A stretch of 64,000 nt of DNA, taken from positions 1 to 64,000 of the forward strand of contig WQXU01000003.1 in the NCBI GenBank assembly GCA_009781635.1, read 5' to 3'. The position numbers were made by a program, and so were the translations under genes. Within the stretch, counting starts at the first letter, position 1. The number at the start of each line of letters is the position of its first letter. Source of the stretch: Treponema sp. Lineage in GTDB: Bacteria; Spirochaetota; Spirochaetia; Treponematales; Breznakiellaceae. Positions 1 to 64,000 of this stretch are shown piece after piece. A model generated the notes under the pieces. It was given only the letters and a program-made list of their open reading frames with translations. It searched no databases and was not told the DNA's origin.

Positions 1-357
<357 letters not shown>

Positions 358-1116
358 ATGCAAAGAAAAGTTAAACGTATTGCAATTATAGCAATAGTTG
401 GATTTGTTGCAACAACCCTGTTAATAACAGGATGTGACAATGGCAACAAACCATGTTCTCACACTGGCGGAGCTGTCGCAACTTGTACGACTGCTCAAAC
501 CTGTACCAAATGCGGTGTTGTTATACAAGCCGCACTTGGGCATGATCATGTCAGCAGTCTAATCTGTAAAAGAACTGTATGTGACCATCAATATGCATTA
601 GGCGACCAAGGACCAGCAGGCGGAATAATCATATACCGTTTAGAAACTGGCTTTACAATGACCGATGATGATTCAACTGCCTATTATCTTGAAGCCGCGC
701 CTGCAAATATGCCAGAATTTCTAAGATGGTCAACTTTAACTTGGGGAGAATATGAAGCATCTGGATATGATAATTCGCTATGGATTGATATACCAGGAAC
801 AGGAACGGCTATTGGAACAGGAAGAAAAAACACCGCATTAATACTTGCCCTTGATCCGACAGCGCCTGCGGCGCTTGCTTGCAAAGATTATTTTACAGAA
901 GAATACGAAAGTTTTAATGACTGGTTCTTGCCAAGCAGAGACGAACTTAATCAGCTATATCTTAGGCGTGCTGATTTAGATTTATCGTCAGGTTGGTTCT
1001 GGTCTTCGTCGCAGGGCACCATCTTCTACGCGTGGGGTCAGAGTTTCGACATTGGCGATCAGGCCGGCAACTACAAGGACTACGACTTCAATGTCCGTGC
1101 AGTCCGGGCTTTTTAA
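358..1116 (+). CDS. DGR target: surface lipoprotein with DUF1566/FGE-like C-terminal domain
   Basis: This 252-residue protein has a lipoprotein signal peptide with lipobox LITGC (Cys26), so it should be exported and lipid-anchored. Residues 30-75 hold a Cys/His-rich segment (CSHTGG, CTKCG, GHDH, CDHQY) that may bind metal. Residues from about 85 form a DUF1566 or formylglycine-enzyme-like module with GPAGGIIIY, WFLPSRDEL and a terminal VRAVRAF, the C-type-lectin-like class of folds that DGRs diversify. Residues 213-250 are the variable repeat matching the downstream TR. Avd, TR and RT follow on the same strand. The ligand is unknown; by analogy with Treponema and Legionella DGR lipoproteins, a surface binding role is likely (inference). 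Start: ATG 358 with GAGG seven bases upstream. Confidence 0.9.
   Translation: MQRKVKRIAIIAIVGFVATTLLITGCDNGNKPCSHTGGAVATCTTAQTCTKCGVVIQAALGHDHVSSLICKRTVCDHQYALGDQGPAGGIIIYRLETGFTMTDDDSTAYYLEAAPANMPEFLRWSTLTWGEYEASGYDNSLWIDIPGTGTAIGTGRKNTALILALDPTAPAALACKDYFTEEYESFNDWFLPSRDELNQLYLRRADLDLSSGWFWSSSQGTIFYAWGQSFDIGDQAGNYKDYDFNVRAVRAF
994..1108 (+). repeat. DGR variable repeat (VR)
   Basis: This lies at the 3' end of the target gene and aligns without gaps to 1686-1800 (offset 692). From 997 to 1108 it differs from the TR at 19 positions, all adenine in the TR, with no difference at any C, G or T. Adding codon 994-996 (TGG against TR AAA) gives 22. The last 28 bases (1081-1108) carry only three changes and end in the GC-rich invariant segment GTCCGTGCAGTCCGGG, which should act as the IMH. 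The first non-adenine mismatches lie at 993 and 1109. Confidence 0.95.
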
Positions 1117-1140
1117 CTATTTAACCCTTTAACTATTTCA

Positions 1141-1160
1141 TTGCCGCCGCAAGGCGGCAA
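1141..1160 (+). promoter_or_regulatory. 8-bp stem / GCAA-loop hairpin just downstream of VR
   Basis: TTGCCGCC and GGCGGCAA form a perfect eight-base stem around GCAA, 32 bases after the VR end. DGR targets in other systems carry a hairpin or cruciform with eight-base stem and four-base loop downstream of the VR that stimulates mutagenic homing. The following AATTTTATTTTT would also let this act as an intrinsic terminator for the target gene. Both roles are inference. Confidence 0.7.
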
Positions 1161-1190
1161 AATTTTATTTTTGGAATTTAGGATATTATT

Positions 1191-1532
1191 TTGGCGTTGT
1201 ATTATGATTTACCAGTATTCAATGACACATATCGGCTAACCTTGAAAATATTTGAACTAACAAAAAACTTTTCAAGGGAATACAAATTTACATTGGGGCA
1301 GGATATGAAAAGAGATTGTTTAATGCTTGTTCGTAGTATTTATCGCGCTAATAAAAATAAAGAAAGGACGGTTTATTTGGAACAGTTTTTAGATGAATTT
1401 GAAGTTCTAAAATTAGAAATTCGTCTTTGCAAGGATCTGCATCTTATCACCATTAAACAACAGGCTCAGCTTGTTCTTGCTATGGACAGGATAGGAAAAC
1501 AGATAACGGGATGGCGTAACGCTTCGCGTTAA
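1191..1532 (+). CDS. avd: Avd-like DGR accessory variability determinant
   Basis: This 113-residue protein is predicted mostly helical, with the segment YKFTLGQDMKRD near residues 31-42, typical of the Avd / four-helix-bundle family (also related to S23-type proteins). Avd forms a pentameric barrel that binds the DGR reverse transcriptase and the TR RNA and is needed for mutagenic cDNA synthesis. The likely start is TTG 1191, because AGGAT lies about six bases upstream and no ATG occurs at a sensible N-terminus. It lies between target gene and TR, the usual arrangement in treponemal DGRs. The assignment rests on motif, size and position rather than on a search. Confidence 0.85.
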   Translation: MALYYDLPVFNDTYRLTLKIFELTKNFSREYKFTLGQDMKRDCLMLVRSIYRANKNKERTVYLEQFLDEFEVLKLEIRLCKDLHLITIKQQAQLVLAMDRIGKQITGWRNASR

Positions 1533-1645
1533 ACTTTCCTGTGCCAGATTTTCTTGTGTTACGGCATAAGAAAGCGAGCAAGGTTTTTGTGTAAAAGCGG
1601 TGCGGAAACCGACAGGCGCTTTTTGCCAAATCGGTACAGATAGCT

Positions 1646-1675
1646 GTGACGGGCAATCGTCCGTCTTGGTATAAT
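1646..1675 (+). promoter_or_regulatory. Candidate promoter for the TR RNA
   Basis: TATAAT at 1670-1675 is preceded by TGG, giving an extended -10. A weak -35 (GTGACG, 1646-1651) lies 18 bases upstream. The predicted transcript start near 1682 falls a few bases before the TR, so this could make a TR-RT transcript independent of the target gene. The wider stretch 1533-1685 contains no convincing gene. Confidence 0.5.
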
Positions 1676-1685
1676 ATCCGCACTG

Positions 1686-1800
1686 AAATTCTGGTCTTCG
1701 TCGCAGAACAACATCAACAACGCGTGGAATCAGAATTTCGACAATGGCAATCAGAACGACAACAACAAGAACAACGACAACAATGTCCGTGCAGTCCGGG
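1686..1800 (+). repeat. DGR template repeat (TR)
   Basis: This is a non-coding copy of the target's 3' end, rich in adenine. Read in the VR frame it is dominated by AAY (Asn) codons interspersed with fixed codons: KFWSSSQNNINNAWN, then QNFDNGNQNDNNKNNDNN, then VRAVRGF. AAY codons can reach 15 amino acids by adenine mutagenesis without creating a stop. The boundaries are set by the first non-adenine mismatches (1685 and 1801). An open frame crossing the TR is incidental. Confidence 0.95.
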
Positions 1801-1816
1801 GTTTTACACAAAGCAA

Positions 1817-1860
1817 ACAGGATTAAATCCTGTGGGGTTATCTGAGAATTCGGATAACCC
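1817..1860 (+). other. Two tandem hairpins between TR and reverse transcriptase
   Basis: 1817-1833 folds as ACAGGAT-TAA-ATCCTGT and 1835-1860 as GGGTTATC...GATAACCC with a ten-base loop, followed by TTTCTTTTT. DGR template RNAs need structured sequence downstream of the TR to prime and guide cDNA synthesis, so these may be part of that RNA. The second hairpin with its T-rich tail could also be a terminator or attenuator before the RT gene. Confidence 0.6.
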
Positions 1861-1878
1861 TTTCTTTTTGGAATTAAA

Positions 1879-3087
1879 ATGCAGTTAGAACTATTTGATT
1901 ATAAAATACCTCTTGAAGACATTTTTGCCGCATATTACGAATGCCGTAAAAACAAACGTAATAAAATCGGCGCATTGCAATTTGAAGTTGATTTAGAAAA
2001 AAACCTTGTTGAATTATGGGAAGAAATTAATTCTGGAACATGGCAGCCGCGCCCATCAACGGTATTTATAGTTGAAAAACCTGTAACTCGTGAAATATTC
2101 GCTGCCGCTTTTCGGGATAGAATCGTACATCATTTGGTTATTGGCAGATTAAATCACCTTTTTGAAAAACATTTTATTTATGACAGTTATTCATGCAGAA
2201 TGGGTAAAGGCACTCACTTTGGCGTTTCACGCGCAGCGCGGTTTATCCGCAGGACAGAACCAGCCGCCGAGCGAGCATTTGTGAGCGAGGGTTCCCGCTC
2301 GGTACCGTCATGGGTACTTAAAATAGATATTCGCGGCTACTTTATGAGTATTAACAGAATAATACTCTATAATAAACTGGAATTATTTATAAATGAACGA
2401 TACAACGAACCAGATAAAGAGCGAATAAAAGACCTTTGCCGTATTATTGTATTTAATGAACCTGTAAAAAATTGTATTTATCACAGCCCTATGGCTTTAT
2501 GGGATAAACTTCCTAAAGATAAAAGCTTGTTTACTGCGCGTCAAGACTGCGGTCTTCCAATTGGCAATTTAACAAGCCAAGTGCTCGCAAATTATTACCT
2601 GACTTGTTTTGATCATTTCATAAAAAAAGATTGCGGAATTTTAAATTATGGACGTTATGTAGATGACTGCATTTTTGTACACCACTCTCGTACTTTTCTG
2701 AAAAACCTTATCCCAAGAATCAAAGAATATTTATGGAATAATTTAGGACTTACGGTTCATTCAAAGAAAATATATCTGCAACCCTGCCAAAACGGGGTTA
2801 AGTTTTTAGGTTGTTTTATTAAGCCGTCTCATATAGTTACCAATCACAGAACCATTACAAATTTTAAACAATCTGTTGTTTTTCATAATAATATTGCTTT
2901 AGATCATAAACCGGATAAAGAAGAACGGAACTCTTTTATTTCTTCAATTAATTCGTATTTGGGAATATTGAAACATTATAAAACTTACAAGAAAAGGAAA
3001 CATATAGCCAAATATTTAATATCACCTCTTTGGTTTAAACATACGTTTATTCCAAGCATGGAATTTGGGAAAATTGTTAAGAAATAG
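1879..3087 (+). CDS. DGR reverse transcriptase
   Basis: This 402-residue reverse transcriptase has motif A as KIDIRGYF (Asp150), the DGR-specific motif IGNLTSQ at 228-234 in place of the retroviral/group II QGxxxSP, and the catalytic YVDD at 260-263. The DGR enzyme makes cDNA from the TR RNA and misincorporates at adenines. The product then replaces the VR. It starts at ATG 1879, 78 bases after the TR, and no transposase or intron features flank it. Residues 130-142, just before motif A, are encoded by a palindromic GC-rich insert (2267-2302) that looks acquired. Reading frame and catalytic residues are intact, so the enzyme is probably active. Confidence 0.95.
   Translation: MQLELFDYKIPLEDIFAAYYECRKNKRNKIGALQFEVDLEKNLVELWEEINSGTWQPRPSTVFIVEKPVTREIFAAAFRDRIVHHLVIGRLNHLFEKHFIYDSYSCRMGKGTHFGVSRAARFIRRTEPAAERAFVSEGSRSVPSWVLKIDIRGYFMSINRIILYNKLELFINERYNEPDKERIKDLCRIIVFNEPVKNCIYHSPMALWDKLPKDKSLFTARQDCGLPIGNLTSQVLANYYLTCFDHFIKKDCGILNYGRYVDDCIFVHHSRTFLKNLIPRIKEYLWNNLGLTVHSKKIYLQPCQNGVKFLGCFIKPSHIVTNHRTITNFKQSVVFHNNIALDHKPDKEERNSFISSINSYLGILKHYKTYKKRKHIAKYLISPLWFKHTFIPSMEFGKIVKK
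2267..2302. repeat. REP-like palindromic insert inside the RT gene
   Basis: CCGAGCG and CGCTCGG arms surround a GC-rich core with a repeated GAGCGAG/GAGCGAGG word. The composition contrasts with the AT-rich gene around it, and the insert keeps the reading frame. It resembles short intragenic palindromic repeats known from other bacteria. Only this copy was seen in the window. Confidence 0.5.
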
Positions 3088-3123
3088 TATTTGAAAAAAT
3101 GTAAATATAAATAAAAAATATTT

Positions 3124-3222
3124 TCAAAAAAGTTTACGCGCTTCAAGCGAAAGATTTTCAAGTTGTTTGTTCAGTATTTCATTGTACGCATCCACCGATG
3201 TCAATTGATCTGCTGATGCTTT
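3124..3222 (-). pseudogene. Possible gene remnant
   Basis: On the minus strand a short open stretch of about 32 codons (containing DAYNEILNKQLENLSLEARK) ends in TGA and is preceded in frame by another TGA. It looks like amphipathic helical protein sequence but has no start codon and no Shine-Dalgarno. It may be the decayed end of a gene lost between the DGR and the LRR gene, or chance. Confidence 0.25.
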
Positions 3223-3252
3223 TCATCGCTCCTTAAAAAACCTGTCTTTTAA

Positions 3253-6200
3253 TCATGATTGATTATATTCAAATGTACATTTAGAAAAATCCTTTTTTTT
3301 CAAATCATTTTTATTTATTATTACACTTTGACAGCCTTCTTCCATATAATCTTCCCCTATCTGTAAAAGTATAATATTGTTTTTATCTTCCATAAATTCA
3401 ATAACTTCATCTTCTGATGCATTGCAATTTGAATAAATACCGTAGATTTTTGACATTTCACATCCTGCAGAATAATCCCATTCTTTTTCTTCATATTCAT
3501 CTTCATCATCATCATATTCTTCTTCAATGTACCTTGATTCAATATTTTCTGTTTCCATTTTATAACCCTTAATTATTTTACCCATAAAACATTGATCTTC
3601 ATGTATTTTTGTTATTCTTTTTAAGGATTGAATGTTTTTAGATGAGTAAAAAACTTGGCAATTTTCTAAATTATGATCTACAAAGAAAAAGATAAAACCG
3701 GTTTCCGGTAAAAGCCCGATTTTATCAAAAGGTTTTATTTCTGAACAATTTAATTGTGCCATAAAAAAATAGTCTTCCGGATATTTTATATCATCAGGTA
3801 AATCAACTACTGGTCCGCCAATTCTTGAACATCCTAAAGGAATATCAGTTTCCAAATAATTGTCATATTCATCAAATCCATCAGAATTATTTTTTGCTTC
3901 ATATCCCCTCTTCGAAAGAACTAATCTGATTAGATCATAATTATCTGCAGATTCTTTGGTCTGTTTTAATTCAACTATATCTTCAACTTTAATTTTAACT
4001 TTTTCGTCAAACACCGAATTTATCTCGCCTTTAGCCGCAAGTTTTATGTTCTTGCCCAAAGTAACGCTGGTAAACTCATTATCTAAAAACGCTCCCTTCC
4101 CAATCAAAGTGACATTTACCGGAATAACCAGCTGCTTGATACCGTTGCTCCTGAACGCGTCTTCCCCTATTTCGATAACACTTGCGGGTATGATTAAACT
4201 TACAATCTTATTATACGCAAATCCGCCAAGATGAGTGAGGCTATTGGGAATTGTAATATTTGTTATATTGTTTTCGCAAAAGGCATCTTTTTCGATTTCT
4301 TTTACACTGTCGGGAATTGCCGCACTGGTAAGTTTATTATAAGCAAAAGCATTTTTTCCAATCCTGGTAACACTATTGGGAATTGTAATATTTGTAAGCT
4401 CGTTCCTTCTAAATCCATTCAGGGAAATAACGCTGTTTGGAATCGTTAGACTTGTTAGTTTATTATTTGCGAACGCATCTTTTCCGATTTTTGTAACGCT
4501 GTCAGGAATTGTTAAACTTGTCAGTTTATTTTCCAAAAACGCATCTTCTTCTATCTCTTTGACACTGTCAGGAATAGTTAAACTGGTTATCTGGTTTCTG
4601 TTAAAGCCGCCAAGAGAGGTAACACTTTTTGGAATTGATATACCGGTAAATTTATTATCCTCAAATGCGCATTTCTCGATGCAAGTAACAGTTTCAGGGA
4701 TTGTAACCTTAGAAAGTTTATTGCCGCCAAAACCGTTAAGGGATGCAATGCCTCTGCCGATTGTTACGTTTGTCAGTTGATTGCCGGAAAAAGCGGCAAA
4801 CTCAATATACTTAACGTTGTCAGGTATAACTATACTTGTTAACTCGTTTTGCATAAACGCCATCCTTGCGATCCTTTCAACGCTGCCGCCAAGTTTAAGG
4901 TTATTAAGATCGTTTTGCGAAAAAGCGTGTTCTCCGATTGTTTTAACTTTACCGGGTATTACAATATCTCTTTTTGTTGTCTTCCCAAACGATTTATTAA
5001 ACGCATTCTTTCCGATATTAACAAGGCTATCCGGCAGCGTTAAACTATTTAGTTCGTTTTGCGCAAACGCCCTGTCTCCTATCTCGACAAGGGAGTTTGG
5101 AAACGTAATATCAGTAAGTTTCTTTTTTTCAAACGCGGCAAAACCGATACCGGAAATTGGAGTTCCCTGTATTTGTTCGGGGATTTTTACAGCTCCGCCT
5201 TTTCCTGTGTATTCATTGATTATCAAAGATCTTGCGTCTGCGGATAATTCAACCTTGTACTCTCCATGTATACTTCTGTTTGCTTCAAATGCGTTTTCAC
5301 CGAGAGTAACATTATTGCCGTATTTAACGTTTGCAAGGCTGTTTTTCTTAAACGCCAAAGCGCCGATTGATGAAACACTGTCAGGAATAACAACGCTTGG
5401 CAACTGGTTGGCTTCAAACGCTCTATCGCCGATACTCGTTACATTCTTACCGATTGTAAGACTTGTTAGCTTGTTTTCGTAAAAAGCTTCTTTTCCAATA
5501 TTTGTAACGCCGTTTCCAATTACAGCCGAAACAAGAGCGTTTTTCTCAAACGCATCGCTTTCAATAATTGTTACGCTGTCTGGAATCGTGATATTTGCAA
5601 GGGCGTTTTTCTCAAACGAACGTTCGCCGATGCGTGTTACGCTTTTGGGAATATCAATACTTGTAAGCTGGTTTTCCGCAAACGAGCTTTTATGGATATT
5701 CGTAACAGTACCGGGTATTACAATACTATTAAGTTTCTTTCTGAAAAACGCAAAATCTCCAATCTCTGTGACAGGCAGATCCAAAAACTGTATTGGAATA
5801 TCTACAGAGCCGCCCTTTCCGTGATATTCGTAAATTTTTATGGAATTGCCGGCATTAGACCGGATTACTTCAAACTCGTAATCGCCTTCTTTCTTTCTGG
5901 TATCGGTAAGAGCATCAACTGCAGCCGCGCTCTCCGTTTTTATCGGATTCTCGCCAAACGCATCCTGCCCTATATCTTTTACGCTTTTTGGAATATCTAT
6001 ATTTGTTATTTTGTTTTTATAGAATGCTCTTCTGGCAATAGCGGTAACGCTGTCGGGGATAATTACGCTTGTAAGTTGATTTTCTGAAAACGCAGTTTGT
6101 CCGATTTTTGTAACGCTGCCGGGAATTATAATACTTGTAAGATTCCTTCGCATAAATGCGCCATTGCCGATTTCTGTAACAGGTTTTCCTTGTATTAACG

Positions 6201-6483
6201 AAGGAATTTGAATATCAGTTTTATCACCCCAGTATCTCTTTATCGTTATAGAGCCGCTTTGCTCTTCAAACTCAAAACCGTCTATTCTGTTTTCTTCTGT
6301 TTGCGGCTGTGCCGTAGCTTGCTGCGCCGGGACTTGTTTTGCCATGATATCTCGTATGCTTTCCCAGTAAGCGGCAGTACCGGCATTAGGCGCTTTTGCG
6401 TAGCTATCCATTACTGTTTTTGCGATTGGTTCGGGATAGATGGATGTTATAAGGGTTTCTACTTCTTTTTTAATTTGTTCCAT
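3253..6483 (-). CDS. BspA-like leucine-rich-repeat protein with DUF1963-like C-terminus
   Basis: This 1,076-residue protein has about 29 units of a 22-residue LRR (pattern VTxIGxxAFxxNxLTSLTIPxS) between residues 80 and 820, the treponemal BspA/TpLRR type. The repeats fall in three blocks, each introduced by a beta-rich spacer (EFE...SIxIxxYxGKGGxVxIP). Four units are 20-residue variants with SLxGFxxN. The last 200 residues contain GGxxxxPxDxxYPxDYFFMAQLN and GFIFFFV, typical of DUF1963/YwqG. BspA proteins usually mediate protein or host-surface binding, but this one has no signal peptide or lipobox, so location is unclear. The start ATG is supported by AAAGGA five bases upstream. The repeats make the gene prone to length variation. 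Confidence 0.85.
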   Translation of the reverse strand: MEQIKKEVETLITSIYPEPIAKTVMDSYAKAPNAGTAAYWESIRDIMAKQVPAQQATAQPQTEENRIDGFEFEEQSGSITIKRYWGDKTDIQIPSLIQGKPVTEIGNGAFMRRNLTSIIIPGSVTKIGQTAFSENQLTSVIIPDSVTAIARRAFYKNKITNIDIPKSVKDIGQDAFGENPIKTESAAAVDALTDTRKKEGDYEFEVIRSNAGNSIKIYEYHGKGGSVDIPIQFLDLPVTEIGDFAFFRKKLNSIVIPGTVTNIHKSSFAENQLTSIDIPKSVTRIGERSFEKNALANITIPDSVTIIESDAFEKNALVSAVIGNGVTNIGKEAFYENKLTSLTIGKNVTSIGDRAFEANQLPSVVIPDSVSSIGALAFKKNSLANVKYGNNVTLGENAFEANRSIHGEYKVELSADARSLIINEYTGKGGAVKIPEQIQGTPISGIGFAAFEKKKLTDITFPNSLVEIGDRAFAQNELNSLTLPDSLVNIGKNAFNKSFGKTTKRDIVIPGKVKTIGEHAFSQNDLNNLKLGGSVERIARMAFMQNELTSIVIPDNVKYIEFAAFSGNQLTNVTIGRGIASLNGFGGNKLSKVTIPETVTCIEKCAFEDNKFTGISIPKSVTSLGGFNRNQITSLTIPDSVKEIEEDAFLENKLTSLTIPDSVTKIGKDAFANNKLTSLTIPNSVISLNGFRRNELTNITIPNSVTRIGKNAFAYNKLTSAAIPDSVKEIEKDAFCENNITNITIPNSLTHLGGFAYNKIVSLIIPASVIEIGEDAFRSNGIKQLVIPVNVTLIGKGAFLDNEFTSVTLGKNIKLAAKGEINSVFDEKVKIKVEDIVELKQTKESADNYDLIRLVLSKRGYEAKNNSDGFDEYDNYLETDIPLGCSRIGGPVVDLPDDIKYPEDYFFMAQLNCSEIKPFDKIGLLPETGFIFFFVDHNLENCQVFYSSKNIQSLKRITKIHEDQCFMGKIIKGYKMETENIESRYIEEEYDDDEDEYEEKEWDYSAGCEMSKIYGIYSNCNASEDEVIEFMEDKNNIILLQIGEDYMEEGCQSVIINKNDLKKKDFSKCTFEYNQS

Positions 6484-6706
6484 TATTTTATCCTTTATTT
6501 ATATTATAAGATAAATATATATAAATAATTAAAACATAACTATGCTCAAAAAACAAATATTTTTGTCCGAAATCATCGCTTATTCAGGCTGCCCCAAACC
6601 TTACCAACAACCAGAACGTTAGACGAAAGAAGCAAAAAGAACTAAAAAAAAGGTTTTTAACTGCTCTAAAATAGGTTGTAGCGGGAGCGTGTCTGAATTA
6701 CTGAGT

Positions 6707-7060
6707 TCAACTTTTCTTGTGTTTTCCCCATAATTTAAGTGCGTTATCAAGGTTTAATTCAAAATCTGCCTTTAATTTGTCAAATGTTTTTATTAAATCA
6801 AGTAATACAGTACGATAGTTTTCATCCTCTTGTGCAGAAACAGGCATGAGAAGACGGTAAATATCCGTTTTTAAGGCTTCAGCAATGTTTATAAGGGTTT
6901 TATCACTGACCCATGTCCGGCAACCTTCTATATCTCTTACCATATTTGCGGAAATTCCGGCTTTTTCAGACAATTTTTCCTGTGATAAACCGAGTAATTC
7001 CCTGTGTCTCTTGATATTTATGGAGAGAATATTCCGTAAATCAATGGGTTTTTTCTTCAT
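6707..7060 (-). CDS. XRE-family helix-turn-helix regulator
   Basis: This 117-residue protein has an N-terminal HTH_3/XRE domain (residues 10-67) with INIKRHRELLGLSQEKLSEKAGIS and the recognition region SANMVRDIEGCR, followed by a helical tail of about 45 residues. Such proteins bind operator DNA as dimers and often control neighbouring accessory genes. It is divergent from the lipoprotein gene at 7231 and lies upstream of the LRR gene on the same strand. The 223 bases between it and the LRR gene show no other gene. The target is unknown. Confidence 0.85.
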   Translation of the reverse strand: MKKKPIDLRNILSINIKRHRELLGLSQEKLSEKAGISANMVRDIEGCRTWVSDKTLINIAEALKTDIYRLLMPVSAQEDENYRTVLLDLIKTFDKLKADFELNLDNALKLWGKHKKS

Positions 7061-7230
7061 TATACAAGAATATGATATGGTTTAATTTAATATAGGAAAA
7101 TTTGATATTATCGGTGGTATTGTATTGACAATATCATGGTTACGCGGTATATTGTTGTAAAACTGTAAAACGACAAAAGAAATTTAATTAAAATCAGGTT
7201 ATTTAAGCTTGAAAAAAAAGGAGAAAGTTA

Positions 7231-8349
7231 ATGAGAAAACTATCGGGCTTTTTGGTATTTTTATTAATTATTGCATTTGTTTTTGGAATCATTGGATGTG
7301 ACGATGACCCCAGTGGCAGTAATCCCGTTGATGAATTTGCTCAGTATTACGCACCGACATTCAGAGCAAATAACAATGGAACAGTTGATGTTATAAACCC
7401 GACTCAGCATAATATGCTGCTTTTCAGAAGGGGAGCATTAATAAACAGCAGCATTTTAGGCGGTGTAAGAGCTGGCGGTACTGCACAAATAAATTTCTCT
7501 GATAATAACGATTTTATAGTTGGCGGTTACGAAATAATATATGCTATAAAGCAGTCTGAATATGAAACAGCAAGAGGAAATTCAAATATCGATTATTCTG
7601 CAATGGTAACATATCGCAATAATTCAAGGTTTCGTATAACATTACAATCAAGATATGATGGTAATTTTGAATATATTTTATTTAATAGAAGCACAGATTG
7701 GCCTATGGAGCTTAGAAAAAATTCCATTGATGGCGAGAAAATAGCATTTCTTGCACGCGGGGAAGGTTACCATAGAGTTTATTCAGGTACATCTGAGCCA
7801 TTCATAGGTTATCCTGCATGGATTGCTTATAATAATTTAACAAGAGCTATTACTACATTCGTTCCGACAGGGAGTTTAGCATTTGGCCCTCAGACAATTC
7901 AACCTAAAACGACTCCCGATGATTTTTATTTTCCAAGCGGCGGTATAACTACTATAAATTTTGATGTAGAAATACCCTTTGCAACTATTGTGGTTACAAA
8001 CAATGCGCCATTATCTTCTCAAAGCGGTTATTTTAGGAATGCTGGCAACCGTTATACGCCGCAAAGCAGTTATCCTCTTATTACCAGCGGTTCAGTTGAA
8101 TCCTTTGAAATTCGCTCTACTGGAGCTTCTATGAATCTTAATATAGCTCTAGGTATAATGCAGGATATAATAGTTCCTGTTCGCGAGGAAAGTAATCCAT
8201 CTATTCAGCCAACGATTGAAAACGGCTGGTATTATACGGTTGAATTAAATTTTAAAGCCAGCGGCGATCCTGATGATGTAAATGATTATACAGCATGGCT
8301 TGTAAAAGCTCAGCAGATAAATCCAACTCAATTTGTGACAGCAGAATAA
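7231..8349 (+). CDS. Lipoprotein of unknown function
   Basis: This 372-residue protein has a lipoprotein signal ending in GIIGC (about residue 23), followed by an acidic linker DDDPSG. The rest is beta-rich with no domain I recognise. An AAGGAGAAAG Shine-Dalgarno precedes ATG 7231. It heads a run of three same-strand lipoprotein genes ending near 11585, and the first two share phrases about 'NNTxxTV' and late aromatic beta segments only weakly, so paralogy is uncertain. It is likely an outer-envelope protein. Confidence 0.7.
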   Translation: MRKLSGFLVFLLIIAFVFGIIGCDDDPSGSNPVDEFAQYYAPTFRANNNGTVDVINPTQHNMLLFRRGALINSSILGGVRAGGTAQINFSDNNDFIVGGYEIIYAIKQSEYETARGNSNIDYSAMVTYRNNSRFRITLQSRYDGNFEYILFNRSTDWPMELRKNSIDGEKIAFLARGEGYHRVYSGTSEPFIGYPAWIAYNNLTRAITTFVPTGSLAFGPQTIQPKTTPDDFYFPSGGITTINFDVEIPFATIVVTNNAPLSSQSGYFRNAGNRYTPQSSYPLITSGSVESFEIRSTGASMNLNIALGIMQDIIVPVREESNPSIQPTIENGWYYTVELNFKASGDPDDVNDYTAWLVKAQQINPTQFVTAE

Positions 8350-8359
8350 AATTATATCA

Positions 8360-8390
8360 GCACTGATTATCATTTTATGATAGTCAGTGC
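8360..8390 (+). terminator. 13-bp hairpin between lipoprotein genes
   Basis: Arms GCACTGATTATCA (8360-8372) and TGATAGTCAGTGC (8378-8390) pair fully in RNA with one G-U pair around TTTTA. No T-run follows, so it may be a processing or stability element rather than a true intrinsic terminator. It covers the GTG at 8387, which argues against that codon as the next gene's start. Confidence 0.55.
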
Positions 8391-8401
8391 CATTTGAAGT
8401 A

Positions 8402-9130
8402 ATGCAAATAAAGGTTTATTTATTAATCTTATTTCTCTGCTTTGCTTCATGTGACAATAACGATATCAACAATAACGGACAAACCAGTGAAATACAGACC
8501 GTAATGGTTACTTTTGTGAATACTTCAAGTTATAAAACAATTGTACATAGAGATTCCTTTTACGGCCCAATAATTACTGAAGTAAATACAATTAACAGAA
8601 GCGCTGCAGTACCTGTTCGTGTAAATGATGATTATAATTTAACAGTTTTTTCTATTGAATATATTATTTATCCTGTTAATGATGATTTTAATAATGAATA
8701 TGCCGATGTATTTGCAAGCTGTTATGATCCAGATATTCAAATTGCAACCGCAGTAAAAGCAGGGCTGCCCATTACTATTCAAATACCACAGCCTTCAAAT
8801 CTTATTTGCAAATCAGCATTTATAAGAATTATAAACAATTATGAATTACCTGTTCATTTGCGATACGCCGGCAGAAATATATTCCAGGCCAATAATATTT
8901 TACCAATAGCACCTTATCAACAAGGTTTATATAAACTTGATAATAATCCTGATGAAGGAGTACATTGCCAGCATTATAATATGGCAACAGCATTCGGAAG
9001 CGTTAATTTTTCGGATTTTATTGAAGAGAATGATCAATACATTACAAAGAACGCATTTATTTATTATTTTATTTTTAATGGAAATACAATAACAAGATTT
9101 GGTGAACCGCGCGCGCTTATATTTAATTAG
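8402..9130 (+). CDS. Lipoprotein of unknown function
   Basis: This 242-residue protein starts at ATG 8402 with a compact lipoprotein signal (KVYLLILFLCFASC, Cys about residue 17) and an Asn/Asp-rich linker. An in-frame GTG at 8387 lies inside a hairpin and is less likely. The beta-rich body has 'VMVTFVNTSSYKTIVH' and 'SAFIRIINNYELPVHLRYAG', two segments that resemble short repeated beta-sandwich modules. No family is recognised. It is followed ten bases later by the next lipoprotein gene, so they are probably co-transcribed. Confidence 0.65.
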   Translation: MQIKVYLLILFLCFASCDNNDINNNGQTSEIQTVMVTFVNTSSYKTIVHRDSFYGPIITEVNTINRSAAVPVRVNDDYNLTVFSIEYIIYPVNDDFNNEYADVFASCYDPDIQIATAVKAGLPITIQIPQPSNLICKSAFIRIINNYELPVHLRYAGRNIFQANNILPIAPYQQGLYKLDNNPDEGVHCQHYNMATAFGSVNFSDFIEENDQYITKNAFIYYFIFNGNTITRFGEPRALIFN

Positions 9131-9140
9131 AGGATAATAT

Positions 9141-11585
9141 ATGGAAAGAATAAAAGGAAAATTAATATTTTTATTATTTTTAGTCACTTTGCTTTTTGTA
9201 TCTTGTGATAATAATGCTGTCAATAGTCATGATATTACTCCAAAAACTACAACATTAAAAATCACAAATCTTTCAAGTTACATTCTGCACGATGTAAAAT
9301 ATTCTTCCATAGAGTTTGGAGATATTATTATTGGCGGAAATAAAACTGTGAACGTGACTCCAAGTAATGTTAATAATCCTGTTTTTTTTAACTTAAGTAT
9401 TAATGGTAATCCGGTACAATGCAGAACAAATGATATAAAAAGCATTGCAGGGGGAAGTACGGATGATTGGATAATATATAATGCTACAACTATTTCTACA
9501 GTTTCAGACGGTATAACTGGAACAATTAGCAGTGTTTATAACATATTAAGTAAACCAATTTTAGAATTTAGTCAGAATAATAATATTATAGAAAATAATA
9601 ACCCAATAGCGTTTGATTTTGGAGAAGTAGAGTTAGACACAAATGAACAACGTATTTTTACAATAAAAAATACAGGTAATCTTCCGCTGGAATTAAGCGG
9701 TTCTCCCGTGATTGAATCATCAAATTCTGTATTTTCTGTTCCGTCTCAGCCTGTAAATACAACAATAGCTCCGGGAGCATCTGTATCATTTATTATCCGT
9801 TATACGCCAACTTCAGAAAAAGAAGATACTGGAACTATTACAATTTTTAATAACAGTGATGCTCTGTTCTATATTTTAAATATAAAGGGAAAAGGATATG
9901 AGAAAAAGCCGCAGATAACGGTAAACCAAGGCGATACCTCTATTATCCAATCTGGAGAATTTAATTTTGGTTCTGTTACTATAGGGGAACACAAAGATAT
10001 TATTTTTAATATAGGGAATACAGGAGATGCAAATCTTGTTTTTGAAACTGTCAACAACAATCGAATAAATCTTGAAAATAATATAAACGATTTCTATACT
10101 GTAACAACGCAGCCTTCTTCGGTAGCATCGATAGCTCCAGGAAACACAACAACTTTTACCATTCGTTTTAGTCCACAAACAGCAGGGAGTGATTTTAACG
10201 CTATTGTCAAAATTAAAACAAACAGCCGGGATAATGATGAATTTTCATTCGCAGTAAAAGGTAGTAGCGTACTTTCTGCACCCATTGGTATTATTGTAAC
10301 GGCTCAATCAACAAATAGTATTAACTTGTCATGGAACCCTGTACAGGGAGCAACAGGCTACAATATATATTACGGAACAAGCTATTATGCCATTAATATT
10401 CTGGCAGGCAGCAATATCACTGAAACCTCATATGTACATACTGGATTATCTGCAGGTACGACGTATCATTATTGCATTACTGCGTTGAATGGTTTGTCAG
10501 AGAGTAATCGTTCTTTGGCTGTTTCCGGGTTAACACTTCCGGGAATACCATCAAATTTGAGGAGTACATCTGTTAATGATAATAGTATAACATTAGCGTG
10601 GAATTCTGTAACAGGAGCAACAAATTACAGAGTGTATACTGCATCAAGTCCCGAAGGAAGTAAAACGCAAATTGGTCAAGTAAACAGTGTTTCTTATACT
10701 CATAGTGGTTTATCAGCAGATACAATACATTATTATTTTGTTACAGCAATAAACAATTCCGGCGAAGGAGAGTTTACAGAAGTTTTTTCTGAAAAAACGC
10801 TACTTGCGCCTCTTTCTGCACCTGCTAATGTTACGGCAACAGCGCTCTCTACAAGCAGTATTGAAGTAACATGGGGCGCAGTAACTGATGCTGCAGGTTA
10901 TAGAATTTACCGCGCGACAAGTTCCGCAGGAACAAGAACACTGCTTGATACCGTTACGGCAACTTCGTATACAAGCGGAGGATTACAGGCAAGAGCATAT
11001 TGGTACTTTATCACAGCGTTGAATACTGATAATATTGAAAGTACGCTGTCGGCCCCTACTTCTATGGTACCATTTCCAAATGTTCCAAGTAATGTAAGTG
11101 CAAGTGGCTTTAGTAATTGGTATAATGGTATTGGTATAAATGTAAATTATAATAGTGTAGCTGGTGCTGATAGTTACAGAGTATATCTAGCGACAAGTCT
11201 TACAGGTACTAGAACACTTGTAGTTTCTGGTACAACTTATTCTCCAAATACTACCTATTTCTTTTGGGTTACGGCGGTTAATGCAGCAGGCGAAAGTGAT
11301 TATTCAATACATACATCTGCTGTAACACCTCCATCTGTTCCTGTTAATGTAAGAGCTACAGCAAATACAACTACAAGTATTACTTTTGCATGGAATGCAG
11401 TTACTGGAGCGACACGGTATGATATATATTTTAATAATTGGTTAATAGGCTCACATACAGGAACATCATTTATGATTTATGATTTGAATCCAAATACAGG
11501 TTATAATTTTGAAGTTGTTGCTTTTAATGGTAGTACAGGATTATCTAGCGGAAGAACACAAAATTTAATCGCTTGGACAAGATAG
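9141..11585 (+). CDS. Large lipoprotein with HYDIN-like and fibronectin type III domains
   Basis: This 814-residue protein has a lipoprotein signal (FLLFLVTLLFVSC). Residues 150-255 and 260-375 are two HYDIN/ASPM-SPD-2-like beta domains, each with 'FGxVxxxxxxxxxFxIxNTG' and 'APGxxxxFxIRxxP'. From about 378 to the end are five FN3 domains, recognised by SxxxxWxxVxGATxYxxY and the closing 'LxxxTxYxxxVxAxNxxG' pattern. Such stalk-like arrays are used for adhesion or for scaffolding at the cell surface. AGAGGATAATAT precedes the ATG. The FN3 repeats are related enough to recombine. Confidence 0.8.
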   Translation: MERIKGKLIFLLFLVTLLFVSCDNNAVNSHDITPKTTTLKITNLSSYILHDVKYSSIEFGDIIIGGNKTVNVTPSNVNNPVFFNLSINGNPVQCRTNDIKSIAGGSTDDWIIYNATTISTVSDGITGTISSVYNILSKPILEFSQNNNIIENNNPIAFDFGEVELDTNEQRIFTIKNTGNLPLELSGSPVIESSNSVFSVPSQPVNTTIAPGASVSFIIRYTPTSEKEDTGTITIFNNSDALFYILNIKGKGYEKKPQITVNQGDTSIIQSGEFNFGSVTIGEHKDIIFNIGNTGDANLVFETVNNNRINLENNINDFYTVTTQPSSVASIAPGNTTTFTIRFSPQTAGSDFNAIVKIKTNSRDNDEFSFAVKGSSVLSAPIGIIVTAQSTNSINLSWNPVQGATGYNIYYGTSYYAINILAGSNITETSYVHTGLSAGTTYHYCITALNGLSESNRSLAVSGLTLPGIPSNLRSTSVNDNSITLAWNSVTGATNYRVYTASSPEGSKTQIGQVNSVSYTHSGLSADTIHYYFVTAINNSGEGEFTEVFSEKTLLAPLSAPANVTATALSTSSIEVTWGAVTDAAGYRIYRATSSAGTRTLLDTVTATSYTSGGLQARAYWYFITALNTDNIESTLSAPTSMVPFPNVPSNVSASGFSNWYNGIGINVNYNSVAGADSYRVYLATSLTGTRTLVVSGTTYSPNTTYFFWVTAVNAAGESDYSIHTSAVTPPSVPVNVRATANTTTSITFAWNAVTGATRYDIYFNNWLIGSHTGTSFMIYDLNPNTGYNFEVVAFNGSTGLSSGRTQNLIAWTR

Positions 11586-11751
11586 AGTTTTGATTATTTA
11601 TATTATGACAAGATGGTAAAACATGTGAATATTTTTTAATATTTTAACTTTTTTCTCTTATTTTTATTGGGTGTGATTATAAGAATACGAATAAAAATGA
11701 GAATAATTATACAGTTATCGAGACAAAATATAAAAAAAAATGTAAAAACTG

Positions 11752-11898
11752 CAGTCAAGGGTAGCTGCGCAGCGCTCTGCCGGCGGCATCGGTGTGAAGT
11801 GGCAGCCAGCCACGCCAAGGAACTTTAGTTCCAGCGTGCGTCAATTGCAGCCACAGCCGCCAGCCGCCGGCAGGGCGCTGCGCAGCTACCCTTGACTG
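11752..11898. repeat. 147-bp near-perfect palindromic element
   Basis: Thirty-six-base arms at 11752-11787 and 11863-11898 are complementary except for one position, which is a G-U pair in plus-strand RNA. The 75-base interior also folds, with CACGC/GCGTG and GGAAC-TTTA-GTTCC. The element is GC-rich inside AT-rich surroundings, like a MITE or a large REP/BIME, and carries no gene. It sits between the FN3 lipoprotein gene and the zinc-knuckle gene and could stop transcription from either side. The rest of 11586-11977 shows nothing I can name. Confidence 0.85.
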
Positions 11899-11977
11899 AG
11901 TAGTTAAATAGGTTTATTCATATTTCCACCAACAACTGCCGAAAATAAGGTATTCTTTCATAAAAAAGGCGGTTTAC

Positions 11978-12235
11978 ATGACAAAATGCGTATTCTGCGG
12001 TTCCACAAAGTTCGGCCCGGGCTGTACTCTAAGCACCAACGGCTTGCATAAACACAATACCAACGAGAAAAAATGCATGTATTGCGGCAAGTCCGCATAC
12101 GGCAATGGCTGCCTTCAAGCGCCAACCCGCAAACATGTGCATGGAAGCGGCGAAGGAAAATGCGTTCACTGCGGTAAAGTAGCGAGCAATACGATGGGCT
12201 GCCCCCACAGTCCGAACAGGAAACACGAGACCTGA
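11978..12235 (+). CDS. Small triple zinc-knuckle protein
   Basis: This 85-residue protein is three tandem copies of a unit of about 28 residues with the pattern C-x2-C-G-x(5,6)-G-x-C-x(7,9)-H-x-H (CVFCGS, CMYCGK, CVHCGK; the last has KHE). The conserved Cys and His residues should bind one zinc per unit. AAAAAAGGCGG precedes ATG 11978. No signal peptide or membrane segment is present. The function is unknown; nucleic-acid or protein binding would be usual for such knuckles. It stands between the palindrome and the cNMP/GGDEF pair. Confidence 0.75.
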   Translation: MTKCVFCGSTKFGPGCTLSTNGLHKHNTNEKKCMYCGKSAYGNGCLQAPTRKHVHGSGEGKCVHCGKVASNTMGCPHSPNRKHET

Positions 12236-12275
12236 TACGCTCGACTTTTTTATAAATAAAAGTCATAATATGTAA

Positions 12276-13313
12276 ATGGCTTTAGCTAATATTGATTTAG
12301 AATCAATAAAAAAACAGGAACTCTTTTCCAGTCTGCGCGACTATGAACTTGATTTTGTCGTCTCGCATTCATCAATAATAAATCTGCAAAAAAGTAAGCT
12401 TTTGTTCTGCGCGGGAGAAAAGGCATCCCAGTTCTATATATTAACAAGCGGTGAAATCCGTGTTTTCAAGAAAAATGACGATGGCAGCGAAGAAGAAATG
12501 GCGCGCTTTACAGGGGGCGATACAATAGGCGACTTCGACTTTGCCAGAGGCGCGGAGTATGACGCATGCGCCGAGGCTGCCAAAAATTCGCAGCTCATTG
12601 TTTTTCCGTCTTCGCCGTGGACAATGGAATCTCTTGCACAGGAAGATGCCAACACAGTTTGCAGCATTCTTCTAAACGCAATAATAATGATGACAGGGCG
12701 TATAAAATCGACCCGTAAACTTATACTTGAAAATATGTCATGGGTTCAGGAGCTTCACAGGCGCGCCTACGAAGATCCCGGTACCGGTCTTTGGAAGCAG
12801 ATTCTCATCAAAGACGAGATAGCCGGAGTTCTTAAAGACCCTTCAGCGCTTATTATGCTAAAGCCGGACAGGTTTAAAATACTTGTGGATTCAAATGGAC
12901 ACAGCGCCGGGGACGAGGCTATGATCCGCATAGCGATTATATTAAAAAATATTACCCGTATTATGGGGCACGGCTGGGCGCTTCGTTTTAAAAGCAATGA
13001 GGTAGGGCTTATCATCAATAACTGTTATCCGCAGGAGGCAAAGAATATAGCAGAAAAACTTGCCGAAATGATTGCCGCAATGGAAAGCGTAACCTTAAAA
13101 ACTCCTCCATCGGATTCTCCGAAAGAGGGCGAAACCTGCGAATTTGATTTTTCTGCGACAGTCACATGGGCGGTCTGGCCAAAAGATGATGCGGAATGGG
13201 ACAGTCTTTTTAGCGGCAGTTATGCTCTGCTTCTTTCCGCCTGGAAAGACGGAGGCCGGAAAGTAGTTCACTATTCAAAAAATGAGCAGGAAAGTGAGAA
13301 GCCTCATGAGTGA
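12276..13313 (+). CDS. Cyclic-nucleotide-binding-like protein with degenerate GGDEF domain
   Basis: This 345-residue protein has residues 15-130 fitting a CRP/cNMP-binding fold, but the phosphate-binding cassette (normally GE...RxA) reads GDFDFARGAEYDACAEA, lacking the usual Glu and Arg. Residues 165-335 resemble GGDEF, but the active-site loop is FKSNEVG, so diguanylate cyclase activity is unlikely. It may serve as a regulatory partner of the intact paralogue encoded downstream, whose ATG overlaps its stop codon. No strong Shine-Dalgarno precedes ATG 12276. Confidence 0.75.
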   Translation: MALANIDLESIKKQELFSSLRDYELDFVVSHSSIINLQKSKLLFCAGEKASQFYILTSGEIRVFKKNDDGSEEEMARFTGGDTIGDFDFARGAEYDACAEAAKNSQLIVFPSSPWTMESLAQEDANTVCSILLNAIIMMTGRIKSTRKLILENMSWVQELHRRAYEDPGTGLWKQILIKDEIAGVLKDPSALIMLKPDRFKILVDSNGHSAGDEAMIRIAIILKNITRIMGHGWALRFKSNEVGLIINNCYPQEAKNIAEKLAEMIAAMESVTLKTPPSDSPKEGETCEFDFSATVTWAVWPKDDAEWDSLFSGSYALLLSAWKDGGRKVVHYSKNEQESEKPHE

Positions 13314-14325
13314 TAAAAAATTATCAGAAATCCTGACTATGGAAATGGCTCTGTCGCTGAAAGAGACGCCTCTTTTTTGCGGGCTTTCTGATAAAGAATA
13401 TAAAACCGTAGCGCAGGTTCTTAAACCCATCCACGCAAAAAAGGGTGATGCGATTATAAATGAAGGCGATACCGGAGAAGATATGTATATCCTTCTTTCG
13501 GGAATTCTAAGCGCGTCGGGGCTTCAGTCTGATGGTACCCAGCGCTGGTTATTCAATATAAGCCCCGGTGATTTTTTCGGCGAGATGTCCATTATTGCAC
13601 ACGAGCCAAGGTCTGCAACAATCGCAGCCTCGGAAGACTCTGTTGTAATGGAATTAAGATCACTCGATTTCTTCAAAATAATTACATACAACCCGGGCAT
13701 AGGTTTTAAACTGCTAAGGTCTATCAGCATTGTGCAAAACCAGTGGCTGGATCAATCATCAAAATCCTACAGCGATTTAACAAGGTGGGGTGAAACAGCG
13801 CGCCGCAGGGCAATCACGGATGAAATGACAGGTCTTTACAACCGCAGATTCCTGGAAGAATCAATAAAAGAGCGCTTTAATAATCAATCCATGAATTTCC
13901 GTACAATGTCCCTGCTGATGATGGACCTGGATAAGATCCACGGCATAAACGACCGCTACGGTACAAAGGCAGGGGATATCGTAATTACCGAAGCGTCAAA
14001 TATAATCCGCAGTTGTCTGCGCCCCGGAGATATTCCTTCCCGCCTTTCAGGCGACGAGTTTGCAGTCCTTCTTCCCGATACGGATATAAAAGACGCCTGC
14101 GTGGTTGCAGAAAGAATAAGGGAAAACATCGAGAAAAAGCAAATAGAAGTTCCGGAAAGCCCTAGTTCGGATGAAACTACAAATATCGGGACACGCACAA
14201 GTATAGGAATAGCAATAGCTCCTGTTCATGCCAATACGACTGAGGATCTGGAAGAAGCTGCGGACCTGGCTCTGCGAAAAGCCAAGGAGCTTGGCAGGAA
14301 CAGGGTGGAAGTTTTTCAAAAATAG
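13306..14325 (+). CDS. Cyclic-nucleotide-binding / GGDEF diguanylate cyclase
   Basis: This 339-residue protein has residues 15-130 as a cNMP-binding domain with a canonical-looking cassette (FFGEMSIIAHEPRSAT). Residues 170-335 are a GGDEF domain with RLSGDEF, an allowed active variant, and MMDLDKIHGINDRYG. It should make c-di-GMP in response to cAMP or a related ligand. I prefer ATG 13306 (eight-base overlap with the upstream gene) over an in-frame ATG at 13282, because GAGAAG lies just upstream and the protein then starts at the expected point. Translational coupling with the degenerate paralogue is likely. Confidence 0.85.
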   Translation: MSDKKLSEILTMEMALSLKETPLFCGLSDKEYKTVAQVLKPIHAKKGDAIINEGDTGEDMYILLSGILSASGLQSDGTQRWLFNISPGDFFGEMSIIAHEPRSATIAASEDSVVMELRSLDFFKIITYNPGIGFKLLRSISIVQNQWLDQSSKSYSDLTRWGETARRRAITDEMTGLYNRRFLEESIKERFNNQSMNFRTMSLLMMDLDKIHGINDRYGTKAGDIVITEASNIIRSCLRPGDIPSRLSGDEFAVLLPDTDIKDACVVAERIRENIEKKQIEVPESPSSDETTNIGTRTSIGIAIAPVHANTTEDLEEAADLALRKAKELGRNRVEVFQK

Positions 14326-14330
14326 CCCTC

Positions 14331-14359
14331 TTGTCAATTTCATCTGAAGCAGCTACAAT
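14331..14359 (+). promoter_or_regulatory. Sigma-70-type promoter of the hydrogenase operon
   Basis: TTGTCA (14331-14336) and TACAAT (14354-14359) are spaced by 17 bases, each one base from consensus. Transcription would begin near 14366, about 23 bases before the hydrogenase operon's first ATG, with an AGGGGGG Shine-Dalgarno in between. Confidence 0.75.
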
Positions 14360-14388
14360 AAATCATAATCATTTAATTAGGGGGGCAC

Positions 14389-14880
14389 ATGGCGCAGGAT
14401 GCAAAAACAGAGGGAGATTATACCTTTCCCCAGGAATTATTATCATTTATAGAAGAATGGAAGTCAAAACCGGGCAGTTTAATCATGATTCTGCACAAAA
14501 CCCAGGATGTTTTTGGGTATATTTCCCGTCCTGCGGCGGAGCAATTGTCACTGCTCACCGGGATTCCCCTTGCCAGGGTATACGGCGTCATCACTTTTTA
14601 TCATTTTTTTAAGACAACAAAACCAGGTAAACATAGAATCTCTGTATGTCTTGGAACAGCCTGTTATTTAAAAGGCGCCCAGGATTTAATTGACGAATGC
14701 CGGAAACTTTTAAGACTTGAACCTAATGGCGTTACAGATGACGGTCAGTTTTCGGTTGATCCCGTACGCTGCGTAGGCTGCTGCGGCCTTGCGCCTGTTA
14801 TTACAGTCGGAACCGATACTTTCGGCAAAATTTCCAAGAATGACATCCCCGGAATTATTGCGAAGTATCAGAATGTTTAA
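14389..14880 (+). CDS. hndA: NADP-reducing hydrogenase subunit A (NuoE-like [2Fe-2S])
   Basis: This 163-residue protein is of the NuoE/HndA family: an N-terminal helical part, then a thioredoxin-like ferredoxin with CLGTACYLKG and CVGCCGLAP, whose four Cys bind one [2Fe-2S]. It is the electron-entry partner of the NuoF-like subunit in the soluble multimeric [FeFe] hydrogenase. First gene of the operon, with a strong Shine-Dalgarno and its own promoter. Length is normal for the family. Confidence 0.9.
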   Translation: MAQDAKTEGDYTFPQELLSFIEEWKSKPGSLIMILHKTQDVFGYISRPAAEQLSLLTGIPLARVYGVITFYHFFKTTKPGKHRISVCLGTACYLKGAQDLIDECRKLLRLEPNGVTDDGQFSVDPVRCVGCCGLAPVITVGTDTFGKISKNDIPGIIAKYQNV

Positions 14881-14949
14881 ATTATTACGGTAAAAACATA
14901 TGAAGTTTCTGTAAGGAAACTTCCAAACTAAAACCACAGGTTTTTGGCG

Positions 14950-15489
14950 ATGCACTTTACTTTGGCAGATTTGGTTACTGATATAACTCAAAACGCTACC
15001 GAAGCCGGCGCTGATACTGTCGAGCTTGAGGTAAGGCAGAGCGCAAAAGAATTCCGTTTCCTTGTCAAAGATAACGGCAAGGGCATGACAGAGGAGGAGC
15101 TTAAAAGAGCGATAGATCCATTTGTGACAGACGGTATTAAACATCCGAACCGGAAAGTTGGTCTTGGGCTGCCGTTTCTTATACAGACTGCACAGCAGTC
15201 AGGCGGCGGATGGGATATAAAATCCGAAAAAGGAAAGGGTACAACTGTATCGGCGTGGTTTGATGCGGCGAATGTTGATATTCCGCCGACCGGTGACATT
15301 CCCGGGATGCTAAGAACAATATTTATGTTTAACAGCAGCGCAGAAATAATTATAAGAAGGAAGGGATTTGATAATATTGAGTATGAGGTGCGTAAATCTG
15401 AACTTGAAGAGGCGCTGGGAGGACTGGAAGATGCGGGATCGCTTGTATTGCTTGGAGAGTATTTAAGATCGCTGGAAGAGAGTGAATAG
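14950..15489 (+). CDS. Stand-alone GHKL ATPase-fold protein in the hydrogenase operon
   Basis: This 179-residue protein has a GHKL/HATPase_c fold: N-box region DLVTDITQNATEAGAD, DNGKGM (G1), VGLGLPF and GKGTTVSAWF. It has no histidine-phosphotransfer domain, so it is not a complete kinase. Similar proteins accompany some bacterial hnd operons, where their role is unclear; regulation or assembly is possible. ATG 14950 is preferred over an upstream in-frame TTG (14944). It sits between the NuoE-like and HndB-like genes and should be co-transcribed. Confidence 0.8.
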   Translation: MHFTLADLVTDITQNATEAGADTVELEVRQSAKEFRFLVKDNGKGMTEEELKRAIDPFVTDGIKHPNRKVGLGLPFLIQTAQQSGGGWDIKSEKGKGTTVSAWFDAANVDIPPTGDIPGMLRTIFMFNSSAEIIIRRKGFDNIEYEVRKSELEEALGGLEDAGSLVLLGEYLRSLEESE

Positions 15490-15543
15490 GGTTTAAAGAG
15501 GAATTAATTCTTTCATAACCCTTAAAAATATAAGGAGTGATTT

Positions 15544-15936
15544 ATGGCAAAGATGAGTTTGGATGACCTGAGAAAGTTAAGAGATGATAAAAAGGGTGAT
15601 CTTCGGAAGCGTGAGGCTGACGGCAAGGAGATTCAGGTTATTGTCGGTATGGGAACATGCGGCATTGCAGCCGGCGCAAAACAGACACTTGATGCATTTA
15701 TTGCCGGTCTTGATGAACACAAGCTTGTAGATTCATGTCTTGTGCGCCAGACAGGATGCATGGGGCTTTGTCATTCCGAGCCGACAGTTGAAATTATTGC
15801 TCCTGGTATGCCGCCTGTAATTTACGGCAATGTGGATACTGCTGTTGTAAAGGATATTATTCAAAAGCATCTGATAGGCAAAGAACTTTTAAGCGGCTGC
15901 ATTCTGGACCGGCCGGCAATAGATATAATTAAATAG
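15544..15936 (+). CDS. hndB: HndB-like [2Fe-2S] thioredoxin-fold ferredoxin
   Basis: This 130-residue protein has a thioredoxin-like ferredoxin fold with GMGTCGIAAGA and CLVRQTGCMGLCHSEP, giving Cys ligands for a [2Fe-2S] cluster. It corresponds to HndB of Hnd-type hydrogenases, an electron-transfer subunit. TAAGGAGTGATTT precedes the ATG. Downstream the NuoF-like subunit begins after 16 bases. Confidence 0.88.
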   Translation: MAKMSLDDLRKLRDDKKGDLRKREADGKEIQVIVGMGTCGIAAGAKQTLDAFIAGLDEHKLVDSCLVRQTGCMGLCHSEPTVEIIAPGMPPVIYGNVDTAVVKDIIQKHLIGKELLSGCILDRPAIDIIK

Positions 15937-15952
15937 GTAAGGGGAAGAAAAG

Positions 15953-17767
15953 ATGGCGTATAACCATTATATATTGGTTTGCAGCGGCACAGCCTGCGAA
16001 TCCAACAAGGGTGTGGAACTCTTTGCGCAGCTTAATGCGGAAGCAGAAAAGCACGGCGTTAAAGATCAGGTGCAGGTTGTCAAGACAGGCTGTTTTGGTT
16101 TTTGCGAACGGGGGCCGATTGTTAAAGTGCTTCCCGAAGATTCATTTTATGTTGATGTCAAACCTGAAGATGCAAAAGAAATTATAGCGGAGCAGATTGT
16201 AAAGGGGCGGGAAGTAAAGCGGCTTCTTTATAATGAAGGCGAAGAAAAAAAGCAGGCCTTCCTTGTGGAAGATATTCCCTTCTATCAAAAACAGTACCGT
16301 GTTGTTTTGCGTAACTGCGGTGTCATCGATCCTGAAAGCATTGATGAATACATAGCCCGCGAAGGCTATCAGGGGCTTGAAAAAGTCCTCTTTGAATGGA
16401 CGCAGGAGCAGCTTATAGAAGAGATGAAAATTTCCGGGCTGCGCGGAAGGGGCGGAGCCGGATTCCCCACCTGGTTAAAGTGGGATTTGGCGCGCAAGGC
16501 TGCAGGCGATCAGAAGTATGTTATCTGCAATGCCGATGAAGGCGACCCCGGCGCGTACATGGATCGCTCCACAATAGAAGGCGATCCGCATTCAGTTATC
16601 GAAGGAATGATAACGGCAGGCAAGGCAATCGGCTCTAATATGGGTTTTGTCTATATCCGCGCGGAGTATCCCCTTGCAATTGAACGTTTGAAAATTGCAC
16701 TTACACAGGCGCGGGAGTACGGTCTTCTTGGAGATAATATCCTTGGTTCCGGCTTCTGTTTTGATATTGAAATCAGGCTGGGAGCAGGCGCGTTTGTATG
16801 CGGTGAAGAAACTGCTCTTATTAAATCTGTTGAAGGCAACAGGGGAATGCCTGTTCCCAAACCGCCGTTTCCGGCAAACAAGGGACTGTGGCAGAAACCT
16901 ACAATTATTAACAACGTAGAAACATTTGCAAACGTTCCTGTAATTACGGCAAGAGGCGGCGCATGGCTTGCAAAAATTGGAACAGAAAAATCCAAGGGAA
17001 CCAAGGTGTTCGCGCTTACAGGAAAAGTTAAAAACTCAGGTCTTATAGAAGTGCCCATGGGCGCCACATTACGCGACATTGTTTTTGACATTGGCGGCGG
17101 CATCAAGGACGGAAAGAAATTCAAGGGAGTTCAGACAGGCGGGCCTTCTGGAGGCATTCTTACGGATAAATCCCTTGATGTTCCGATAGATTTTGAATCA
17201 TTGACAGCTAACGGATCCATGATGGGTTCCGGAGGCATGATTGTCATGGATGAAGACGACTGCGTAGTTGACGTTTCGCGTTTCTATATGGAGTTCTGCG
17301 TGGAAGAAAGCTGCGGCAAATGTTCACCATGCCGTATAGGTACAACCCAGATTCTTAAGCAGCTTGAAAAAATCGCAGAGGGCAGGGGAACGGATGAAGA
17401 TCTTGCAAAGCTTGAAGAAATAGGAAATGCAATGACAAGAGCTTCTCTTTGCATGCTCGGTTGTACTGCCGCGAATCCTGTTATGTCTACGCTTAAAAAT
17501 TTCCACGAAGAATATGAAGAGCACATTCACGAGAAAAAATGCCGCTCGGGTAAATGTAAAAAGCTTATAAACTTTACAATTGATGCTCCTAAGTGTATTG
17601 GCTGCAGTCTTTGTGCCAAAAAATGTCCTGTAAACTGCATTGTTGCAGAAGATCCTGCCAAATATCCGGACAAGAAAAAACCGCCTTACATTATTATCCA
17701 GGCGGATTGTATCAAGTGCGGCGAATGCCAGGCTGTATGTAAATTTAATGCGGTGCTCAAAGGTTAA
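15953..17767 (+). CDS. hndC: NuoF/HndC-like hydrogenase subunit (NAD(P)H, FMN, Fe-S)
   Basis: This 604-residue protein has four parts: an N-terminal [2Fe-2S] thioredoxin-like segment (CSGTACESNKG, CFGFCERGP), a NuoF core with GRGGAGFPTWLKW and nucleotide/FMN-binding residues, the [4Fe-4S] motif ESCGKCSPCRIGT, and a C-terminal two-cluster ferredoxin (CIGCSLCAKKCP and CIKCGECQAVC). It exchanges electrons between NAD(P)H and the hydrogenase subunit. Together with HndA, HndB and HndD it matches electron-bifurcating or NAD(P)-linked soluble hydrogenases; sequence alone does not prove bifurcation. Confidence 0.93.
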   Translation: MAYNHYILVCSGTACESNKGVELFAQLNAEAEKHGVKDQVQVVKTGCFGFCERGPIVKVLPEDSFYVDVKPEDAKEIIAEQIVKGREVKRLLYNEGEEKKQAFLVEDIPFYQKQYRVVLRNCGVIDPESIDEYIAREGYQGLEKVLFEWTQEQLIEEMKISGLRGRGGAGFPTWLKWDLARKAAGDQKYVICNADEGDPGAYMDRSTIEGDPHSVIEGMITAGKAIGSNMGFVYIRAEYPLAIERLKIALTQAREYGLLGDNILGSGFCFDIEIRLGAGAFVCGEETALIKSVEGNRGMPVPKPPFPANKGLWQKPTIINNVETFANVPVITARGGAWLAKIGTEKSKGTKVFALTGKVKNSGLIEVPMGATLRDIVFDIGGGIKDGKKFKGVQTGGPSGGILTDKSLDVPIDFESLTANGSMMGSGGMIVMDEDDCVVDVSRFYMEFCVEESCGKCSPCRIGTTQILKQLEKIAEGRGTDEDLAKLEEIGNAMTRASLCMLGCTAANPVMSTLKNFHEEYEEHIHEKKCRSGKCKKLINFTIDAPKCIGCSLCAKKCPVNCIVAEDPAKYPDKKKPPYIIIQADCIKCGECQAVCKFNAVLKG

Positions 17768-17776
17768 GGGGGGTAT

Positions 17777-19546
17777 ATGATCAACATAACAATAAACGGT
17801 AAAGCAATGGAAGTTGAACCTGGAACCACAATCCAGGATGCCGCAAAAATGGTAAACATAAAAATTCCAACCCTGTGCTACAATCCGGATCTTTCGCCGT
17901 GGGCATCCTGCGGCATTTGCATAGTGCGGCTTGCAGGTTCTCCAAAAATGGTGCGCGCCTGCTGTACTGCGTGCGAACCTAACATGAACATTATTACGCA
18001 CGACCCGGAGATAATTGCGGTAAGACGGACTGTCCTTGAACTTATTCTGTCCAATCACCCAAATGATTGTCTTATGTGTCCGCGCAGCAAATCCTGCGAA
18101 CTTCAGGATTTGGCAGCCGAGTTTGGAATAAGAGAGGCTCCCTTTCTTCATGTTAAAAATGATATTCCTGTTGACGATTCCAATCCTGCGATTGTGCTAT
18201 GTCCTGAAAAATGCATCCGCTGCGGCAGATGCGTAAAAGTGTGCCAGGATGTGCAGAATGTCTGGGCGCTGGAGTTCCTTGGCCGCGGCATTAACGGAAA
18301 AATAGCAAGTGCGGCGGATACTCCCTTAGGTGAAAGTCCGTGCATAAAGTGCGGGCAGTGCGCGGCGCATTGTCCCGTAGGCGCTATTTACGAGCACGAC
18401 GATACAAAAAAAGTCTGGGATGCCCTTCAGGACAGCAGCTTGCACCCTGTAGTGCAGATTGCGCCTGCCGTACGCGTTGCGTTAGCTGAAGAGTTCGGCT
18501 TAAAACCGGGCACTGTTTTTACAAAAAAGATTTACGCTGCTCTTCGCAAGCTTGGGTTTAAAACGGTTTTTGACACAAACTTTTCCGCTGACCTTACAAT
18601 AATGGAAGAAGGAACGGAACTTGTAAAACGCCTTTCGGATAAAAACAGCGCAATTCCCTTAATTACTTCCTGTTGTCCTGCATGGGTAGATTACCTTGAA
18701 AAATATTATTCCGATTTAATTCCCAATTTTTCAACAGCCAAATCGCCTCAGCAGATGATGGGTGCAATGATAAAGGCCTATTGGGCGCAGAAAGCGGGAG
18801 TTGATCCGCAGAAAGTGTGTTCGGTATCCGTTATGCCGTGTACTGCGAAAAAGTGGGAAAAATACCGCAATGATGACATGAAGAGCGCAGGGGCGTTCCT
18901 TGGTAAGGATACAGGAAACGATGTTGATATAGTAATTACAACAAGGGAACTGGCCCGCATGATTAAACAGGCAGGCATTGAAATACTGGAACTTAATGAC
19001 GAAGAAGCTGACAGCCCGCTTGGACCCTACACAGGCGCAGGTACGATATTCGGAGTAACGGGCGGAGTGCTTGAAGCTGCAGTTCGCAGCGCTTACTTTC
19101 TTGTTACAAAAAAAGAAATGACCAATGTTAATTTTACTCCCGCCCGCGGAATGGACGGCGTTAAGGAAGGGGAAGTTGATTTTGGCAACGGTACAAAAAT
19201 CCGTATAGCTGTGGCGCATCAGATGGGCAACATTGCCGCGGTGCTGGACAAAATCCGCGCGGCAAAGGAAGCGGGAAAGGAGCCGCCGTATCACTTTATA
19301 GAAGTTATGGCATGCCGCGGCGGATGCATTGCAGGCGGCGGACAGCCGTACGGCTGCACTGACCTTATTCGCAAACAGCGCACTGACGGCATATACGCAG
19401 ATGATGAAAAATCGCAGTATCGCTGCTCTCATCAGAATCCGTTTATAAACCAGGTTTACAAGGAATTCCTCGGAGAACCCGGCGGTCACAAAGCGCATGA
19501 GCTGCTTCACACAAAGTATGTGGAACGCCAATTATATTTGAAATAG
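17777..19546 (+). CDS. hndD: [FeFe] hydrogenase catalytic subunit
   Basis: This 589-residue protein has an N-terminal [2Fe-2S] domain (CYNPDLSPWASCGIC), the His/Cys [4Fe-4S] region (HPNDCLMCPRSKSC), and two [4Fe-4S] clusters (CIRCGRCVKVCQ, CIKCGQCAAHCP). The H-cluster motifs are all intact: L1 TSCCPAW at 297-303, L2 MPCTAKKWE at 353-361 and L3 EVMACRGGC at 509-517. It should catalyse reversible H2 oxidation or proton reduction. A small-subunit-like tail is fused at the C-terminus. The H-cluster maturases HydEFG are not in the window. Confidence 0.95.
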   Translation: MINITINGKAMEVEPGTTIQDAAKMVNIKIPTLCYNPDLSPWASCGICIVRLAGSPKMVRACCTACEPNMNIITHDPEIIAVRRTVLELILSNHPNDCLMCPRSKSCELQDLAAEFGIREAPFLHVKNDIPVDDSNPAIVLCPEKCIRCGRCVKVCQDVQNVWALEFLGRGINGKIASAADTPLGESPCIKCGQCAAHCPVGAIYEHDDTKKVWDALQDSSLHPVVQIAPAVRVALAEEFGLKPGTVFTKKIYAALRKLGFKTVFDTNFSADLTIMEEGTELVKRLSDKNSAIPLITSCCPAWVDYLEKYYSDLIPNFSTAKSPQQMMGAMIKAYWAQKAGVDPQKVCSVSVMPCTAKKWEKYRNDDMKSAGAFLGKDTGNDVDIVITTRELARMIKQAGIEILELNDEEADSPLGPYTGAGTIFGVTGGVLEAAVRSAYFLVTKKEMTNVNFTPARGMDGVKEGEVDFGNGTKIRIAVAHQMGNIAAVLDKIRAAKEAGKEPPYHFIEVMACRGGCIAGGGQPYGCTDLIRKQRTDGIYADDEKSQYRCSHQNPFINQVYKEFLGEPGGHKAHELLHTKYVERQLYLK

Positions 19547-19554
19547 GAGTTTTT

Positions 19555-20946
19555 ATGGACAAGTTTTTTGGAATAACCCAAAGCGGATCAACCATTCGCA
19601 CGGAGATTATTGCAGGATTTACGACATTCTTTACAATGGCGTATATCATTTTTGTCAATCCGGGCATTCTTGAAAGTGCCGGTATGAACTGGGGCGGCGT
19701 ATTTGTTGCAACCATTCTTGCCACAGCGGTTGGAACACTCATTATGGGTCTGGTTGCAAGAGTTCCTTTTGCAGTTGCGCCCGGTATGGGTCTTAATGCT
19801 TTTTTTGCATACTCTGTATGTTTGGGGCTTGGTTTTCACTGGAGAGAAGCGCTTGCTATGGTATTTATCTGCGGCATTATAAATGTAATTATTACTGTTA
19901 CAAAGTTGCGTAAGGCGATAATTAAATCAATTCCAAAATCACTTCAGCTTGCAATTGGCGGCGGTATAGGTTTATTCATAGCATATATCGGAATTAAAAA
20001 CGCAGGCTTTATTAACTTTGTAGCAACTTCCGATGGTTTTACCCCTGGCAACGAAGCAGTGCCTGCGCTTACATATTTTGGCTCCGAAGGCCCGCTTCTT
20101 GCGCTTATCGGCCTTGTGATCATTGTTGTTCTTATGATGTTAAAAATTAAGGGTGCAATGCTTATTGGTATTATCGCAGCTACGATTATCGGCATTCCCA
20201 TGGGTGTAACAAAAGTTCCTGAAAAACTTTTTGATCTTTCTGCGCTCTCAGGTTTCAGCGAAGTATCCTTTGCATTCTTCGGCGAAATTGGCATTGCAAG
20301 TCTCTTTAACGACGGAAGGGCAATAATCGCGCTTATTATTATTTTTGCTTTCAGCCTTACTGATACTTTTGATACAATCGGAACCTTTATCGGCACAGGC
20401 CGCAAGACAGGTATCTTTGATGCCAATGACGAAAGGGCAATGAATGAATCAAAGGGATTTAAGTCAAAAATGGACAAGGCCCTGTTTGCCGATTCAACAG
20501 CTACATCTATAGGCGCCTTGTTCGGCACATCCAATGCCACAACCTATATAGAAAGCGCCTCCGGTATTAACGAAGGCGGCCGCACAGGCTTTACATCTGT
20601 TGTAGTTGCGGCTCTTTTCCTTATTTGTCTGCCGCTGGTTTCTCTGTTTGGCATGGCTCCCGCTCAGGCTACAGCGCCGGCTCTTATTATTGTAGGTATT
20701 ATGATGGCTGAATCATTTAAAGGCATTCGCTGGGATGAACTGGATGAAGCAATCCCTGCCTTCTTTACAGTTACCATTATGACATTTGCATATAATATTT
20801 CTTACGGTATTGCAGCCGGTTTCTTCTTTTATATTATTGTCAAGCTTTGTAACAGGAAAATTAAGGATGTTCATCCAATAATTATTGGCGCGTCAATACT
20901 TTTCCTTTTATATTTTGTGCTAATGGCAATTAACAGACTCGGTTAA
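19555..20946 (+). CDS. NCS2-family purine permease (PbuG/AzgA-like)
   Basis: This 463-residue membrane protein has about 12-14 hydrophobic segments and AzgA-type motifs: TTFFTMAYIIFVNPGIL near the N-terminus, APGMGLNAFF, and SLTDTFDTIGTFIG in the middle. It likely carries hypoxanthine, adenine or guanine with protons across the inner membrane. AGGAG precedes the ATG nine bases after the hydrogenase gene, so it may be co-transcribed with it, though the pathway link is loose. An intrinsic terminator follows. Confidence 0.85.
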   Translation: MDKFFGITQSGSTIRTEIIAGFTTFFTMAYIIFVNPGILESAGMNWGGVFVATILATAVGTLIMGLVARVPFAVAPGMGLNAFFAYSVCLGLGFHWREALAMVFICGIINVIITVTKLRKAIIKSIPKSLQLAIGGGIGLFIAYIGIKNAGFINFVATSDGFTPGNEAVPALTYFGSEGPLLALIGLVIIVVLMMLKIKGAMLIGIIAATIIGIPMGVTKVPEKLFDLSALSGFSEVSFAFFGEIGIASLFNDGRAIIALIIIFAFSLTDTFDTIGTFIGTGRKTGIFDANDERAMNESKGFKSKMDKALFADSTATSIGALFGTSNATTYIESASGINEGGRTGFTSVVVAALFLICLPLVSLFGMAPAQATAPALIIVGIMMAESFKGIRWDELDEAIPAFFTVTIMTFAYNISYGIAAGFFFYIIVKLCNRKIKDVHPIIIGASILFLLYFVLMAINRLG

Positions 20947-20955
20947 TTTTATCAT

Positions 20956-21006
20956 GAAGGATAGGGAGCAGAAAAATTCTACCCCCCTATCCTTCAAAAC
21001 TTTTTT
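20956..21006 (+). terminator. Intrinsic terminator after the permease gene
   Basis: GAAGGATAGGG (20956-20966) and CCCTATCCTTC (20985-20995) form an 11-base stem, followed five bases later by TTTTTT. It ends the hydrogenase/permease transcript and shows that the in-frame ATG at 20954 is not the deoC start. Confidence 0.75.
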
Positions 21007-21010
21007 AAAT

Positions 21011-21679
21011 ATGACAAACGAAAAAATTTTTAGTTATATTGATCATACACTCCTTAAAATGACATCCTCGTGGGATGAAATTAAAACTGTCTGCGATGAG
21101 GCTGTGCTTTATAAAACCGCATCTGTCTGTATTCCGCCTTCTTATGTAAAACCTGTATATAATGAATATAAAGATTTGAATATCTGCACTGTAATTGGTT
21201 TTCCTCTTGGTTATTCCGTTACCAATGCAAAGGTTCTGGAAGCAGAACGCGCCATACTTAGCGGAGCCGGAGAAATTGACATGGTCATCAATATAGGCGA
21301 TGTTAAAAATAAAAATTATGATCTTGTACTTGAAGAGATAAAACTTGTAAAAAAATCCTGCGGGAATAAAATATTAAAAGTAATTATAGAAACATGCTTT
21401 CTTTCAGAAGATGAAAAAATACGCCTTTGCGGTATTGTAACGCAGGCCGGAGCTGATTATATAAAGACATCTACGGGTTTCGGTACAAATGGCGCGACTC
21501 TTGCGGATGTTGAGCTTTTTAAAAAACATATAGGGTGCAATGTTAAAATTAAAGCGGCCGGCGGAGTTAAAACGCGCGGGGATCTTGAAGCGTTTATAAA
21601 TGCAGGAGCTGCAAGAATCGGTACAAGTTCCGCTGTTAAACTGCTTGCATCCTCTGCAGAAATGACTGCGGATTATTAG
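21011..21679 (+). CDS. deoC: Deoxyribose-phosphate aldolase
   Basis: This protein of about 222 residues begins at ATG 21011 (MTNEKIFSYIDHTLLK), the usual DeoC N-terminus. The Schiff-base lysine lies in YIKTSTGFG and the second lysine in KIKAAGGVK. It cleaves 2-deoxyribose-5-phosphate to glyceraldehyde-3-phosphate and acetaldehyde in deoxynucleoside breakdown, and fits a purine-uptake neighbour. An ATG 57 bases upstream lies in the terminator and would add a non-homologous leader. No clear Shine-Dalgarno is visible before 21011. Confidence 0.92.
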   Translation: MTNEKIFSYIDHTLLKMTSSWDEIKTVCDEAVLYKTASVCIPPSYVKPVYNEYKDLNICTVIGFPLGYSVTNAKVLEAERAILSGAGEIDMVINIGDVKNKNYDLVLEEIKLVKKSCGNKILKVIIETCFLSEDEKIRLCGIVTQAGADYIKTSTGFGTNGATLADVELFKKHIGCNVKIKAAGGVKTRGDLEAFINAGAARIGTSSAVKLLASSAEMTADY

Positions 21680-21719
21680 TAATACTTTTAAACATTTCTT
21701 TCATAAAAAGCTGAAAATA

Positions 21720-21728
21720 TGGTATAAT
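21720..21728 (+). promoter_or_regulatory. Extended -10 element before the SiaA-like gene
   Basis: TGGTATAAT (TATAAT at 21723-21728) is an extended -10. Transcription would start near 21735, only about three bases before ATG 21738, and no Shine-Dalgarno is present. The mRNA may be leaderless or nearly so. Confidence 0.55.
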
Positions 21729-21737
21729 AATACCGGC

Positions 21738-23612
21738 ATGGGCAATAAAAGAACAAGTTTTAAATTAAAAGTGCTGATTCCCATAATAGCCATATTTATT
21801 GTTACTGTTATGTTCCTTTCATTTATAGATTACAGAATGTTAAATACGGTTGTAAGAAAAAAAACCAATGCCAACCTTGAATTATTCGCAGAAAATATTT
21901 TTGCGCAAATCAATCATTTGAACATAATACTGGATTCTACAAAACAGACATTGGATGAAAAACATATAGCAATAGTAAAAACAATTCTTTACATACTCAA
22001 GCAGTCTGACGGAGAGATGACGCCGGATGAATTGCAGCAGCTTGCGCAGCTGCTTGATATAATCGAACTTAACATAGCGGATAGAGACGGAAATTTAATA
22101 AACAGCAATATACCTGAATATATAGGGGATGATTACAAAACAAGCGAGACAACAATCGCATACATGCTTCTGGCCGATGGAAGGGAAATGGTTTTAAGCG
22201 AAGAGCCCCGCCCGTCAATTTTACCTGATGGTTCATCCGGAGAAATTGTTCACTTTGCAGGCGTTGCGCATCCTGAAGGAGGGTTTGTACAGCTTGGCTT
22301 TAATGCAGGGGTAATTGGAAGGCTGCAGGAGCAGATTAATATTGACAGAACCATAAGGGAAACAAAAATCGGAGATAATGGCTATGGATTTGTTTTGTCA
22401 AAAGGAATTATAACAGCGCATCCTGACAATAATTTATTGGGAAAGGATGTTAAAACGGAAATCTGGTACAGGGATGTAGAGTCAGGCAGCGGTTTTACCT
22501 GGATACAAATCGACGGTAAAAGATACTATGCAGGTTATAAAAATGTAAACGGCAATAATGTAATTGGCCTTGTGCCGCATGGTGATTATTACCTGGAGCT
22601 TAACAGGATACTTTTTGAAACAATCAGGGTGCTTGGTTTTGCAATCGTTTTGATAATTATTATTGTAAATTTGGTGCTTGGAAAATTGCTTTTGCCTGTA
22701 AAGCACCTTGTTAAGGGGCTTGGAAAAATTGCGCAGAGCAATTTGGATGCAAGAATAGAAGGCAATTACAATGATGAGTTTGATGAAATAAAAGTGGCTG
22801 TAAATTCCATGGCGGAAGATTTAAAAGTGCATATGAATCTTGTATCCGGCATTGAGTATGCAAGCAAGATTCAAAGAAATCTGCTTCCTGCGGACAGCGC
22901 TTTTGCCGGTGCATTTAATGATTACAACTGTATATGGAAACCGAAAGATATTGTGGGCGGCGATATATACTGGATGAAAAACTTTCAGGAAGGCGTTGTC
23001 TTATGCGTCTGCGACTGCACGGGCCATGGTACGCCGGGAGCTCTTTTAAGCATGCTTGTAGCATCTGCATTTGAAGCGGCAGTTACTAATAAAAATTGCA
23101 GGGATACAGCTTTTATTATCTGGGAGCTGGAAAAACGGCTTGTTGCCGAATTAAATGTAAATAACAAAAGCGCAGAAAAAGGATTAAACATTAATGACGG
23201 CTGCGATCTTGCTGTGCTTTTTATCGCAAAAGACGGCTCTGTTTCAATATCCTCAGGACAGACAAATGTATTTGTTTGTGACGGAGAAAAAGTTACGCGG
23301 CTGCGGGGTCAAAGAATCCGTATCGGAGACGGCGCGTTAAAAAGCAGGGATGATGTAAAAGTTGTCAATATTCCATCCAATGCAAATAATAAATATTATA
23401 TCCCCTCAGACGGATTATATGAGCAAATCGGCGGCAGTGAGAATCTTCCGTTTGGTTTTAACAGGCTGGAAAAAATCATTCTGGAAAATCATGAGCAGAC
23501 GCTGAATATAATATCAGAAAAAATATTACAGGCATTTGAAGAATACAGGGGCGATAACCCAAGAAGAGATGATTTACAGATTATCTCATTTATACCAAGG
23601 ATTGAATCATGA
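21738..23612 (+). CDS. siaA: SiaA-like membrane PP2C (SpoIIE-type) phosphatase
   Basis: This 624-residue protein has a TM segment near residues 11-30, an extracytoplasmic dCache-like sensor to about 290, a second TM at about 295-315, HAMP to about 370, and a PP2C/SpoIIE phosphatase domain (385-620) with IVGGDIYWM and CDCTGHGTPGALLSML. It should dephosphorylate a SiaC-type regulator in response to an external signal. The next two genes encode SiaB- and SiaC-like proteins and overlap it (ATGA), making a partner-switching cassette as in Pseudomonas SiaABC, though without a SiaD cyclase here. Confidence 0.85.
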   Translation: MGNKRTSFKLKVLIPIIAIFIVTVMFLSFIDYRMLNTVVRKKTNANLELFAENIFAQINHLNIILDSTKQTLDEKHIAIVKTILYILKQSDGEMTPDELQQLAQLLDIIELNIADRDGNLINSNIPEYIGDDYKTSETTIAYMLLADGREMVLSEEPRPSILPDGSSGEIVHFAGVAHPEGGFVQLGFNAGVIGRLQEQINIDRTIRETKIGDNGYGFVLSKGIITAHPDNNLLGKDVKTEIWYRDVESGSGFTWIQIDGKRYYAGYKNVNGNNVIGLVPHGDYYLELNRILFETIRVLGFAIVLIIIIVNLVLGKLLLPVKHLVKGLGKIAQSNLDARIEGNYNDEFDEIKVAVNSMAEDLKVHMNLVSGIEYASKIQRNLLPADSAFAGAFNDYNCIWKPKDIVGGDIYWMKNFQEGVVLCVCDCTGHGTPGALLSMLVASAFEAAVTNKNCRDTAFIIWELEKRLVAELNVNNKSAEKGLNINDGCDLAVLFIAKDGSVSISSGQTNVFVCDGEKVTRLRGQRIRIGDGALKSRDDVKVVNIPSNANNKYYIPSDGLYEQIGGSENLPFGFNRLEKIILENHEQTLNIISEKILQAFEEYRGDNPRRDDLQIISFIPRIES

Positions 23613-24217
23613 TCATGGATATACCGCAATGGTACAGTATGCTTAATGAAAAAAATATTTCTCTTATATACACAGGACCCCTGTGGCCGGAAGGAATAGG
23701 CGGGATAGCGGGAACATTAAAAAAGAGCCTTGAGTTTGACGAATTGCCGGAAAACATAGCGCAGAAAATATTTTCCGTATTTGTAGAGCAGATGAACAAT
23801 ATGCTTATGTATTCTGCAGAAAAAATAAAGTTTGAAATCGCAGACGGAATAAATGATGAGTATTCAAAGGGGACTTTTATACTGGGTACGCTTAATGAAC
23901 CGCAAGCCTGCAGCAAAGAAAATAAAACATATTTTATTCAAACAGGAAATGTGCTGAAAAACGGAAGCATTAAATTAATAAAAGACAGAATAGATTTTTT
24001 AAATACTCTTGATAAAAGTGAACTGCGCAAACACTACAGGCAGCAGATGAAGGCGCAAGACAATAATCCTGAAAGCAGGGGCGCAGGACTTGGTTTTATC
24101 GAAATTGCCCGGCGGATTAGTTCAAAAATTGAATATTCCTTTATGCCGTACAAGGAAGGATTAGCCTTCTTTACGCTATATGTAACAATAGAAAGAAAAG
24201 GAGAGAATGATGGTTAG
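23609..24217 (+). CDS. siaB: SiaB-family protein kinase
   Basis: This 202-residue protein (201 if the in-frame ATG at 23615 is used) matches the SiaB / DUF6272 family: conserved GPLWPEGIGGIAGTLKK near the N-terminus, FVEQMNNMLMYSAEK, and GAGLGFIEIARR, the nucleotide-binding glycine box of a GHKL-like kinase. In Pseudomonas, SiaB phosphorylates SiaC and SiaA removes the phosphate. It overlaps siaA by four bases and siaC by 11. Confidence 0.82.
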   Translation: MIMDIPQWYSMLNEKNISLIYTGPLWPEGIGGIAGTLKKSLEFDELPENIAQKIFSVFVEQMNNMLMYSAEKIKFEIADGINDEYSKGTFILGTLNEPQACSKENKTYFIQTGNVLKNGSIKLIKDRIDFLNTLDKSELRKHYRQQMKAQDNNPESRGAGLGFIEIARRISSKIEYSFMPYKEGLAFFTLYVTIERKGENDG

Positions 24218-24599
24218 TACGCTAAAACTTGAACGTGAAAAAACAGATCTTACCCCTTATGTTTTTATCGATGAAGAAAAAGGGTATATGAAATTCGAAG
24301 GTGAGAGTTATCATGAAAATGTTATTGCGTTTTTTAAGGAGGTCAGCGACTGGCTTGGCGGATTTCTAAAAAAAGATTTTAGCGTCTTTACATTCGATTG
24401 CCAGCTTAAATACTTCAGCAGTTCTACTGTAAAAGTGCTTTTAAATATGCTTCTGGATATGGATAATTCCAAAAACGCGGAAAAAATTACCGTTAACTGG
24501 ATTGTCTCCAATAAAAATGAGATAATTATCGAATGCGGCGAAGACTTTAAGGAAGACATGAAGAACATTGGGTTTAATATAGTTTTAACAGACGTATAA
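24207..24599 (+). CDS. siaC: SiaC-family (DUF1987) regulatory phosphoprotein
   Basis: This 130-residue protein belongs to DUF1987/SiaC. It contains PYVFIDEEKGYMKFEGESYHE and the central YFSSSTVK (residues 69-76), which aligns with the SiaC segment holding the regulatory threonine; here Ser72 or a neighbour could be phosphorylated. Unphosphorylated SiaC activates the diguanylate cyclase SiaD in Pseudomonas. The partner in this genome is unknown; the GGDEF proteins at 13306 and 42407 are possible. A GGAGAGA sequence precedes ATG 24207. Confidence 0.82.
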   Translation: MMVSTLKLEREKTDLTPYVFIDEEKGYMKFEGESYHENVIAFFKEVSDWLGGFLKKDFSVFTFDCQLKYFSSSTVKVLLNMLLDMDNSKNAEKITVNWIVSNKNEIIIECGEDFKEDMKNIGFNIVLTDV

Positions 24600-24625
24600 T
24601 CCCAAACTAAAAGCAGCAAAAATTA

Positions 24626-25186
24626 TTAAGAGCCTTCTTTAATAATTTCTATTTTAATGCCGTTGAGCTGCTCAACTTCATCTTTGGGAGGAATGCTCAC
24701 GCGCAGTATCCCGTTCTTAAAAATTGCCTTTACCTTTTCCTGGGCGTATTTATCCTGAGGTACAAAATATTTCTGTTTTTCGATATCTTTCATTTTCAGG
24801 CGGCGTTTAAAGTACCTTATATTTTCTTTATTTTGAAAATTTTCCTGGCTGTCTTCAGAAGCGCCGGCGCTGTCAATCTTTGCGGAGAATACCATGTAGT
24901 CACCCTGGAAGGACAGACCGATATCCTTTTCATCAAAACCGGCAAGGGCAAATTCAAAAACCAGAGTTCTGTCCCCTGTCATAAAAGCATTCATCGGCGG
25001 ATATGAATAATTGGGGTAAAAATCGGTGTTCTCATCAAAGAAGTGTTTGCTGAAATTAAAAGGTTCATTATTAAAGACTGACTCTGAGTTGAAATTCCTT
25101 CTAAACTCGTTTTTAAACATATCGGCGGCTTCAAATATCTCATCAAAGATATTGCCAAGATCAATGTAATTTCTTGCACCTTTCAT
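24626..25186 (-). CDS. Small heat-shock protein (Hsp20/alpha-crystallin)
   Basis: This 186-residue protein has an alpha-crystallin domain of about 95 residues near the C-terminus: TLVFEFALAGFDEKDI, YMVFSA, YFKRRLKM, IFKNGILRVSIPP, then I-x-I (IEI). The N-terminal 80 residues are low in complexity and rich in Phe and Asn, as in oligomeric small heat-shock proteins that bind unfolding proteins in the cytoplasm. ATG 25186 has GTAAGGAG upstream; a frame extending 27 codons further has no such signal. It is convergent with siaC. Confidence 0.85.
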   Translation of the reverse strand: MKGARNYIDLGNIFDEIFEAADMFKNEFRRNFNSESVFNNEPFNFSKHFFDENTDFYPNYSYPPMNAFMTGDRTLVFEFALAGFDEKDIGLSFQGDYMVFSAKIDSAGASEDSQENFQNKENIRYFKRRLKMKDIEKQKYFVPQDKYAQEKVKAIFKNGILRVSIPPKDEVEQLNGIKIEIIKEGS

Positions 25187-25308
25187 AAAAAACTCCTTAC
25201 AAGGCTGTCTGCCCATTGCAATACGGAAATCCCCATTCGGGCGATACCGGGAACACTGCGGTTCCATATATAAATTTACATTTATTATTCCAAAAAGTCA
25301 ATTAAAAT

Positions 25309-26112
25309 TTAATCCGCATTGACCTGTGTTCTTTCAACTCCAACTTTAATTCTTTGGATCGAGAGCGCTTTGCCGTCTTTGCCGATATCAAGGTATACTC
25401 CCTGTAATTCCGGCGCTTCCCATGCGTCTTTTGTCCAGTCGGGAATGCCTGTTAAGTATTCTTTTATGCGAGAATTAATGTCACAGCCGCCGACTGAGAT
25501 TTGGCTTCCTGTCCTGCCGGCATCGCTTATGACTGCTGTTCCGCAAGGCATGATAGTCTCATCGGCAGTTTGAACTCTTATGTGCGAACCTATTACAGCA
25601 GAGCAGTGTCCGTCAGCCGCATGGAAAAATGTTCTTTTTTCTGCGCTTGCCTGCGCGTGAAAATCGATTATAACATACGGAGTTTGTTTTCTTAATTTTT
25701 CTGTCAATGCGGGAAGAGCTGTAAAGGGACTGCCGGCATGAAGGCGCGTAAAACCGTTTTGCCCCATAAGAACGGCAACGGCGACTTTTTCATTGCCTGC
25801 TTTAAAAATCCTGTATCCAATGCCCGGAGCCTGCGGGTTTAAATTATCCGGACGCAAAACAAACGGAGTTTTATCAAGGTTTTCTGTAAGATCTTTTTTA
25901 TAAAAGCAGCATTCGCCAAGGGTTATTGCCTGCGCGCCCATTTTATGAATATAGGCCGCATGATTCCGTCCAAGACCGTTTCCTCCTGTTGCGCCGTCTG
26001 CGCAGACAATCAAAAAATCCCAGGGGTAACGCGCTTTTAATTCATTTATTGCTTTTTTAAAAACATAGACACCTGTCTTGCCGACAAGCTCTGCAACATA
26101 CAATATCTTCAT
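25309..26112 (-). CDS. YmdB-like metallophosphoesterase with altered active site
   Basis: This 267-residue protein aligns over its length with YmdB (TIGR00282), a phosphodiesterase acting on 2',3'-cyclic nucleotides. Metal-ligand motifs differ: GDIVG is AELVG (Asp8 to Glu), NGEN is ADG (Glu/Asn lost), GNH is GEC, and HTHVQT is HIRVQT. The IDFHAQASAEK and VISDAGRTG motifs are kept. Activity may be weakened or changed. It overlaps the upstream TPR gene by four bases, implying coupling. Confidence 0.75.
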   Translation of the reverse strand: MKILYVAELVGKTGVYVFKKAINELKARYPWDFLIVCADGATGGNGLGRNHAAYIHKMGAQAITLGECCFYKKDLTENLDKTPFVLRPDNLNPQAPGIGYRIFKAGNEKVAVAVLMGQNGFTRLHAGSPFTALPALTEKLRKQTPYVIIDFHAQASAEKRTFFHAADGHCSAVIGSHIRVQTADETIMPCGTAVISDAGRTGSQISVGGCDINSRIKEYLTGIPDWTKDAWEAPELQGVYLDIGKDGKALSIQRIKVGVERTQVNAD

Positions 26113-26651
26113 TTAGATCCGGATCTGGAAGGTCTGGAGTTATCAAGCCCGCGAAGTATTCGTTCAAATTCCGCCGCAGCCCTGTAATCGCCAAGCTCCC
26201 TGCAGGCATCGCGCAGATTGAACAGAGCATCGCTGAATTGAGGGCACAGGCTTATTGATTTTTCAAAGCAATTGCGGGCTTCCTCAAGATTATTTTCATT
26301 AAAATAAACAACACCCAGATTATTCCAGGTCTTTGGATCATTATTACACCGCAATAAAGCGGATTTATAACATTCAATTGACAGCTCAAATTCATTTAAT
26401 TCATAATAAATAAGGCCAAGGGAATGCCAGGCTTCGATAATTCCTTCGTCTATGATAAGAGAACGCTGAAAACTCTCAATTGCCTCGGTGTACTCGCCTG
26501 TTTTTTGCTGGGCAATGCCCAAATTAAGCCAGAGAAGAGGATTTTCCGGTTCCAGAATTATAGCTTCGCGAAACAGCGGTATCGCTTCATAAGGCTGGTT
26601 TGCCTCGGTTAATGCGACAGCTGAATTGTTTAAAGCGATAGCCGTTTCCAT
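26109..26651 (-). CDS. Tetratricopeptide-repeat protein
   Basis: This protein of 180 residues consists of about four to five TPR units (pattern WxxLGxxYxxxxxYxxAxxxYxxA), with no signal peptide. Such repeats form a scaffold for protein contacts. ATG 26651 is preferred over the in-frame TTG three bases earlier, because a TATACT -10 lies eight bases upstream and no Shine-Dalgarno is visible. It shares its operon with the YmdB-like gene. Confidence 0.8.
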   Translation of the reverse strand: METAIALNNSAVALTEANQPYEAIPLFREAIILEPENPLLWLNLGIAQQKTGEYTEAIESFQRSLIIDEGIIEAWHSLGLIYYELNEFELSIECYKSALLRCNNDPKTWNNLGVVYFNENNLEEARNCFEKSISLCPQFSDALFNLRDACRELGDYRAAAEFERILRGLDNSRPSRSGSK

Positions 26652-26659
26652 CAATAAAC

Positions 26660-26665
26660 AGTATA
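26660..26665 (-). promoter_or_regulatory. -10 element of the TPR gene (leaderless candidate)
   Basis: TATACT on the minus strand ends eight bases before ATG 26651, so the transcript could begin at or within a base of the start codon. No Shine-Dalgarno is seen. A divergent TATAAT lies at 26733-26738. Confidence 0.45.
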
Positions 26666-26736
26666 TCTTAAAAAAAGCTCTTAAACAACTATTTTTTTAA
26701 TATTCGCTCTATTTTTTTTTAATCGATTATAGTATA

Positions 26737-28260
26737 ATGACTATTGTGAAAGACATAAACGAATATAACAGCGGAATGACAGAATACGAGTTTTTTTCCT
26801 TTCTTTATGATAAAATTACAGCAAAGGAAATAACAACATTCTCTAAACTTAAGGAATATACAGCTCCTGCAATGCGCGATAAATGGACGCACGCTGTAAT
26901 CATGAGGGCCTTCCAGTTATTAAAACGGGTTAATTGGGGATTTTTCGCCGCAATTTGCCCAAATACCCAAAAAAAATTATGGAAAGAGATGGTCATTCCG
27001 GACAGGGATTTTCCTGAAGCCGGCGATTTAAAAAAGACGCTTCAAATTTCCAACCTCTATGTTGCAATGCTTGACATACACGGCTATACAAAATTTTGCA
27101 TGGAGTCAAGAAAAAATTTATCAATGATGCATACTCTTGACTGGGCCATCGAAAACGAAGTAAAACGCATCTCCACCCAGTGCGGCGTAATCAGTCAAAG
27201 AGAGCGCGGAGATGAAATGGTTGTTGTTGCAGCAGGCGCAACAGATGCATTAATGGCCACTCTTTGCATAATCGATTATTTTGATAAAACAGAAATAGTT
27301 AACGATCCTTCGATATCAACAAAACGCACGGGCAATGCCGAAGCTCTGCCGGCTTTCAAGATTACAGCGGGGATTACAGGCGGCAATACGCAAAGCCCTC
27401 TTATCATAACAGAAAGGGGAAACCTTGCGGGTTTTCTTCTTAACTCGGGCGCAAGGCTGCAAACAAGGGCAAATGAGCTATCTCCGCAGGATTCCAGAAT
27501 CATGATTGCAAAACAGGTCATGATGAATTATGAGAAAGAGAACAAGGATAACGCTGCAGGCAAATGCATACTGATGCAAAATGATTCTATTTATTTTTTT
27601 GATACAGGGCATATTGAATTTAAGGGTGTAATGATTCCAACCTGCGAAGTTGTTTTTGATAAAAATGAACGCTACAAAGAAAAGTTTGCCGAGGACATGA
27701 CAAGACTGTTTGGTTCCATCCGTGAGAATTTGTGGGAGCAAAGGATATATCAGGATTTAATGGAACTTCTTACAAGGGTTGCTCAATGTATGCCGAAATT
27801 TACATATACGCCTCCCCAGCCGGTTCATGGTATGCAGACAATTACAAATGAATCGTATGTGCAGTTATGCCGCCTTGCAATGAAGGCATATTGCGTTAAT
27901 GAAGACTATTACCTTGCGGTGGATTATCTGCAACAGCTGCTTTCCATAAGCGAAAAGATTCCGTCGTTTGACAGGCTTGTACTTGATTATCTGCAGGGAA
28001 TAAAGGACAAATATCAGCTTCTGCTTGATGCCTTTGAAAAACATATTGACAAGGAAGTTGAAGAAAAAGCGTCTACGATATTTCACGGCGATCATTACAA
28101 GACATGGAATGCCGCAAAAAACGGCGCGCAAATTTATGAAAAGCTGCGCGCAATCGGCCGCAAGAGCAAGGAAATAACAAAGAAGAAGAATCTGTGGCTG
28201 AATATGCTTACTCAGAATAAGGGAAAGATGGAGTTCACCCTCTACTCCGGAAAAAAATAG
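26737..28260 (+). CDS. Class III nucleotidyl cyclase-like protein
   Basis: This 507-residue protein has a central domain (about residues 105-285) resembling class III adenylate/guanylate cyclase: VAMLDIHGYTKF (metal Asp), QRERGDEMVVVA (second Asp) and FLLNSGARLQTRA (Asn and Arg of the transition-state loop). The N-terminal 100 residues and the helical C-terminal 170 are unassigned. It may supply cAMP to the cNMP-binding proteins encoded at 12276 and 13306, though substrate specificity cannot be read from the sequence. ATG 26737 lies inside a TATAAT; GTG 26746 is an alternative that would give a leaderless mRNA. Confidence 0.65.
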   Translation: MTIVKDINEYNSGMTEYEFFSFLYDKITAKEITTFSKLKEYTAPAMRDKWTHAVIMRAFQLLKRVNWGFFAAICPNTQKKLWKEMVIPDRDFPEAGDLKKTLQISNLYVAMLDIHGYTKFCMESRKNLSMMHTLDWAIENEVKRISTQCGVISQRERGDEMVVVAAGATDALMATLCIIDYFDKTEIVNDPSISTKRTGNAEALPAFKITAGITGGNTQSPLIITERGNLAGFLLNSGARLQTRANELSPQDSRIMIAKQVMMNYEKENKDNAAGKCILMQNDSIYFFDTGHIEFKGVMIPTCEVVFDKNERYKEKFAEDMTRLFGSIRENLWEQRIYQDLMELLTRVAQCMPKFTYTPPQPVHGMQTITNESYVQLCRLAMKAYCVNEDYYLAVDYLQQLLSISEKIPSFDRLVLDYLQGIKDKYQLLLDAFEKHIDKEVEEKASTIFHGDHYKTWNAAKNGAQIYEKLRAIGRKSKEITKKKNLWLNMLTQNKGKMEFTLYSGKK

Positions 28261-28289
28261 GCATATACATTCTTAATATAGACTTTAAT

Positions 28290-29540
28290 TTACGCAATGT
28301 CCAAATCAGGATCAGTTTTACCAAGCTGACTTGCCGTCTTTTTTTTCATGAATATAACCAATAGAAGAGCTGCAATCAATGACAAACAGGCTCCGAAGAT
28401 AAAAGGAACGGAAGAGCCGAAGACTGTCCATAATAAGCCAGCTATCACGCTTGCAGGCAGCAGTGCTATTCCCGCAACTGTAGAATGCAGCCCCAGCATA
28501 GTTCCCTTTAATTCCACAGGCGCGATTTCCGCAACAAAGGCGCGTTCTACGCCTGTTATCATGGCGGTATAAATTCCGTAAAGCGCAAAAACTGTAATCA
28601 TTGAAAGTTTTGATCCTGCAATTGCAAACCCAAAATAACACAGGGCAAAAATAATATAACCCGGCACAAGCAGGTTTTTTCGTCCGATTTTGTCAGACAA
28701 TTTTCCAAGCGGCATGGAAAGGGCAGCCGCAACAATATGGTAAATCATGAAAAGCAGGATAACATCAATTTCGTTAAAACCGGAATCGCTTGCCTTAAGA
28801 ATCATGAATGCCTTGGATGAGTTCCCCAGGGTAAAAATAAAAACAACAAGTAAATATAATTTTAACTGAGAGTCAATTTTTTTTATATTTTTCCAGAATG
28901 GTTCGCGTATAAGCGTTTCTGCCTTCCTGCTGTACATTGCATTATTAACGGAAATGAGCAGTTTTTTTTCTTTTACAAAAATAAACATGATTAGCCCAAG
29001 AGCCGCAGGAATCATGGAAAGGGCAAAAAGATATTTGTAATTAAAATCGCCGCTTTGTTCCCTAAGCAGCATAAAAACAATGAATATTCCAAGAGCTGCG
29101 CCGAACATATCAAGTGCCTTATGAAGTCCAAACGCCTTGCCCATGTTCTTTGCGTCCGTGCTTTCACTTACAAGAACATCGCGGGGAGCAGTGCGTATCC
29201 CCTTGCCGAGTCTGTCAATAACTTTTGCGCCAAGTATTCCAAGCCAGGAGCTTGCGAATATTAAAAGGGCCTTATATATAAAGCCGGCGGCGTAACCTGA
29301 GAATGCAAGTAATTTTTTCTTTTGAAACCTGTCTGTGAGGTAACCTGAATAAACCTTTAAAAGACTGGCAAGGCTTTCCGCTATTCCTTCAATAATCCCT
29401 ACAAGCACATGGGTTGCGCCGAAAGCGCCGACAAGATAAAGCGGAATTAAAGGGTAAACCATTTCCGTGCTTAGATCCGTAAAAAAACTTATAAGGCCAA
29501 GAAAAAATATATTCAGCATATTGGTATTTAAGTATGACAA
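28290..29540 (-). CDS. Major facilitator superfamily transporter
   Basis: This 416-residue membrane protein has about 12 hydrophobic segments in two halves, with the MFS motif-A-like DRFQKKK loop after TM2 and KLSDKIGRKNL in the second half. The substrate is unknown. The segment DRLGKGIRTAPRDVL is typical of a subgroup often annotated as drug or metabolite exporters. The first start is TTG 29540; ATG 29519 (MLNIFFLGLISFF) is also plausible. Convergent with the cyclase-like gene. Confidence 0.8.
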   Translation of the reverse strand: MSYLNTNMLNIFFLGLISFFTDLSTEMVYPLIPLYLVGAFGATHVLVGIIEGIAESLASLLKVYSGYLTDRFQKKKLLAFSGYAAGFIYKALLIFASSWLGILGAKVIDRLGKGIRTAPRDVLVSESTDAKNMGKAFGLHKALDMFGAALGIFIVFMLLREQSGDFNYKYLFALSMIPAALGLIMFIFVKEKKLLISVNNAMYSRKAETLIREPFWKNIKKIDSQLKLYLLVVFIFTLGNSSKAFMILKASDSGFNEIDVILLFMIYHIVAAALSMPLGKLSDKIGRKNLLVPGYIIFALCYFGFAIAGSKLSMITVFALYGIYTAMITGVERAFVAEIAPVELKGTMLGLHSTVAGIALLPASVIAGLLWTVFGSSVPFIFGACLSLIAALLLVIFMKKKTASQLGKTDPDLDIA

Positions 29541-29654
29541 AAATAGCGTAAAACATCAATATTTTGGCTAATATGTCACTTATTATTAATATTTACCATT
29601 TTTTTATTTGACTTTCGGCTATATGACCGTAATAATTATAAAAAGGAGTAAAAT

Positions 29655-31739
29655 GTGAGATTAAGTATAAAAATACCATTATATTTTGGAATTATAATAG
29701 CAGTTATAGCGGTTGGAATTACAATTGTATCAACAACAACAAGTTCCAGAATTCTAAGAGAAACCCTTATGGACACAATGTATGCAGAGGCCTATGCCAA
29801 TTCTGAAATTGTAAGTGAAAGGCTGGGCAGACAACTCGATACTCTTTCAGAATTTGCAAACCGCGCAGTTATGCGAAGCATGGACTGGGAGCAAATCCAG
29901 CCTTACCTTGTTCCTGTTATGCCTCGCATTGATGCCTTGGATTTGGCTCTTGTTTTTCCCAACGGCAATGCGTTTTCCGTATCGTCCGGCAGTATTATAG
30001 AAGTAGGAGATCGGGATTACATCAGATCGGCTTTTAGAGGGGAGCGGCGCATTCAGGTAGTAGTTAACAGAAGAAATGATGTTATTTCTACAATGTTTGC
30101 GGTTCCAATTTACCAGGGTGAGGATCATAACTCGAATATCGTCGGGGTTCTGTTATGTAATAAAGACGGAATGCTGATTTCAGATATGGTAGTCGCGCTT
30201 AATACAAGTATGAATACAGGGCATTATCTTATTGTAGATGTAGACGGATCGTTTATTGGACATCAGAACAGAAATATGGTAAGAGAGCAGTTTAACCCTG
30301 TAACCCAGGTTTTGCAGGATCCCTCTTTACGCACACTGGCTGATATGATAACAACTGCTTACAGGGAAAGGGAAGGATATGCCAATTATATCTTTAACGG
30401 GGAGCAGAGAATAGGTTTTTACACTTATATTGCCGATTTTCCGTGGAAGATTATATATTCAATAGCGGCGAAAGAACTTGATAATGAAATAAAAATGATC
30501 CGTGATTCTGTTATGTGGATGGCTTTTGGTTTATTATTCATAGCTCTTATTATTGCGTTTTTTATCGGAAGATCAATTTCCAAACCAATTCATAATGTAG
30601 CAGAGACATTAAAAGATATAGCCGAGGGAGAAGGGGATTTAACGCATACAATCGTTATTCATTCAAAAGATGAAATAGGCGATCTTGCAAAGTACTTTAA
30701 TGAAACCCTGGACAAGATAAAAAATCTTGTTATTAATATAAGAGCGGAAGCAAATTCGCTGACTGCTACAGGCTCGGATCTTGCAAGTAATATGAACCAG
30801 ACTGCCGCTGCGGTAAACGAGATAACTTCAAATATTCAAAGCGTTAAAAGCCGTATAATAAGCCAGAGCGCGAGTGTAACAGAAACTCATGCCACAATGG
30901 AACAGGTTACAGTCAACATAGGCAAGTTAAATGACCATGTTGAAAATCAAAGCTCCAACATTGCGCAGGCATCGTCCGCAATTGAGCAGATGGTAGCCAA
31001 TACAAGATCTGTTACAGATACGCTTGTTAAAAACGCAGCCAATGTAAAGACGCTTATGGGAGCATCTGAAGTAGGACGCGCAGGGCTTAATGAGGTTGCA
31101 GAAGATATCCAGGAAATCTCGCGGGAATCAGAGGGCCTTCTTGAAATTAACACAATGATGGAAAGCATAGCAAGCCAGACAAACCTCCTGTCGATGAATG
31201 CGGCGATTGAAGCGGCTCATGCCGGAGAAGCCGGCAAGGGTTTTGCCGTTGTAGCGAACGAGATCCGCAAGCTGGCTGAATCCTCTGGGCAGCAGTCCAA
31301 GACAATCAGTATTATTCTTAAAAAGATAAAGGAATCAATAGACAAGATTACAATTGCTACGAATAATGTTTTGAATAAATTTGAAGCTATCGATTCAAAC
31401 GTAAGAATTGTCGCCCAGCAGCAGGAAAATATCCGTCATGCAATGGAAGAGCAGGACACCGGATCTAAACAGATACTGGAAGGCGTAGGTAATATAAATG
31501 TGATTACAGGCCATGTAAAGAGAAGTTCTCAGGAAATGCTTGAAGGCTCTGAAGAGGTAATCAGGGAAAGTGAAAACCTTGAAAAAATCACACTGGAAAT
31601 AACATCCGGCATGAATGAAATGGCTACAGGCGCTGATGAAATAAATGTGGCAGTTCATCATGTTAATGAAATAACCGTGAAAAACCGCGAAAATATTGAC
31701 CACTTAATGAAAGAGGTTTCACGGTTTAAGGTAGATTAA
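29655..31739 (+). CDS. Methyl-accepting chemotaxis protein
   Basis: This 694-residue protein has TM1 at about residues 8-30, a periplasmic dCache ligand-binding region to about 290, TM2 near 295-315, HAMP to about 370 and a signalling domain with the hairpin tip [20 protein letters not shown]. It would signal through CheW/CheA. It starts at GTG 29655 with AAAGGAG six bases upstream. The ligand is not predictable from the sequence. No other chemotaxis gene is nearby, so it is an orphan receptor. Confidence 0.93.
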
Positions 31740-32447
31740 TTAGTATACGGCGAAGGGAATTATTTCTGTAACCTGTACTCTGAATCTGGCTGATACCGCC
31801 CAGCGGCCGGCGTCGATAAAAAACCGCGGGAAGGATGCAAGGCTTAAAAAACCTGTTACTTCCCTTGGGCGGTTTCTTTCAGAACCTCTTAGCATTGTGC
31901 GAAGCGCGATTCTTGCCGCATCTTCCAGCGCCATTTGTTTTACAGCTATCCAGCCAGGGTAAACTTCCAGATATGAGGGGCTGTAGCCAAGTCCCTGCGC
32001 GTTTCTTATCGTTCCCGATCGCCAGACCTGCATTCTTTGGGCTAATCTGTTTGTTAAATCATAATCTGTCCACACTCTAAGGCGCATATCACTTACTTCC
32101 ATATCTGTAATGTGCAAAGCCGGATCATTTGTCTGTATCGATCCTAAAAGTTCAAGTTCAATGACTTCATCTATCTGTCTTGCCCTCTCTCCAACTTGAT
32201 ATTTAAATGACCAGCCGTAAAGCATTGCAGCAAAATAAAGGACGGCTTCCTCAAGCGCGCGCTCCCTTGCCCTCGGAATATCAAGAGGGTATTCTTCGTC
32301 CACATGGCCTGCATAAATAGGCTCAAGGTCTATGAATACTTCTCCGCGCAGAACATATTGATATACGCCGGGTTCTGTGCCCTGCGCGCAAAGAGTTTCC
32401 AAAATGGCTGCTGCGATTAATATGAAAATAAGACTTTTACGGATCAT
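31740..32447 (-). CDS. Secreted protein of unknown function
   Basis: This 235-residue protein has a signal peptide (SLIFILIAAAILETLCAQG) and cleaves after Ala or possibly at Cys20. The middle has ARERALEEAVLYFAAML, similar to segments in spirochete periplasmic proteins of the LPP20 or FlgT-like type, but no family is certain. AAGGAGTTCC precedes the ATG, directly after the proC stop, so it may belong to the trpS-proC operon. Its stop codon abuts that of the chemoreceptor. Confidence 0.7.
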   Translation of the reverse strand: MIRKSLIFILIAAAILETLCAQGTEPGVYQYVLRGEVFIDLEPIYAGHVDEEYPLDIPRARERALEEAVLYFAAMLYGWSFKYQVGERARQIDEVIELELLGSIQTNDPALHITDMEVSDMRLRVWTDYDLTNRLAQRMQVWRSGTIRNAQGLGYSPSYLEVYPGWIAVKQMALEDAARIALRTMLRGSERNRPREVTGFLSLASFPRFFIDAGRWAVSARFRVQVTEIIPFAVY

Positions 32448-32459
32448 TGGAACTCCTTG

Positions 32460-33262
32460 CTAGCCTAATTCAGCGGAACGTTTCCATGCGGCTTCTACGG
32501 CTTTTATAACTGTGGAGCGAAACGCGCCGTCTTCCAAAGCGGCAATGCCTGCTATTGTTGTGCCGCCCGGGGATGTTACCATATCTTTAAGTTCTCCCGG
32601 ATGTTTTCCGGTTTCCTGAATCATTGCCGCAGCTCAAGCACTGTTTGAGCGGCATAACAGACTGATTTTTCCCTTGGAAGTCCTGCGCGCACTCCTCCGT
32701 CCGCCAGCGCATCTATAAACAAATACACAAATGCCGGCCCTGAACCTGAAAGCCCTGTTACAGCATTCATAAGCTGTTCATCAACTTTGTCAATAATTCC
32801 TGCGTTTCCAAGAATTTTTTCAAGCTCTCTTATTTTTTCTTCCGGTACTTCGGGTGAACATGTCATTATAATCATGCCTTTGCCAATCAGCGCGGGTGTA
32901 TTGGGCATAATTCTTACAACAGGTATTTTTTCTCCGATGACCGATTGAATTTTTTCTGTTGTCCAGCCTGCAGCCATGGATACAAGAACAGGTTCGTTAT
33001 TTTCTTTATGTCTTTTTTTCATGGCGGCTGCGATTTCAGCTAACACCTGTGATAAAACCTGCGGCTTGACTGCAAGAAAAATTATGTCGCCGGTGACGGC
33101 AGCCTCGCAATTTGACGGCAGCACGCCGGCTCCAAGAGAATCTGCGGCCTTTCTTGCTTTATTTGCATCCGCATCTGTAAAAAAAACATCCTTCCCTTTT
33201 GCGGCTCCTTTCATTAATGCGAAACCCATATTGCCGCTTCCAATACAACAAATTACACTCAT
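32460..33262 (-). pseudogene. proC: Pyrroline-5-carboxylate reductase with a frameshift
   Basis: The N-terminal 213 codons encode a normal ProC (CIGSGNMGFALMKG Rossmann motif, LAVKPQ, MPNTPALIGKGM, GLSGSGPAFVYLFI). Near 32633-32640 the frame is lost by one base after AAQTVLEL; the other frame carries on at once as [18 protein letters not shown], then [21 protein letters not shown] to the stop TAG at 32460. The C-terminal homology is intact, so the frameshift is recent, a read error, or programmed. Proline synthesis from glutamate would fail if the break is real. Confidence 0.85.
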
Positions 33263-33275
33263 TATTACTCCGGTA

Positions 33276-34271
33276 TCAGTCTACTCCTGCCGCTTTGCGG
33301 AAACGGTTTATTGTTGACTGCGCTATTGGCCGCGCTTTTTCCGCTCCCTGCTTTAAAATTTTATCAAGAGACGGAATGTCTGCCATTATTTCATCGTAAC
33401 GCCTGCGAATTGGAGCAAGGGTGCGATCAACAACCCTGAACAATTCTTCCTTTGCATCTCCCCAGCCCATTCCTCCTGCGCGGTAACGGTTTGCAAGATC
33501 AGTTTCTTCCTGGGGTTCTGCAAACAGTTTATAAAGCTGGAAAATTTGGCTTTCATCGGGATTTTTCGGCTCTTCTACAGTCTGTGAATTTGTTGTTATG
33601 CGCATAATTGTTTTGCGTAACTGTTTTTCCGGCGTAAAGAGCGGGATAATATTGCCGTAACTCTTGCTCATTTTGCGCCCGTCAAGTCCCGGTATAAGGG
33701 CCGTATTCTCCTGAACTGCCGCCTGAGGCACTTTAAGCACCTGCTTTCCGTAATTGGCATTTACTGACTGCGCAATATCCTGCGCCATCTCAATATGCTG
33801 AACCTGATCCTTTCCGACAGGCACTACATCAGAATCAAAAATTATAATATCCGCCGCCATCAATACAGGATATGTAAAAAGACCCATATTTATGCCTGCA
33901 TCGGTATCATCGCCTTTTTCAGCATTATCCTGGACTGCCGCCTTGTAGGCATGCGCGCGGTTCATAAGCCCCTTTGCGGTAAATGCCATGAGCATTGCAT
34001 TAAGCTCAAATACTTCGGGGATGGAACTTTGCCTGTAAAAAATTACCTTTTCCGGATCCAGACCGGATGCAAGCCAGCCTGCCGCAACCTGCCTTATTGT
34101 AGTGTTAAGCTCCTTTGGATCTTTCATGGTGTTAAGCGCATGATAGTCGGCGATAAAATACCGGGCGTCATACTCGTTTGCAAGTTCCAAAGCAGGTTTA
34201 ATCGCGCCAAAGTAGTTGCCGATGTGCAAATCACCGGTTGGTTTTATACCGGTAAGCGATATTTTTTTCAT
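33276..34271 (-). CDS. trpS: Tryptophanyl-tRNA synthetase
   Basis: This 331-residue class I synthetase has the HIGH-type motif PTGDLHIGNYFGAI at the N-terminus and KMSKSYGN near residues 198-205. Length matches bacterial TrpS. It charges tRNA-Trp. proC begins 13 bases downstream on the same strand. The divergent gene on the plus strand starts 21 bases upstream. Confidence 0.95.
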   Translation of the reverse strand: MKKISLTGIKPTGDLHIGNYFGAIKPALELANEYDARYFIADYHALNTMKDPKELNTTIRQVAAGWLASGLDPEKVIFYRQSSIPEVFELNAMLMAFTAKGLMNRAHAYKAAVQDNAEKGDDTDAGINMGLFTYPVLMAADIIIFDSDVVPVGKDQVQHIEMAQDIAQSVNANYGKQVLKVPQAAVQENTALIPGLDGRKMSKSYGNIIPLFTPEKQLRKTIMRITTNSQTVEEPKNPDESQIFQLYKLFAEPQEETDLANRYRAGGMGWGDAKEELFRVVDRTLAPIRRRYDEIMADIPSLDKILKQGAEKARPIAQSTINRFRKAAGVD

Positions 34272-34291
34272 AAAGACACTGTAGCGATTTT

Positions 34292-34681
34292 ATGATAGAT
34301 TGTAAAGCAATGAGAACATGGGTAAAAATATTTGATATTGTTATTATCCTGCTTGTTGCATCTGTTACTTTTTTTGCAGCCTATATGGCGTACATTAAAC
34401 CGCAGGGCAGTTCTCAAGTGCTGATAAGAGGGCAGGGCGGAGAATGGACCTATCCCCTGAATGCCGAGGAAAGGGTTACTGTACAGGGGCCGCTTGGAAA
34501 TACAGTTGTAAGGCTTTTTGAAAACCGCGCCTGGATAGAATCATCGCCTTGTGAAAATAAGACATGTATAGCCGCAGGCTCCGTTTCCAGTCAGGGTCAG
34601 TGGACAGCCTGTCTTCCCAACAATGTTCTTCTAATAATACAGGGCATAAGGGATCATGATGTTGACAGCGTTGCCTGGTAA
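34292..34681 (+). CDS. NusG domain II-like exported/membrane protein
   Basis: This 129-residue protein has one TM segment (residues 14-32) followed by a NusG_II-like beta domain with ENRAWIESSPCENKTCIAAGSV, which includes a CxxxxC pair. Proteins of this type are found next to Gx/heptaprenyl-synthase-I-like and ApbE-type genes, as here. The first ATG is used; ATG 34310 is an alternative. It overlaps the next gene. Confidence 0.75.
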   Translation: MIDCKAMRTWVKIFDIVIILLVASVTFFAAYMAYIKPQGSSQVLIRGQGGEWTYPLNAEERVTVQGPLGNTVVRLFENRAWIESSPCENKTCIAAGSVSSQGQWTACLPNNVLLIIQGIRDHDVDSVAW

Positions 34682-35207
34682 TCCTGATGCAAACCTTGCC
34701 CGCAATTTGCGCATGCTTGGCGCTTTCTGTCTTTTTCTTTCCGCCATTGAATATATGATACCAAAGCCTCTGCCCTTTATGCGCATTGGACTTGCAAATC
34801 TGCCCTTAATGCTTGCCTGTAATATCTTCCCTCTGCGATCTTTTCTTGTTCTTGTTTGCGTGAAAATAATGGGTCAGGCGCTGATTACAGGAACGTTATT
34901 TTCATACATTTTTCTTTTTTCCATGACAGGAACTTTTTTGTCTGCTCTTTTAATGTATTTTCTCTGTAATGCACCCTGGAAAAACAGGATAACATTTATC
35001 GGTATTGGGACAGCGGGCGCTTTTATTTCCAACCTTTCGCAGTTATCCCTTGCCCATGTTTTTATTTTTCGCGGGAATGTTTTCTATATTGCGCCGCCGT
35101 TTCTGGCAGCCGGTCTTGTTACAGGCATTGTTTTGGGAGTTTTTTGCGAGGTGTTTACAAGAAAATCCGTCTGGTACCGGAATAATATTAAGGGCAGCAG
35201 TGTATGA
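34656..35207 (+). CDS. Gx transporter-family protein (Hpre_diP_synt_I-like)
   Basis: This 183-residue membrane protein has about five to six TM segments with the family motif PKPLPFMRIGLANLPLML. The name 'heptaprenyl diphosphate synthase component I' is a legacy label; the family resembles ECF substrate-binding subunits. AAGGG precedes ATG 34656, which overlaps the NusG_II gene by 26 bases. Its neighbours suggest transport linked to flavin or redox functions (inference). Confidence 0.8.
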   Translation: MMLTALPGNPDANLARNLRMLGAFCLFLSAIEYMIPKPLPFMRIGLANLPLMLACNIFPLRSFLVLVCVKIMGQALITGTLFSYIFLFSMTGTFLSALLMYFLCNAPWKNRITFIGIGTAGAFISNLSQLSLAHVFIFRGNVFYIAPPFLAAGLVTGIVLGVFCEVFTRKSVWYRNNIKGSSV

Positions 35208-35806
35208 ATAGACGCAGAGCATATGAAAATATTTTCAGCGCAAAATCATTGTTTATAGCAGGGCTTTTAATTATGCCTGCGCTGCTTTTTAACCCCGGTA
35301 CGGAATACAGGCTTGTCCAATTTTTGTTTTTTTGGTTTCTTGCATGGCTTTGCGGAAAAAAAACAAATCCTGTCATTACTGTTTTAATAATTGCATTCAT
35401 TGTTATATTTAATCTGCTTATCCCCTACGGCAGAGTTTTATTTTCCGTTGGCGCATTTAAAATTACATCCGGCGCTCTTACTGCCGGCATTCACCGCGCA
35501 ATTACGCTTGCAGCCCTTGTCATGCTGTCGAAAGTTTTTGTAAGACAGGATTTAAAACTCCCGGGCGCCTTCGGGGAATTACTCGGAGAGTCGCTGCGTA
35601 TGTTTTCTGTGATAATTAACAAAAAATATAAAATAAGCGGTAAAAACCTTGTTGCAGAAATTGACAGCCTGCTTTTGGAACTAAGCGGAGAAGAATATCT
35701 GCAGGAAGCTGTAAAGGAGCAAAAAACCAAGCCTGCAGGATATGCAATTTTACTTGCAGCCCTTATTCTTTCATGGCTGCCGTTTTTCCTTGCAGTTAGT
35801 TTTTAA
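35204..35806 (+). CDS. Membrane protein, possibly ECF T-component-like
   Basis: This 200-residue protein has four to five TM segments and a central amphipathic part (KVFVRQDLKLPGAFGELLGESLRMFSVI) reminiscent of coupling helices in ECF-type T subunits, though the match is weak. It overlaps the upstream Gx-family gene by four bases (ATGA), so the three plus-strand genes are coupled. It ends inside the 3' end of apbE on the other strand (11-base overlap). No partner ATPase is nearby. Confidence 0.6.
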   Translation: MNRRRAYENIFSAKSLFIAGLLIMPALLFNPGTEYRLVQFLFFWFLAWLCGKKTNPVITVLIIAFIVIFNLLIPYGRVLFSVGAFKITSGALTAGIHRAITLAALVMLSKVFVRQDLKLPGAFGELLGESLRMFSVIINKKYKISGKNLVAEIDSLLLELSGEEYLQEAVKEQKTKPAGYAILLAALILSWLPFFLAVSF

Positions 35807-36839
35807 TAGTAAAGGAATTATCAGTAAGTATAAGGTTAACGCCCGGCGTTACGCGGATACTGCGATCCTCAAAAACAAAAACAGCATCCGCAGACGGCAG
35901 TGAATTAACAAGAGCATTTCCCTTTTCATACCCAAGGATAAAAACCGCAGTAGAAAGAGCATCCGCATCCATGGAATTACCGGTAATTACAGTTGCAGAT
36001 AATAATCCGTTTTCCGCAGGATATCCGTTCGAAGGATCAAAAAGATGATGGTAGTGTCTGCCGTCTTCTTCAAAAAAGCGTTCGTAGATTCCTGATGTTA
36101 CTACCGTATGTTTTCGCGTATGTAAAACTCCCAGTATCTGGCCGCGGTCTTTGCCGGGATTTTGAATCCCGACCCTCCAGGGGTTTTTATCCGGCCTTTC
36201 ACCTAACAAAACTATATTGCCGCCAAGATCGATTAATGCGCGTTTGATGCCGCTTTCCGCCGCAATTCTGGCCGCCTCATCTGCGGCATAACCTTTGGCG
36301 ATTGCGCCCAAATCAAGTGTCATGCCTTTTTGTTCCAGGAATACACTGCGTGTTTGAAAATCAAGTTTTATGTTATGCCAGTTTATTAAAGGCAGTATTT
36401 CATCTATCTTATCCTGCGCAGGAATATTTTGGTTTTCTCTGCCGAATCCCCAGAGAGAAACAAGAGGCCCAACTGAAGGATCAATGGCGCCGCCTGAGAG
36501 ACGGGCAAAATAAACGGCGCGTTCAATCACTTTAAATGTGTCCTCATGCACCTGCACAGCTTCTATTCCTGCGTTTGAATTTATACGGCTGACATCAGAA
36601 CTTTTAATATTTATGCTCATAAGGTTTTCAATTTCGCGTATTCTGGAAAATATACTGTCGTAAACTTCTTTTTGTCCCTGGTCATAAAGCGTGATTGAAC
36701 ATACAGTGCCAAGCGCAAATTCGGTACGGGAGGACTCGCGTTCTGCGCAGGATACGAGTAACAGAAAAGGAATTAGTAAAAAGAAAATGTTTTTTTTAAA
36801 GGCCAAAACGCTCTGAAAGTTCCTTAAGATTGCTGCCAA
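35796..36839 (-). CDS. apbE: FAD:protein FMN transferase (ApbE)
   Basis: This protein of up to 347 residues has a lipoprotein signal (FLLIPFLLLVSC), so it acts outside the inner membrane. ApbE motifs are visible: FALGTVCSI near the N-terminus, ALIDLGGNIV, and SMDADALSTAVFILG near the end. It covalently attaches FMN to Thr in target proteins. The reading frame begins at TTG 36839 and overlaps the anti-sigma gene by 44 bases; TTG 36806 (before AFKKNIFF) is likelier for the signal peptide. No obvious flavinylation target is in the window. Confidence 0.88.
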   Translation of the reverse strand: MAAILRNFQSVLAFKKNIFFLLIPFLLLVSCAERESSRTEFALGTVCSITLYDQGQKEVYDSIFSRIREIENLMSINIKSSDVSRINSNAGIEAVQVHEDTFKVIERAVYFARLSGGAIDPSVGPLVSLWGFGRENQNIPAQDKIDEILPLINWHNIKLDFQTRSVFLEQKGMTLDLGAIAKGYAADEAARIAAESGIKRALIDLGGNIVLLGERPDKNPWRVGIQNPGKDRGQILGVLHTRKHTVVTSGIYERFFEEDGRHYHHLFDPSNGYPAENGLLSATVITGNSMDADALSTAVFILGYEKGNALVNSLPSADAVFVFEDRSIRVTPGVNLILTDNSFTIKN

Positions 36840-37278
36840 TAAAAAGCGCTCCGTATATGGTTAATATAACGCCGATTGTAATACCCATCGGAAGAAGGAA
36901 TGAGGTGCCCGATTCGTTCGCCAGGTTTTGAAAATCAAAACCAAAAAATGCCGTAACTAATGATACCATCAAAACAAGCCCTGCGATTATCCAGCCGCGT
37001 GTGGAGGGAACTCCGGGAACGCGGGTTTCGGCGGATTTTTCATCGTCTTCAATCTGCTCAAGATGAATTTTTGCCATTATTGAATCTTCAATTTCCTGCC
37101 ATGAAACTGCCGGAGGCGGAAAAAAATCATTTTTCATTACAGCCATCGCCGCCTGGTAGTTTTCAAATTCTCTGGCGCAATCATGGCAGAAAAAGGTGTG
37201 CAGGCTGATCTGTATCTGGCTTAACAGGGGAATTGAATCTTCTTCGTAAATCATATTCATAATCTTTACACAATTCAT
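36796..37278 (-). CDS. Zinc-finger anti-sigma factor
   Basis: This 160-residue membrane protein has an HTFFCHDC (HxxxCxxC) zinc-binding anti-sigma motif at residues 27-34, a helical stretch, and two TM segments in the C-terminal half. It should hold the ECF sigma factor encoded just upstream, whose stop codon overlaps its ATG. GAGGAGTGCAG precedes the start. The signal that releases sigma is unknown. Confidence 0.82.
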   Translation of the reverse strand: MNCVKIMNMIYEEDSIPLLSQIQISLHTFFCHDCAREFENYQAAMAVMKNDFFPPPAVSWQEIEDSIMAKIHLEQIEDDEKSAETRVPGVPSTRGWIIAGLVLMVSLVTAFFGFDFQNLANESGTSFLLPMGITIGVILTIYGALFIGSNLKELSERFGL

Positions 37279-37859
37279 TCTGCACTCCTCTTTAAATCTT
37301 CCAGTTTATCCCTTAATATGACTTTCGCTCTGAATACATGAGACTTAATCGTGTTTACGGGGATTCCCGTAATCGCCTCAATCTCATTATATGAACGGTC
37401 ATAAAAAAACAACAGGTCAACGCATATCCTGAAACGTTCCGGCAGCTCTTTTATAGCTTCCTGAACAGCTTCCCTTGCCGCATTGCGGAGCATAAGCCTT
37501 TCCGGAGTTTCTCCGCTGTTTACAAGCTTGTCTGCATCTTCTTCAGCAAGGCTGTGGTATTCCTTTCTCCTGTTGACCTCATTTAATGCCGTGTTATAGG
37601 CAATTTTATAAAGCCATGTAGAAAACCGGCTTCTTCCCTCAAAACGGGAAAGACTCCTGTATGCCTTAAGAAATACCTCCTGTACAAAATCGGAAGCATC
37701 CTCCGGATTACGGAAAAAACTCAAACCCATTGCGTAAACTGCTTTCTCATGCTGCCGCACTAAAAGACGGAACAGATCCTTGTGTCCTGAAACAATCTGG
37801 CTGATAATTAACTCATCGTTAATCTCAGCTTCATCAAACTGGTCTGGCATTTGATTCAT
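37275..37859 (-). CDS. ECF-type RNA polymerase sigma factor
   Basis: This 194-residue protein has sigma region 2 (VYAMGLSFFRNPEDASDFVQEVFLKAYRSL) and region 4 (LPERFRICVDLLFFYDRSYNEIEAITGIP, NTIKSHVFRAK) without region 3, as in RpoE-like ECF sigmas. It should direct RNA polymerase to a small regulon. It overlaps both neighbours: a membrane protein upstream by 26 bases and the anti-sigma downstream by four. Confidence 0.9.
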   Translation of the reverse strand: MNQMPDQFDEAEINDELIISQIVSGHKDLFRLLVRQHEKAVYAMGLSFFRNPEDASDFVQEVFLKAYRSLSRFEGRSRFSTWLYKIAYNTALNEVNRRKEYHSLAEEDADKLVNSGETPERLMLRNAAREAVQEAIKELPERFRICVDLLFFYDRSYNEIEAITGIPVNTIKSHVFRAKVILRDKLEDLKRSAE

Positions 37860-38184
37860 TGCGCTTTATTATGAAGAAGGCCAATAGGCCGATACCCATT
37901 GATAATGGAATAATTCCGCCCAACAGACCGTATGAAGCCCCTTCAACCGCAATTATCAGGAAAACCGTTAATGCAATACCAACACTTGTCAATAAAGTGC
38001 CCGACAGCAAACTAAATGTAAAAAGATTAAAATCCGGTTTTGAATAAGCTCCGGCTTTAATCAGCAATGTTCTTCTGCGATGATTCCATAAGAGATAGAA
38101 AAAAATTACTACAGAACCCATAACAATCCCTACAATCGGGATTACAGCAATAATTACCTGTGCGGCTGCTGATGTTCCATTCAT
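37834..38184 (-). CDS. Small membrane protein in the sigma operon
   Basis: This 116-residue protein has three TM segments (residues 8-32, 52-78, 85-106) and a basic loop NHRRRTLLIKAG after the first; the pattern resembles DUF6249-type proteins but this is not certain. It overlaps the sigma gene by 26 bases. Start ATG 38184 is followed by MNGTSAAAQV; a CTGGAG-like sequence precedes it. Confidence 0.65.
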   Translation of the reverse strand: MNGTSAAAQVIIAVIPIVGIVMGSVVIFFYLLWNHRRRTLLIKAGAYSKPDFNLFTFSLLSGTLLTSVGIALTVFLIIAVEGASYGLLGGIIPLSMGIGLLAFFIIKRNESNARPV

Positions 38185-38273
38185 ACTAAACTCCAGATTT
38201 AAATTTTAGAATATTAGTACCTGCCGGTCTATAATTTTGACACATAAACATGTTAAAAGTTGCTGCCAGGCTT

Positions 38274-38768
38274 TTATTCTATCAACATCATATCATTAAA
38301 ATACAGAGCTTCGATACGCCCAAGGCGCAGACTATTGTTAAAAAGTCTTAAAATTTCTTTTTTGGCAGCATCTTCATCGATTTGAACAAGGCTTTCTGCC
38401 GGAAGAGCTGAAAAATAAGCTGCTGCCATCACTCTGAAATCCCCGATTTTTACTGCAAGCTCTTCTGTAAAAGCAATATCATTTGCAGGATAGGGAAATG
38501 CAATTGAAAGAAGCAGGGTCGATGAATTGACAAGCGGGATTCGCAGCCGCCCCAGCCCTGAAAAAACACGGATATCATTGATATGCGCAAATTCAGGTTC
38601 TGCGCCGGCAGGGCTGCCAAGTGTAAAAACAGGATTTTTTTGCTGGCGGACAAGGCCAAAAATTGTACCCGCCGCAAGGATTATTAAAAGCGCGCATGTT
38701 AAAAAGAACAGCGCAGAGTAGAAGATGCGGAAAATTGCTTCTTTGTTTTTAACAAATATTTTATTCAC
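38274..38768 (-). CDS. FliL-like flagellar basal-body-associated protein
   Basis: This protein of about 164 residues has one TM segment (residues 17-38) and a periplasmic domain whose end, KKEILRLFNNSLRLGRIEALYFNDMMLIE, matches FliL-type C-termini. FliL supports stator function of the flagellar motor. The start is GTG 38768 or the adjacent TTG 38771. No other flagellar gene is next to it, although an orphan MotA-loop protein lies at 49037. Confidence 0.65.
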   Translation of the reverse strand: MNKIFVKNKEAIFRIFYSALFFLTCALLIILAAGTIFGLVRQQKNPVFTLGSPAGAEPEFAHINDIRVFSGLGRLRIPLVNSSTLLLSIAFPYPANDIAFTEELAVKIGDFRVMAAAYFSALPAESLVQIDEDAAKKEILRLFNNSLRLGRIEALYFNDMMLIE

Positions 38769-38789
38769 CAAGCTTATGTTAGATCACAA

Positions 38790-39758
38790 TTAAAGATTTG
38801 TCATGTGGTGCTGTTCGGTAAAGGGCATTACCATATCGATGCATGAACGCCCGCAAAGCGCCATGATGAGCCTGTCAAGTCCCATTGCAACACCTGAACA
38901 GCGCGGGAAATCCTTAAATATTTTATAATAGCCGCTCTCTACCCTGTGCTTTACAATGGCAGATCTGTTTTTTTTATCTTCTTCGCTTGTAAAAAATTCT
39001 TTTACTTTCTGAGGATCCGTTTCTTCGGAATAGCAATTTGCAAGTTCCATGCCTTTATAGTAAAGTTCCCATCGTTCAAAAGTTATACCGTTTTCTGCTC
39101 TTTTTGCAAGGCAGGGAACAAAGGCCGGATAATCAAGAAGCGCAACTGGTTTTTCCGTTTTTAAATGCGGCTCCACAGCATGTATAAAGATTAAATCAAA
39201 AAGCTGCGGCGTTGTCATGCCGGCTTCCGGCTCAAGGCCAAGAGCGCAGGCCTGCTCGGCCATGGCGATGTCTCCTTCAGCCGCTGCGCCGAAGAGATCA
39301 AAGCCTGCATACCGGCTAAAGGCCTGCGCGACTGTAAGTCTTTCAAAAGGAACTGCATTGCAGGTTAAATTTTCAAACAGCCTTTCTGTAAGAGTCAGCG
39401 AATCCATGTAGTCTGCGTTAATTGTATAATACTCAAGCATTGTAAACTCGCTGTTGTGAAAACGGCCTGCAGTTTCTGTGTTTCTGAAACACTTGCAAAT
39501 CTGATATGCATTCACCCGGTGCGCAGCGATAATTTTTTTCATCCAAATTTCAGGCGATGGAATCAAGTACAGGGGATAACTTTCCTTCCTGCTTCCTTGC
39601 GGAAAAACACGATCCGTTTTAAAAACTTCAAGGCATGATTCCGGGATTAAATCAGGGGAGAGAAGGGGAGTATCCAATTCCAGATACCCCTTATTGTCAA
39701 AAAAAGAGCGAATTTTTTTTATTATTGCAGCTCTGCTTTGAAGCATCTGTAAATCCAA
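38790..39758 (-). CDS. epmA: EpmA-like lysyl-tRNA synthetase paralogue
   Basis: This 322-residue class II synthetase-like core has no anticodon-binding domain: motif 2 ICKCFRNTETAGRFHNSEFTMLEYY and motif 3 GVAMGLDRLIMALCG. EpmA (PoxA/GenX) attaches beta-lysine to elongation factor P. The likely start is TTG 39758 with GGAG seven bases upstream. Neither epmB nor efp is in the window. It is located between murD and the FliL-like gene on the same strand. Confidence 0.85.
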   Translation of the reverse strand: MDLQMLQSRAAIIKKIRSFFDNKGYLELDTPLLSPDLIPESCLEVFKTDRVFPQGSRKESYPLYLIPSPEIWMKKIIAAHRVNAYQICKCFRNTETAGRFHNSEFTMLEYYTINADYMDSLTLTERLFENLTCNAVPFERLTVAQAFSRYAGFDLFGAAAEGDIAMAEQACALGLEPEAGMTTPQLFDLIFIHAVEPHLKTEKPVALLDYPAFVPCLAKRAENGITFERWELYYKGMELANCYSEETDPQKVKEFFTSEEDKKNRSAIVKHRVESGYYKIFKDFPRCSGVAMGLDRLIMALCGRSCIDMVMPFTEQHHMTNL

Positions 39759-39780
39759 AATGTATCTCCAAAATGCCTTT

Positions 39781-41193
39781 TTAAGACAGATTTAACACGG
39801 CTTCTTTCCATTTGCGTCCGCGGTCGAACTCGTTTAAAAACATTCCAAAACTGGCGCAGCCGGGAGAAAGCGCTACACAATTAAGGCCCCTTGCTTTTTC
39901 AATTGCGCACATGACTGCATCTTCAAGATTATTAAATGGCCCTGAATATTCAATGTTTTTTTCTTTTAACAGAAAGGCAAGTTTTTCGCTGCCGCTGCCG
40001 GAAAGCAAAATTATTTTACCGGCTTTTACAGCAGCTTCTGCAAGAGGCGAGAAATCCAGGTTCTTGTCTGTACCGCCTGTAACAAGGACTAGTCCTCCCT
40101 GTGACTCTGTTAAGGCATCTATGCAGGCTGCGGCAGCTTCGGGGATTGTTGCGGCGCTGTCATTGTAAAAGCGCACAGCGTTTTTTTCGTGGAACAGTTC
40201 AAGCCGGTGTTCGATGCCGGGATACGCGGCAAGAGCGCTTCGGATTGTTTGCGCCTTTACTCCAAGTGAATATGCCGCAAGAGAAGCTATGAGCATGTTA
40301 AGCCTTTGATGCCTGCCTGGCGCAAGAAGGTTTTGCGGCACAAGCTCAACAATTTCTTCCTGTATGCCTTCAAAGCCGTAAAGGCGCGCAAATCCGCTGC
40401 CGCAGGGGTCAATCCAGCCGCCGCTCTGTCCCTCGCTTAAAGGCGAATCTGACCAAATGACAGGCCGGGCTTTGGTTTGACTTAGAAAACTTCTGCCCCA
40501 GTCATCATTCCCTGCTACAGTGACGCAGGATGCATCCTGGGTGCGGTAATTAATTCTTTTATCATCGATGTACTCATCCATTGACGCATAACGGTCAAGA
40601 TGATCGCGCATGATGGCTGTCATTATTGCCGCTTCCGGTTTAAAAGATATATTTTTTAAATCACCAAGCTGGAAACTTGAAAGTTCCAGAACCGCATCGT
40701 CATCTTCCTTTAATTCATCAAGAAATGTTAAAGGAGAGACAGTTATATTGCCGCCAAGATATGCCCTGCCTTTTTCTCTTTTAGCGCAAAGAATCCAGGC
40801 AAGCGCAGAGGAAACGCCGCTCTTTCCCTTGGTGCCTGTAACTGAAAAAAGCCTTGCTGGCGACTGCGAAAGAAAGAGTGAAATGTCAGTTTCTATTCTT
40901 TTGCAGTTCTGTAAAAATACAGAGTCCGCTCTTACGCCGGGGTTTTTTATCACTATATCCGCATTCTTAAAATCATCAGCTTCATGCCTGCCAAGGACAT
41001 AACGCACAGGCTCCTGTCCCATTTCCATGCAGAAATTGTCCAGCTGCTCAATCGAAGGTTTTAAAGTCTTTTCGTCTCTTAAATCTGTAACGGTAAGCTG
41101 CGCCCCGCGTTTCAGGAGAAAGCGCGCCGACTCAAGCCCCCCGCCGTGCAGGCCAAGGCCCATTACCAATGCTTTTATTCCTTTGAAATTCAT
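39781..41193 (-). CDS. murD: UDP-N-acetylmuramoylalanine-D-glutamate ligase
   Basis: This 470-residue protein starts with a UDP-binding Rossmann-like domain, then the ATP-binding P-loop GTKGKSGVSSAL, ELSSFQL, and a C-terminal domain with NDSAATIPEA and ALSPGCASFGMF. It adds D-Glu to UDP-MurNAc-L-Ala in the cytoplasm. It is the first gene of the minus-strand run down to apbE, with a divergent gene starting 62 bases upstream. Confidence 0.95.
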   Translation of the reverse strand: MNFKGIKALVMGLGLHGGGLESARFLLKRGAQLTVTDLRDEKTLKPSIEQLDNFCMEMGQEPVRYVLGRHEADDFKNADIVIKNPGVRADSVFLQNCKRIETDISLFLSQSPARLFSVTGTKGKSGVSSALAWILCAKREKGRAYLGGNITVSPLTFLDELKEDDDAVLELSSFQLGDLKNISFKPEAAIMTAIMRDHLDRYASMDEYIDDKRINYRTQDASCVTVAGNDDWGRSFLSQTKARPVIWSDSPLSEGQSGGWIDPCGSGFARLYGFEGIQEEIVELVPQNLLAPGRHQRLNMLIASLAAYSLGVKAQTIRSALAAYPGIEHRLELFHEKNAVRFYNDSAATIPEAAAACIDALTESQGGLVLVTGGTDKNLDFSPLAEAAVKAGKIILLSGSGSEKLAFLLKEKNIEYSGPFNNLEDAVMCAIEKARGLNCVALSPGCASFGMFLNEFDRGRKWKEAVLNLS

Positions 41194-41254
41194 GCTATGT
41201 TAATAAATACCATGCAGGCCTTTTCCTGTAAACAGGCAAATAATAAGGTGGGTT

Positions 41255-42283
41255 ATGCCTCAAAGTGAAATCTGCAGTCCCCTGTCATTACTTGATGATA
41301 AGGGGCAGCCTCACAACTTTGGCTGGTCAAAACAGGCATATCTATTTTACGATCCGGCGCTGCTCTATGCGCCAGGACATATGATCACAGGCTCAGACCG
41401 GTACATAGTGCATACCGCTACCCATATGATTGTTTTTGAAATCAGGGACGACGGCTGGCTCGGGCATATGTGCATATCATTAGTCTCGCTAAGGGACAAA
41501 AAACGCTCCACTCATTCATACCGGACAATAATGCCGTTAGGCGCATATCAAATGCCGGACTCAAGCGATGCAGGCAGTGTGCGCTGGAACAGAAAAAAAA
41601 CGCTTTTGGATTTTATCTGTATGGAATCGGGAGCAAAAATAATAAAAACGGATATACCAAAATTCGGTCATCACAGAGGCCTGAGGGGCGCGCTTGTTTT
41701 AAGTCCTCCCGGCGATTCGCAATCGCTTGTAACTAACCAGCCCTGGAGGAACGGAAAAAAGGCATTCAGGTATACCTGCTGCTCTCCGTGGTTTTTTACA
41801 GAGGGTATGATTCAGTTCGGCAGTTCTGAAATTATCTTTAACCGCGGTAATGCCTGGGGTATCATGGACTGGTATAGATGTGTGCGCCCAAAAGCTGATA
41901 TCCGTTATTGGGCGGCTGCAACAGGGCAAAGCGACGGCAGGCAATTGGGTTTTTGTGTAGGTTACAGCTCGGCGGATTCATCCCAGGGAACTGAAAACGG
42001 TTTTTTTATTGACGGCAGGCTGCATAAACTGGATCAGGTAACTTTTCATATACCTCTTTCCAACTGGCTTTCGGAATGGAGGTTTACAAGCAACGATAAC
42101 CGGCTGGAAATGGTTTTTAATCCTCATCAGGAGAGGATGGATCGCAGAAGGATGTTTTTTCACTATTCCGCAAGACGGCAGATCTTCGGTTTCTTTTCAG
42201 GCAAAGTGCATCTTGATGACGGGACTGTTGTCGAATTTCAAAATCTGACAGGGTTTGCAGAGAGGAGTAAAACACGGTTTTAA
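41255..42283 (+). CDS. DUF2804-family protein
   Basis: This 342-residue protein matches DUF2804, a beta-rich family with unknown function: the N-terminal LLDDKGQPHNFGWSKQAY, the central WDSLF-like loops, and SNWLSEWRFTSND / RMFFHYSARRQIFGFFSGKV near the end. No signal peptide or TM is present. AAGGTGGG precedes the ATG. It is divergent from murD. An AT-rich hairpin (AAAACAC/GTGTTTT) overlaps its stop codon and may act as a weak terminator. Confidence 0.78.
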   Translation: MPQSEICSPLSLLDDKGQPHNFGWSKQAYLFYDPALLYAPGHMITGSDRYIVHTATHMIVFEIRDDGWLGHMCISLVSLRDKKRSTHSYRTIMPLGAYQMPDSSDAGSVRWNRKKTLLDFICMESGAKIIKTDIPKFGHHRGLRGALVLSPPGDSQSLVTNQPWRNGKKAFRYTCCSPWFFTEGMIQFGSSEIIFNRGNAWGIMDWYRCVRPKADIRYWAAATGQSDGRQLGFCVGYSSADSSQGTENGFFIDGRLHKLDQVTFHIPLSNWLSEWRFTSNDNRLEMVFNPHQERMDRRRMFFHYSARRQIFGFFSGKVHLDDGTVVEFQNLTGFAERSKTRF

Positions 42284-42406
42284 TGTGTTTTTATATGAAT
42301 GTTTTATATATAAACTAAAAACTATAATATAAAATCTTCTAAAAAGTTAGAAATTTCTCTTTCAATTCAATAAAAATTATTATATAATAAGCGCAGGAAG
42401 GCATAA

Positions 42407-43573
42407 ATGCGTAAATTTCTATACACTTGGCGTTTTTATTCATTCGGGCGCGAGCAATATCAGGAATGTATGAACAATATATTTAACAATAACCTGCTTA
42501 ATTTGCGTCAGGGCAACCTTGTTGTTGCCGCTTTTATAGCATGCTTTTCTTTTTATCCTTTATTAATAGAGAACAGTATATTAAAGACCGGTATATATCT
42601 TGGCGTAGCGCTTATAGCTCTTATGCTCTCATTTTATTCAAATTATTTGTTACAGCAGATTAATATAAGAAAAAGACAGGTCTATGGGTTTATAGTTTTA
42701 TTTTATTTAAACCTTATGTTATTCGGCACTTATATCAGCGTCTGGGCAAACCCGGACAGAGCGGCGACAATCTATGCAGTTTTTATTATATCCTCCCTGC
42801 TGCTGTTTGTTATTTCGCCTCAATTTAACCTTGTTCTTATATTAGGCGCAATGGTTATATTTATGACATCTTCTGTGATTATAAAAGAATCTTCTGTATG
42901 GATTTTGGATGTTGTAAATATACTGGTTGCAGGAGCATTGTCAATATACTTTTGCTGGCAGATAACCAAATTAAGAATGGGACTTGAAATAAGCGCGATA
43001 AAACTTGAAGAAGAGCGTAACAAGTATGTTGATCAAAGCATTACAGACGAATTAACTCAGCTTAGAAACCGCCGTGACTTTATGCAGACCTTTCAAAGAT
43101 ACATTTCCAATTACAGAACTTCCGATGACTGGCTCTGCGTTGCCCTTGCAGATATCGACTTTTTTAAATTATATAACGACCATTACGGCCACCCAAGGGG
43201 CGATGAATGTCTGCGCAGCATAGGAGAAGCGTTAAACTCTCTTAGCTCTCTGGGCGTTTATGCCGCAAGGGTTGGCGGCGAAGAGTTTGCTCTTTTATGG
43301 TTTGAAAAAGATGTTACCCATATTGATAAAATCATCAATCACTGGACTGAGGCTATAAGAAACCTGAAGATTGTGCATGAGAAATCGAAGGTATCTGAAT
43401 ATGTAACGATGAGTATTGGGGTATATGTTGTCCGCTGCGGCTCTTCTCATGATACTCAGGCTCTCTATGATCTTGCTGACAGGGCGCTGTACACGGCAAA
43501 GGGCAGCGGGCGTAACTGCACGATTGTCGGCGGCGAAGAAATCAAGGAATACAAAATCTCCCCGAAAGAATAA
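42407..43573 (+). CDS. Membrane diguanylate cyclase (GGEEF)
   Basis: This 388-residue protein has about six TM segments (residues 45-195) followed by a GGDEF domain with RVGGEEFALLWF, ADIDFFKLYNDHYG and the substrate-site IDF...N...D. It should make c-di-GMP. No I-site RxxD motif stands out. TATATAAT (42381-42388) and AGGAAGG lie before the ATG. Its stop overlaps the rnz start, so the two are coupled. Confidence 0.9.
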   Translation: MRKFLYTWRFYSFGREQYQECMNNIFNNNLLNLRQGNLVVAAFIACFSFYPLLIENSILKTGIYLGVALIALMLSFYSNYLLQQINIRKRQVYGFIVLFYLNLMLFGTYISVWANPDRAATIYAVFIISSLLLFVISPQFNLVLILGAMVIFMTSSVIIKESSVWILDVVNILVAGALSIYFCWQITKLRMGLEISAIKLEEERNKYVDQSITDELTQLRNRRDFMQTFQRYISNYRTSDDWLCVALADIDFFKLYNDHYGHPRGDECLRSIGEALNSLSSLGVYAARVGGEEFALLWFEKDVTHIDKIINHWTEAIRNLKIVHEKSKVSEYVTMSIGVYVVRCGSSHDTQALYDLADRALYTAKGSGRNCTIVGGEEIKEYKISPKE

Positions 43574-44502
43574 TGAATCTTGAAGCATTTATACTGGGCT
43601 GCGGCGGAATGATGCCGCTGCCTAACAGGCATTTAACATCTGTATTGCTGCGGCGCGAAGGAGAGTTATTCCTTTTTGACTGCGGAGAGGGAACTCAAGT
43701 TTCGCTGCGGCGGCTTAATTTAAGATGGAAAAAGATCTCTGTTATTTTTATAAGCCATACGCATGCAGATCACGTAACGGGTATTCCGGGTCTTTTAATG
43801 CTGTCATCCCAGGTTGACAGGGATGATCCTCTTTATATAATCGGGCCGCCGCGGATAGCCGAATATATCGAAACGAGCCGCCGTGTGCTTGATATGTATA
43901 TTAATTATGAAATTATTGTGCAGGAAATAACTTCCCCGGGCATTGTGTATAAGGGAGACGGGTTTCATGTGCGCTGTTTTCCCCTGTCGCATACCAAACC
44001 ATGTTACGGTTATACGTTAGAAGAAGATGTGCGTCCCGGAGAGTTTCACCCAGAAAAAGCGCAGGCCTTAAATATTCCGATGGGAAGATTGTGGGGCAAA
44101 CTGCAAAAAGGCGAAACCATAAAAACAGAAGACGGCAGGGAAATACGCCCTGATGATGTTATGGGCTCCCCGCGCATGGGGCGGAAGTTTTCATTTGTTA
44201 CCGATTCTCTTTATCTTCCGGAGATTTCCACGCATGTTATAGGATCCGATCTTTTTATCTGCGAAGGAATGTTCGGCAGCCAGCTGGCGGAAGATGCCCG
44301 CGCCAAAAAGCATATGACAGCCGAAGAAGCCGCAAAAATTGCATCATCATCAAATGGCGTAAAAAAACTGGCCCTTATACATTACAGCCCGCGTTATACA
44401 GAGCACGAATTAAAAATGATTCTTGCCGAAGCAAGGGCGGTTTTCCCCGAGACAGTCCTTACCCGCGACCGCATGGTCTTTCCGATTGAATATAATGATT
44501 AA
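43573..44502 (+). CDS. rnz: Ribonuclease Z
   Basis: This 309-residue metallo-beta-lactamase-fold enzyme has the motif SHTHADHVTGIPGLL, FDCGEGTQ, and later His/Asp ligands in SHT, SFVTDS and IHYSPRYTE. It removes the 3' trailer of tRNA precursors. Length is typical. ATG 43573 overlaps the stop of the diguanylate cyclase gene by one base. Confidence 0.93.
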   Translation: MNLEAFILGCGGMMPLPNRHLTSVLLRREGELFLFDCGEGTQVSLRRLNLRWKKISVIFISHTHADHVTGIPGLLMLSSQVDRDDPLYIIGPPRIAEYIETSRRVLDMYINYEIIVQEITSPGIVYKGDGFHVRCFPLSHTKPCYGYTLEEDVRPGEFHPEKAQALNIPMGRLWGKLQKGETIKTEDGREIRPDDVMGSPRMGRKFSFVTDSLYLPEISTHVIGSDLFICEGMFGSQLAEDARAKKHMTAEEAAKIASSSNGVKKLALIHYSPRYTEHELKMILAEARAVFPETVLTRDRMVFPIEYND

Positions 44503-44557
44503 ATTTGATAAATTAAAACACACGCAGTATTTTTATTAACGCGAGGTAAATATAAAT

Positions 44558-45526
44558 ATGACATCGAAAATTGAGGTTAAAAACCTTTCCAAGGTGTACG
44601 GAAACGTGCAGGCAGTTACAGATGTTTCATTTTCTGTTGGAGACAGGGAAGTTCTGGGTTTTCTTGGTCCTAACGGCGCGGGAAAAACAACTGTGATGAA
44701 AATTCTTACAGGTTTTCATTACCAGTCAGGCGGAACGGCCGTTATAGACGGAATCCATGTTGATGAAAATCCGCTGGATGTAAAAAAACGAATCGGCTAT
44801 CTGCCGGAAAATGTGCCGCTTTACGGAGATCTCACTGTTGATGAATACCTAGATTTCGCGGCGCAGGCGCATTCAATCCCGAAGAGCGAACGTTCGCGCA
44901 TTATTGATGAAAGCCTGGAAGCCTGCGGCCTTACAGATTACAGAAGCCGGAAGATTGAAACCCTTTCCAAGGGTTATCGCCAGCGTACGGGGCTTGCGCA
45001 GGCTATTCTTCATGACCCGCCAATCCTTATACTTGACGAGCCGACAACAGGCCTTGATCCGAATCAGATTATAGAGATACGTTCGCTGATAAAAGAACTT
45101 GGTAAAAGAAAAACAGTTATTCTTTCCACCCACATTCTGCAGGAAGTAGAGGCAATCTGCACACAGGTGCTTATTATTAATGACGGACGCATTGCAGCTC
45201 TTGGACGGCCGCAGGAAATTGCAGGAACCATGAAGGGCGGCGACACATGGGAGCTTCTGCTTAAAGGCGCAGATGCCATGATAGTTAAAGATAAAATTCT
45301 GCAGCTTGGCAGCATTTCAAATGCCCTGGTTGAAAATACAAATGAAGGATTCGTATCTGCAAATTTCTTTGTTCCTGCCGCATCCGGCGATTCAAACGCA
45401 GGCGAGCGCATTTTTGACTGGGCTGTAAACGAAGGGCTTAAAATACTTGAAATGAACAGGAAAAAACTCAGTATCGAAGACATATTCGTAAAATTAACAA
45501 GCAATGAAGATCCGGGAGTACAGTAA
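44558..45526 (+). CDS. ABC transporter ATPase (GldA-like)
   Basis: This 322-residue ABC ATPase has Walker A GPNGAGKTT, signature LSKGYRQRTGLAQ, Walker B ILILDEPTTGLDP and H-loop LSTHI, followed by a C-terminal extension of about 90 residues. It drives the adjacent permease. The arrangement with GldF-like, GldG-like and DUF4340 genes matches Gld-type exporters, whose substrate is not known. The start follows GCGAGGTAA. Confidence 0.9.
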   Translation: MTSKIEVKNLSKVYGNVQAVTDVSFSVGDREVLGFLGPNGAGKTTVMKILTGFHYQSGGTAVIDGIHVDENPLDVKKRIGYLPENVPLYGDLTVDEYLDFAAQAHSIPKSERSRIIDESLEACGLTDYRSRKIETLSKGYRQRTGLAQAILHDPPILILDEPTTGLDPNQIIEIRSLIKELGKRKTVILSTHILQEVEAICTQVLIINDGRIAALGRPQEIAGTMKGGDTWELLLKGADAMIVKDKILQLGSISNALVENTNEGFVSANFFVPAASGDSNAGERIFDWAVNEGLKILEMNRKKLSIEDIFVKLTSNEDPGVQ

Positions 45527-46263
45527 TGAAAAAATTTATACCTTACCGTGCGCTTACACTGGCGCGCAAAGAAATTTTCCAGTACTTGAATGCTCCTGCA
45601 TTTTACGGCGCGGCAGTTTTCTTCCTGCTTTTTTGTTCCATATTTTTGTTTTATTTCCAGCAGTACTTTGCGCAGGATCAGGCAACGCTGCGTTCCTACT
45701 TTGGAATATTCCCTATAGTCTTTATTCTTGTTATTCCTGTGATAACAATGAAAAGCTGGGCAGAAGAAAGGAAAACAGGCACAGTTGAGCTTTTATTAAC
45801 AATGCCCTTTACCGAATGGGATCTTGTGCTGGGAAAATTCCTGTCTGCGCTTGCCATACTGGGCATGATGCTGCTGTTGACAGTTCCCCTGCCGCTGACC
45901 CTTTCAAGTTTGGGAAGTTTTGATGCAGGCATGATTTTATGCGAATATCTGGGCGCGTTTTTGTTAGGCGCAAGCGCAGTGTCCCTTGGCCTGCTTTTAT
46001 CATGTCTTTCAAAGAATCAGGCGGGCGCGTTTCTTGGCAGCGCGGTAGTATTAATGATAGTTATGCTTATAAACCAGATAACGATGTCTTTTGATCTTCC
46101 GCAATGGCTTGCGCAGAGCATCAATTTTATTTCATTGGCGTATCATTTTGAAAGTTTTTCCAAGGGTCTTATTGACACAAGGGATTTGGCTTTCTTCGTA
46201 TTAAGTACAGCGCTGTTTTTGTTTATCAATACAAGAGTTATCCTGCTTAGGAAATGGAAATAG
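45526..46263 (+). CDS. ABC-2 type permease (GldF-like)
   Basis: This 245-residue membrane protein has six TM segments, with the loop MKSWAEERKTGTVELLLTMPFTEWDLVLGKFLSAL typical of ABC-2/GldF permeases. Its ATG overlaps the ATPase stop by one base, so the two are translationally coupled. It probably forms the channel for the Gld-like exporter. Confidence 0.88.
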   Translation: MKKFIPYRALTLARKEIFQYLNAPAFYGAAVFFLLFCSIFLFYFQQYFAQDQATLRSYFGIFPIVFILVIPVITMKSWAEERKTGTVELLLTMPFTEWDLVLGKFLSALAILGMMLLLTVPLPLTLSSLGSFDAGMILCEYLGAFLLGASAVSLGLLLSCLSKNQAGAFLGSAVVLMIVMLINQITMSFDLPQWLAQSINFISLAYHFESFSKGLIDTRDLAFFVLSTALFLFINTRVILLRKWK

Positions 46264-46278
46264 ACGGGAGAAAAGAAA

Positions 46279-48060
46279 ATGACTAAAAGACAAACAATAA
46301 ATATAACCATATTATCCATAATAGTATTTGTTCTTGCCTTTATGGTGAGTAACCGTCTCTGGTTCCGTCTGGATCTTACAAAGAACAAGGCATACACAAT
46401 TTCGCGTGTTTCGCGTAACCTTCACAGGGAATTGCCGGATGTGGTAAACATTACCTATTATCTTTCAAATAAACTTCGTACAGTTGTCCCTGCACCCGGA
46501 GAAATAGAAGATACCCTAAGAGAGTATGTTGCGTATTCCAGGGGAAGAATACGTCTTACAGTCCGCGATCCTGTCAACGTAGGGCTTTCGGCAGTAGAAC
46601 AGCTTGGCCTTCATCCAAGACAGGTTCCTATTGTAGAACAGGATCAGACAAGTCTTATTACAGTTTACTCAGGCATTGTAATTGAATACCTTGACAGAAC
46701 GGATGTTATTCCCTGGGTGATTTCGATCGACACGCTTGAATATGATTTAACATCCAGGATTCGTTCCATGGTAAACGATACAGAACGATGGATTGGAGTA
46801 CTTGTTGCAGACAGTTTCAGGCAGTGGAGAGAAGATTTCGGCTATTTAAACATGGTTTTTGCCGAGGCCAATTACAGAGTGCGCCTCTTTCTTCCCGGCG
46901 AAGAAATTCCTGATAATACGCCTGCGCTCTTTGTACTGGGCGGCGTTGAGGATTTGGATGAATGGGCGCTTTACAGGATAGACAGATATATACGGCTTGG
47001 CGGAAAAGTACTCTTTGCCGTGAAAGGTGTTTTCATAGATACGGTTTACGGTTCTGTAGAGGCAAGAGAACAAAGGGATCTTGGGCTTCTTGACATGATA
47101 GCTTCCTACGGAGTTATTATCCGTTCCGAACTTGCGCTGGATCGCAATGCTCTTACATTGCAGTATCAGAGCAGGACGCAGCAAGGCGGCATTCAGGTCA
47201 GAATCGTGCGTTATCCGCTATGGATTGGCGTTCTTGGGGACAACGGAAATGCGCAGCATCCTGTAAGTTCCGGTTTTTCCGGGGTCGACCTTTTCTGGTC
47301 AAGCCCGCTTGAGCTTGTCCCTCCGCCAAATGTAGAAGCTCTTCCTCTTTTTACAAGCTCGCAGGAAGCATGGTCTATGCGGGAAGCGTTTTATACAAAT
47401 CCTGAAATACCCTACATACTGGAGCTGGAAGCTCTGGAAACAAAGGGTGAAAAAATTCTTGGCGCTTCCCTGACAGGCGTATTTCCAAGCTTTTTCGCCG
47501 GTGCTCCCAAGCCCGTACGCGAAGGTTCTGATGAGGAATTGCCTGACATGCCGGAAGTTGCAAGAGAGTCAAGAATTATTGTAGTAGGGGATACTGATTT
47601 TGCGACGAACATAGTAAATGCTACCCAGGCTGCGCATAACATGGATTTCCTTCTGCGCGCCGCTGACTGGCTTGCAAATGATGATGATATTATCGGCATA
47701 CGAAGCAGGCAGCCGCAGGCAGGAAGGCTTGACAAGATCGCAGATCCTGCGCGCCGCTCTTTGGCGATGAGGATTTCCCAGATTGTCAATGTCGGCATTA
47801 TTCCCGCTTTTGTTATCGCATCCGGTTTAATTCTCTCCTCGTTCAGGCGAAGACGCGCAAGAGGCCTGTCTCCTGCTACGGAAGATTCACAGATTGCAGA
47901 TGAATCTCAAGAGCAAGCTGCAGATGAATCTCAAAAACAAGTCGCAGATGAGTCTCCTGCCGCAGAAGATTCACAGATTGCAGATGAATCTCAAGAACAA
48001 GATGCAGATGAGTCTCAAGAACAAGCTGCAGATGACAGTGGAGGTTCCGATGAAGTATAA
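46279..48060 (+). CDS. GldG-like ABC-associated protein with acidic repeat tail
   Basis: This 593-residue protein has a TM at about residues 9-28, a long periplasmic region (ABC_transp_aux/GldG type, containing YYLSNKLRTVVPAPGEIEDTL and VVGDTDFATN), a C-terminal TM near 515-532, then RRRRAR and an acidic tail of repeated ADESQEQ units ending in GGSDEV. The tail is repeat-encoded (47881-48040) and may vary in length. It lies 15 bases after the permease and overlaps the DUF4340 gene by 11 bases. Confidence 0.85.
   Translation: MTKRQTINITILSIIVFVLAFMVSNRLWFRLDLTKNKAYTISRVSRNLHRELPDVVNITYYLSNKLRTVVPAPGEIEDTLREYVAYSRGRIRLTVRDPVNVGLSAVEQLGLHPRQVPIVEQDQTSLITVYSGIVIEYLDRTDVIPWVISIDTLEYDLTSRIRSMVNDTERWIGVLVADSFRQWREDFGYLNMVFAEANYRVRLFLPGEEIPDNTPALFVLGGVEDLDEWALYRIDRYIRLGGKVLFAVKGVFIDTVYGSVEAREQRDLGLLDMIASYGVIIRSELALDRNALTLQYQSRTQQGGIQVRIVRYPLWIGVLGDNGNAQHPVSSGFSGVDLFWSSPLELVPPPNVEALPLFTSSQEAWSMREAFYTNPEIPYILELEALETKGEKILGASLTGVFPSFFAGAPKPVREGSDEELPDMPEVARESRIIVVGDTDFATNIVNATQAAHNMDFLLRAADWLANDDDIIGIRSRQPQAGRLDKIADPARRSLAMRISQIVNVGIIPAFVIASGLILSSFRRRRARGLSPATEDSQIADESQEQAADESQKQVADESPAAEDSQIADESQEQDADESQEQAADDSGGSDEV
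47881..48040. repeat. In-frame tandem repeats encoding the acidic tail
   Basis: Seven or so imperfect 21-24-base units around GCAGATGAATCTCAAGA encode the ADESQEQ-like motifs at the end of the GldG-like protein. A larger duplication of GAAGATTCACAGATTGCAGA (47881 and again at 47965) is visible. All units keep the frame, so copy-number change would lengthen or shorten the tail. Confidence 0.8.
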
Positions 48061-48988
48061 AGATAAACTTGTTCTTCTTTTATCGCTTATTGCAGTATTG
48101 GTATTAACGTATGCTGCAAGTATAATTTTCGGCCCGGATATGGGAAATTCAAGAGTGTTATCCCATGTCTGGCTTGAGCAAAGATCCGCCGAAAGAACAA
48201 CAAGGATAGTTATATCCGCGCAGGACTCTTATGAACTTGTAAAGAGGAATAATCTGTGGTTTGTTTTGCATAACAGCCTTGAACTGCCTGCGCGCGAGCT
48301 TCGTGTAAATGATTTTTTGGACATTCTTACAACGCGCTCGCAGTGGCCTGTACGCTCGTCAAATGAATCCAGCCACGAACGTTTTGGTTTAAGCGAAGAG
48401 CTCGCTTCAAGAATTACAATTTACGGAGAGTACTCTGTTCTCCTTGATCTTCTTGTAGGAAATGATGATATCTTCAGGAATGAAACATATTTCCGCAAAT
48501 CCGCCCAGAGTGAAGTGCGCGCCGGAGACAGCAGTATAAAGGTATATCTTTCAAGTCCTGTTTCGTCGTGGTACAACTTAAGGCTTTTTCCGGAAAGTGA
48601 AAATATAGACATTAGCGCCATACAGCGGCTTACTGTTTACAATGGCGAAGAAACTCAAGTGTTCAGCCGCAGAAACAGGGTATGGGAAATTTCCGGTATT
48701 GATGTTCAGAATCCATCGCAAAACAATATCGAAAACTACATTCGCTCAATCATTAATCTGGAAGGTGATAATTTTGCTGATGCAGTTCTGCGCGATGATC
48801 CTGTGTTGAATCACAGCCGTATTATGGTAGAATTCGGAAATGGCCGTATTGCAACAATAAGGCTAAGCCAGGCTGATGAGTCAGGACGTATCTTTGCCCA
48901 TGCAAGCGGAAGAGAATATGTTTACTCACTGCCGTTATGGTCTTCCAGCCGTTTATACAGACCGGCTTCTTCTTTTGAGATGCAATAA
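48050..48988 (+). CDS. DUF4340-family protein
   Basis: This 312-residue protein starts at ATG 48050 with GGAGG six bases upstream and has an N-terminal TM anchor (LVLLLSLIAVLVLTYAASIIF). The rest matches DUF4340: NNLWFVLHNSLELPAR, FGLSEELASRITIYGE, and a closing region of two related beta domains. The family is usually found next to GldG-like genes, as here. The frame is also open about 156 bases upstream, through the acidic-repeat part of the previous gene, but that stretch is not a coding start. Confidence 0.85.
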   Translation: MKYKDKLVLLLSLIAVLVLTYAASIIFGPDMGNSRVLSHVWLEQRSAERTTRIVISAQDSYELVKRNNLWFVLHNSLELPARELRVNDFLDILTTRSQWPVRSSNESSHERFGLSEELASRITIYGEYSVLLDLLVGNDDIFRNETYFRKSAQSEVRAGDSSIKVYLSSPVSSWYNLRLFPESENIDISAIQRLTVYNGEETQVFSRRNRVWEISGIDVQNPSQNNIENYIRSIINLEGDNFADAVLRDDPVLNHSRIMVEFGNGRIATIRLSQADESGRIFAHASGREYVYSLPLWSSSRLYRPASSFEMQ

Positions 48989-49036
48989 CCGCAAAAAGAA
49001 GATGCAGGAAAAAAAATATAAAAAGGAGCCGGTAAA

Positions 49037-49405
49037 ATGAATAATGATGAGTTTGTAAAAAATTATTATGAGTTTGCAGAACGTGCGTTAAAATTTTCAG
49101 AAATTTCAAGAAGCGAAGGGCTTCTGGCATTGGATAACAAGCTTTATGAAGACAAAATTAAGGAAAGGGATATTTTTGAGTACGGGATGCGTTTTGTTGT
49201 TGACGGAACTGAAAGAACGCTGATAGAAAGAATACTTTCCAATATTATTGCGCAGGAAAAAGACGCCCTGGCAAGGCAATTCAAGCTTATGCAAAAGGAA
49301 GCTGTCTTAATGCTGCAGGAAGGCATGAATTACAGGATAGTTCATGCCATGTTAAATTCATTTACAGGCCTATCGTTAAATGAAGACAAACTTACAATGA
49401 TGTAA
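49037..49405 (+). CDS. Orphan MotA-type cytoplasmic-loop protein
   Basis: This 122-residue soluble protein resembles only the cytoplasmic loop of MotA (the part that contacts FliG): SRSEGLLALDNKLYE, FEYGMRFVVDGTERTLIERILSNIIAQEKD. MotA's four TM segments are missing, and no break in frame suggests they were lost recently. It could modulate the flagellar motor or have taken on another role. AAAAGGAG precedes the ATG. It lies 48 bases after the DUF4340 gene. Confidence 0.6.
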   Translation: MNNDEFVKNYYEFAERALKFSEISRSEGLLALDNKLYEDKIKERDIFEYGMRFVVDGTERTLIERILSNIIAQEKDALARQFKLMQKEAVLMLQEGMNYRIVHAMLNSFTGLSLNEDKLTMM

Positions 49406-49424
49406 TTAAATTTAACTTAAAAAA

Positions 49425-50549
49425 TCAGCCGTGTGTTTTGATAAAATCCCTGTATTTGTCCGGATCGCTTTTAAAAGCAATTATGGATGTATGGCGATCG
49501 TTCTTTGCCTTCCTTAGAGCTTCAGATGCTTCAAATATGAGGCGATCGGCATTTAGCAGTCTGCCTGAGCGTGAAGAGAGCCCTATGCAAAGACTGGAAG
49601 AAGCGAAGCCGCCGGGAAATTTTTCCATTATACGCTGATAAAACTTTTCAGCTCTTGTAATAGCGACATCAAGGCCAATGCCGGGAAGAATCACTGTTAT
49701 GCCATACTCATTGTATTCAAAAAGCAAGTCCCTTGATGTAAAGAAATTAACAGTTTCCTCCGCAGCTTGCCTGAACATTGAGTCGCTGTTTATATCACAG
49801 AATTCCATCAATACAAGAGTAAGATCTTTTTCTGTTGAGGAACAGCGGTGCAGTTCAGAATCCAGCCTGTCTTTTGTATATTCTTCCCAGCCAATACTGC
49901 TGCGGGATGAATAAAGGCCTTTTGGCCCTGTTCCTGCTGTCTCCTGTCTGTGTTCATAACCCGGAGTGCCGGCATAAATCATCTCACCCCGTAATTTCTG
50001 AGGCTTTCCAGTAAGATACTGTATCAGTATTGTAAAGAAGGAAATTGCAAAACCAATTAATATTATTAAAAGAGTCTGCTTTAGTATGATTAAAAACTCC
50101 TGATAGTCAAAAGCGCTGGCTGCAGCTTTAATATTTGCATTGCGTATATCCTGAATCGGCAAGGGCCTGTAATGATCTTTATTTGAAAGGCTTAGCCTGT
50201 TTTTAAATCTTGGAAAATTATTAACCCATGTGATTGCATGCCCGTTGTTTTTTTCAAAAGCGTGTCCGCCGTCAGCTCCTGTAATTATCAAGGCTTCAAT
50301 ACTGCTGCTTGCGGCAAGGGCATTATTCATTGTCTGGATAAACCTGTCATCCATGAAACCGTACGCTGCCGCATTCATTGCGATGTTTGCTATTTGTGAA
50401 AATTCCTTTTCAGCGATTATCCCCCGCTGTTCAATGCTCAGATATATGCGAACAGAGCCCTGAACCAGTGCGCAAAGATAAATAATAATACAGGCCGCGG
50501 CAATAATTGAGCCGCCAATAGACGTTTTTTTGCTTTTTTGCATTTCCAT
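49425..50549 (-). CDS. Membrane protein with degenerate GGDEF-like domain
   Basis: This 374-residue protein has a TM near residues 12-32, a short periplasmic region, a second TM near 155-180 and a C-terminal domain of GGDEF-like fold (residues 215-365) where the active loop reads FEYNEYG. No GG[DE]EF is present, so cyclase activity is unlikely; it may bind GTP or c-di-GMP or act through contacts. The start ATG is followed by an MEMQKSKK basic N-terminus. Divergent from the MEMO gene. Confidence 0.65.
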   Translation of the reverse strand: MEMQKSKKTSIGGSIIAAACIIIYLCALVQGSVRIYLSIEQRGIIAEKEFSQIANIAMNAAAYGFMDDRFIQTMNNALAASSSIEALIITGADGGHAFEKNNGHAITWVNNFPRFKNRLSLSNKDHYRPLPIQDIRNANIKAAASAFDYQEFLIILKQTLLIILIGFAISFFTILIQYLTGKPQKLRGEMIYAGTPGYEHRQETAGTGPKGLYSSRSSIGWEEYTKDRLDSELHRCSSTEKDLTLVLMEFCDINSDSMFRQAAEETVNFFTSRDLLFEYNEYGITVILPGIGLDVAITRAEKFYQRIMEKFPGGFASSSLCIGLSSRSGRLLNADRLIFEASEALRKAKNDRHTSIIAFKSDPDKYRDFIKTHG

Positions 50550-50562
50550 ATTTTTGATTCTC

Positions 50563-50571
50563 TGTTATAAT
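50563..50571 (+). promoter_or_regulatory. Extended -10 element before the MEMO gene
   Basis: TGTTATAAT (TATAAT at 50566-50571) is an extended -10. Transcription would begin about nine bases before ATG 50588, and no Shine-Dalgarno is visible, so the leader would be very short. Confidence 0.5.
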
Positions 50572-50587
50572 TATCGGTAGATTTCGT

Positions 50588-51421
50588 ATGCAAATAAGAG
50601 ATTATTCACTGCCTGCAGGATGGTTTCCGCGGGATTCGCAGTCAGTTTCTGCATTTTTAAAGGAATATAAGGCCAAAGCAGGGGAAAAAGGCCGGGCTGC
50701 TGTTTCTCCTCATGCCGGCTGGTATTACAGCGGCAGGATAGCCGCTCTTGGAGTAGCCAGTCTTCAGCCGGATGCCGATACAATAATTGTTTTGGGAGGG
50801 CATCTTGGCGCAGGCTCTCCGCCTGTTTTTGCTATGGAAGATGCTGTTAGAACACCCTTTGGGCATTTACCCATAGATATAAAACTGCGTAACAGTCTTG
50901 TCAGGGAGCTTGACGGAAAAGAAGACATTTACAGGGACAACACAATAGAAGTGCTTTTACCTATGGTGCATTATTTTTTCCCGGATTCAAAACTGCTGTG
51001 GCTGCGCCTTCCCTCTGATATGAAATCGTTTACAGCCGGAAAAATTATTTCGCAAATTGCATCTGAATTAAAATGCAGGGTAAATGTCCTTGCGTCTACA
51101 GATTTAACCCATTACGGTAAAAATTACGGCTTTTCTCCCTGCGGCAGGGTTAAAAATGACGAAGCCTTAAAATGGATGCGCGATGTTAACGATGCCCTCT
51201 TTATTAAGGCAGTGGAATCGCAGGACAGCGCCTCTGTATTGCGCCGCGCAGAATACGAGCAGGCGGCATGTTCTGCAGGCGCGGTGCTGGGCGCTATGGG
51301 CTTTGCCGAAGAAGAGGGACTTGGATCTGCATCTCTTTTGGAATACGGAACAAGCGCAGATGCAGAGCATGATGTCCCCGATTCATTTGTCGGATATGCA
51401 GCCCTTTCCTGGCTGGAGTAA
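50588..51421 (+). CDS. MEMO1-family protein (AmmeMemoRadiSam system protein B)
   Basis: This 277-residue protein has the MEMO fold motifs: HAGWYYSG, GGHLGAG, ASTDLTHYG and EQAACSAGAVLGAMG, supplying the His, Asp and Cys residues that form the presumed metal site. In many bacteria it occurs with an AMMECR1-like protein and a radical-SAM enzyme; neither is adjacent here. The reaction is not established. The stop codon abuts that of the convergent Maf-type gene. Confidence 0.85.
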   Translation: MQIRDYSLPAGWFPRDSQSVSAFLKEYKAKAGEKGRAAVSPHAGWYYSGRIAALGVASLQPDADTIIVLGGHLGAGSPPVFAMEDAVRTPFGHLPIDIKLRNSLVRELDGKEDIYRDNTIEVLLPMVHYFFPDSKLLWLRLPSDMKSFTAGKIISQIASELKCRVNVLASTDLTHYGKNYGFSPCGRVKNDEALKWMRDVNDALFIKAVESQDSASVLRRAEYEQAACSAGAVLGAMGFAEEEGLGSASLLEYGTSADAEHDVPDSFVGYAALSWLE

Positions 51422-53002
51422 TCAACCGGGTGAAACTGATAATGTTTTTTCTATTATACTGATGCTTTTCTCTTTTACTTCTTTTATTATATCTTCTGTT
51501 AAAAGTTCCGGTTTCCGCCTTTTTATCGATGCCGCATACGGGAGCAGCGTTGTGAAAACCTGCCTTTCTTTGCAATTCAAATTTAAAATGTAATTCTCTT
51601 CGCTCTTTGCATCCGGCAGGGCCGCTATGTCATTTCTGTATTGTTCAAGAAATAATTGTCCGCTTATACTGCTTTTTCCGCTATTCCCCGTGTTCTTAAT
51701 ATATTCTGCGCCTATTGCTCCTCTTTGCAGGTTTATGGGAGCGCCCTGTCCGGATGCGCAGATTATCTTTGCGCTCATCATGGCGGCTTTTTTTTCCAGT
51801 TTTTTGCGGTAGAAACGAAGCTGGTATGTTTCGCAGTAATTTTTCTTTTTGCCGTCCGGCGAAGGCAGAAAAGGACTGCGGTACAGAAAAGATGAAAGCT
51901 GAGCTTCCAGGGGAGACAGGCGGTTTTGCTTTTTGGAAAAGAAGGGATAGATGTAAGTTCCCCTTGCGTAAGATTTGCAGTTGACATATGAAAAATCCGC
52001 GCCAAAGAGCGTTATGCGCTTTGCGCCGAGAGCTTCGGCAAGGGAAAGGCATGCATACGTTACATTTCCGCCCGATGTATCAAGAAAAGGCAGATTAGGC
52101 CATGCAAGGGATAAATACAGGGCAAGCGGATGGCCGCTTGAGAAAAACACAGGAAAAGATGAGAAGCTGGAAATTAACGGGGGGCTTGCAATATCCATAA
52201 CAAGCGGGATGTGCTTCCTGTTATAATCCATAAAATGGTAGTAGCTAATATGCTGGCAGTCGATGGAAACAACAGCATCCGGTTCAATCCCATTATATAT
52301 AAGTGCATTTAAGGCTGTGTCTGTGCTTATTATAAATACATTCTTCGATTTTAAATCTGCAAGAGCGCAAAGCTGGTTATCAAGCGAAGGTCCTGCGGCA
52401 ACAATTGCAGCTTCAGTAATTTTTTTTTCTGTTATTAAGTTTTCATTGCAGGTTTGGGCAGTTCTTATGTTGCGGATAATATTGGAGAACCACCTCTTTC
52501 CAAAATGCGCCTGAACCGAATAATCGCCTGAAACAATCTCAACTGCTTCCTGTATGACAGATGAGATTGTTTCAAACTTGTGAATATCCTGTTCAATCCT
52601 TGTCCGCAGAGGAATTGTTTTTATGCCGCCGCAGAGAGCCGGTTTGAAATTTTCAATTATATATTTTTTTATATCTTCGCATGAAGGGTCAATAAAAAGT
52701 TTAAAGCGATCATCTGTAAGCAGCTTTGAATAGTCTTTGCCGGCAAGGAGTTCCCTGATATTCTCTTTATTAAAATCAATTACAACTATATTTATATTTT
52801 TAAGTTTTAAGGCCGCTTCAGGCGCAAACCCTCCTCCCAGCCCCAAAAACACAACAAAGGTCATATCGCCAATTGAAGAAACAAGACGCTCCGCTTCTTT
52901 TACAGGGTCAATCATTGAATGAAGGGGTTTTATATTTCCAGCAGACAAAATTGCAGGAACCATTTTACCGGATTTTGATTCTTGAAATATATAGCCTTTC
53001 AT
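51422..53002 (-). CDS. DUF115 / Maf-type motility-associated glycosyltransferase-like protein
   Basis: This 526-residue protein has the DUF115 core (AAIVAAGPSLDNQL, STDTALNALIYNGIEPDAVVSID, FGADFSYVN), the family annotated as 'motility-associated factor glycosyltransferase' that modifies flagellin in other genera. The N-terminal segment includes PLHSMIDPVKEAERL. ATG 53002 has AGGG upstream; a GTG three codons earlier is weaker. A second family member lies immediately upstream on the same strand. The actual acceptor is unknown. Confidence 0.78.
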   Translation of the reverse strand: MKGYIFQESKSGKMVPAILSAGNIKPLHSMIDPVKEAERLVSSIGDMTFVVFLGLGGGFAPEAALKLKNINIVVIDFNKENIRELLAGKDYSKLLTDDRFKLFIDPSCEDIKKYIIENFKPALCGGIKTIPLRTRIEQDIHKFETISSVIQEAVEIVSGDYSVQAHFGKRWFSNIIRNIRTAQTCNENLITEKKITEAAIVAAGPSLDNQLCALADLKSKNVFIISTDTALNALIYNGIEPDAVVSIDCQHISYYHFMDYNRKHIPLVMDIASPPLISSFSSFPVFFSSGHPLALYLSLAWPNLPFLDTSGGNVTYACLSLAEALGAKRITLFGADFSYVNCKSYARGTYIYPFFSKKQNRLSPLEAQLSSFLYRSPFLPSPDGKKKNYCETYQLRFYRKKLEKKAAMMSAKIICASGQGAPINLQRGAIGAEYIKNTGNSGKSSISGQLFLEQYRNDIAALPDAKSEENYILNLNCKERQVFTTLLPYAASIKRRKPELLTEDIIKEVKEKSISIIEKTLSVSPG

Positions 53003-53016
53003 TCTGATCACCCTGT

Positions 53017-54360
53017 TTATCTGGTATAAGCAATTTTGTTTATTTCCGTTTCCAGCATTTTTACCGTTACCTTATTTTCATCCGGAAACAGCAAAGATGC
53101 AAGCTCGTGTTTTATATTATGCGAATATTGCGGATTATTTAATGCGCAGATTAAAGCTGCGGCTCCCCTTTTGCAAAACTGCGAAGAAGCGCTCTTAATA
53201 TCTGCAGGTTTTAAAATGCCGGTTTTTTTTTCATATCCTGTATGTTTTGAAAGAATGCCGTATTTAAAAATATCATTACAGCCTTTAACTGCAAATATGC
53301 GTTTCGGCCATTCTGAAAGCCTGTTTTTAAACCATGATGAATATATATCAAGACTGCCGCCTTTTTTTACAAGCGAGGAACGCGTAAAACTTTCAGAGTA
53401 AAAAGGCAAAAACCGGTTTGCCCTGTTAAAAAAAATGCTGTCAAAGGCATAGGGTCTTGCATGGGTTCTGATGCCGTCAATGGAAAAATCCATACCTGCA
53501 AGATAGATATTTCCGCTTGTAAGCAGCAATGCAAGTTCTATGGCAGTTGCCGCTACTGTTCCCCTTTGCGCAATAACTACAGACGGCAGAGCAAGCTCAT
53601 GGAGTATAATGCTTTGCCAGAAGCTGCCGTCATTAATTATAAGCAGGGGATTTCCGGCAATTTGAGAGGGCAGGGCAGCGCAGAGATTTGCAGCTATTTT
53701 GTTGCCGGAATTATTCCTGTACAGGGGATACATGTGGCGTAATGCCCATGAGCCGCCGTCTGTTGCAATAATTATATCTGCCTGAGTGTTTGCCAAAGCC
53801 ATTACAGAAGAAGATGCCGCGATAATAAGGCAGGTATCCTGCGCTTCATTAATAATCTTCAGCGCATTTTCCAGGCTGGGACCGGAACCTGTGACTATAA
53901 CAGGGATTGCAGTCTGCCTGTAAAGAAGGGGAGTATAAAGATTTTCAAGATTCCTGAAAAAATTTTTAACCCATTTCCTTCCGAAAGCAGCAGTCGTTCT
54001 TTTTACCGCATCCTGGCGTTTTATAAAGTCAACAACAAGAGAAAGGAGTTTTACATACGCCTGTTTATAATAATTCAATGAGGGACGCCATTCGATTATT
54101 TTTATTTCTTCTGCGGCGGTTTCCGGAATATTTTCTTCCAGGAAGGCCTGTGTATCCGCAGATTCTGTATTATATAAAAATGCCGTATTTGAATCCCTGT
54201 GCGCTGCTGTCAGATTTGCCCGGGATTCGATATGAAGAACAATGATTTTACTTTCTTTAAATCTTTCCTGTAAAACAGGAATTATATAACCAAGGCCGGG
54301 TTCAATCAGGATGAAATATTTTGTTGAACTGTTAAGGTTTAAGGAATCAATATAGCGCAC
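53017..54360 (-). CDS. Second DUF115 / Maf-type protein, 5' end uncertain
   Basis: This protein of 447 residues from GTG 54360 has the DUF115 core (VIVTGSGPSLENALK, IIATDGGSWAL, LAGMDFSIDGI). Homology continues upstream of that GTG in the same frame: 54361-54420 encodes a run ending LHSRYNPHAEA, the usual start of the family domain, yet holds no ATG, GTG or TTG, and a TAA lies just before it. Either translation begins at a rare codon such as ATA, or the true 5' end has been lost. Its upstream edge overlaps the stop codon of the acidic protein gene. Confidence 0.72.
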   Translation of the reverse strand: MRYIDSLNLNSSTKYFILIEPGLGYIIPVLQERFKESKIIVLHIESRANLTAAHRDSNTAFLYNTESADTQAFLEENIPETAAEEIKIIEWRPSLNYYKQAYVKLLSLVVDFIKRQDAVKRTTAAFGRKWVKNFFRNLENLYTPLLYRQTAIPVIVTGSGPSLENALKIINEAQDTCLIIAASSSVMALANTQADIIIATDGGSWALRHMYPLYRNNSGNKIAANLCAALPSQIAGNPLLIINDGSFWQSIILHELALPSVVIAQRGTVAATAIELALLLTSGNIYLAGMDFSIDGIRTHARPYAFDSIFFNRANRFLPFYSESFTRSSLVKKGGSLDIYSSWFKNRLSEWPKRIFAVKGCNDIFKYGILSKHTGYEKKTGILKPADIKSASSQFCKRGAAALICALNNPQYSHNIKHELASLLFPDENKVTVKMLETEINKIAYTR

Positions 54361-54416
54361 AGCCTCAGCATGCGGATTATAACGCGAATGAAGCTGTGCG
54401 CCGGAATGCTCAGTGA

Positions 54417-57059
54417 TTATACCAGCCCCAGGTCCTTAAAGAGTTTCTTGTAGGAATCGAAGTAATCAGATTTTGCAAACTCTTCGATTTTTTCCTCGGG
54501 CAGTGACTCAAGAAGCTGATCCATATAACTTAAAATATTTCTAAGTTCTGCTCTTAAATCTGAAGGAATCTTAAAACCATCGTCTCCCATCTGCGGAGCC
54601 ATTGGCTGTTGTGGAGCCATTGGCTGTTGCGGAGCCATTGGCTGTTGCGGAGCCATTTGCTGTGGAGCCATTTGCTGTGGAGCCATCTGCTGCGGAGGAG
54701 GAGATGCAAAAGCTGTTTGAGGAGAAGCCATTGGCTGCTGCGCTTGAGGAGGTCTCCAGTTTGGATCCGGCTCCAGCCAGTCATCATCCGGCGCTACAGG
54801 AAGGTTTATCGGATCATCAGGATCAACTTCCTGAACATCATTAGAGGTAAAATCACCAAGATCAGCTTCGGCAGGAAGAGGGTCATCAGCAAAAATATCA
54901 TCTGTTATACCGGTATCATCCTGAACAGGCTCATCATCAAGAGAAAGCATTTCATCTTCTGCAGGAATTTCTTCATCTATAATGGATAAATCATCCGGCG
55001 ATGAATCTATGGTTAAATCATCAAGAGAGTCCAAATCAAACGCCGTATCATCCAGAGAAGGTTCCGTTATATTATCTGAAATATTGTCCGTAGACAGCTC
55101 AGGCTCGTCTATTACCGCATCCGAAAAATCCATCCCCTGATTTTCAAGCGCAACATCTTCCGGGGATACATCTTCCAGCGCTCCGTCTTCCAGTTCATCA
55201 CTTTCAAGATATGAGCTGTTATCCGGGGGGAATGTAACCGGCGTTGCGCCTTCCTCGCGCAGCTTATCAAGTTCGTCATTAAGTTCAGTGTCAAGCTCAT
55301 CTGTTTCAAGCAGAGGTTCATCCTGAATATCTGTAACAGCAGGAAAATCCAGGTCGATGTCAGTTGCTTCAATGTCATCAAAGGAATCATCGGCAAAGCC
55401 GTCTGTTTCAAAAGCGCTGTCTGCCGCAAAGCCAAGGTTATCTGCCTGCGGTTCTTCCATGACAGGAACATCCTCTTCGGCAAGAGCCTGCGGATCCAAA
55501 TCGATATCAAGATCAATTTCAATATCATCCAGATCATCATCTAAGGCAGCTGGAGTATCAGTCTCATTGATATCAAGAGAGTCGCCTATTGTATCAAAAC
55601 CATTCTCATCATTGTCAACATCCATGCTGATGCTGTCGTCTATGGAAATATCAATTGAATCATCCGGAAGCTCCGCATCAAACGAAGAATCATCATCCAA
55701 AATATCCAATTCCATTTCCGCAGCCGAATCACCGTCTGGAGTTTCAGCTAACAGGTTGTCTGTGTCAGCCAGCAAGTTGTCTGTGTCAGCTAACAAGCTG
55801 TCTGTGTCAGCTAACAAGCTGTCTGTGTCATCAATGGAAAACGCGCTTTCGCCGGTTCCCGACTCTTCTGTAAAATCGGCCGAGTTTAAAATGTTGTCAA
55901 GCTCATCTCCTGTCAGGGCGATTGCTTCATCTTCATCGTCTTCGCCGATATCCAGTTTTATATCTTCCGCCGCATCGCCTGCGCCTTCCAGAATATTGTC
56001 AAGTTCATCGCCTGTAAGCGCTATTTTTTCATCATCTTCTTCTGCGAAGAAGCCTCCGCGCTGTGATTCCAAAGCGGCAGTTTCATCATGCTTTTCGCCT
56101 TCCGGCATTGTGGAACGGACATTTGCAAACTCTTTTTTAAGATCTGTCAATTCATTTCTGATTGATGAAAGTTCTTCTGCAATTTTCTTTAACAAATGCG
56201 TTGAAACTGTGCCGTCTTCATCATTTGCGGCGATAAAATTATCCTGAACGGCATTGATGTTTTTTTCAATTGATTTTACAGTCGGTACACTGTAATCCTC
56301 ATCATTAATATCAATGCTGATATCTGTGCCGTCGTCTGTGAAAATATCATTATCATCAAGCTCATCGCCTGAAAAGTTCATATCGGGAAGATCGTCATCT
56401 GCAAAGGCATCCAAATCATCTGAGGAAGAAAAACCGCTTACAATGCCTGCATTTTCAATATCTGCGCCTGCAAAAACGTCATTCGCAAGATCGTCGCTTG
56501 TAAGATCATCGCTTGCAAGGCCTGTTTTTGTAAAATCATCCCCGGCAAGATCGTCATTAGCAAATGCGTCGCTTGGCAGCTCAACCCTTGAATAATCACC
56601 TGAGCTTATGCTCATATCATCATCAAAAGCGGCAGGGGTTTCAAACTCGTCAAAGGAGGCATCTTCTATTTCCAGGCCGTCGCCGCTTGCGATGTCATCA
56701 ATGCTGTCAGCATCATCTTCTTCCTGCGGCATGTTAAAATCTACAAGCTCATCCGGATTTGCAAGAGGGTCATCGTCAAGATCAAGGTCAATATCATCAT
56801 CCGGAAATTCGATTTCTCCGGATTGCAAGATTCCAGCATTTTCATTTATATCAAGGACTGCATCATCAAATGTTAATGAGTCGTCAATATCAGCAGATTC
56901 TTCGGCTTGCAATGTAAAATCTTCCAAATCGGGAGATTTCCCATTCGCTGAAAGAACCTGAGGTTCGCTTTTTACCCAAACACCGTATTCATCCAGCTCT
57001 TCTACAGAGCCAATGCTGCCGCGGTCAGAGTATATCGAAGGTTTTTTATTATTTGCCAT
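54417..57059 (-). CDS. Large acidic low-complexity repeat protein
   Basis: This 880-residue protein is extremely rich in Asp, Glu and Ser, with a heptad-like block of TDSLLAD (four copies), repeated 'DELDNIL' units, and a C-terminal region of PQQMA / PQQPMA repeats followed by a short conserved helical end (DLRAELRNILSYMDQLL and LFKDLGLV). No signal peptide or TM is present. The disordered acidic body suggests a scaffold or binding surface. I do not recognise the family. Two tandem repeat blocks make its length variable. Confidence 0.7.
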   Translation of the reverse strand: MANNKKPSIYSDRGSIGSVEELDEYGVWVKSEPQVLSANGKSPDLEDFTLQAEESADIDDSLTFDDAVLDINENAGILQSGEIEFPDDDIDLDLDDDPLANPDELVDFNMPQEEDDADSIDDIASGDGLEIEDASFDEFETPAAFDDDMSISSGDYSRVELPSDAFANDDLAGDDFTKTGLASDDLTSDDLANDVFAGADIENAGIVSGFSSSDDLDAFADDDLPDMNFSGDELDDNDIFTDDGTDISIDINDEDYSVPTVKSIEKNINAVQDNFIAANDEDGTVSTHLLKKIAEELSSIRNELTDLKKEFANVRSTMPEGEKHDETAALESQRGGFFAEEDDEKIALTGDELDNILEGAGDAAEDIKLDIGEDDEDEAIALTGDELDNILNSADFTEESGTGESAFSIDDTDSLLADTDSLLADTDNLLADTDNLLAETPDGDSAAEMELDILDDDSSFDAELPDDSIDISIDDSISMDVDNDENGFDTIGDSLDINETDTPAALDDDLDDIEIDLDIDLDPQALAEEDVPVMEEPQADNLGFAADSAFETDGFADDSFDDIEATDIDLDFPAVTDIQDEPLLETDELDTELNDELDKLREEGATPVTFPPDNSSYLESDELEDGALEDVSPEDVALENQGMDFSDAVIDEPELSTDNISDNITEPSLDDTAFDLDSLDDLTIDSSPDDLSIIDEEIPAEDEMLSLDDEPVQDDTGITDDIFADDPLPAEADLGDFTSNDVQEVDPDDPINLPVAPDDDWLEPDPNWRPPQAQQPMASPQTAFASPPPQQMAPQQMAPQQMAPQQPMAPQQPMAPQQPMAPQMGDDGFKIPSDLRAELRNILSYMDQLLESLPEEKIEEFAKSDYFDSYKKLFKDLGLV
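54595..54696. repeat. 15/18-bp tandem repeats (PQQPMA-type)
   Basis: Three 18-base units of GGAGCCATTGGCTGTTGC type and three 15-base units of GGAGCCATTTGCTGT type follow each other in the C-terminal part of the acidic protein gene. All keep the frame, so the block can expand or contract without breaking the protein. Confidence 0.85.
55744..55827. repeat. 21-bp tandem repeat (TDSLLAD-type), four copies
   Basis: Four consecutive 21-base units encode the seven-residue TDSLLAD/TDNLLAD motif on the minus strand. Units differ by only one to four bases, suggesting recent duplication. Confidence 0.85.
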
Positions 57060-57205
57060 GAGCCGCTCCCTAAAATTAACACATATGGTTAATTATCGGT
57101 ACTTTTACCATTTTTCAGTAGTTTATCTCTATTAAATATAATAGGCCATGCAATTGCAGTTGTCAATGCTTAAAGATTCGCCGGAAAATTACCGTAAATC
57201 GAGTT

Positions 57206-57643
57206 ATGAGAATCGTAAAATACCTCGTCGGAATTTGGGCAGTGATTGCTATATATACGTTTTTTTCATTTTTAAGCGGTCCGAAGGGTATTGGAGCATA
57301 TAATTACCTTCTTGCAGAGAGGGAAAGGCAATGGGACAATATTACTAATTTGGGGATTCTCTACGATGAACTGGAAAAAACAAGAAACAATCTGCTTTAC
57401 GATCAGGATACGCTTTTAATTCATGCCCGGCAGTTGGGCTATGGTCAGCAGGATGAGCGTTTTATCCGGATTGTGGGGCTTGGATATGCAAAAACAGTCC
57501 CTGTAGCGGCCGGAAGCGTTTACACAGCACAAAACCCGGAGTATGTTTCAGATTTTAATATCAAAATGGTGGCTCTTTGCGCTGGTTTGCTGATATTTGC
57601 CTTTCTGTTTATGCTGGAACTGATAGAAAACCGCTCAAGATAG
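57206..57643 (+). CDS. FtsB/DivIC-like septum formation initiator
   Basis: This 145-residue protein has an N-terminal TM (residues 6-24), a coiled-coil stretch (LAERERQWDNITNLGILYDELEKTRN) and a short periplasmic part, as in FtsB/DivIC, plus a second TM near the C-terminus that is unusual for the family. It may link the divisome to the peptidoglycan machinery. It lies upstream of and convergent with smpB. Confidence 0.65.
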   Translation: MRIVKYLVGIWAVIAIYTFFSFLSGPKGIGAYNYLLAERERQWDNITNLGILYDELEKTRNNLLYDQDTLLIHARQLGYGQQDERFIRIVGLGYAKTVPVAAGSVYTAQNPEYVSDFNIKMVALCAGLLIFAFLFMLELIENRSR

Positions 57644-57649
57644 TCAATA

Positions 57650-58111
57650 TTATTTTAATCCATGCCTGAATTCTCTGGCAATATCGCGTTTTAAGTCTTT
57701 TTCACGGATTGTAGCTCTCTTGTCGTAGGCTTTTTTACCCTTGCAGAGCCCTAATTCAACTTTTACCCTGCCCTTTTTAAAATAAAACGATAATGGTATT
57801 AAGGTATAACCCTTTTCTTCTACTTTTCTGTTAATCCTTTTTATCTCATCTTTGTGCAGGAGAAGCCGCTTTTTTCTGTCCGGTTCATGATTAAAAATTG
57901 ATGAAAAGGGGTTTTCAGCCACAATAAGGGAGCGAAGCCAGATTTCACCGCCTGTAACTTCCGCCCAGGAATCGGGGAAAGAGATTTTTCCGTCGCGAAA
58001 TGATTTTACCTCTGTACCCAATAACTCTATGCCGCACTCATAGCTTTCGTCGATTGAATAATCATGCCGCGCCTTGCGGTTTTGCGCTATTATTTTTATG
58101 CCTTCGCTCAT
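57650..58111 (-). CDS. smpB: SsrA-binding protein
   Basis: This 153-residue protein matches SmpB: IIAQNRKARHDYSIDE, ECGIELLGTEVKSFRDGKISF, LCKGKKAYDKRATIREKD. It brings tmRNA to stalled ribosomes. The tmRNA gene is not recognisable in the window. Start ATG 58111; the next gene upstream on the strand ends 14 bases away. Confidence 0.95.
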   Translation of the reverse strand: MSEGIKIIAQNRKARHDYSIDESYECGIELLGTEVKSFRDGKISFPDSWAEVTGGEIWLRSLIVAENPFSSIFNHEPDRKKRLLLHKDEIKRINRKVEEKGYTLIPLSFYFKKGRVKVELGLCKGKKAYDKRATIREKDLKRDIAREFRHGLK

Positions 58112-58124
58112 GACAGTCCCAATT

Positions 58125-59498
58125 CTAACGCACTATGTCTGTGATTACTACACGGAATGTCACAAACGGCGATGATAATTCCGGCGGAAGGGAGGCTCTT
58201 GTTTCTGTAGATGTTGCAGATGCTCTGCCGCGCAGGGAATATTCCGGAGAACCTACCGCATGCATTGCCTTTTGAGAAACATTTATAAAATCATGCGGAG
58301 CGTAAGGGTCTGCGCACCATTCCCAGCCGGGGATATTCATGTTTTCAACTAACCTGGCCGCTGTAAGCCACTGCGCTTCTGTGGGCAGCATTACTTCCAT
58401 ACCGGCCATGGAAGACGGAAGGCGTAAAGTCAGCCATTTGCAGAAAGAAAGAGCGGCATAAAATGTAACTCCGCTTATGGCAGCTCCCCTTTGTATATCA
58501 AGCGGATTAACTGATAGCTCATCGGGGAAATAGTCAATTTGAGATTCGCGGTATTCCCCGTTTTCATTTAAAAACGCTTCAAATACGGAAGCAGAAACAG
58601 GGGTTTGGCTTATATAAAAACTCTGCGAGCCTGCAGTTGCCGGGATTTCAATAAAACTTAATCCTGCAAGTGTAAACTGCCTTTGCGTATCTCCTGTAAA
58701 AGGATAAACATTTCTATGGGCGTAGGATGATGCAAACCATCTTGATGTTTCTATGGTTCTTGAAACATCCGCCGGCATTAAATCACCCATCCATGCTGCG
58801 GCGCCCGGCATTTCCGTTAAAATACCAAGAATACTTACAATTGAGTCAAGAAGCGCAGTTGGAGAGGGGGCATTGCCGTAATTATCCAGAAGGATTTTCG
58901 CGCGGATCATATCGCGTAATGCAGCGCGTGTAACAGTAAAACGGGAAGCAGCTGTTAAAATTTCTGTAAGCTCTTCTTTTAATTCACCTGCATAGGGGCC
59001 GATACGGTAGGCGCTTTCTGAAAGGCTCATGGGGATTTGCCATCTTGTTGTGGGTTCGCCTGCAAAAGTCCATGCGGCAAAATCTGCGGCGCCAAGCGCA
59101 AAGGCGGACACAGGATCGCCTGATTTTAATTTAAATTCAGCATTGTAACGAAGCGGAAAAAAAAGGGAGCCGAAGACACGTCCCTTTATTGTATGGACAG
59201 CGCTCTGGCTTTCAAAACCGGGACTTACTGCCTCTATCGTATGTGTCCCGTTGGGGATGGGGATTCTGCTTGCGGAAGTACCCATGTAGACGCCGTTTAC
59301 TCTTATAGCAGCGCCTGCAGGTTCAGTTTTTACAAGCAAAACAGCTCCGGGATTCTTTAAACCCGGAAACAGCAGCAGGAAAAAGAGGATTGCAAGCAGT
59401 ATAAATGCGTATAGAACTGTAAGATAGACACCAGGGCGTATACCAAAGACGGGCTTTAGTTTTACCTGTATATCCTTTTCGCTTTGAATTTCCTGCAT
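58125..59498 (-). CDS. Membrane-anchored PEGA plus FGE/SUMF1-like protein
   Basis: This 457-residue protein has a TM near residues 24-44 and a PEGA domain (about 55-120; TEPAGAAIRVNGVYMGTS and GTHTIEAVSPGFE). The long helical middle is unassigned. The C-terminal third is FGE-sulfatase/SUMF1-like (INPLDIQRGAAISGVTFYAA, LPTEAQWLTAARL, WEWCADPY). Catalytic Cys residues of true FGE are not evident, so it likely binds rather than modifies. A TATAAT ends seven bases before the ATG, so the mRNA may be leaderless. Confidence 0.78.
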   Translation of the reverse strand: MQEIQSEKDIQVKLKPVFGIRPGVYLTVLYAFILLAILFFLLLFPGLKNPGAVLLVKTEPAGAAIRVNGVYMGTSASRIPIPNGTHTIEAVSPGFESQSAVHTIKGRVFGSLFFPLRYNAEFKLKSGDPVSAFALGAADFAAWTFAGEPTTRWQIPMSLSESAYRIGPYAGELKEELTEILTAASRFTVTRAALRDMIRAKILLDNYGNAPSPTALLDSIVSILGILTEMPGAAAWMGDLMPADVSRTIETSRWFASSYAHRNVYPFTGDTQRQFTLAGLSFIEIPATAGSQSFYISQTPVSASVFEAFLNENGEYRESQIDYFPDELSVNPLDIQRGAAISGVTFYAALSFCKWLTLRLPSSMAGMEVMLPTEAQWLTAARLVENMNIPGWEWCADPYAPHDFINVSQKAMHAVGSPEYSLRGRASATSTETRASLPPELSSPFVTFRVVITDIVR

Positions 59499-59505
59499 AG
59501 GCTAT

Positions 59506-59511
59506 ATTATA
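59506..59511 (-). promoter_or_regulatory. -10 element of the PEGA/FGE gene (leaderless candidate)
   Basis: TATAAT on the minus strand lies seven bases before ATG 59498, placing the expected transcript start at the start codon itself. No Shine-Dalgarno is possible in this gap. A clear -35 is not seen. Confidence 0.5.
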
Positions 59512-59522
59512 TTGAATTACCG

Positions 59523-59566
59523 TAAAAATAAAAAGAGCTGCCCGAATTATGTGTTTCAAGCAGCTC
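59523..59566 (-). terminator. Intrinsic terminator downstream of the 59701-60681 gene
   Basis: On the minus strand GAGCTGC (59560-59566) and GCAGCTC (59535-59541) form a seven-base stem, followed by TTTTTATTTTT. It ends transcription from the upstream minus-strand genes. The 134 bases between it and the preceding stop codon contain no recognisable RNA gene. Confidence 0.7.
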
Positions 59567-59700
59567 CATGCCCTTGAGGCATATCAAGATATAGTGATTT
59601 GGGAGGGGAACTATATCCCGACATTTACTATATCGGTTATCTTTACGTTTAATCTTAACAGCTAATTTGCATTTAAAATGGCTTTTTCAGAATAGAGAAT

Positions 59701-60681
59701 CTAGTCTTCTTCATGAATATTGAGATCTACAGCGAGGGCTACGCGGTATGTTTTTCCGCGCTGGACATTCAAATTCCGCGTTACAGTGTAATCTCCGACC
59801 TGGAACCTGACTTCATGGGCGCCAGGTTCTACGGTAACAGAGTCCCTGTTACGGATTTGACTGTTATTCAGAAAGATTTGGGCGTTTTGCGGAGCTTCAA
59901 AAATGATTATAGGGGTTGGATCCTGCAGTTCGATTATTAAATCGGTGACTCTGGCTCTTTCTACGACAAAGCGATGGCTTATATTCCTGTAGTCATCGGA
60001 GAGGACTACAAGGTGGTTCTCTCCTTCTTTTAGCATTATCTGCTCGGAAATATTGGAGATAACATTATCGTTTATAAGTACTGTAAACGGCCTGTTTCTA
60101 AGCTGGGGAGGAAAACGCGGGATTAGCCTTACGGCTCCTTCGTCGCTTAAAATAGGACGGGCGACAAGATTAAAACGTATTCTTTCAAACTCATCGGGAA
60201 GCCCCTTTGCTACCTGCATCAGCCTGAACATTATGGGAAATGTCGCAGGCTGGGCGATAGCTGAGGGAACGGAAACAGTTGTAGTTGTTCTAAGCCCGTG
60301 CTGCGGGCGGATTGGTATTTGGTAGACAATCCTCAGCCTGGAGGGAAGGGGATCAAAGGCTATTCTGTTACCTGCCATGTCGGCTATGCCGGATGCTGCC
60401 TGCGGACTTAGGCTGTTGTACATAAGCATGACAAGCGAGCCCTGGTATTGCAGCCACATCTGCGGGGCTGTAATCTCCAGTTCTATGCCTCTTAAAAAAC
60501 GCGCTTCCGCGCCAAGGTCTATTATTACCGCGCTGTTAATGCCAATGGAGATGGGGCCCTCTGATGTTCTTTCCGGAGTTACTTCGATAGTGCCATCAAC
60601 CTCAGTGCGGAATGATTCCGCCCCAAGGTGAATACCTGGAAAGATCAGGAAAATTGCCAATATAACTAAGGTTTTTGGCAT
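59701..60681 (-). CDS. Secreted protein with PEGA-like C-terminus
   Basis: This 326-residue protein has a signal peptide (LVILAIFLIFPGIHLGAES). The N-terminal 200 residues are beta-rich with no family recognised. The last 90 form a PEGA-like unit (PIIIFEAPQNAQIFLNNSQI and VEPGAHEVRFQVGDYTVTR). It lies between a terminator and the M23 peptidase gene on the same strand, and a role in the envelope is likely. Confidence 0.7.
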   Translation of the reverse strand: MPKTLVILAIFLIFPGIHLGAESFRTEVDGTIEVTPERTSEGPISIGINSAVIIDLGAEARFLRGIELEITAPQMWLQYQGSLVMLMYNSLSPQAASGIADMAGNRIAFDPLPSRLRIVYQIPIRPQHGLRTTTTVSVPSAIAQPATFPIMFRLMQVAKGLPDEFERIRFNLVARPILSDEGAVRLIPRFPPQLRNRPFTVLINDNVISNISEQIMLKEGENHLVVLSDDYRNISHRFVVERARVTDLIIELQDPTPIIIFEAPQNAQIFLNNSQIRNRDSVTVEPGAHEVRFQVGDYTVTRNLNVQRGKTYRVALAVDLNIHEED

Positions 60682-60731
60682 AGTGCACCTTCTTTTTTCT
60701 CACCCCTTTAAATATGGGGTTCAGCCGGTTC

Positions 60732-61679
60732 TTAAGGACGGAGCCTGCTTGCCGGATCGAATGCCCTTCCGCCGTGCCTCAGTTCAAAATGAAGATGCGG
60801 CCCGGTAGACTGGCCTGTAGAACCAACTCTTCCTATTAGAGTACCTGATTTTACTTCTGATCGCAATACAATTTCTATACTTTGTAAGTGACCGTAAAGG
60901 CTTGAATAATTGTTACTGTGACTTAATATTATATAATTTCCGTAAACAGAGTCAAACCCGGTTGCTGTCACAGTTCCGTCTGCTACGGCAAATACTTCCG
61001 TTCCCGCCGGAGCCGCCAGATCAATTCCCTGGTGCATGGAATGACTGCCTGTAAAGGGATCATTTCTAATACCATAACGGCTTGTTATACGATATTGCCG
61101 CAGGGGAAAGCGGAATCCCGAGTTTAGAAAAAAGGCCCTTTCTGTAGGTGAAAAATCCGCGCCGGGAAAAAACAGATAGGTGTTTGTTCTTCCTTCTGTG
61201 TTCACATTAATTTCGACAGAGCCCTGCATGTCCTGCCTTGCCGCTGCGATTATTATTTCAAGGTCAGACCGAACATTTGAAGGGATAAAGATCCCTGGGC
61301 AGGACGGCAATAGAAGAGCTGCTCCAGGCTGCAGAGCTGCAGGATTATTTATTCTGTTAAGACTGGCAAGGGCCGAATAGGGAATATTAAGGCGGGCGGC
61401 AAGGAAAAACAGATCATCTTGTTCTTTAACTATGTATTGATAAATTGTCAGGTGTTCTGCAATCTGCTCAGGCGTCTGCGCCCGTACGCCTACAACGCGT
61501 CTTCTGTTGCCTTCAACATCACTCATAAACTGCCTGAAGGCTATATCTGTTGGATTTAAATGTCCTATTACAGGAAGGTTTTGCTGGGCCCGGCAAAACG
61601 GCAGGCAAAAAAACATCAAAAAAAAGGCAAGGGCATATCCCGGCAGCCGGCAGCCCTTGCCGTTCTTAATTAACTGCAA
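60732..61679 (-). CDS. LysM plus M23-family metallopeptidase
   Basis: This 315-residue protein has an N-terminal signal sequence (residues 1-32), a LysM domain (about 75-120; IVKEQDDLFFLAARLNIPYSAL) and a C-terminal M23 domain with HQGIDLAAPAGTEVFAV and GPHLHFELRHGG, giving the His/Asp zinc ligands. It probably cleaves or tailors peptidoglycan outside the cytoplasm, though the enzyme may be a non-catalytic activator type. Its first 20 codons overlap an intrinsic terminator of the ferredoxin gene. Confidence 0.88.
   Translation of the reverse strand: MQLIKNGKGCRLPGYALAFFLMFFCLPFCRAQQNLPVIGHLNPTDIAFRQFMSDVEGNRRRVVGVRAQTPEQIAEHLTIYQYIVKEQDDLFFLAARLNIPYSALASLNRINNPAALQPGAALLLPSCPGIFIPSNVRSDLEIIIAAARQDMQGSVEINVNTEGRTNTYLFFPGADFSPTERAFFLNSGFRFPLRQYRITSRYGIRNDPFTGSHSMHQGIDLAAPAGTEVFAVADGTVTATGFDSVYGNYIILSHSNNYSSLYGHLQSIEIVLRSEVKSGTLIGRVGSTGQSTGPHLHFELRHGGRAFDPASRLRP
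61618..61661 (-). terminator. Intrinsic terminator overlapping the M23 signal-peptide codons
   Basis: On the minus strand GGCAAGGGC (61653-61661) and GCCCTTGCC (61626-61634) form a nine-base stem with an 18-base loop, followed by eight T residues. It lies after the ferredoxin stop codon but inside the first codons of the M23 gene, so transcripts from the ferredoxin promoter would end there. Confidence 0.75.
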
Positions 61680-61682
61680 ACT

Positions 61683-61853
61683 CTATTCGGCTGAAATTGC
61701 TTCTGTTGGACATGAACCGACGCATGCGCCGCAATCTGTGCATACAGCGGCATCAATCACATACTGTCCGTCTTTCTCGGAAATCGCATCAACCGGGCAA
61801 TCGCCGACGCAGGAACCGCAGTTTACGCAAGCATCACTGATTTTATGAGCCAT
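61683..61853 (-). CDS. 2[4Fe-4S] ferredoxin
   Basis: This 56-residue protein has two CxxCxxCxxxCP motifs (CVNCGSCVGDCP and CTDCGACVGSCP), as in clostridial-type ferredoxins. It is a likely electron donor or acceptor for the hydrogenase or other oxidoreductases. ATG 61853 has GAGGTG five bases upstream; an upstream in-frame ATG (61865) would add four residues. Confidence 0.93.
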   Translation of the reverse strand: MAHKISDACVNCGSCVGDCPVDAISEKDGQYVIDAAVCTDCGACVGSCPTEAISAE

Positions 61854-61936
61854 TTTACACCTCACTGTTATTGAATTGCATCAAAGATACCATACAAACC
61901 GCTATATGGCAAGGAAAAAAAAGCCGAAAATTAAGT

Positions 61937-62272
61937 ATGATTTTCATTGGTGTCGTAATAGGCATAATCATATTAGGAGCAGTTTCCTATTTCGCTATTA
62001 ATAAAAAATCGAGTTTTCACACCCGGATTGTAAGCCTTGCCGCGCTTGCCCTTATGATTTTATCAGTTATAGTATGCCTTGTTATCGTGCTTACAGACAC
62101 AAGGGTGCAGGTAGATCCTTCCAGTTTGATAGTCGGCGCCCCCGTAGAAACGGTAGAAGAGCACAGCAACATTGCAGGCCTTCTTTTTTCCATTATTTTC
62201 CTTCTTGCGCTGTTTGCGGTCATCGCGTTTCTGGCCATGAAGGAGCACAAAAGAACCCTTCAAAAGAAATAA
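61937..62272 (+). CDS. Small membrane protein of unknown function
   Basis: This protein of 111 residues has three hydrophobic segments (near residues 2-19, 30-49, 77-97) and a basic C-terminus (MKEHKRTLQKK). No family is recognised. The reading frame is open from a TTG at 61871, but ATG 61937 (MIFIGVVIG) gives a sensible first TM. No Shine-Dalgarno stands out. Confidence 0.55.
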   Translation: MIFIGVVIGIIILGAVSYFAINKKSSFHTRIVSLAALALMILSVIVCLVIVLTDTRVQVDPSSLIVGAPVETVEEHSNIAGLLFSIIFLLALFAVIAFLAMKEHKRTLQKK

Positions 62273-62295
62273 GGGGTTTTCCAATATTAACCCAA

Positions 62296-62685
62296 TTATT
62301 TACTGTTCCCCGGCTTAAATTTTTTGATCAGGATATTTGGAATAAAGCCATAATGCTTATGATTTGCAGTCAGCAGTGTTTCGTTATGCTCAATGCTAGT
62401 TGCCGCTATAATGGCATCTGCAGTTTCCATTGAATGACTCATATAGAAATTTTCTACAAGAAATGAGGCGTAAGTTGAAATACTTTCGTTTATCTGGATG
62501 ATTTTTACTGACCATCTTTTTAACTGTTTCTGAAGGGCTCTTAGCTCATTTTTATTGCGCATGCCCTGAACAAGTTCCAAATAATTTATTACAGATATTT
62601 TAAAGGGAATGTTCGCAAGTATGGCTTTTTGAGCATTACTATCACCCCGCAAGTACCATATCAGCACATCGGTATCGATAATCAA
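62296..62685 (-). CDS. vapC: PIN-domain toxin (VapC-like)
   Basis: This 129-residue PIN-domain protein has IDTDVLIWYL (first acidic residue), YLELVQG (Glu) and ETADAIIAATSIEH (Asp), the acidic set of VapC ribonucleases. It overlaps the antitoxin gene by four bases (ATGA). PIN toxins cut RNA and are neutralised by the partner protein. Confidence 0.85.
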   Translation of the reverse strand: MIIDTDVLIWYLRGDSNAQKAILANIPFKISVINYLELVQGMRNKNELRALQKQLKRWSVKIIQINESISTYASFLVENFYMSHSMETADAIIAATSIEHNETLLTANHKHYGFIPNILIKKFKPGNSK

Positions 62686-62927
62686 AATTTCCTGCCTTTC
62701 CTCATGTTTCGCACATGCAGCTCAATATCTTTTATATCTGTTCTGTTTTTCCAAATTCCGAATATATCTTCTTCTTTATTTTCAGGGGTTAGTGTTTCAT
62801 TTCCTGTAACAGGGATTATTTTTGCGCATGGTTTTCCTCTGCAGGTTATTGTCACATCAAGTCCCTTGTTCACCTGAGATATTATCCTGCCGGGTTGAGC
62901 CCTGAATTCCTTAATGGCAACTTCCAT
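62682..62927 (-). CDS. Phd/YefM-like antitoxin of the PIN pair
   Basis: This 81-residue protein begins MEVAIKEFRAQPGRIISQV, typical of the DNA-binding N-terminus of Phd/YefM and VapB antitoxins, and has a polar C-terminal part that would wrap the toxin. AGGGG precedes the ATG. It probably also represses its own promoter through the palindrome at 62945-62967. Confidence 0.8.
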   Translation of the reverse strand: MEVAIKEFRAQPGRIISQVNKGLDVTITCRGKPCAKIIPVTGNETLTPENKEEDIFGIWKNRTDIKDIELHVRNMRKGRKF

Positions 62928-62944
62928 AAAAAACCCCTATATTT

Positions 62945-62967
62945 AGTGTACATTGTAAGTGTACACT
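62945..62967. promoter_or_regulatory. Candidate toxin-antitoxin operator
   Basis: AGTGTACA occurs at 62945-62952 and 62958-62965, 13 bases apart. The second copy extends to the perfect palindrome AGTGTACACT (62958-62967). Such paired palindromic sites next to the antitoxin start fit autorepression. Confidence 0.6.
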
Positions 62968-63000
62968 TTGCGGGAGAATTAGTCAACTTCAGTAAGGGTT

Positions 63001-64000
63001 TTAACTGTTAAGATCTCTTTTTGCTTTTTCCAGAGCAGCAATGATTTTATCGCACCACATGTCAAATTCCGGATCTTCCTGCTGCAAACCGGTATTTTTT
63101 AATACATTGGCAATTGTCATTTTAATTCCTTCATCTGCGCGCACTTTTGCGCAAAATTCCGGCACAAGTCTTTTTAATTTTGTATTGTCAAAAATGACGG
63201 TGTTTGCCTTGTCTCCCAGAAGGCTTCCTTTAAAATCGTACCTTCCCTGCGAGCAGTCTTCCAGAAAGCTGCTTGAGACATGCACAGCCTTTAACTCTTT
63301 ATTTAACGCATCTGCGATAATTTTATAGATTTGATTCCACGTTACGCTTTCATCGGAGGTGATATTCACAGCCTCGCCTATTGCGTGTATATTTCCGGCA
63401 AGACGGACAAATGCGCTGGCAAAATCGCTGTTGTGGGTTAAGGTCCACAGGCTTGAGCCATCGCCGTGAATGATTACGGCCTTGCCTTCGATGATTCTTT
63501 TTAATACCTGCCAGCTGCCTCTGGAGCCGTGAACGCCAAGAGGTACACTGCGCTCATCGTAAGTATGGCTGGGTCGGACAATTGTTACAGGAAAACCGCA
63601 GTCGCGGTATTTTTGCATCAGATACTCTTCGCAGGCTATTTTGTTTCTGGAATATTCCCACAGAGGATTGGCAAGGGGTGTGCTTTCCGTGACAAGGCAG
63701 GAGGAAAGAGGTTTCTGATATATCGAGGCAGAGGATATAAAAATGTACTGTCTGCAGATGCCGTTAAAAATATCAAAATCTTTTTGAACATGCTCCGGAA
63801 CAAATGCAAAAAAATCGGCAACAACATCGAATTTATTGCCGTTTCCAAGCTCCTTAATCAATTTTTCCCTGATTACAGATGCTTCTTCAGTTCTGATATC
63901 ACAGGAAAAATGACTGATTTTATTATCATTAAACTCGCTCTTGCGGTTTCCGCGGTTTAAAAGGCTGATCTGCCAGCCTGATTCAGATGCAAGTCTTGTA
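63001..64000 (-). CDS. NAD-dependent epimerase/dehydratase (partial at 5' end)
   Basis: The frame runs from the stop at 63001 to the window edge, so at least 333 residues are present and the N-terminal dinucleotide-binding glycine motif lies outside. Visible features are ISLLNRGNRKSEF, VVADFFAFVPEHV, SSASIYQKP, the YSRNKIACEEYL (Tyr...Lys) catalytic pair, and VRPSHTYD. It belongs to the extended short-chain dehydrogenases acting on nucleotide sugars or related substrates. It lies beyond the PIN antitoxin operator on the same strand. The substrate is unknown. Confidence 0.85.
   Translation of the reverse strand, partial: TRLASESGWQISLLNRGNRKSEFNDNKISHFSCDIRTEEASVIREKLIKELGNGNKFDVVADFFAFVPEHVQKDFDIFNGICRQYIFISSASIYQKPLSSCLVTESTPLANPLWEYSRNKIACEEYLMQKYRDCGFPVTIVRPSHTYDERSVPLGVHGSRGSWQVLKRIIEGKAVIIHGDGSSLWTLTHNSDFASAFVRLAGNIHAIGEAVNITSDESVTWNQIYKIIADALNKELKAVHVSSSFLEDCSQGRYDFKGSLLGDKANTVIFDNTKLKRLVPEFCAKVRADEGIKMTIANVLKNTGLQQEDPEFDMWCDKIIAALEKAKRDLNS

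Follow-up and report, generated by a model that had tools for sequence, protein, structure and literature searches.

Evidence for a multi-target, lipoprotein-diversifying retroelement in a Treponema genome and for predicted stems at both ends of DGR template RNAs

The locus at positions 358 to 3087 raises the question of whether a complete diversity-generating retroelement (DGR) is diversifying, or recently diversified, lipoproteins of this Treponema and how mutagenesis may be confined to its TR. The source genome comprises 2.77 Mb in 51 contigs and is 99.3% complete; the window, meaning the whole stretch of DNA analysed, is the initial 64 kb of contig 3. All features of the cassette are on the plus strand. 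An intact ORF (358-1116) encodes a lipoprotein of 252 aa, hereafter target 1, with the lipobox LITG-C and a C-terminal Lcl_C domain that holds VR1 (997-1108). It is followed by an intact ORF with a TTG start (1191-1532) encoding the accessory protein Avd of 113 aa, by TR (1689-1800), and by an intact ORF (1879-3087) encoding a DGR-type reverse transcriptase (RT) of 402 aa. The preliminary description of a complete DGR on one strand, with target lipoprotein, Avd, TR and RT all present, holds at every coordinate. A prophage setting was considered and rejected, the neighbouring genes being read by us as housekeeping (hydrogenase and NADH-dehydrogenase-like subunits, a permease and DeoC). The best explanation for the locus is a lipoprotein-diversifying, multi-target DGR, to which a probability of roughly 0.93 is assigned.

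The TR and VR1 align without gaps over 112 bases and differ at 19 positions, comprising nine A>G, eight A>T and two A>C changes. All 19 fall on TR adenines, so that the adenine-only pattern reported earlier is borne out to the base; with 40 adenines among the 112 bases of TR, the chance of 19 random differences all falling on A is 9.4e-11. The sole TR codon in which adenine-only changes can yield a stop, AAG, is unaltered both in VR1 and in a second variable repeat, VR2, described below. A search of both strands of the 64-kb window revealed no VR besides VR1.

The RT matched the RVT_1 profile (E=3e-14) and carries the IGNLTSQ and YVDD motifs of the DGR type (patterns [ILV]GxxxSQ and YxDD) within the intact ORF, as previously noted, while Avd matched Pfam bAvd (E=2.2e-21) and the PHROG Avd protein of DGR (E=2.5e-26). 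Among solved structures, the RT was closest to 8ub7 (E=1.7e-27), which we take to be the BPP-1 DGR RT, an identification that agrees with the alignment to the BPP-1 RT; the runner-up was a retron-type RT (7e-7). Arg74 and Ile181 of the BPP-1 RT matter for adenine errors, and correspond to R71 and I228 of the present RT, residues invariant in 11 RTs. Since the BPP-1 RT is the nearest solved relative and the sequence neighbours of the RT sit in other cassettes with A-only TR/VR differences, the enzyme is assigned to the DGR class. The nearest named relatives, with 76% and 72% identity, belong to Treponema sp. MAGs that are presumably termite-gut genomes, judging from the isolate names. A single RT of the DGR kind was found in the 99.3%-complete genome. 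That the RT belongs to a retron, a group II intron or a defence system and lies beside an ordinary duplicated repeat is refuted: weak NCBIfam matches to group II, retron and DRT models (all far under the curated cut-offs) and PADLOC matches to generic RT and DRT are outweighed by A-only TR/VR differences in two targets and in relatives, by the adjoining Avd and by the BPP-1 RT as nearest solved structure.

A search of the genome for other VRs by alignment with TR, proposed in the preliminary description, identified one remote VR in a different lipoprotein gene on a different contig. This repeat, VR2, is located on the minus strand of contig 42 (8174 down to 8063) at the 3' end of a lipoprotein-like ORF of 335 aa; other Lcl_C-type paralogues in the genome were without a close match to TR. 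VR2 differs from TR by 21 changes, of which 20 affect TR adenines and the remaining one is C>T. Both VRs finish just short of the stop codon of their lipoprotein gene, and the two target genes have in common a 5' leader of about 100 bp. In the 396 bp preceding the VR the target genes differ at 47 positions (12%), whereas VR1 and VR2 differ at one of 72 non-A positions (binomial P=0.0012 against the flank) and at 20 of 40 A positions. Since the flanks are 12% apart but the VRs match at 71 of the 72 non-A positions, the results indicate homing after duplication, the simplest reading being that TR sequence was copied over both VRs after the target genes had separated.

On the evidence of these repeats, the DGR is very probably active or was so recently. 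The earlier claim of active or recent diversification is thereby supported indirectly, by VRs that have been kept matched to TR at all but one non-A position; the surface protein of the accompanying claim is a putative one, judged by its lipobox. The Lcl_C match of target 1 (E=8.7e-8) is 2 bits below the Pfam cut-off, and an AlphaFold model of the target domain built with 10 aligned relatives had a pLDDT of 41, too low to be used for assigning a CLec fold.

Complete cassettes with unchanged gene order were found in three related genomes, G009, G013 and G156. The cis VR of G009 shows 18 A changes and no non-A change, a clean remote VR shows 15 and none, and a third VR has a 6-nt in-frame deletion. 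The cis VR of G013 shows 14 A changes and one non-A change. The same genome also contains older VR-like genes, several of which carry 5-11 non-A changes and one a frameshift. The locus of a further genome, G119, has decayed, with the start of Avd running into the second half of the RT, and no TR was found there. Overall, the distribution is patchy, with a DGR in 3 of 40 genomes of the genus and in 13 of 393 sampled genomes of the phylum.

The patchy distribution and the decayed copy in G119 would also be expected if the DGR were now inactive, the TR/VR signature being old and the RT damaged by a palindromic insert. The insert is in-frame, about 10-15 aa long, lies between motif 2 and the catalytic Asp, is missing from the relatives and could weaken the RT. 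A second genomic copy of the insert, sought with a repeated element in mind, was not found. Present inactivity is nevertheless considered unlikely, as the RT frame and all RT motifs, Avd and TR are intact and the agreement of VR1 with VR2 at non-A positions stands against the divergence of their flanks. The reading of an active or recently active DGR is consequently preferred.

The 3' ends of the repeats are marked. TR ends in GTCCGTGCAGTCCGGG, an IMH*-like end, and all four TRs read CGGGG followed by TTTTACAC, whereas the VRs, including the remote ones, read CGGGC followed by TTTTTAAC. The G found in four of four TRs versus the C of the VRs, immediately after GTCCGGG, is on sequence grounds the distinction between IMH* and IMH. 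Beyond VR1, outside the TR homology, is a candidate target-site element, TTTTTAACNNTTTAACCCTTTAACTATT (1110-1137), which begins at the target stop codon. It occurs once in the present genome, three times in G009, twice in G013 and not at all in G156, and every occurrence in these four genomes is at the end of a VR-type target gene; the reversed pattern, used as a control, gave 0 occurrences in the same genomes. VR2 carries the element with a 10-bp gap. Since TTTTTAACNNTTTAACCCTTTAACTATT is outside the TR homology, like the downstream region that BPP-1 requires (PMC3240598), it may belong to the target site; the alternative is shared ancestry of the gene ends. About 33 bp past VR1 is a GC hairpin, TTGCCGCC-GCAA-GGCGGCAA (1141-1160), with an 8-bp stem, a candidate terminator and/or target hairpin. 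In BPP-1, a hairpin with a GRNA loop downstream of VR helps target choice; the loop of the present hairpin is GCAA and not GRNA. As a GC hairpin is absent after VR2 and after the clean remote VR of G009, that following VR1 may be just a terminator.

A stretch of about 33 nt upstream of TR is nearly unchanged across four genomes, and RNAalifold predicted a folded domain in this region. A helix closing TR, P1, is predicted to form between TTTTGTGTAAAA (1585-1596), a segment about 104 nt upstream of TR and invariant in four related genomes, and TTTTACACAAAG (1802-1813) at the TR 3' junction. A second predicted helix, P2, pairs CGGTGCGGA (1598-1606) with TCCGCACTG (1677-1685), the 3' arm ending 3 nt ahead of TR. 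Nested inside P2 are hairpins P3 (1608-1635, with arms 1608-1612 and 1631-1635 that include covarying pairs) and P4 (1648-1665, GACGGGC-AATC-GTCCGTC). Compensatory double changes were found in 18 of 40 pairs across five spirochaete sequences. Two stem-loops (1817-1861, MFE z=-5.1) occupy the spacer between TR and RT, the second of which was terminator-like in a terminator scan. Searching the 64-kb window with Rfam at the gathering threshold returned 0 matches. A TATAAT-like box (1670-1675) was rejected as a promoter for TR on finding that it is not kept in relatives. A review from 2022 describes conserved structure in the RNA trailing TR (PMC8867640), whereas the larger predicted domain here is upstream of TR.

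In order to compare P1 and P2 across DGR loci, a search based on an RT alignment was conducted that yielded 80 virus contigs and additional spirochaetes; two scans of viral contigs with other RTs found no relatives. An A-biased TR/VR pair was present at 87 of 111 loci, with references counted in. TR 3' ends were assigned by script and some were hand-corrected. For P1, 20-nt windows around the TR 3' end were each paired with the upstream segment, and the score of the best helix was set against a null in which partners were swapped between loci. With 31 sequence clusters, the pairing excess peaked around the TR 3' junction (z=6.06 at -6 and 6.13 at 0), did not reach significance at -60 to -18 or +24 to +36, and showed a weaker rise at +48 to +60 (z 2.0-2.8). 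Most of the upstream-arm signal fell between -110 and -50 (z 4.4-5.0); further upstream it was weaker (z up to 2.7). When P2 was tested separately on 39 loci the result was z=8.6, compared with 0.6-2.9 for shifted controls. Tested jointly on 60 loci, P1 gave z=7.2 and P2 z=8.2 against swapped partners, although these loci include related sequences and are not fully independent, the 31-cluster test being the stricter one. In the 60-locus test z fell to 0.75 for P1 and 1.8 for P2 at VR, and to 0.3-1.3 after shifting by +200 and -150.

The arms are unlike one another in sequence, as in L033 (TTTGAAAAG with CTTTTCAAA), L037 (ATCAATCC with GGATTGGT), L040 (ATATAGTTC with GAACTATAT) and L172 (AGGAGTGA with TCACTCCT). 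Since the arm sequences are wholly different between loci, it is the pairing and not the sequence that is conserved. P1 alone was below p=0.05 against junction shuffles in 20 of 77 loci and is not convincing at every locus. Minimum free energy folding of single sequences recovered P1 together with P2 in 21 of 69 loci, where about 10 were expected, and P1 in 56 of 69 against 54 expected from shuffled sequences. Thermodynamic folding alone is therefore weak support for the two helices, and reliance was placed on the partner-swap tests because the MFE counts of P1 fail to discriminate. Judged from the sequence comparisons, predicted stems that are common to distant microbes probably fix both ends of the template RNA.

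It is conceivable, albeit improbable, that the P1/P2 pairing does not scaffold a template RNA at all and instead reflects, for example, attenuation of transcription between avd and the RT gene or a structure at the DNA level. A terminator-like hairpin does lie between TR and RT, and the role assigned to the helices is inferred; set against this, the helices recur at both TR edges in loci unrelated in sequence and were not found at VR. A scaffold of the template RNA is thus the favoured interpretation of the pairing.

The prototype DGR, that of Bordetella phage BPP-1 (Avd, TR, bRT and Mtd), is like the present DGR in the order Avd-TR-RT, the DGR-type RT, the marked TR/VR 3' ends and A-only change. 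Unlike BPP-1, the present element is chromosomal, has lipoprotein targets and has a spacer of 78 nt between TR and RT, compared with 144 nt. P1 is at the TR 3' junction here, whereas BPP-1 is without P1 at that position; its strongest pairing is between avd at -71 and the spacer at +64 to +79. The TR 3' end of BPP-1 can also pair with the spacer at about +47 to +53, presumably near the priming adenosine A56. An adenine in the spacer has been described as the primer, and a stop signal as lying in avd (PMC12875486). We tentatively suggest, while regarding it as somewhat less than an even chance, that DGR template RNAs of Spirochaetota, Bacteroidota, Patescibacteria and virus contigs generally share the P1/P2 scaffold, with the P1 upstream arm usually 50-110 nt before TR, the P2 3' arm just before TR, and BPP-1 as an exception in which the corresponding pairing has moved into the long downstream spacer.

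By homology with BPP-1, the RT-Avd complex would make errors at adenines while copying the TR transcript. The cDNA so mutated would take the place of VR1, in the adjacent lipoprotein gene (cis), and of VR2, in the lipoprotein gene on contig 42 (trans), each VR being at the 3' end of its gene. The G of IMH* in TR versus the C of IMH in VR would be expected to hold the flow of information one-way. In the proposed scaffold, P1 would join the TR 3' junction to the upstream segment and P2 would end at the TR 5' edge, leaving TR as the loop between them; P1 would then position IMH* for the start of cDNA and P2 would stop synthesis.

The targets resemble those of several known systems. The DGR of Legionella reportedly diversifies a surface lipoprotein, LdtA (cited in PMC8144416), and resembles the present one in its type of target. 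The Lcl_C domain was formerly named DUF1566. DGR variable proteins of the DUF1566/Lcl_C type are known from human microbiomes (PMC4159848) and have the same C-terminal variable domain family, although host and environment differ. The DGR of Treponema denticola has TvpA and up to eight targets (Nimkulrat et al. 2016, PMC4891356). The two treponeme elements are alike in having one TR and RT, core and remote lipoprotein targets, an accessory gene and differences mostly at TR adenines; the present one is from a different treponeme lineage, has two clear TR-matched targets and has a target domain that matches Lcl_C. Multi-target lipoprotein DGRs are already known from T. denticola, and the present element adds one more, providing a clean example for a treponeme lineage of insect guts. 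That one TR has a target in cis and another in trans amounts to a natural experiment on what makes a target. The broader comparison matters more than the single element: the edge helices suggest a testable principle by which a DGR could restrict mutagenesis to TR, and P1 and P2 provide a means of locating TR ends and of identifying the RNAs of DGRs by sequence alone.

The gene for the target lipoprotein in the window and that for a second lipoprotein of the same genome, which carries the remote VR2 (L022), have in common a 5' leader of about 100 bp (window 260-360; L022 about 9135-9035, minus strand) within which small hairpins are present. The first 84 bases of the contig itself (window 1-84) are a (CT)n run, possibly an artefact of the assembly end. 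Downstream of VR2 is GTCCGTGTAGTACGAAGTTT (L022 about 8023-7998, minus strand), which can be translated as VRVVRSF and is likely the remnant of an older gene end encoding Lcl_C, the C-terminal target domain holding the VR. Adjoining the DGR on the minus strand is the gene for a 1076-aa protein (window 3253-6483) that, judged from its translation, presumably consists of BspA-like leucine-rich repeats.

In the RT, the stretch from motif 2 to the catalytic Asp contains an in-frame palindromic insert of about 10-15 aa (window 2265-2306); the insert is absent from relatives and no second copy was found in the genome.

In the decayed DGR of a related genome (L056 1310-2191) the Avd start and the second half of an RT form a single fused reading frame, and no TR/VR pair was found at this locus. 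A remote VR of G013 (L110), a relative with a complete cassette, is an inactivated target, the frame being shifted by a 1-base insertion at the VR end ahead of the post-VR element. At two other loci (L102 and L055) TR and VR are distinguished by in-frame 6-nt indels within the (AAC)n run, a result suggesting slippage in the TR or during copying.
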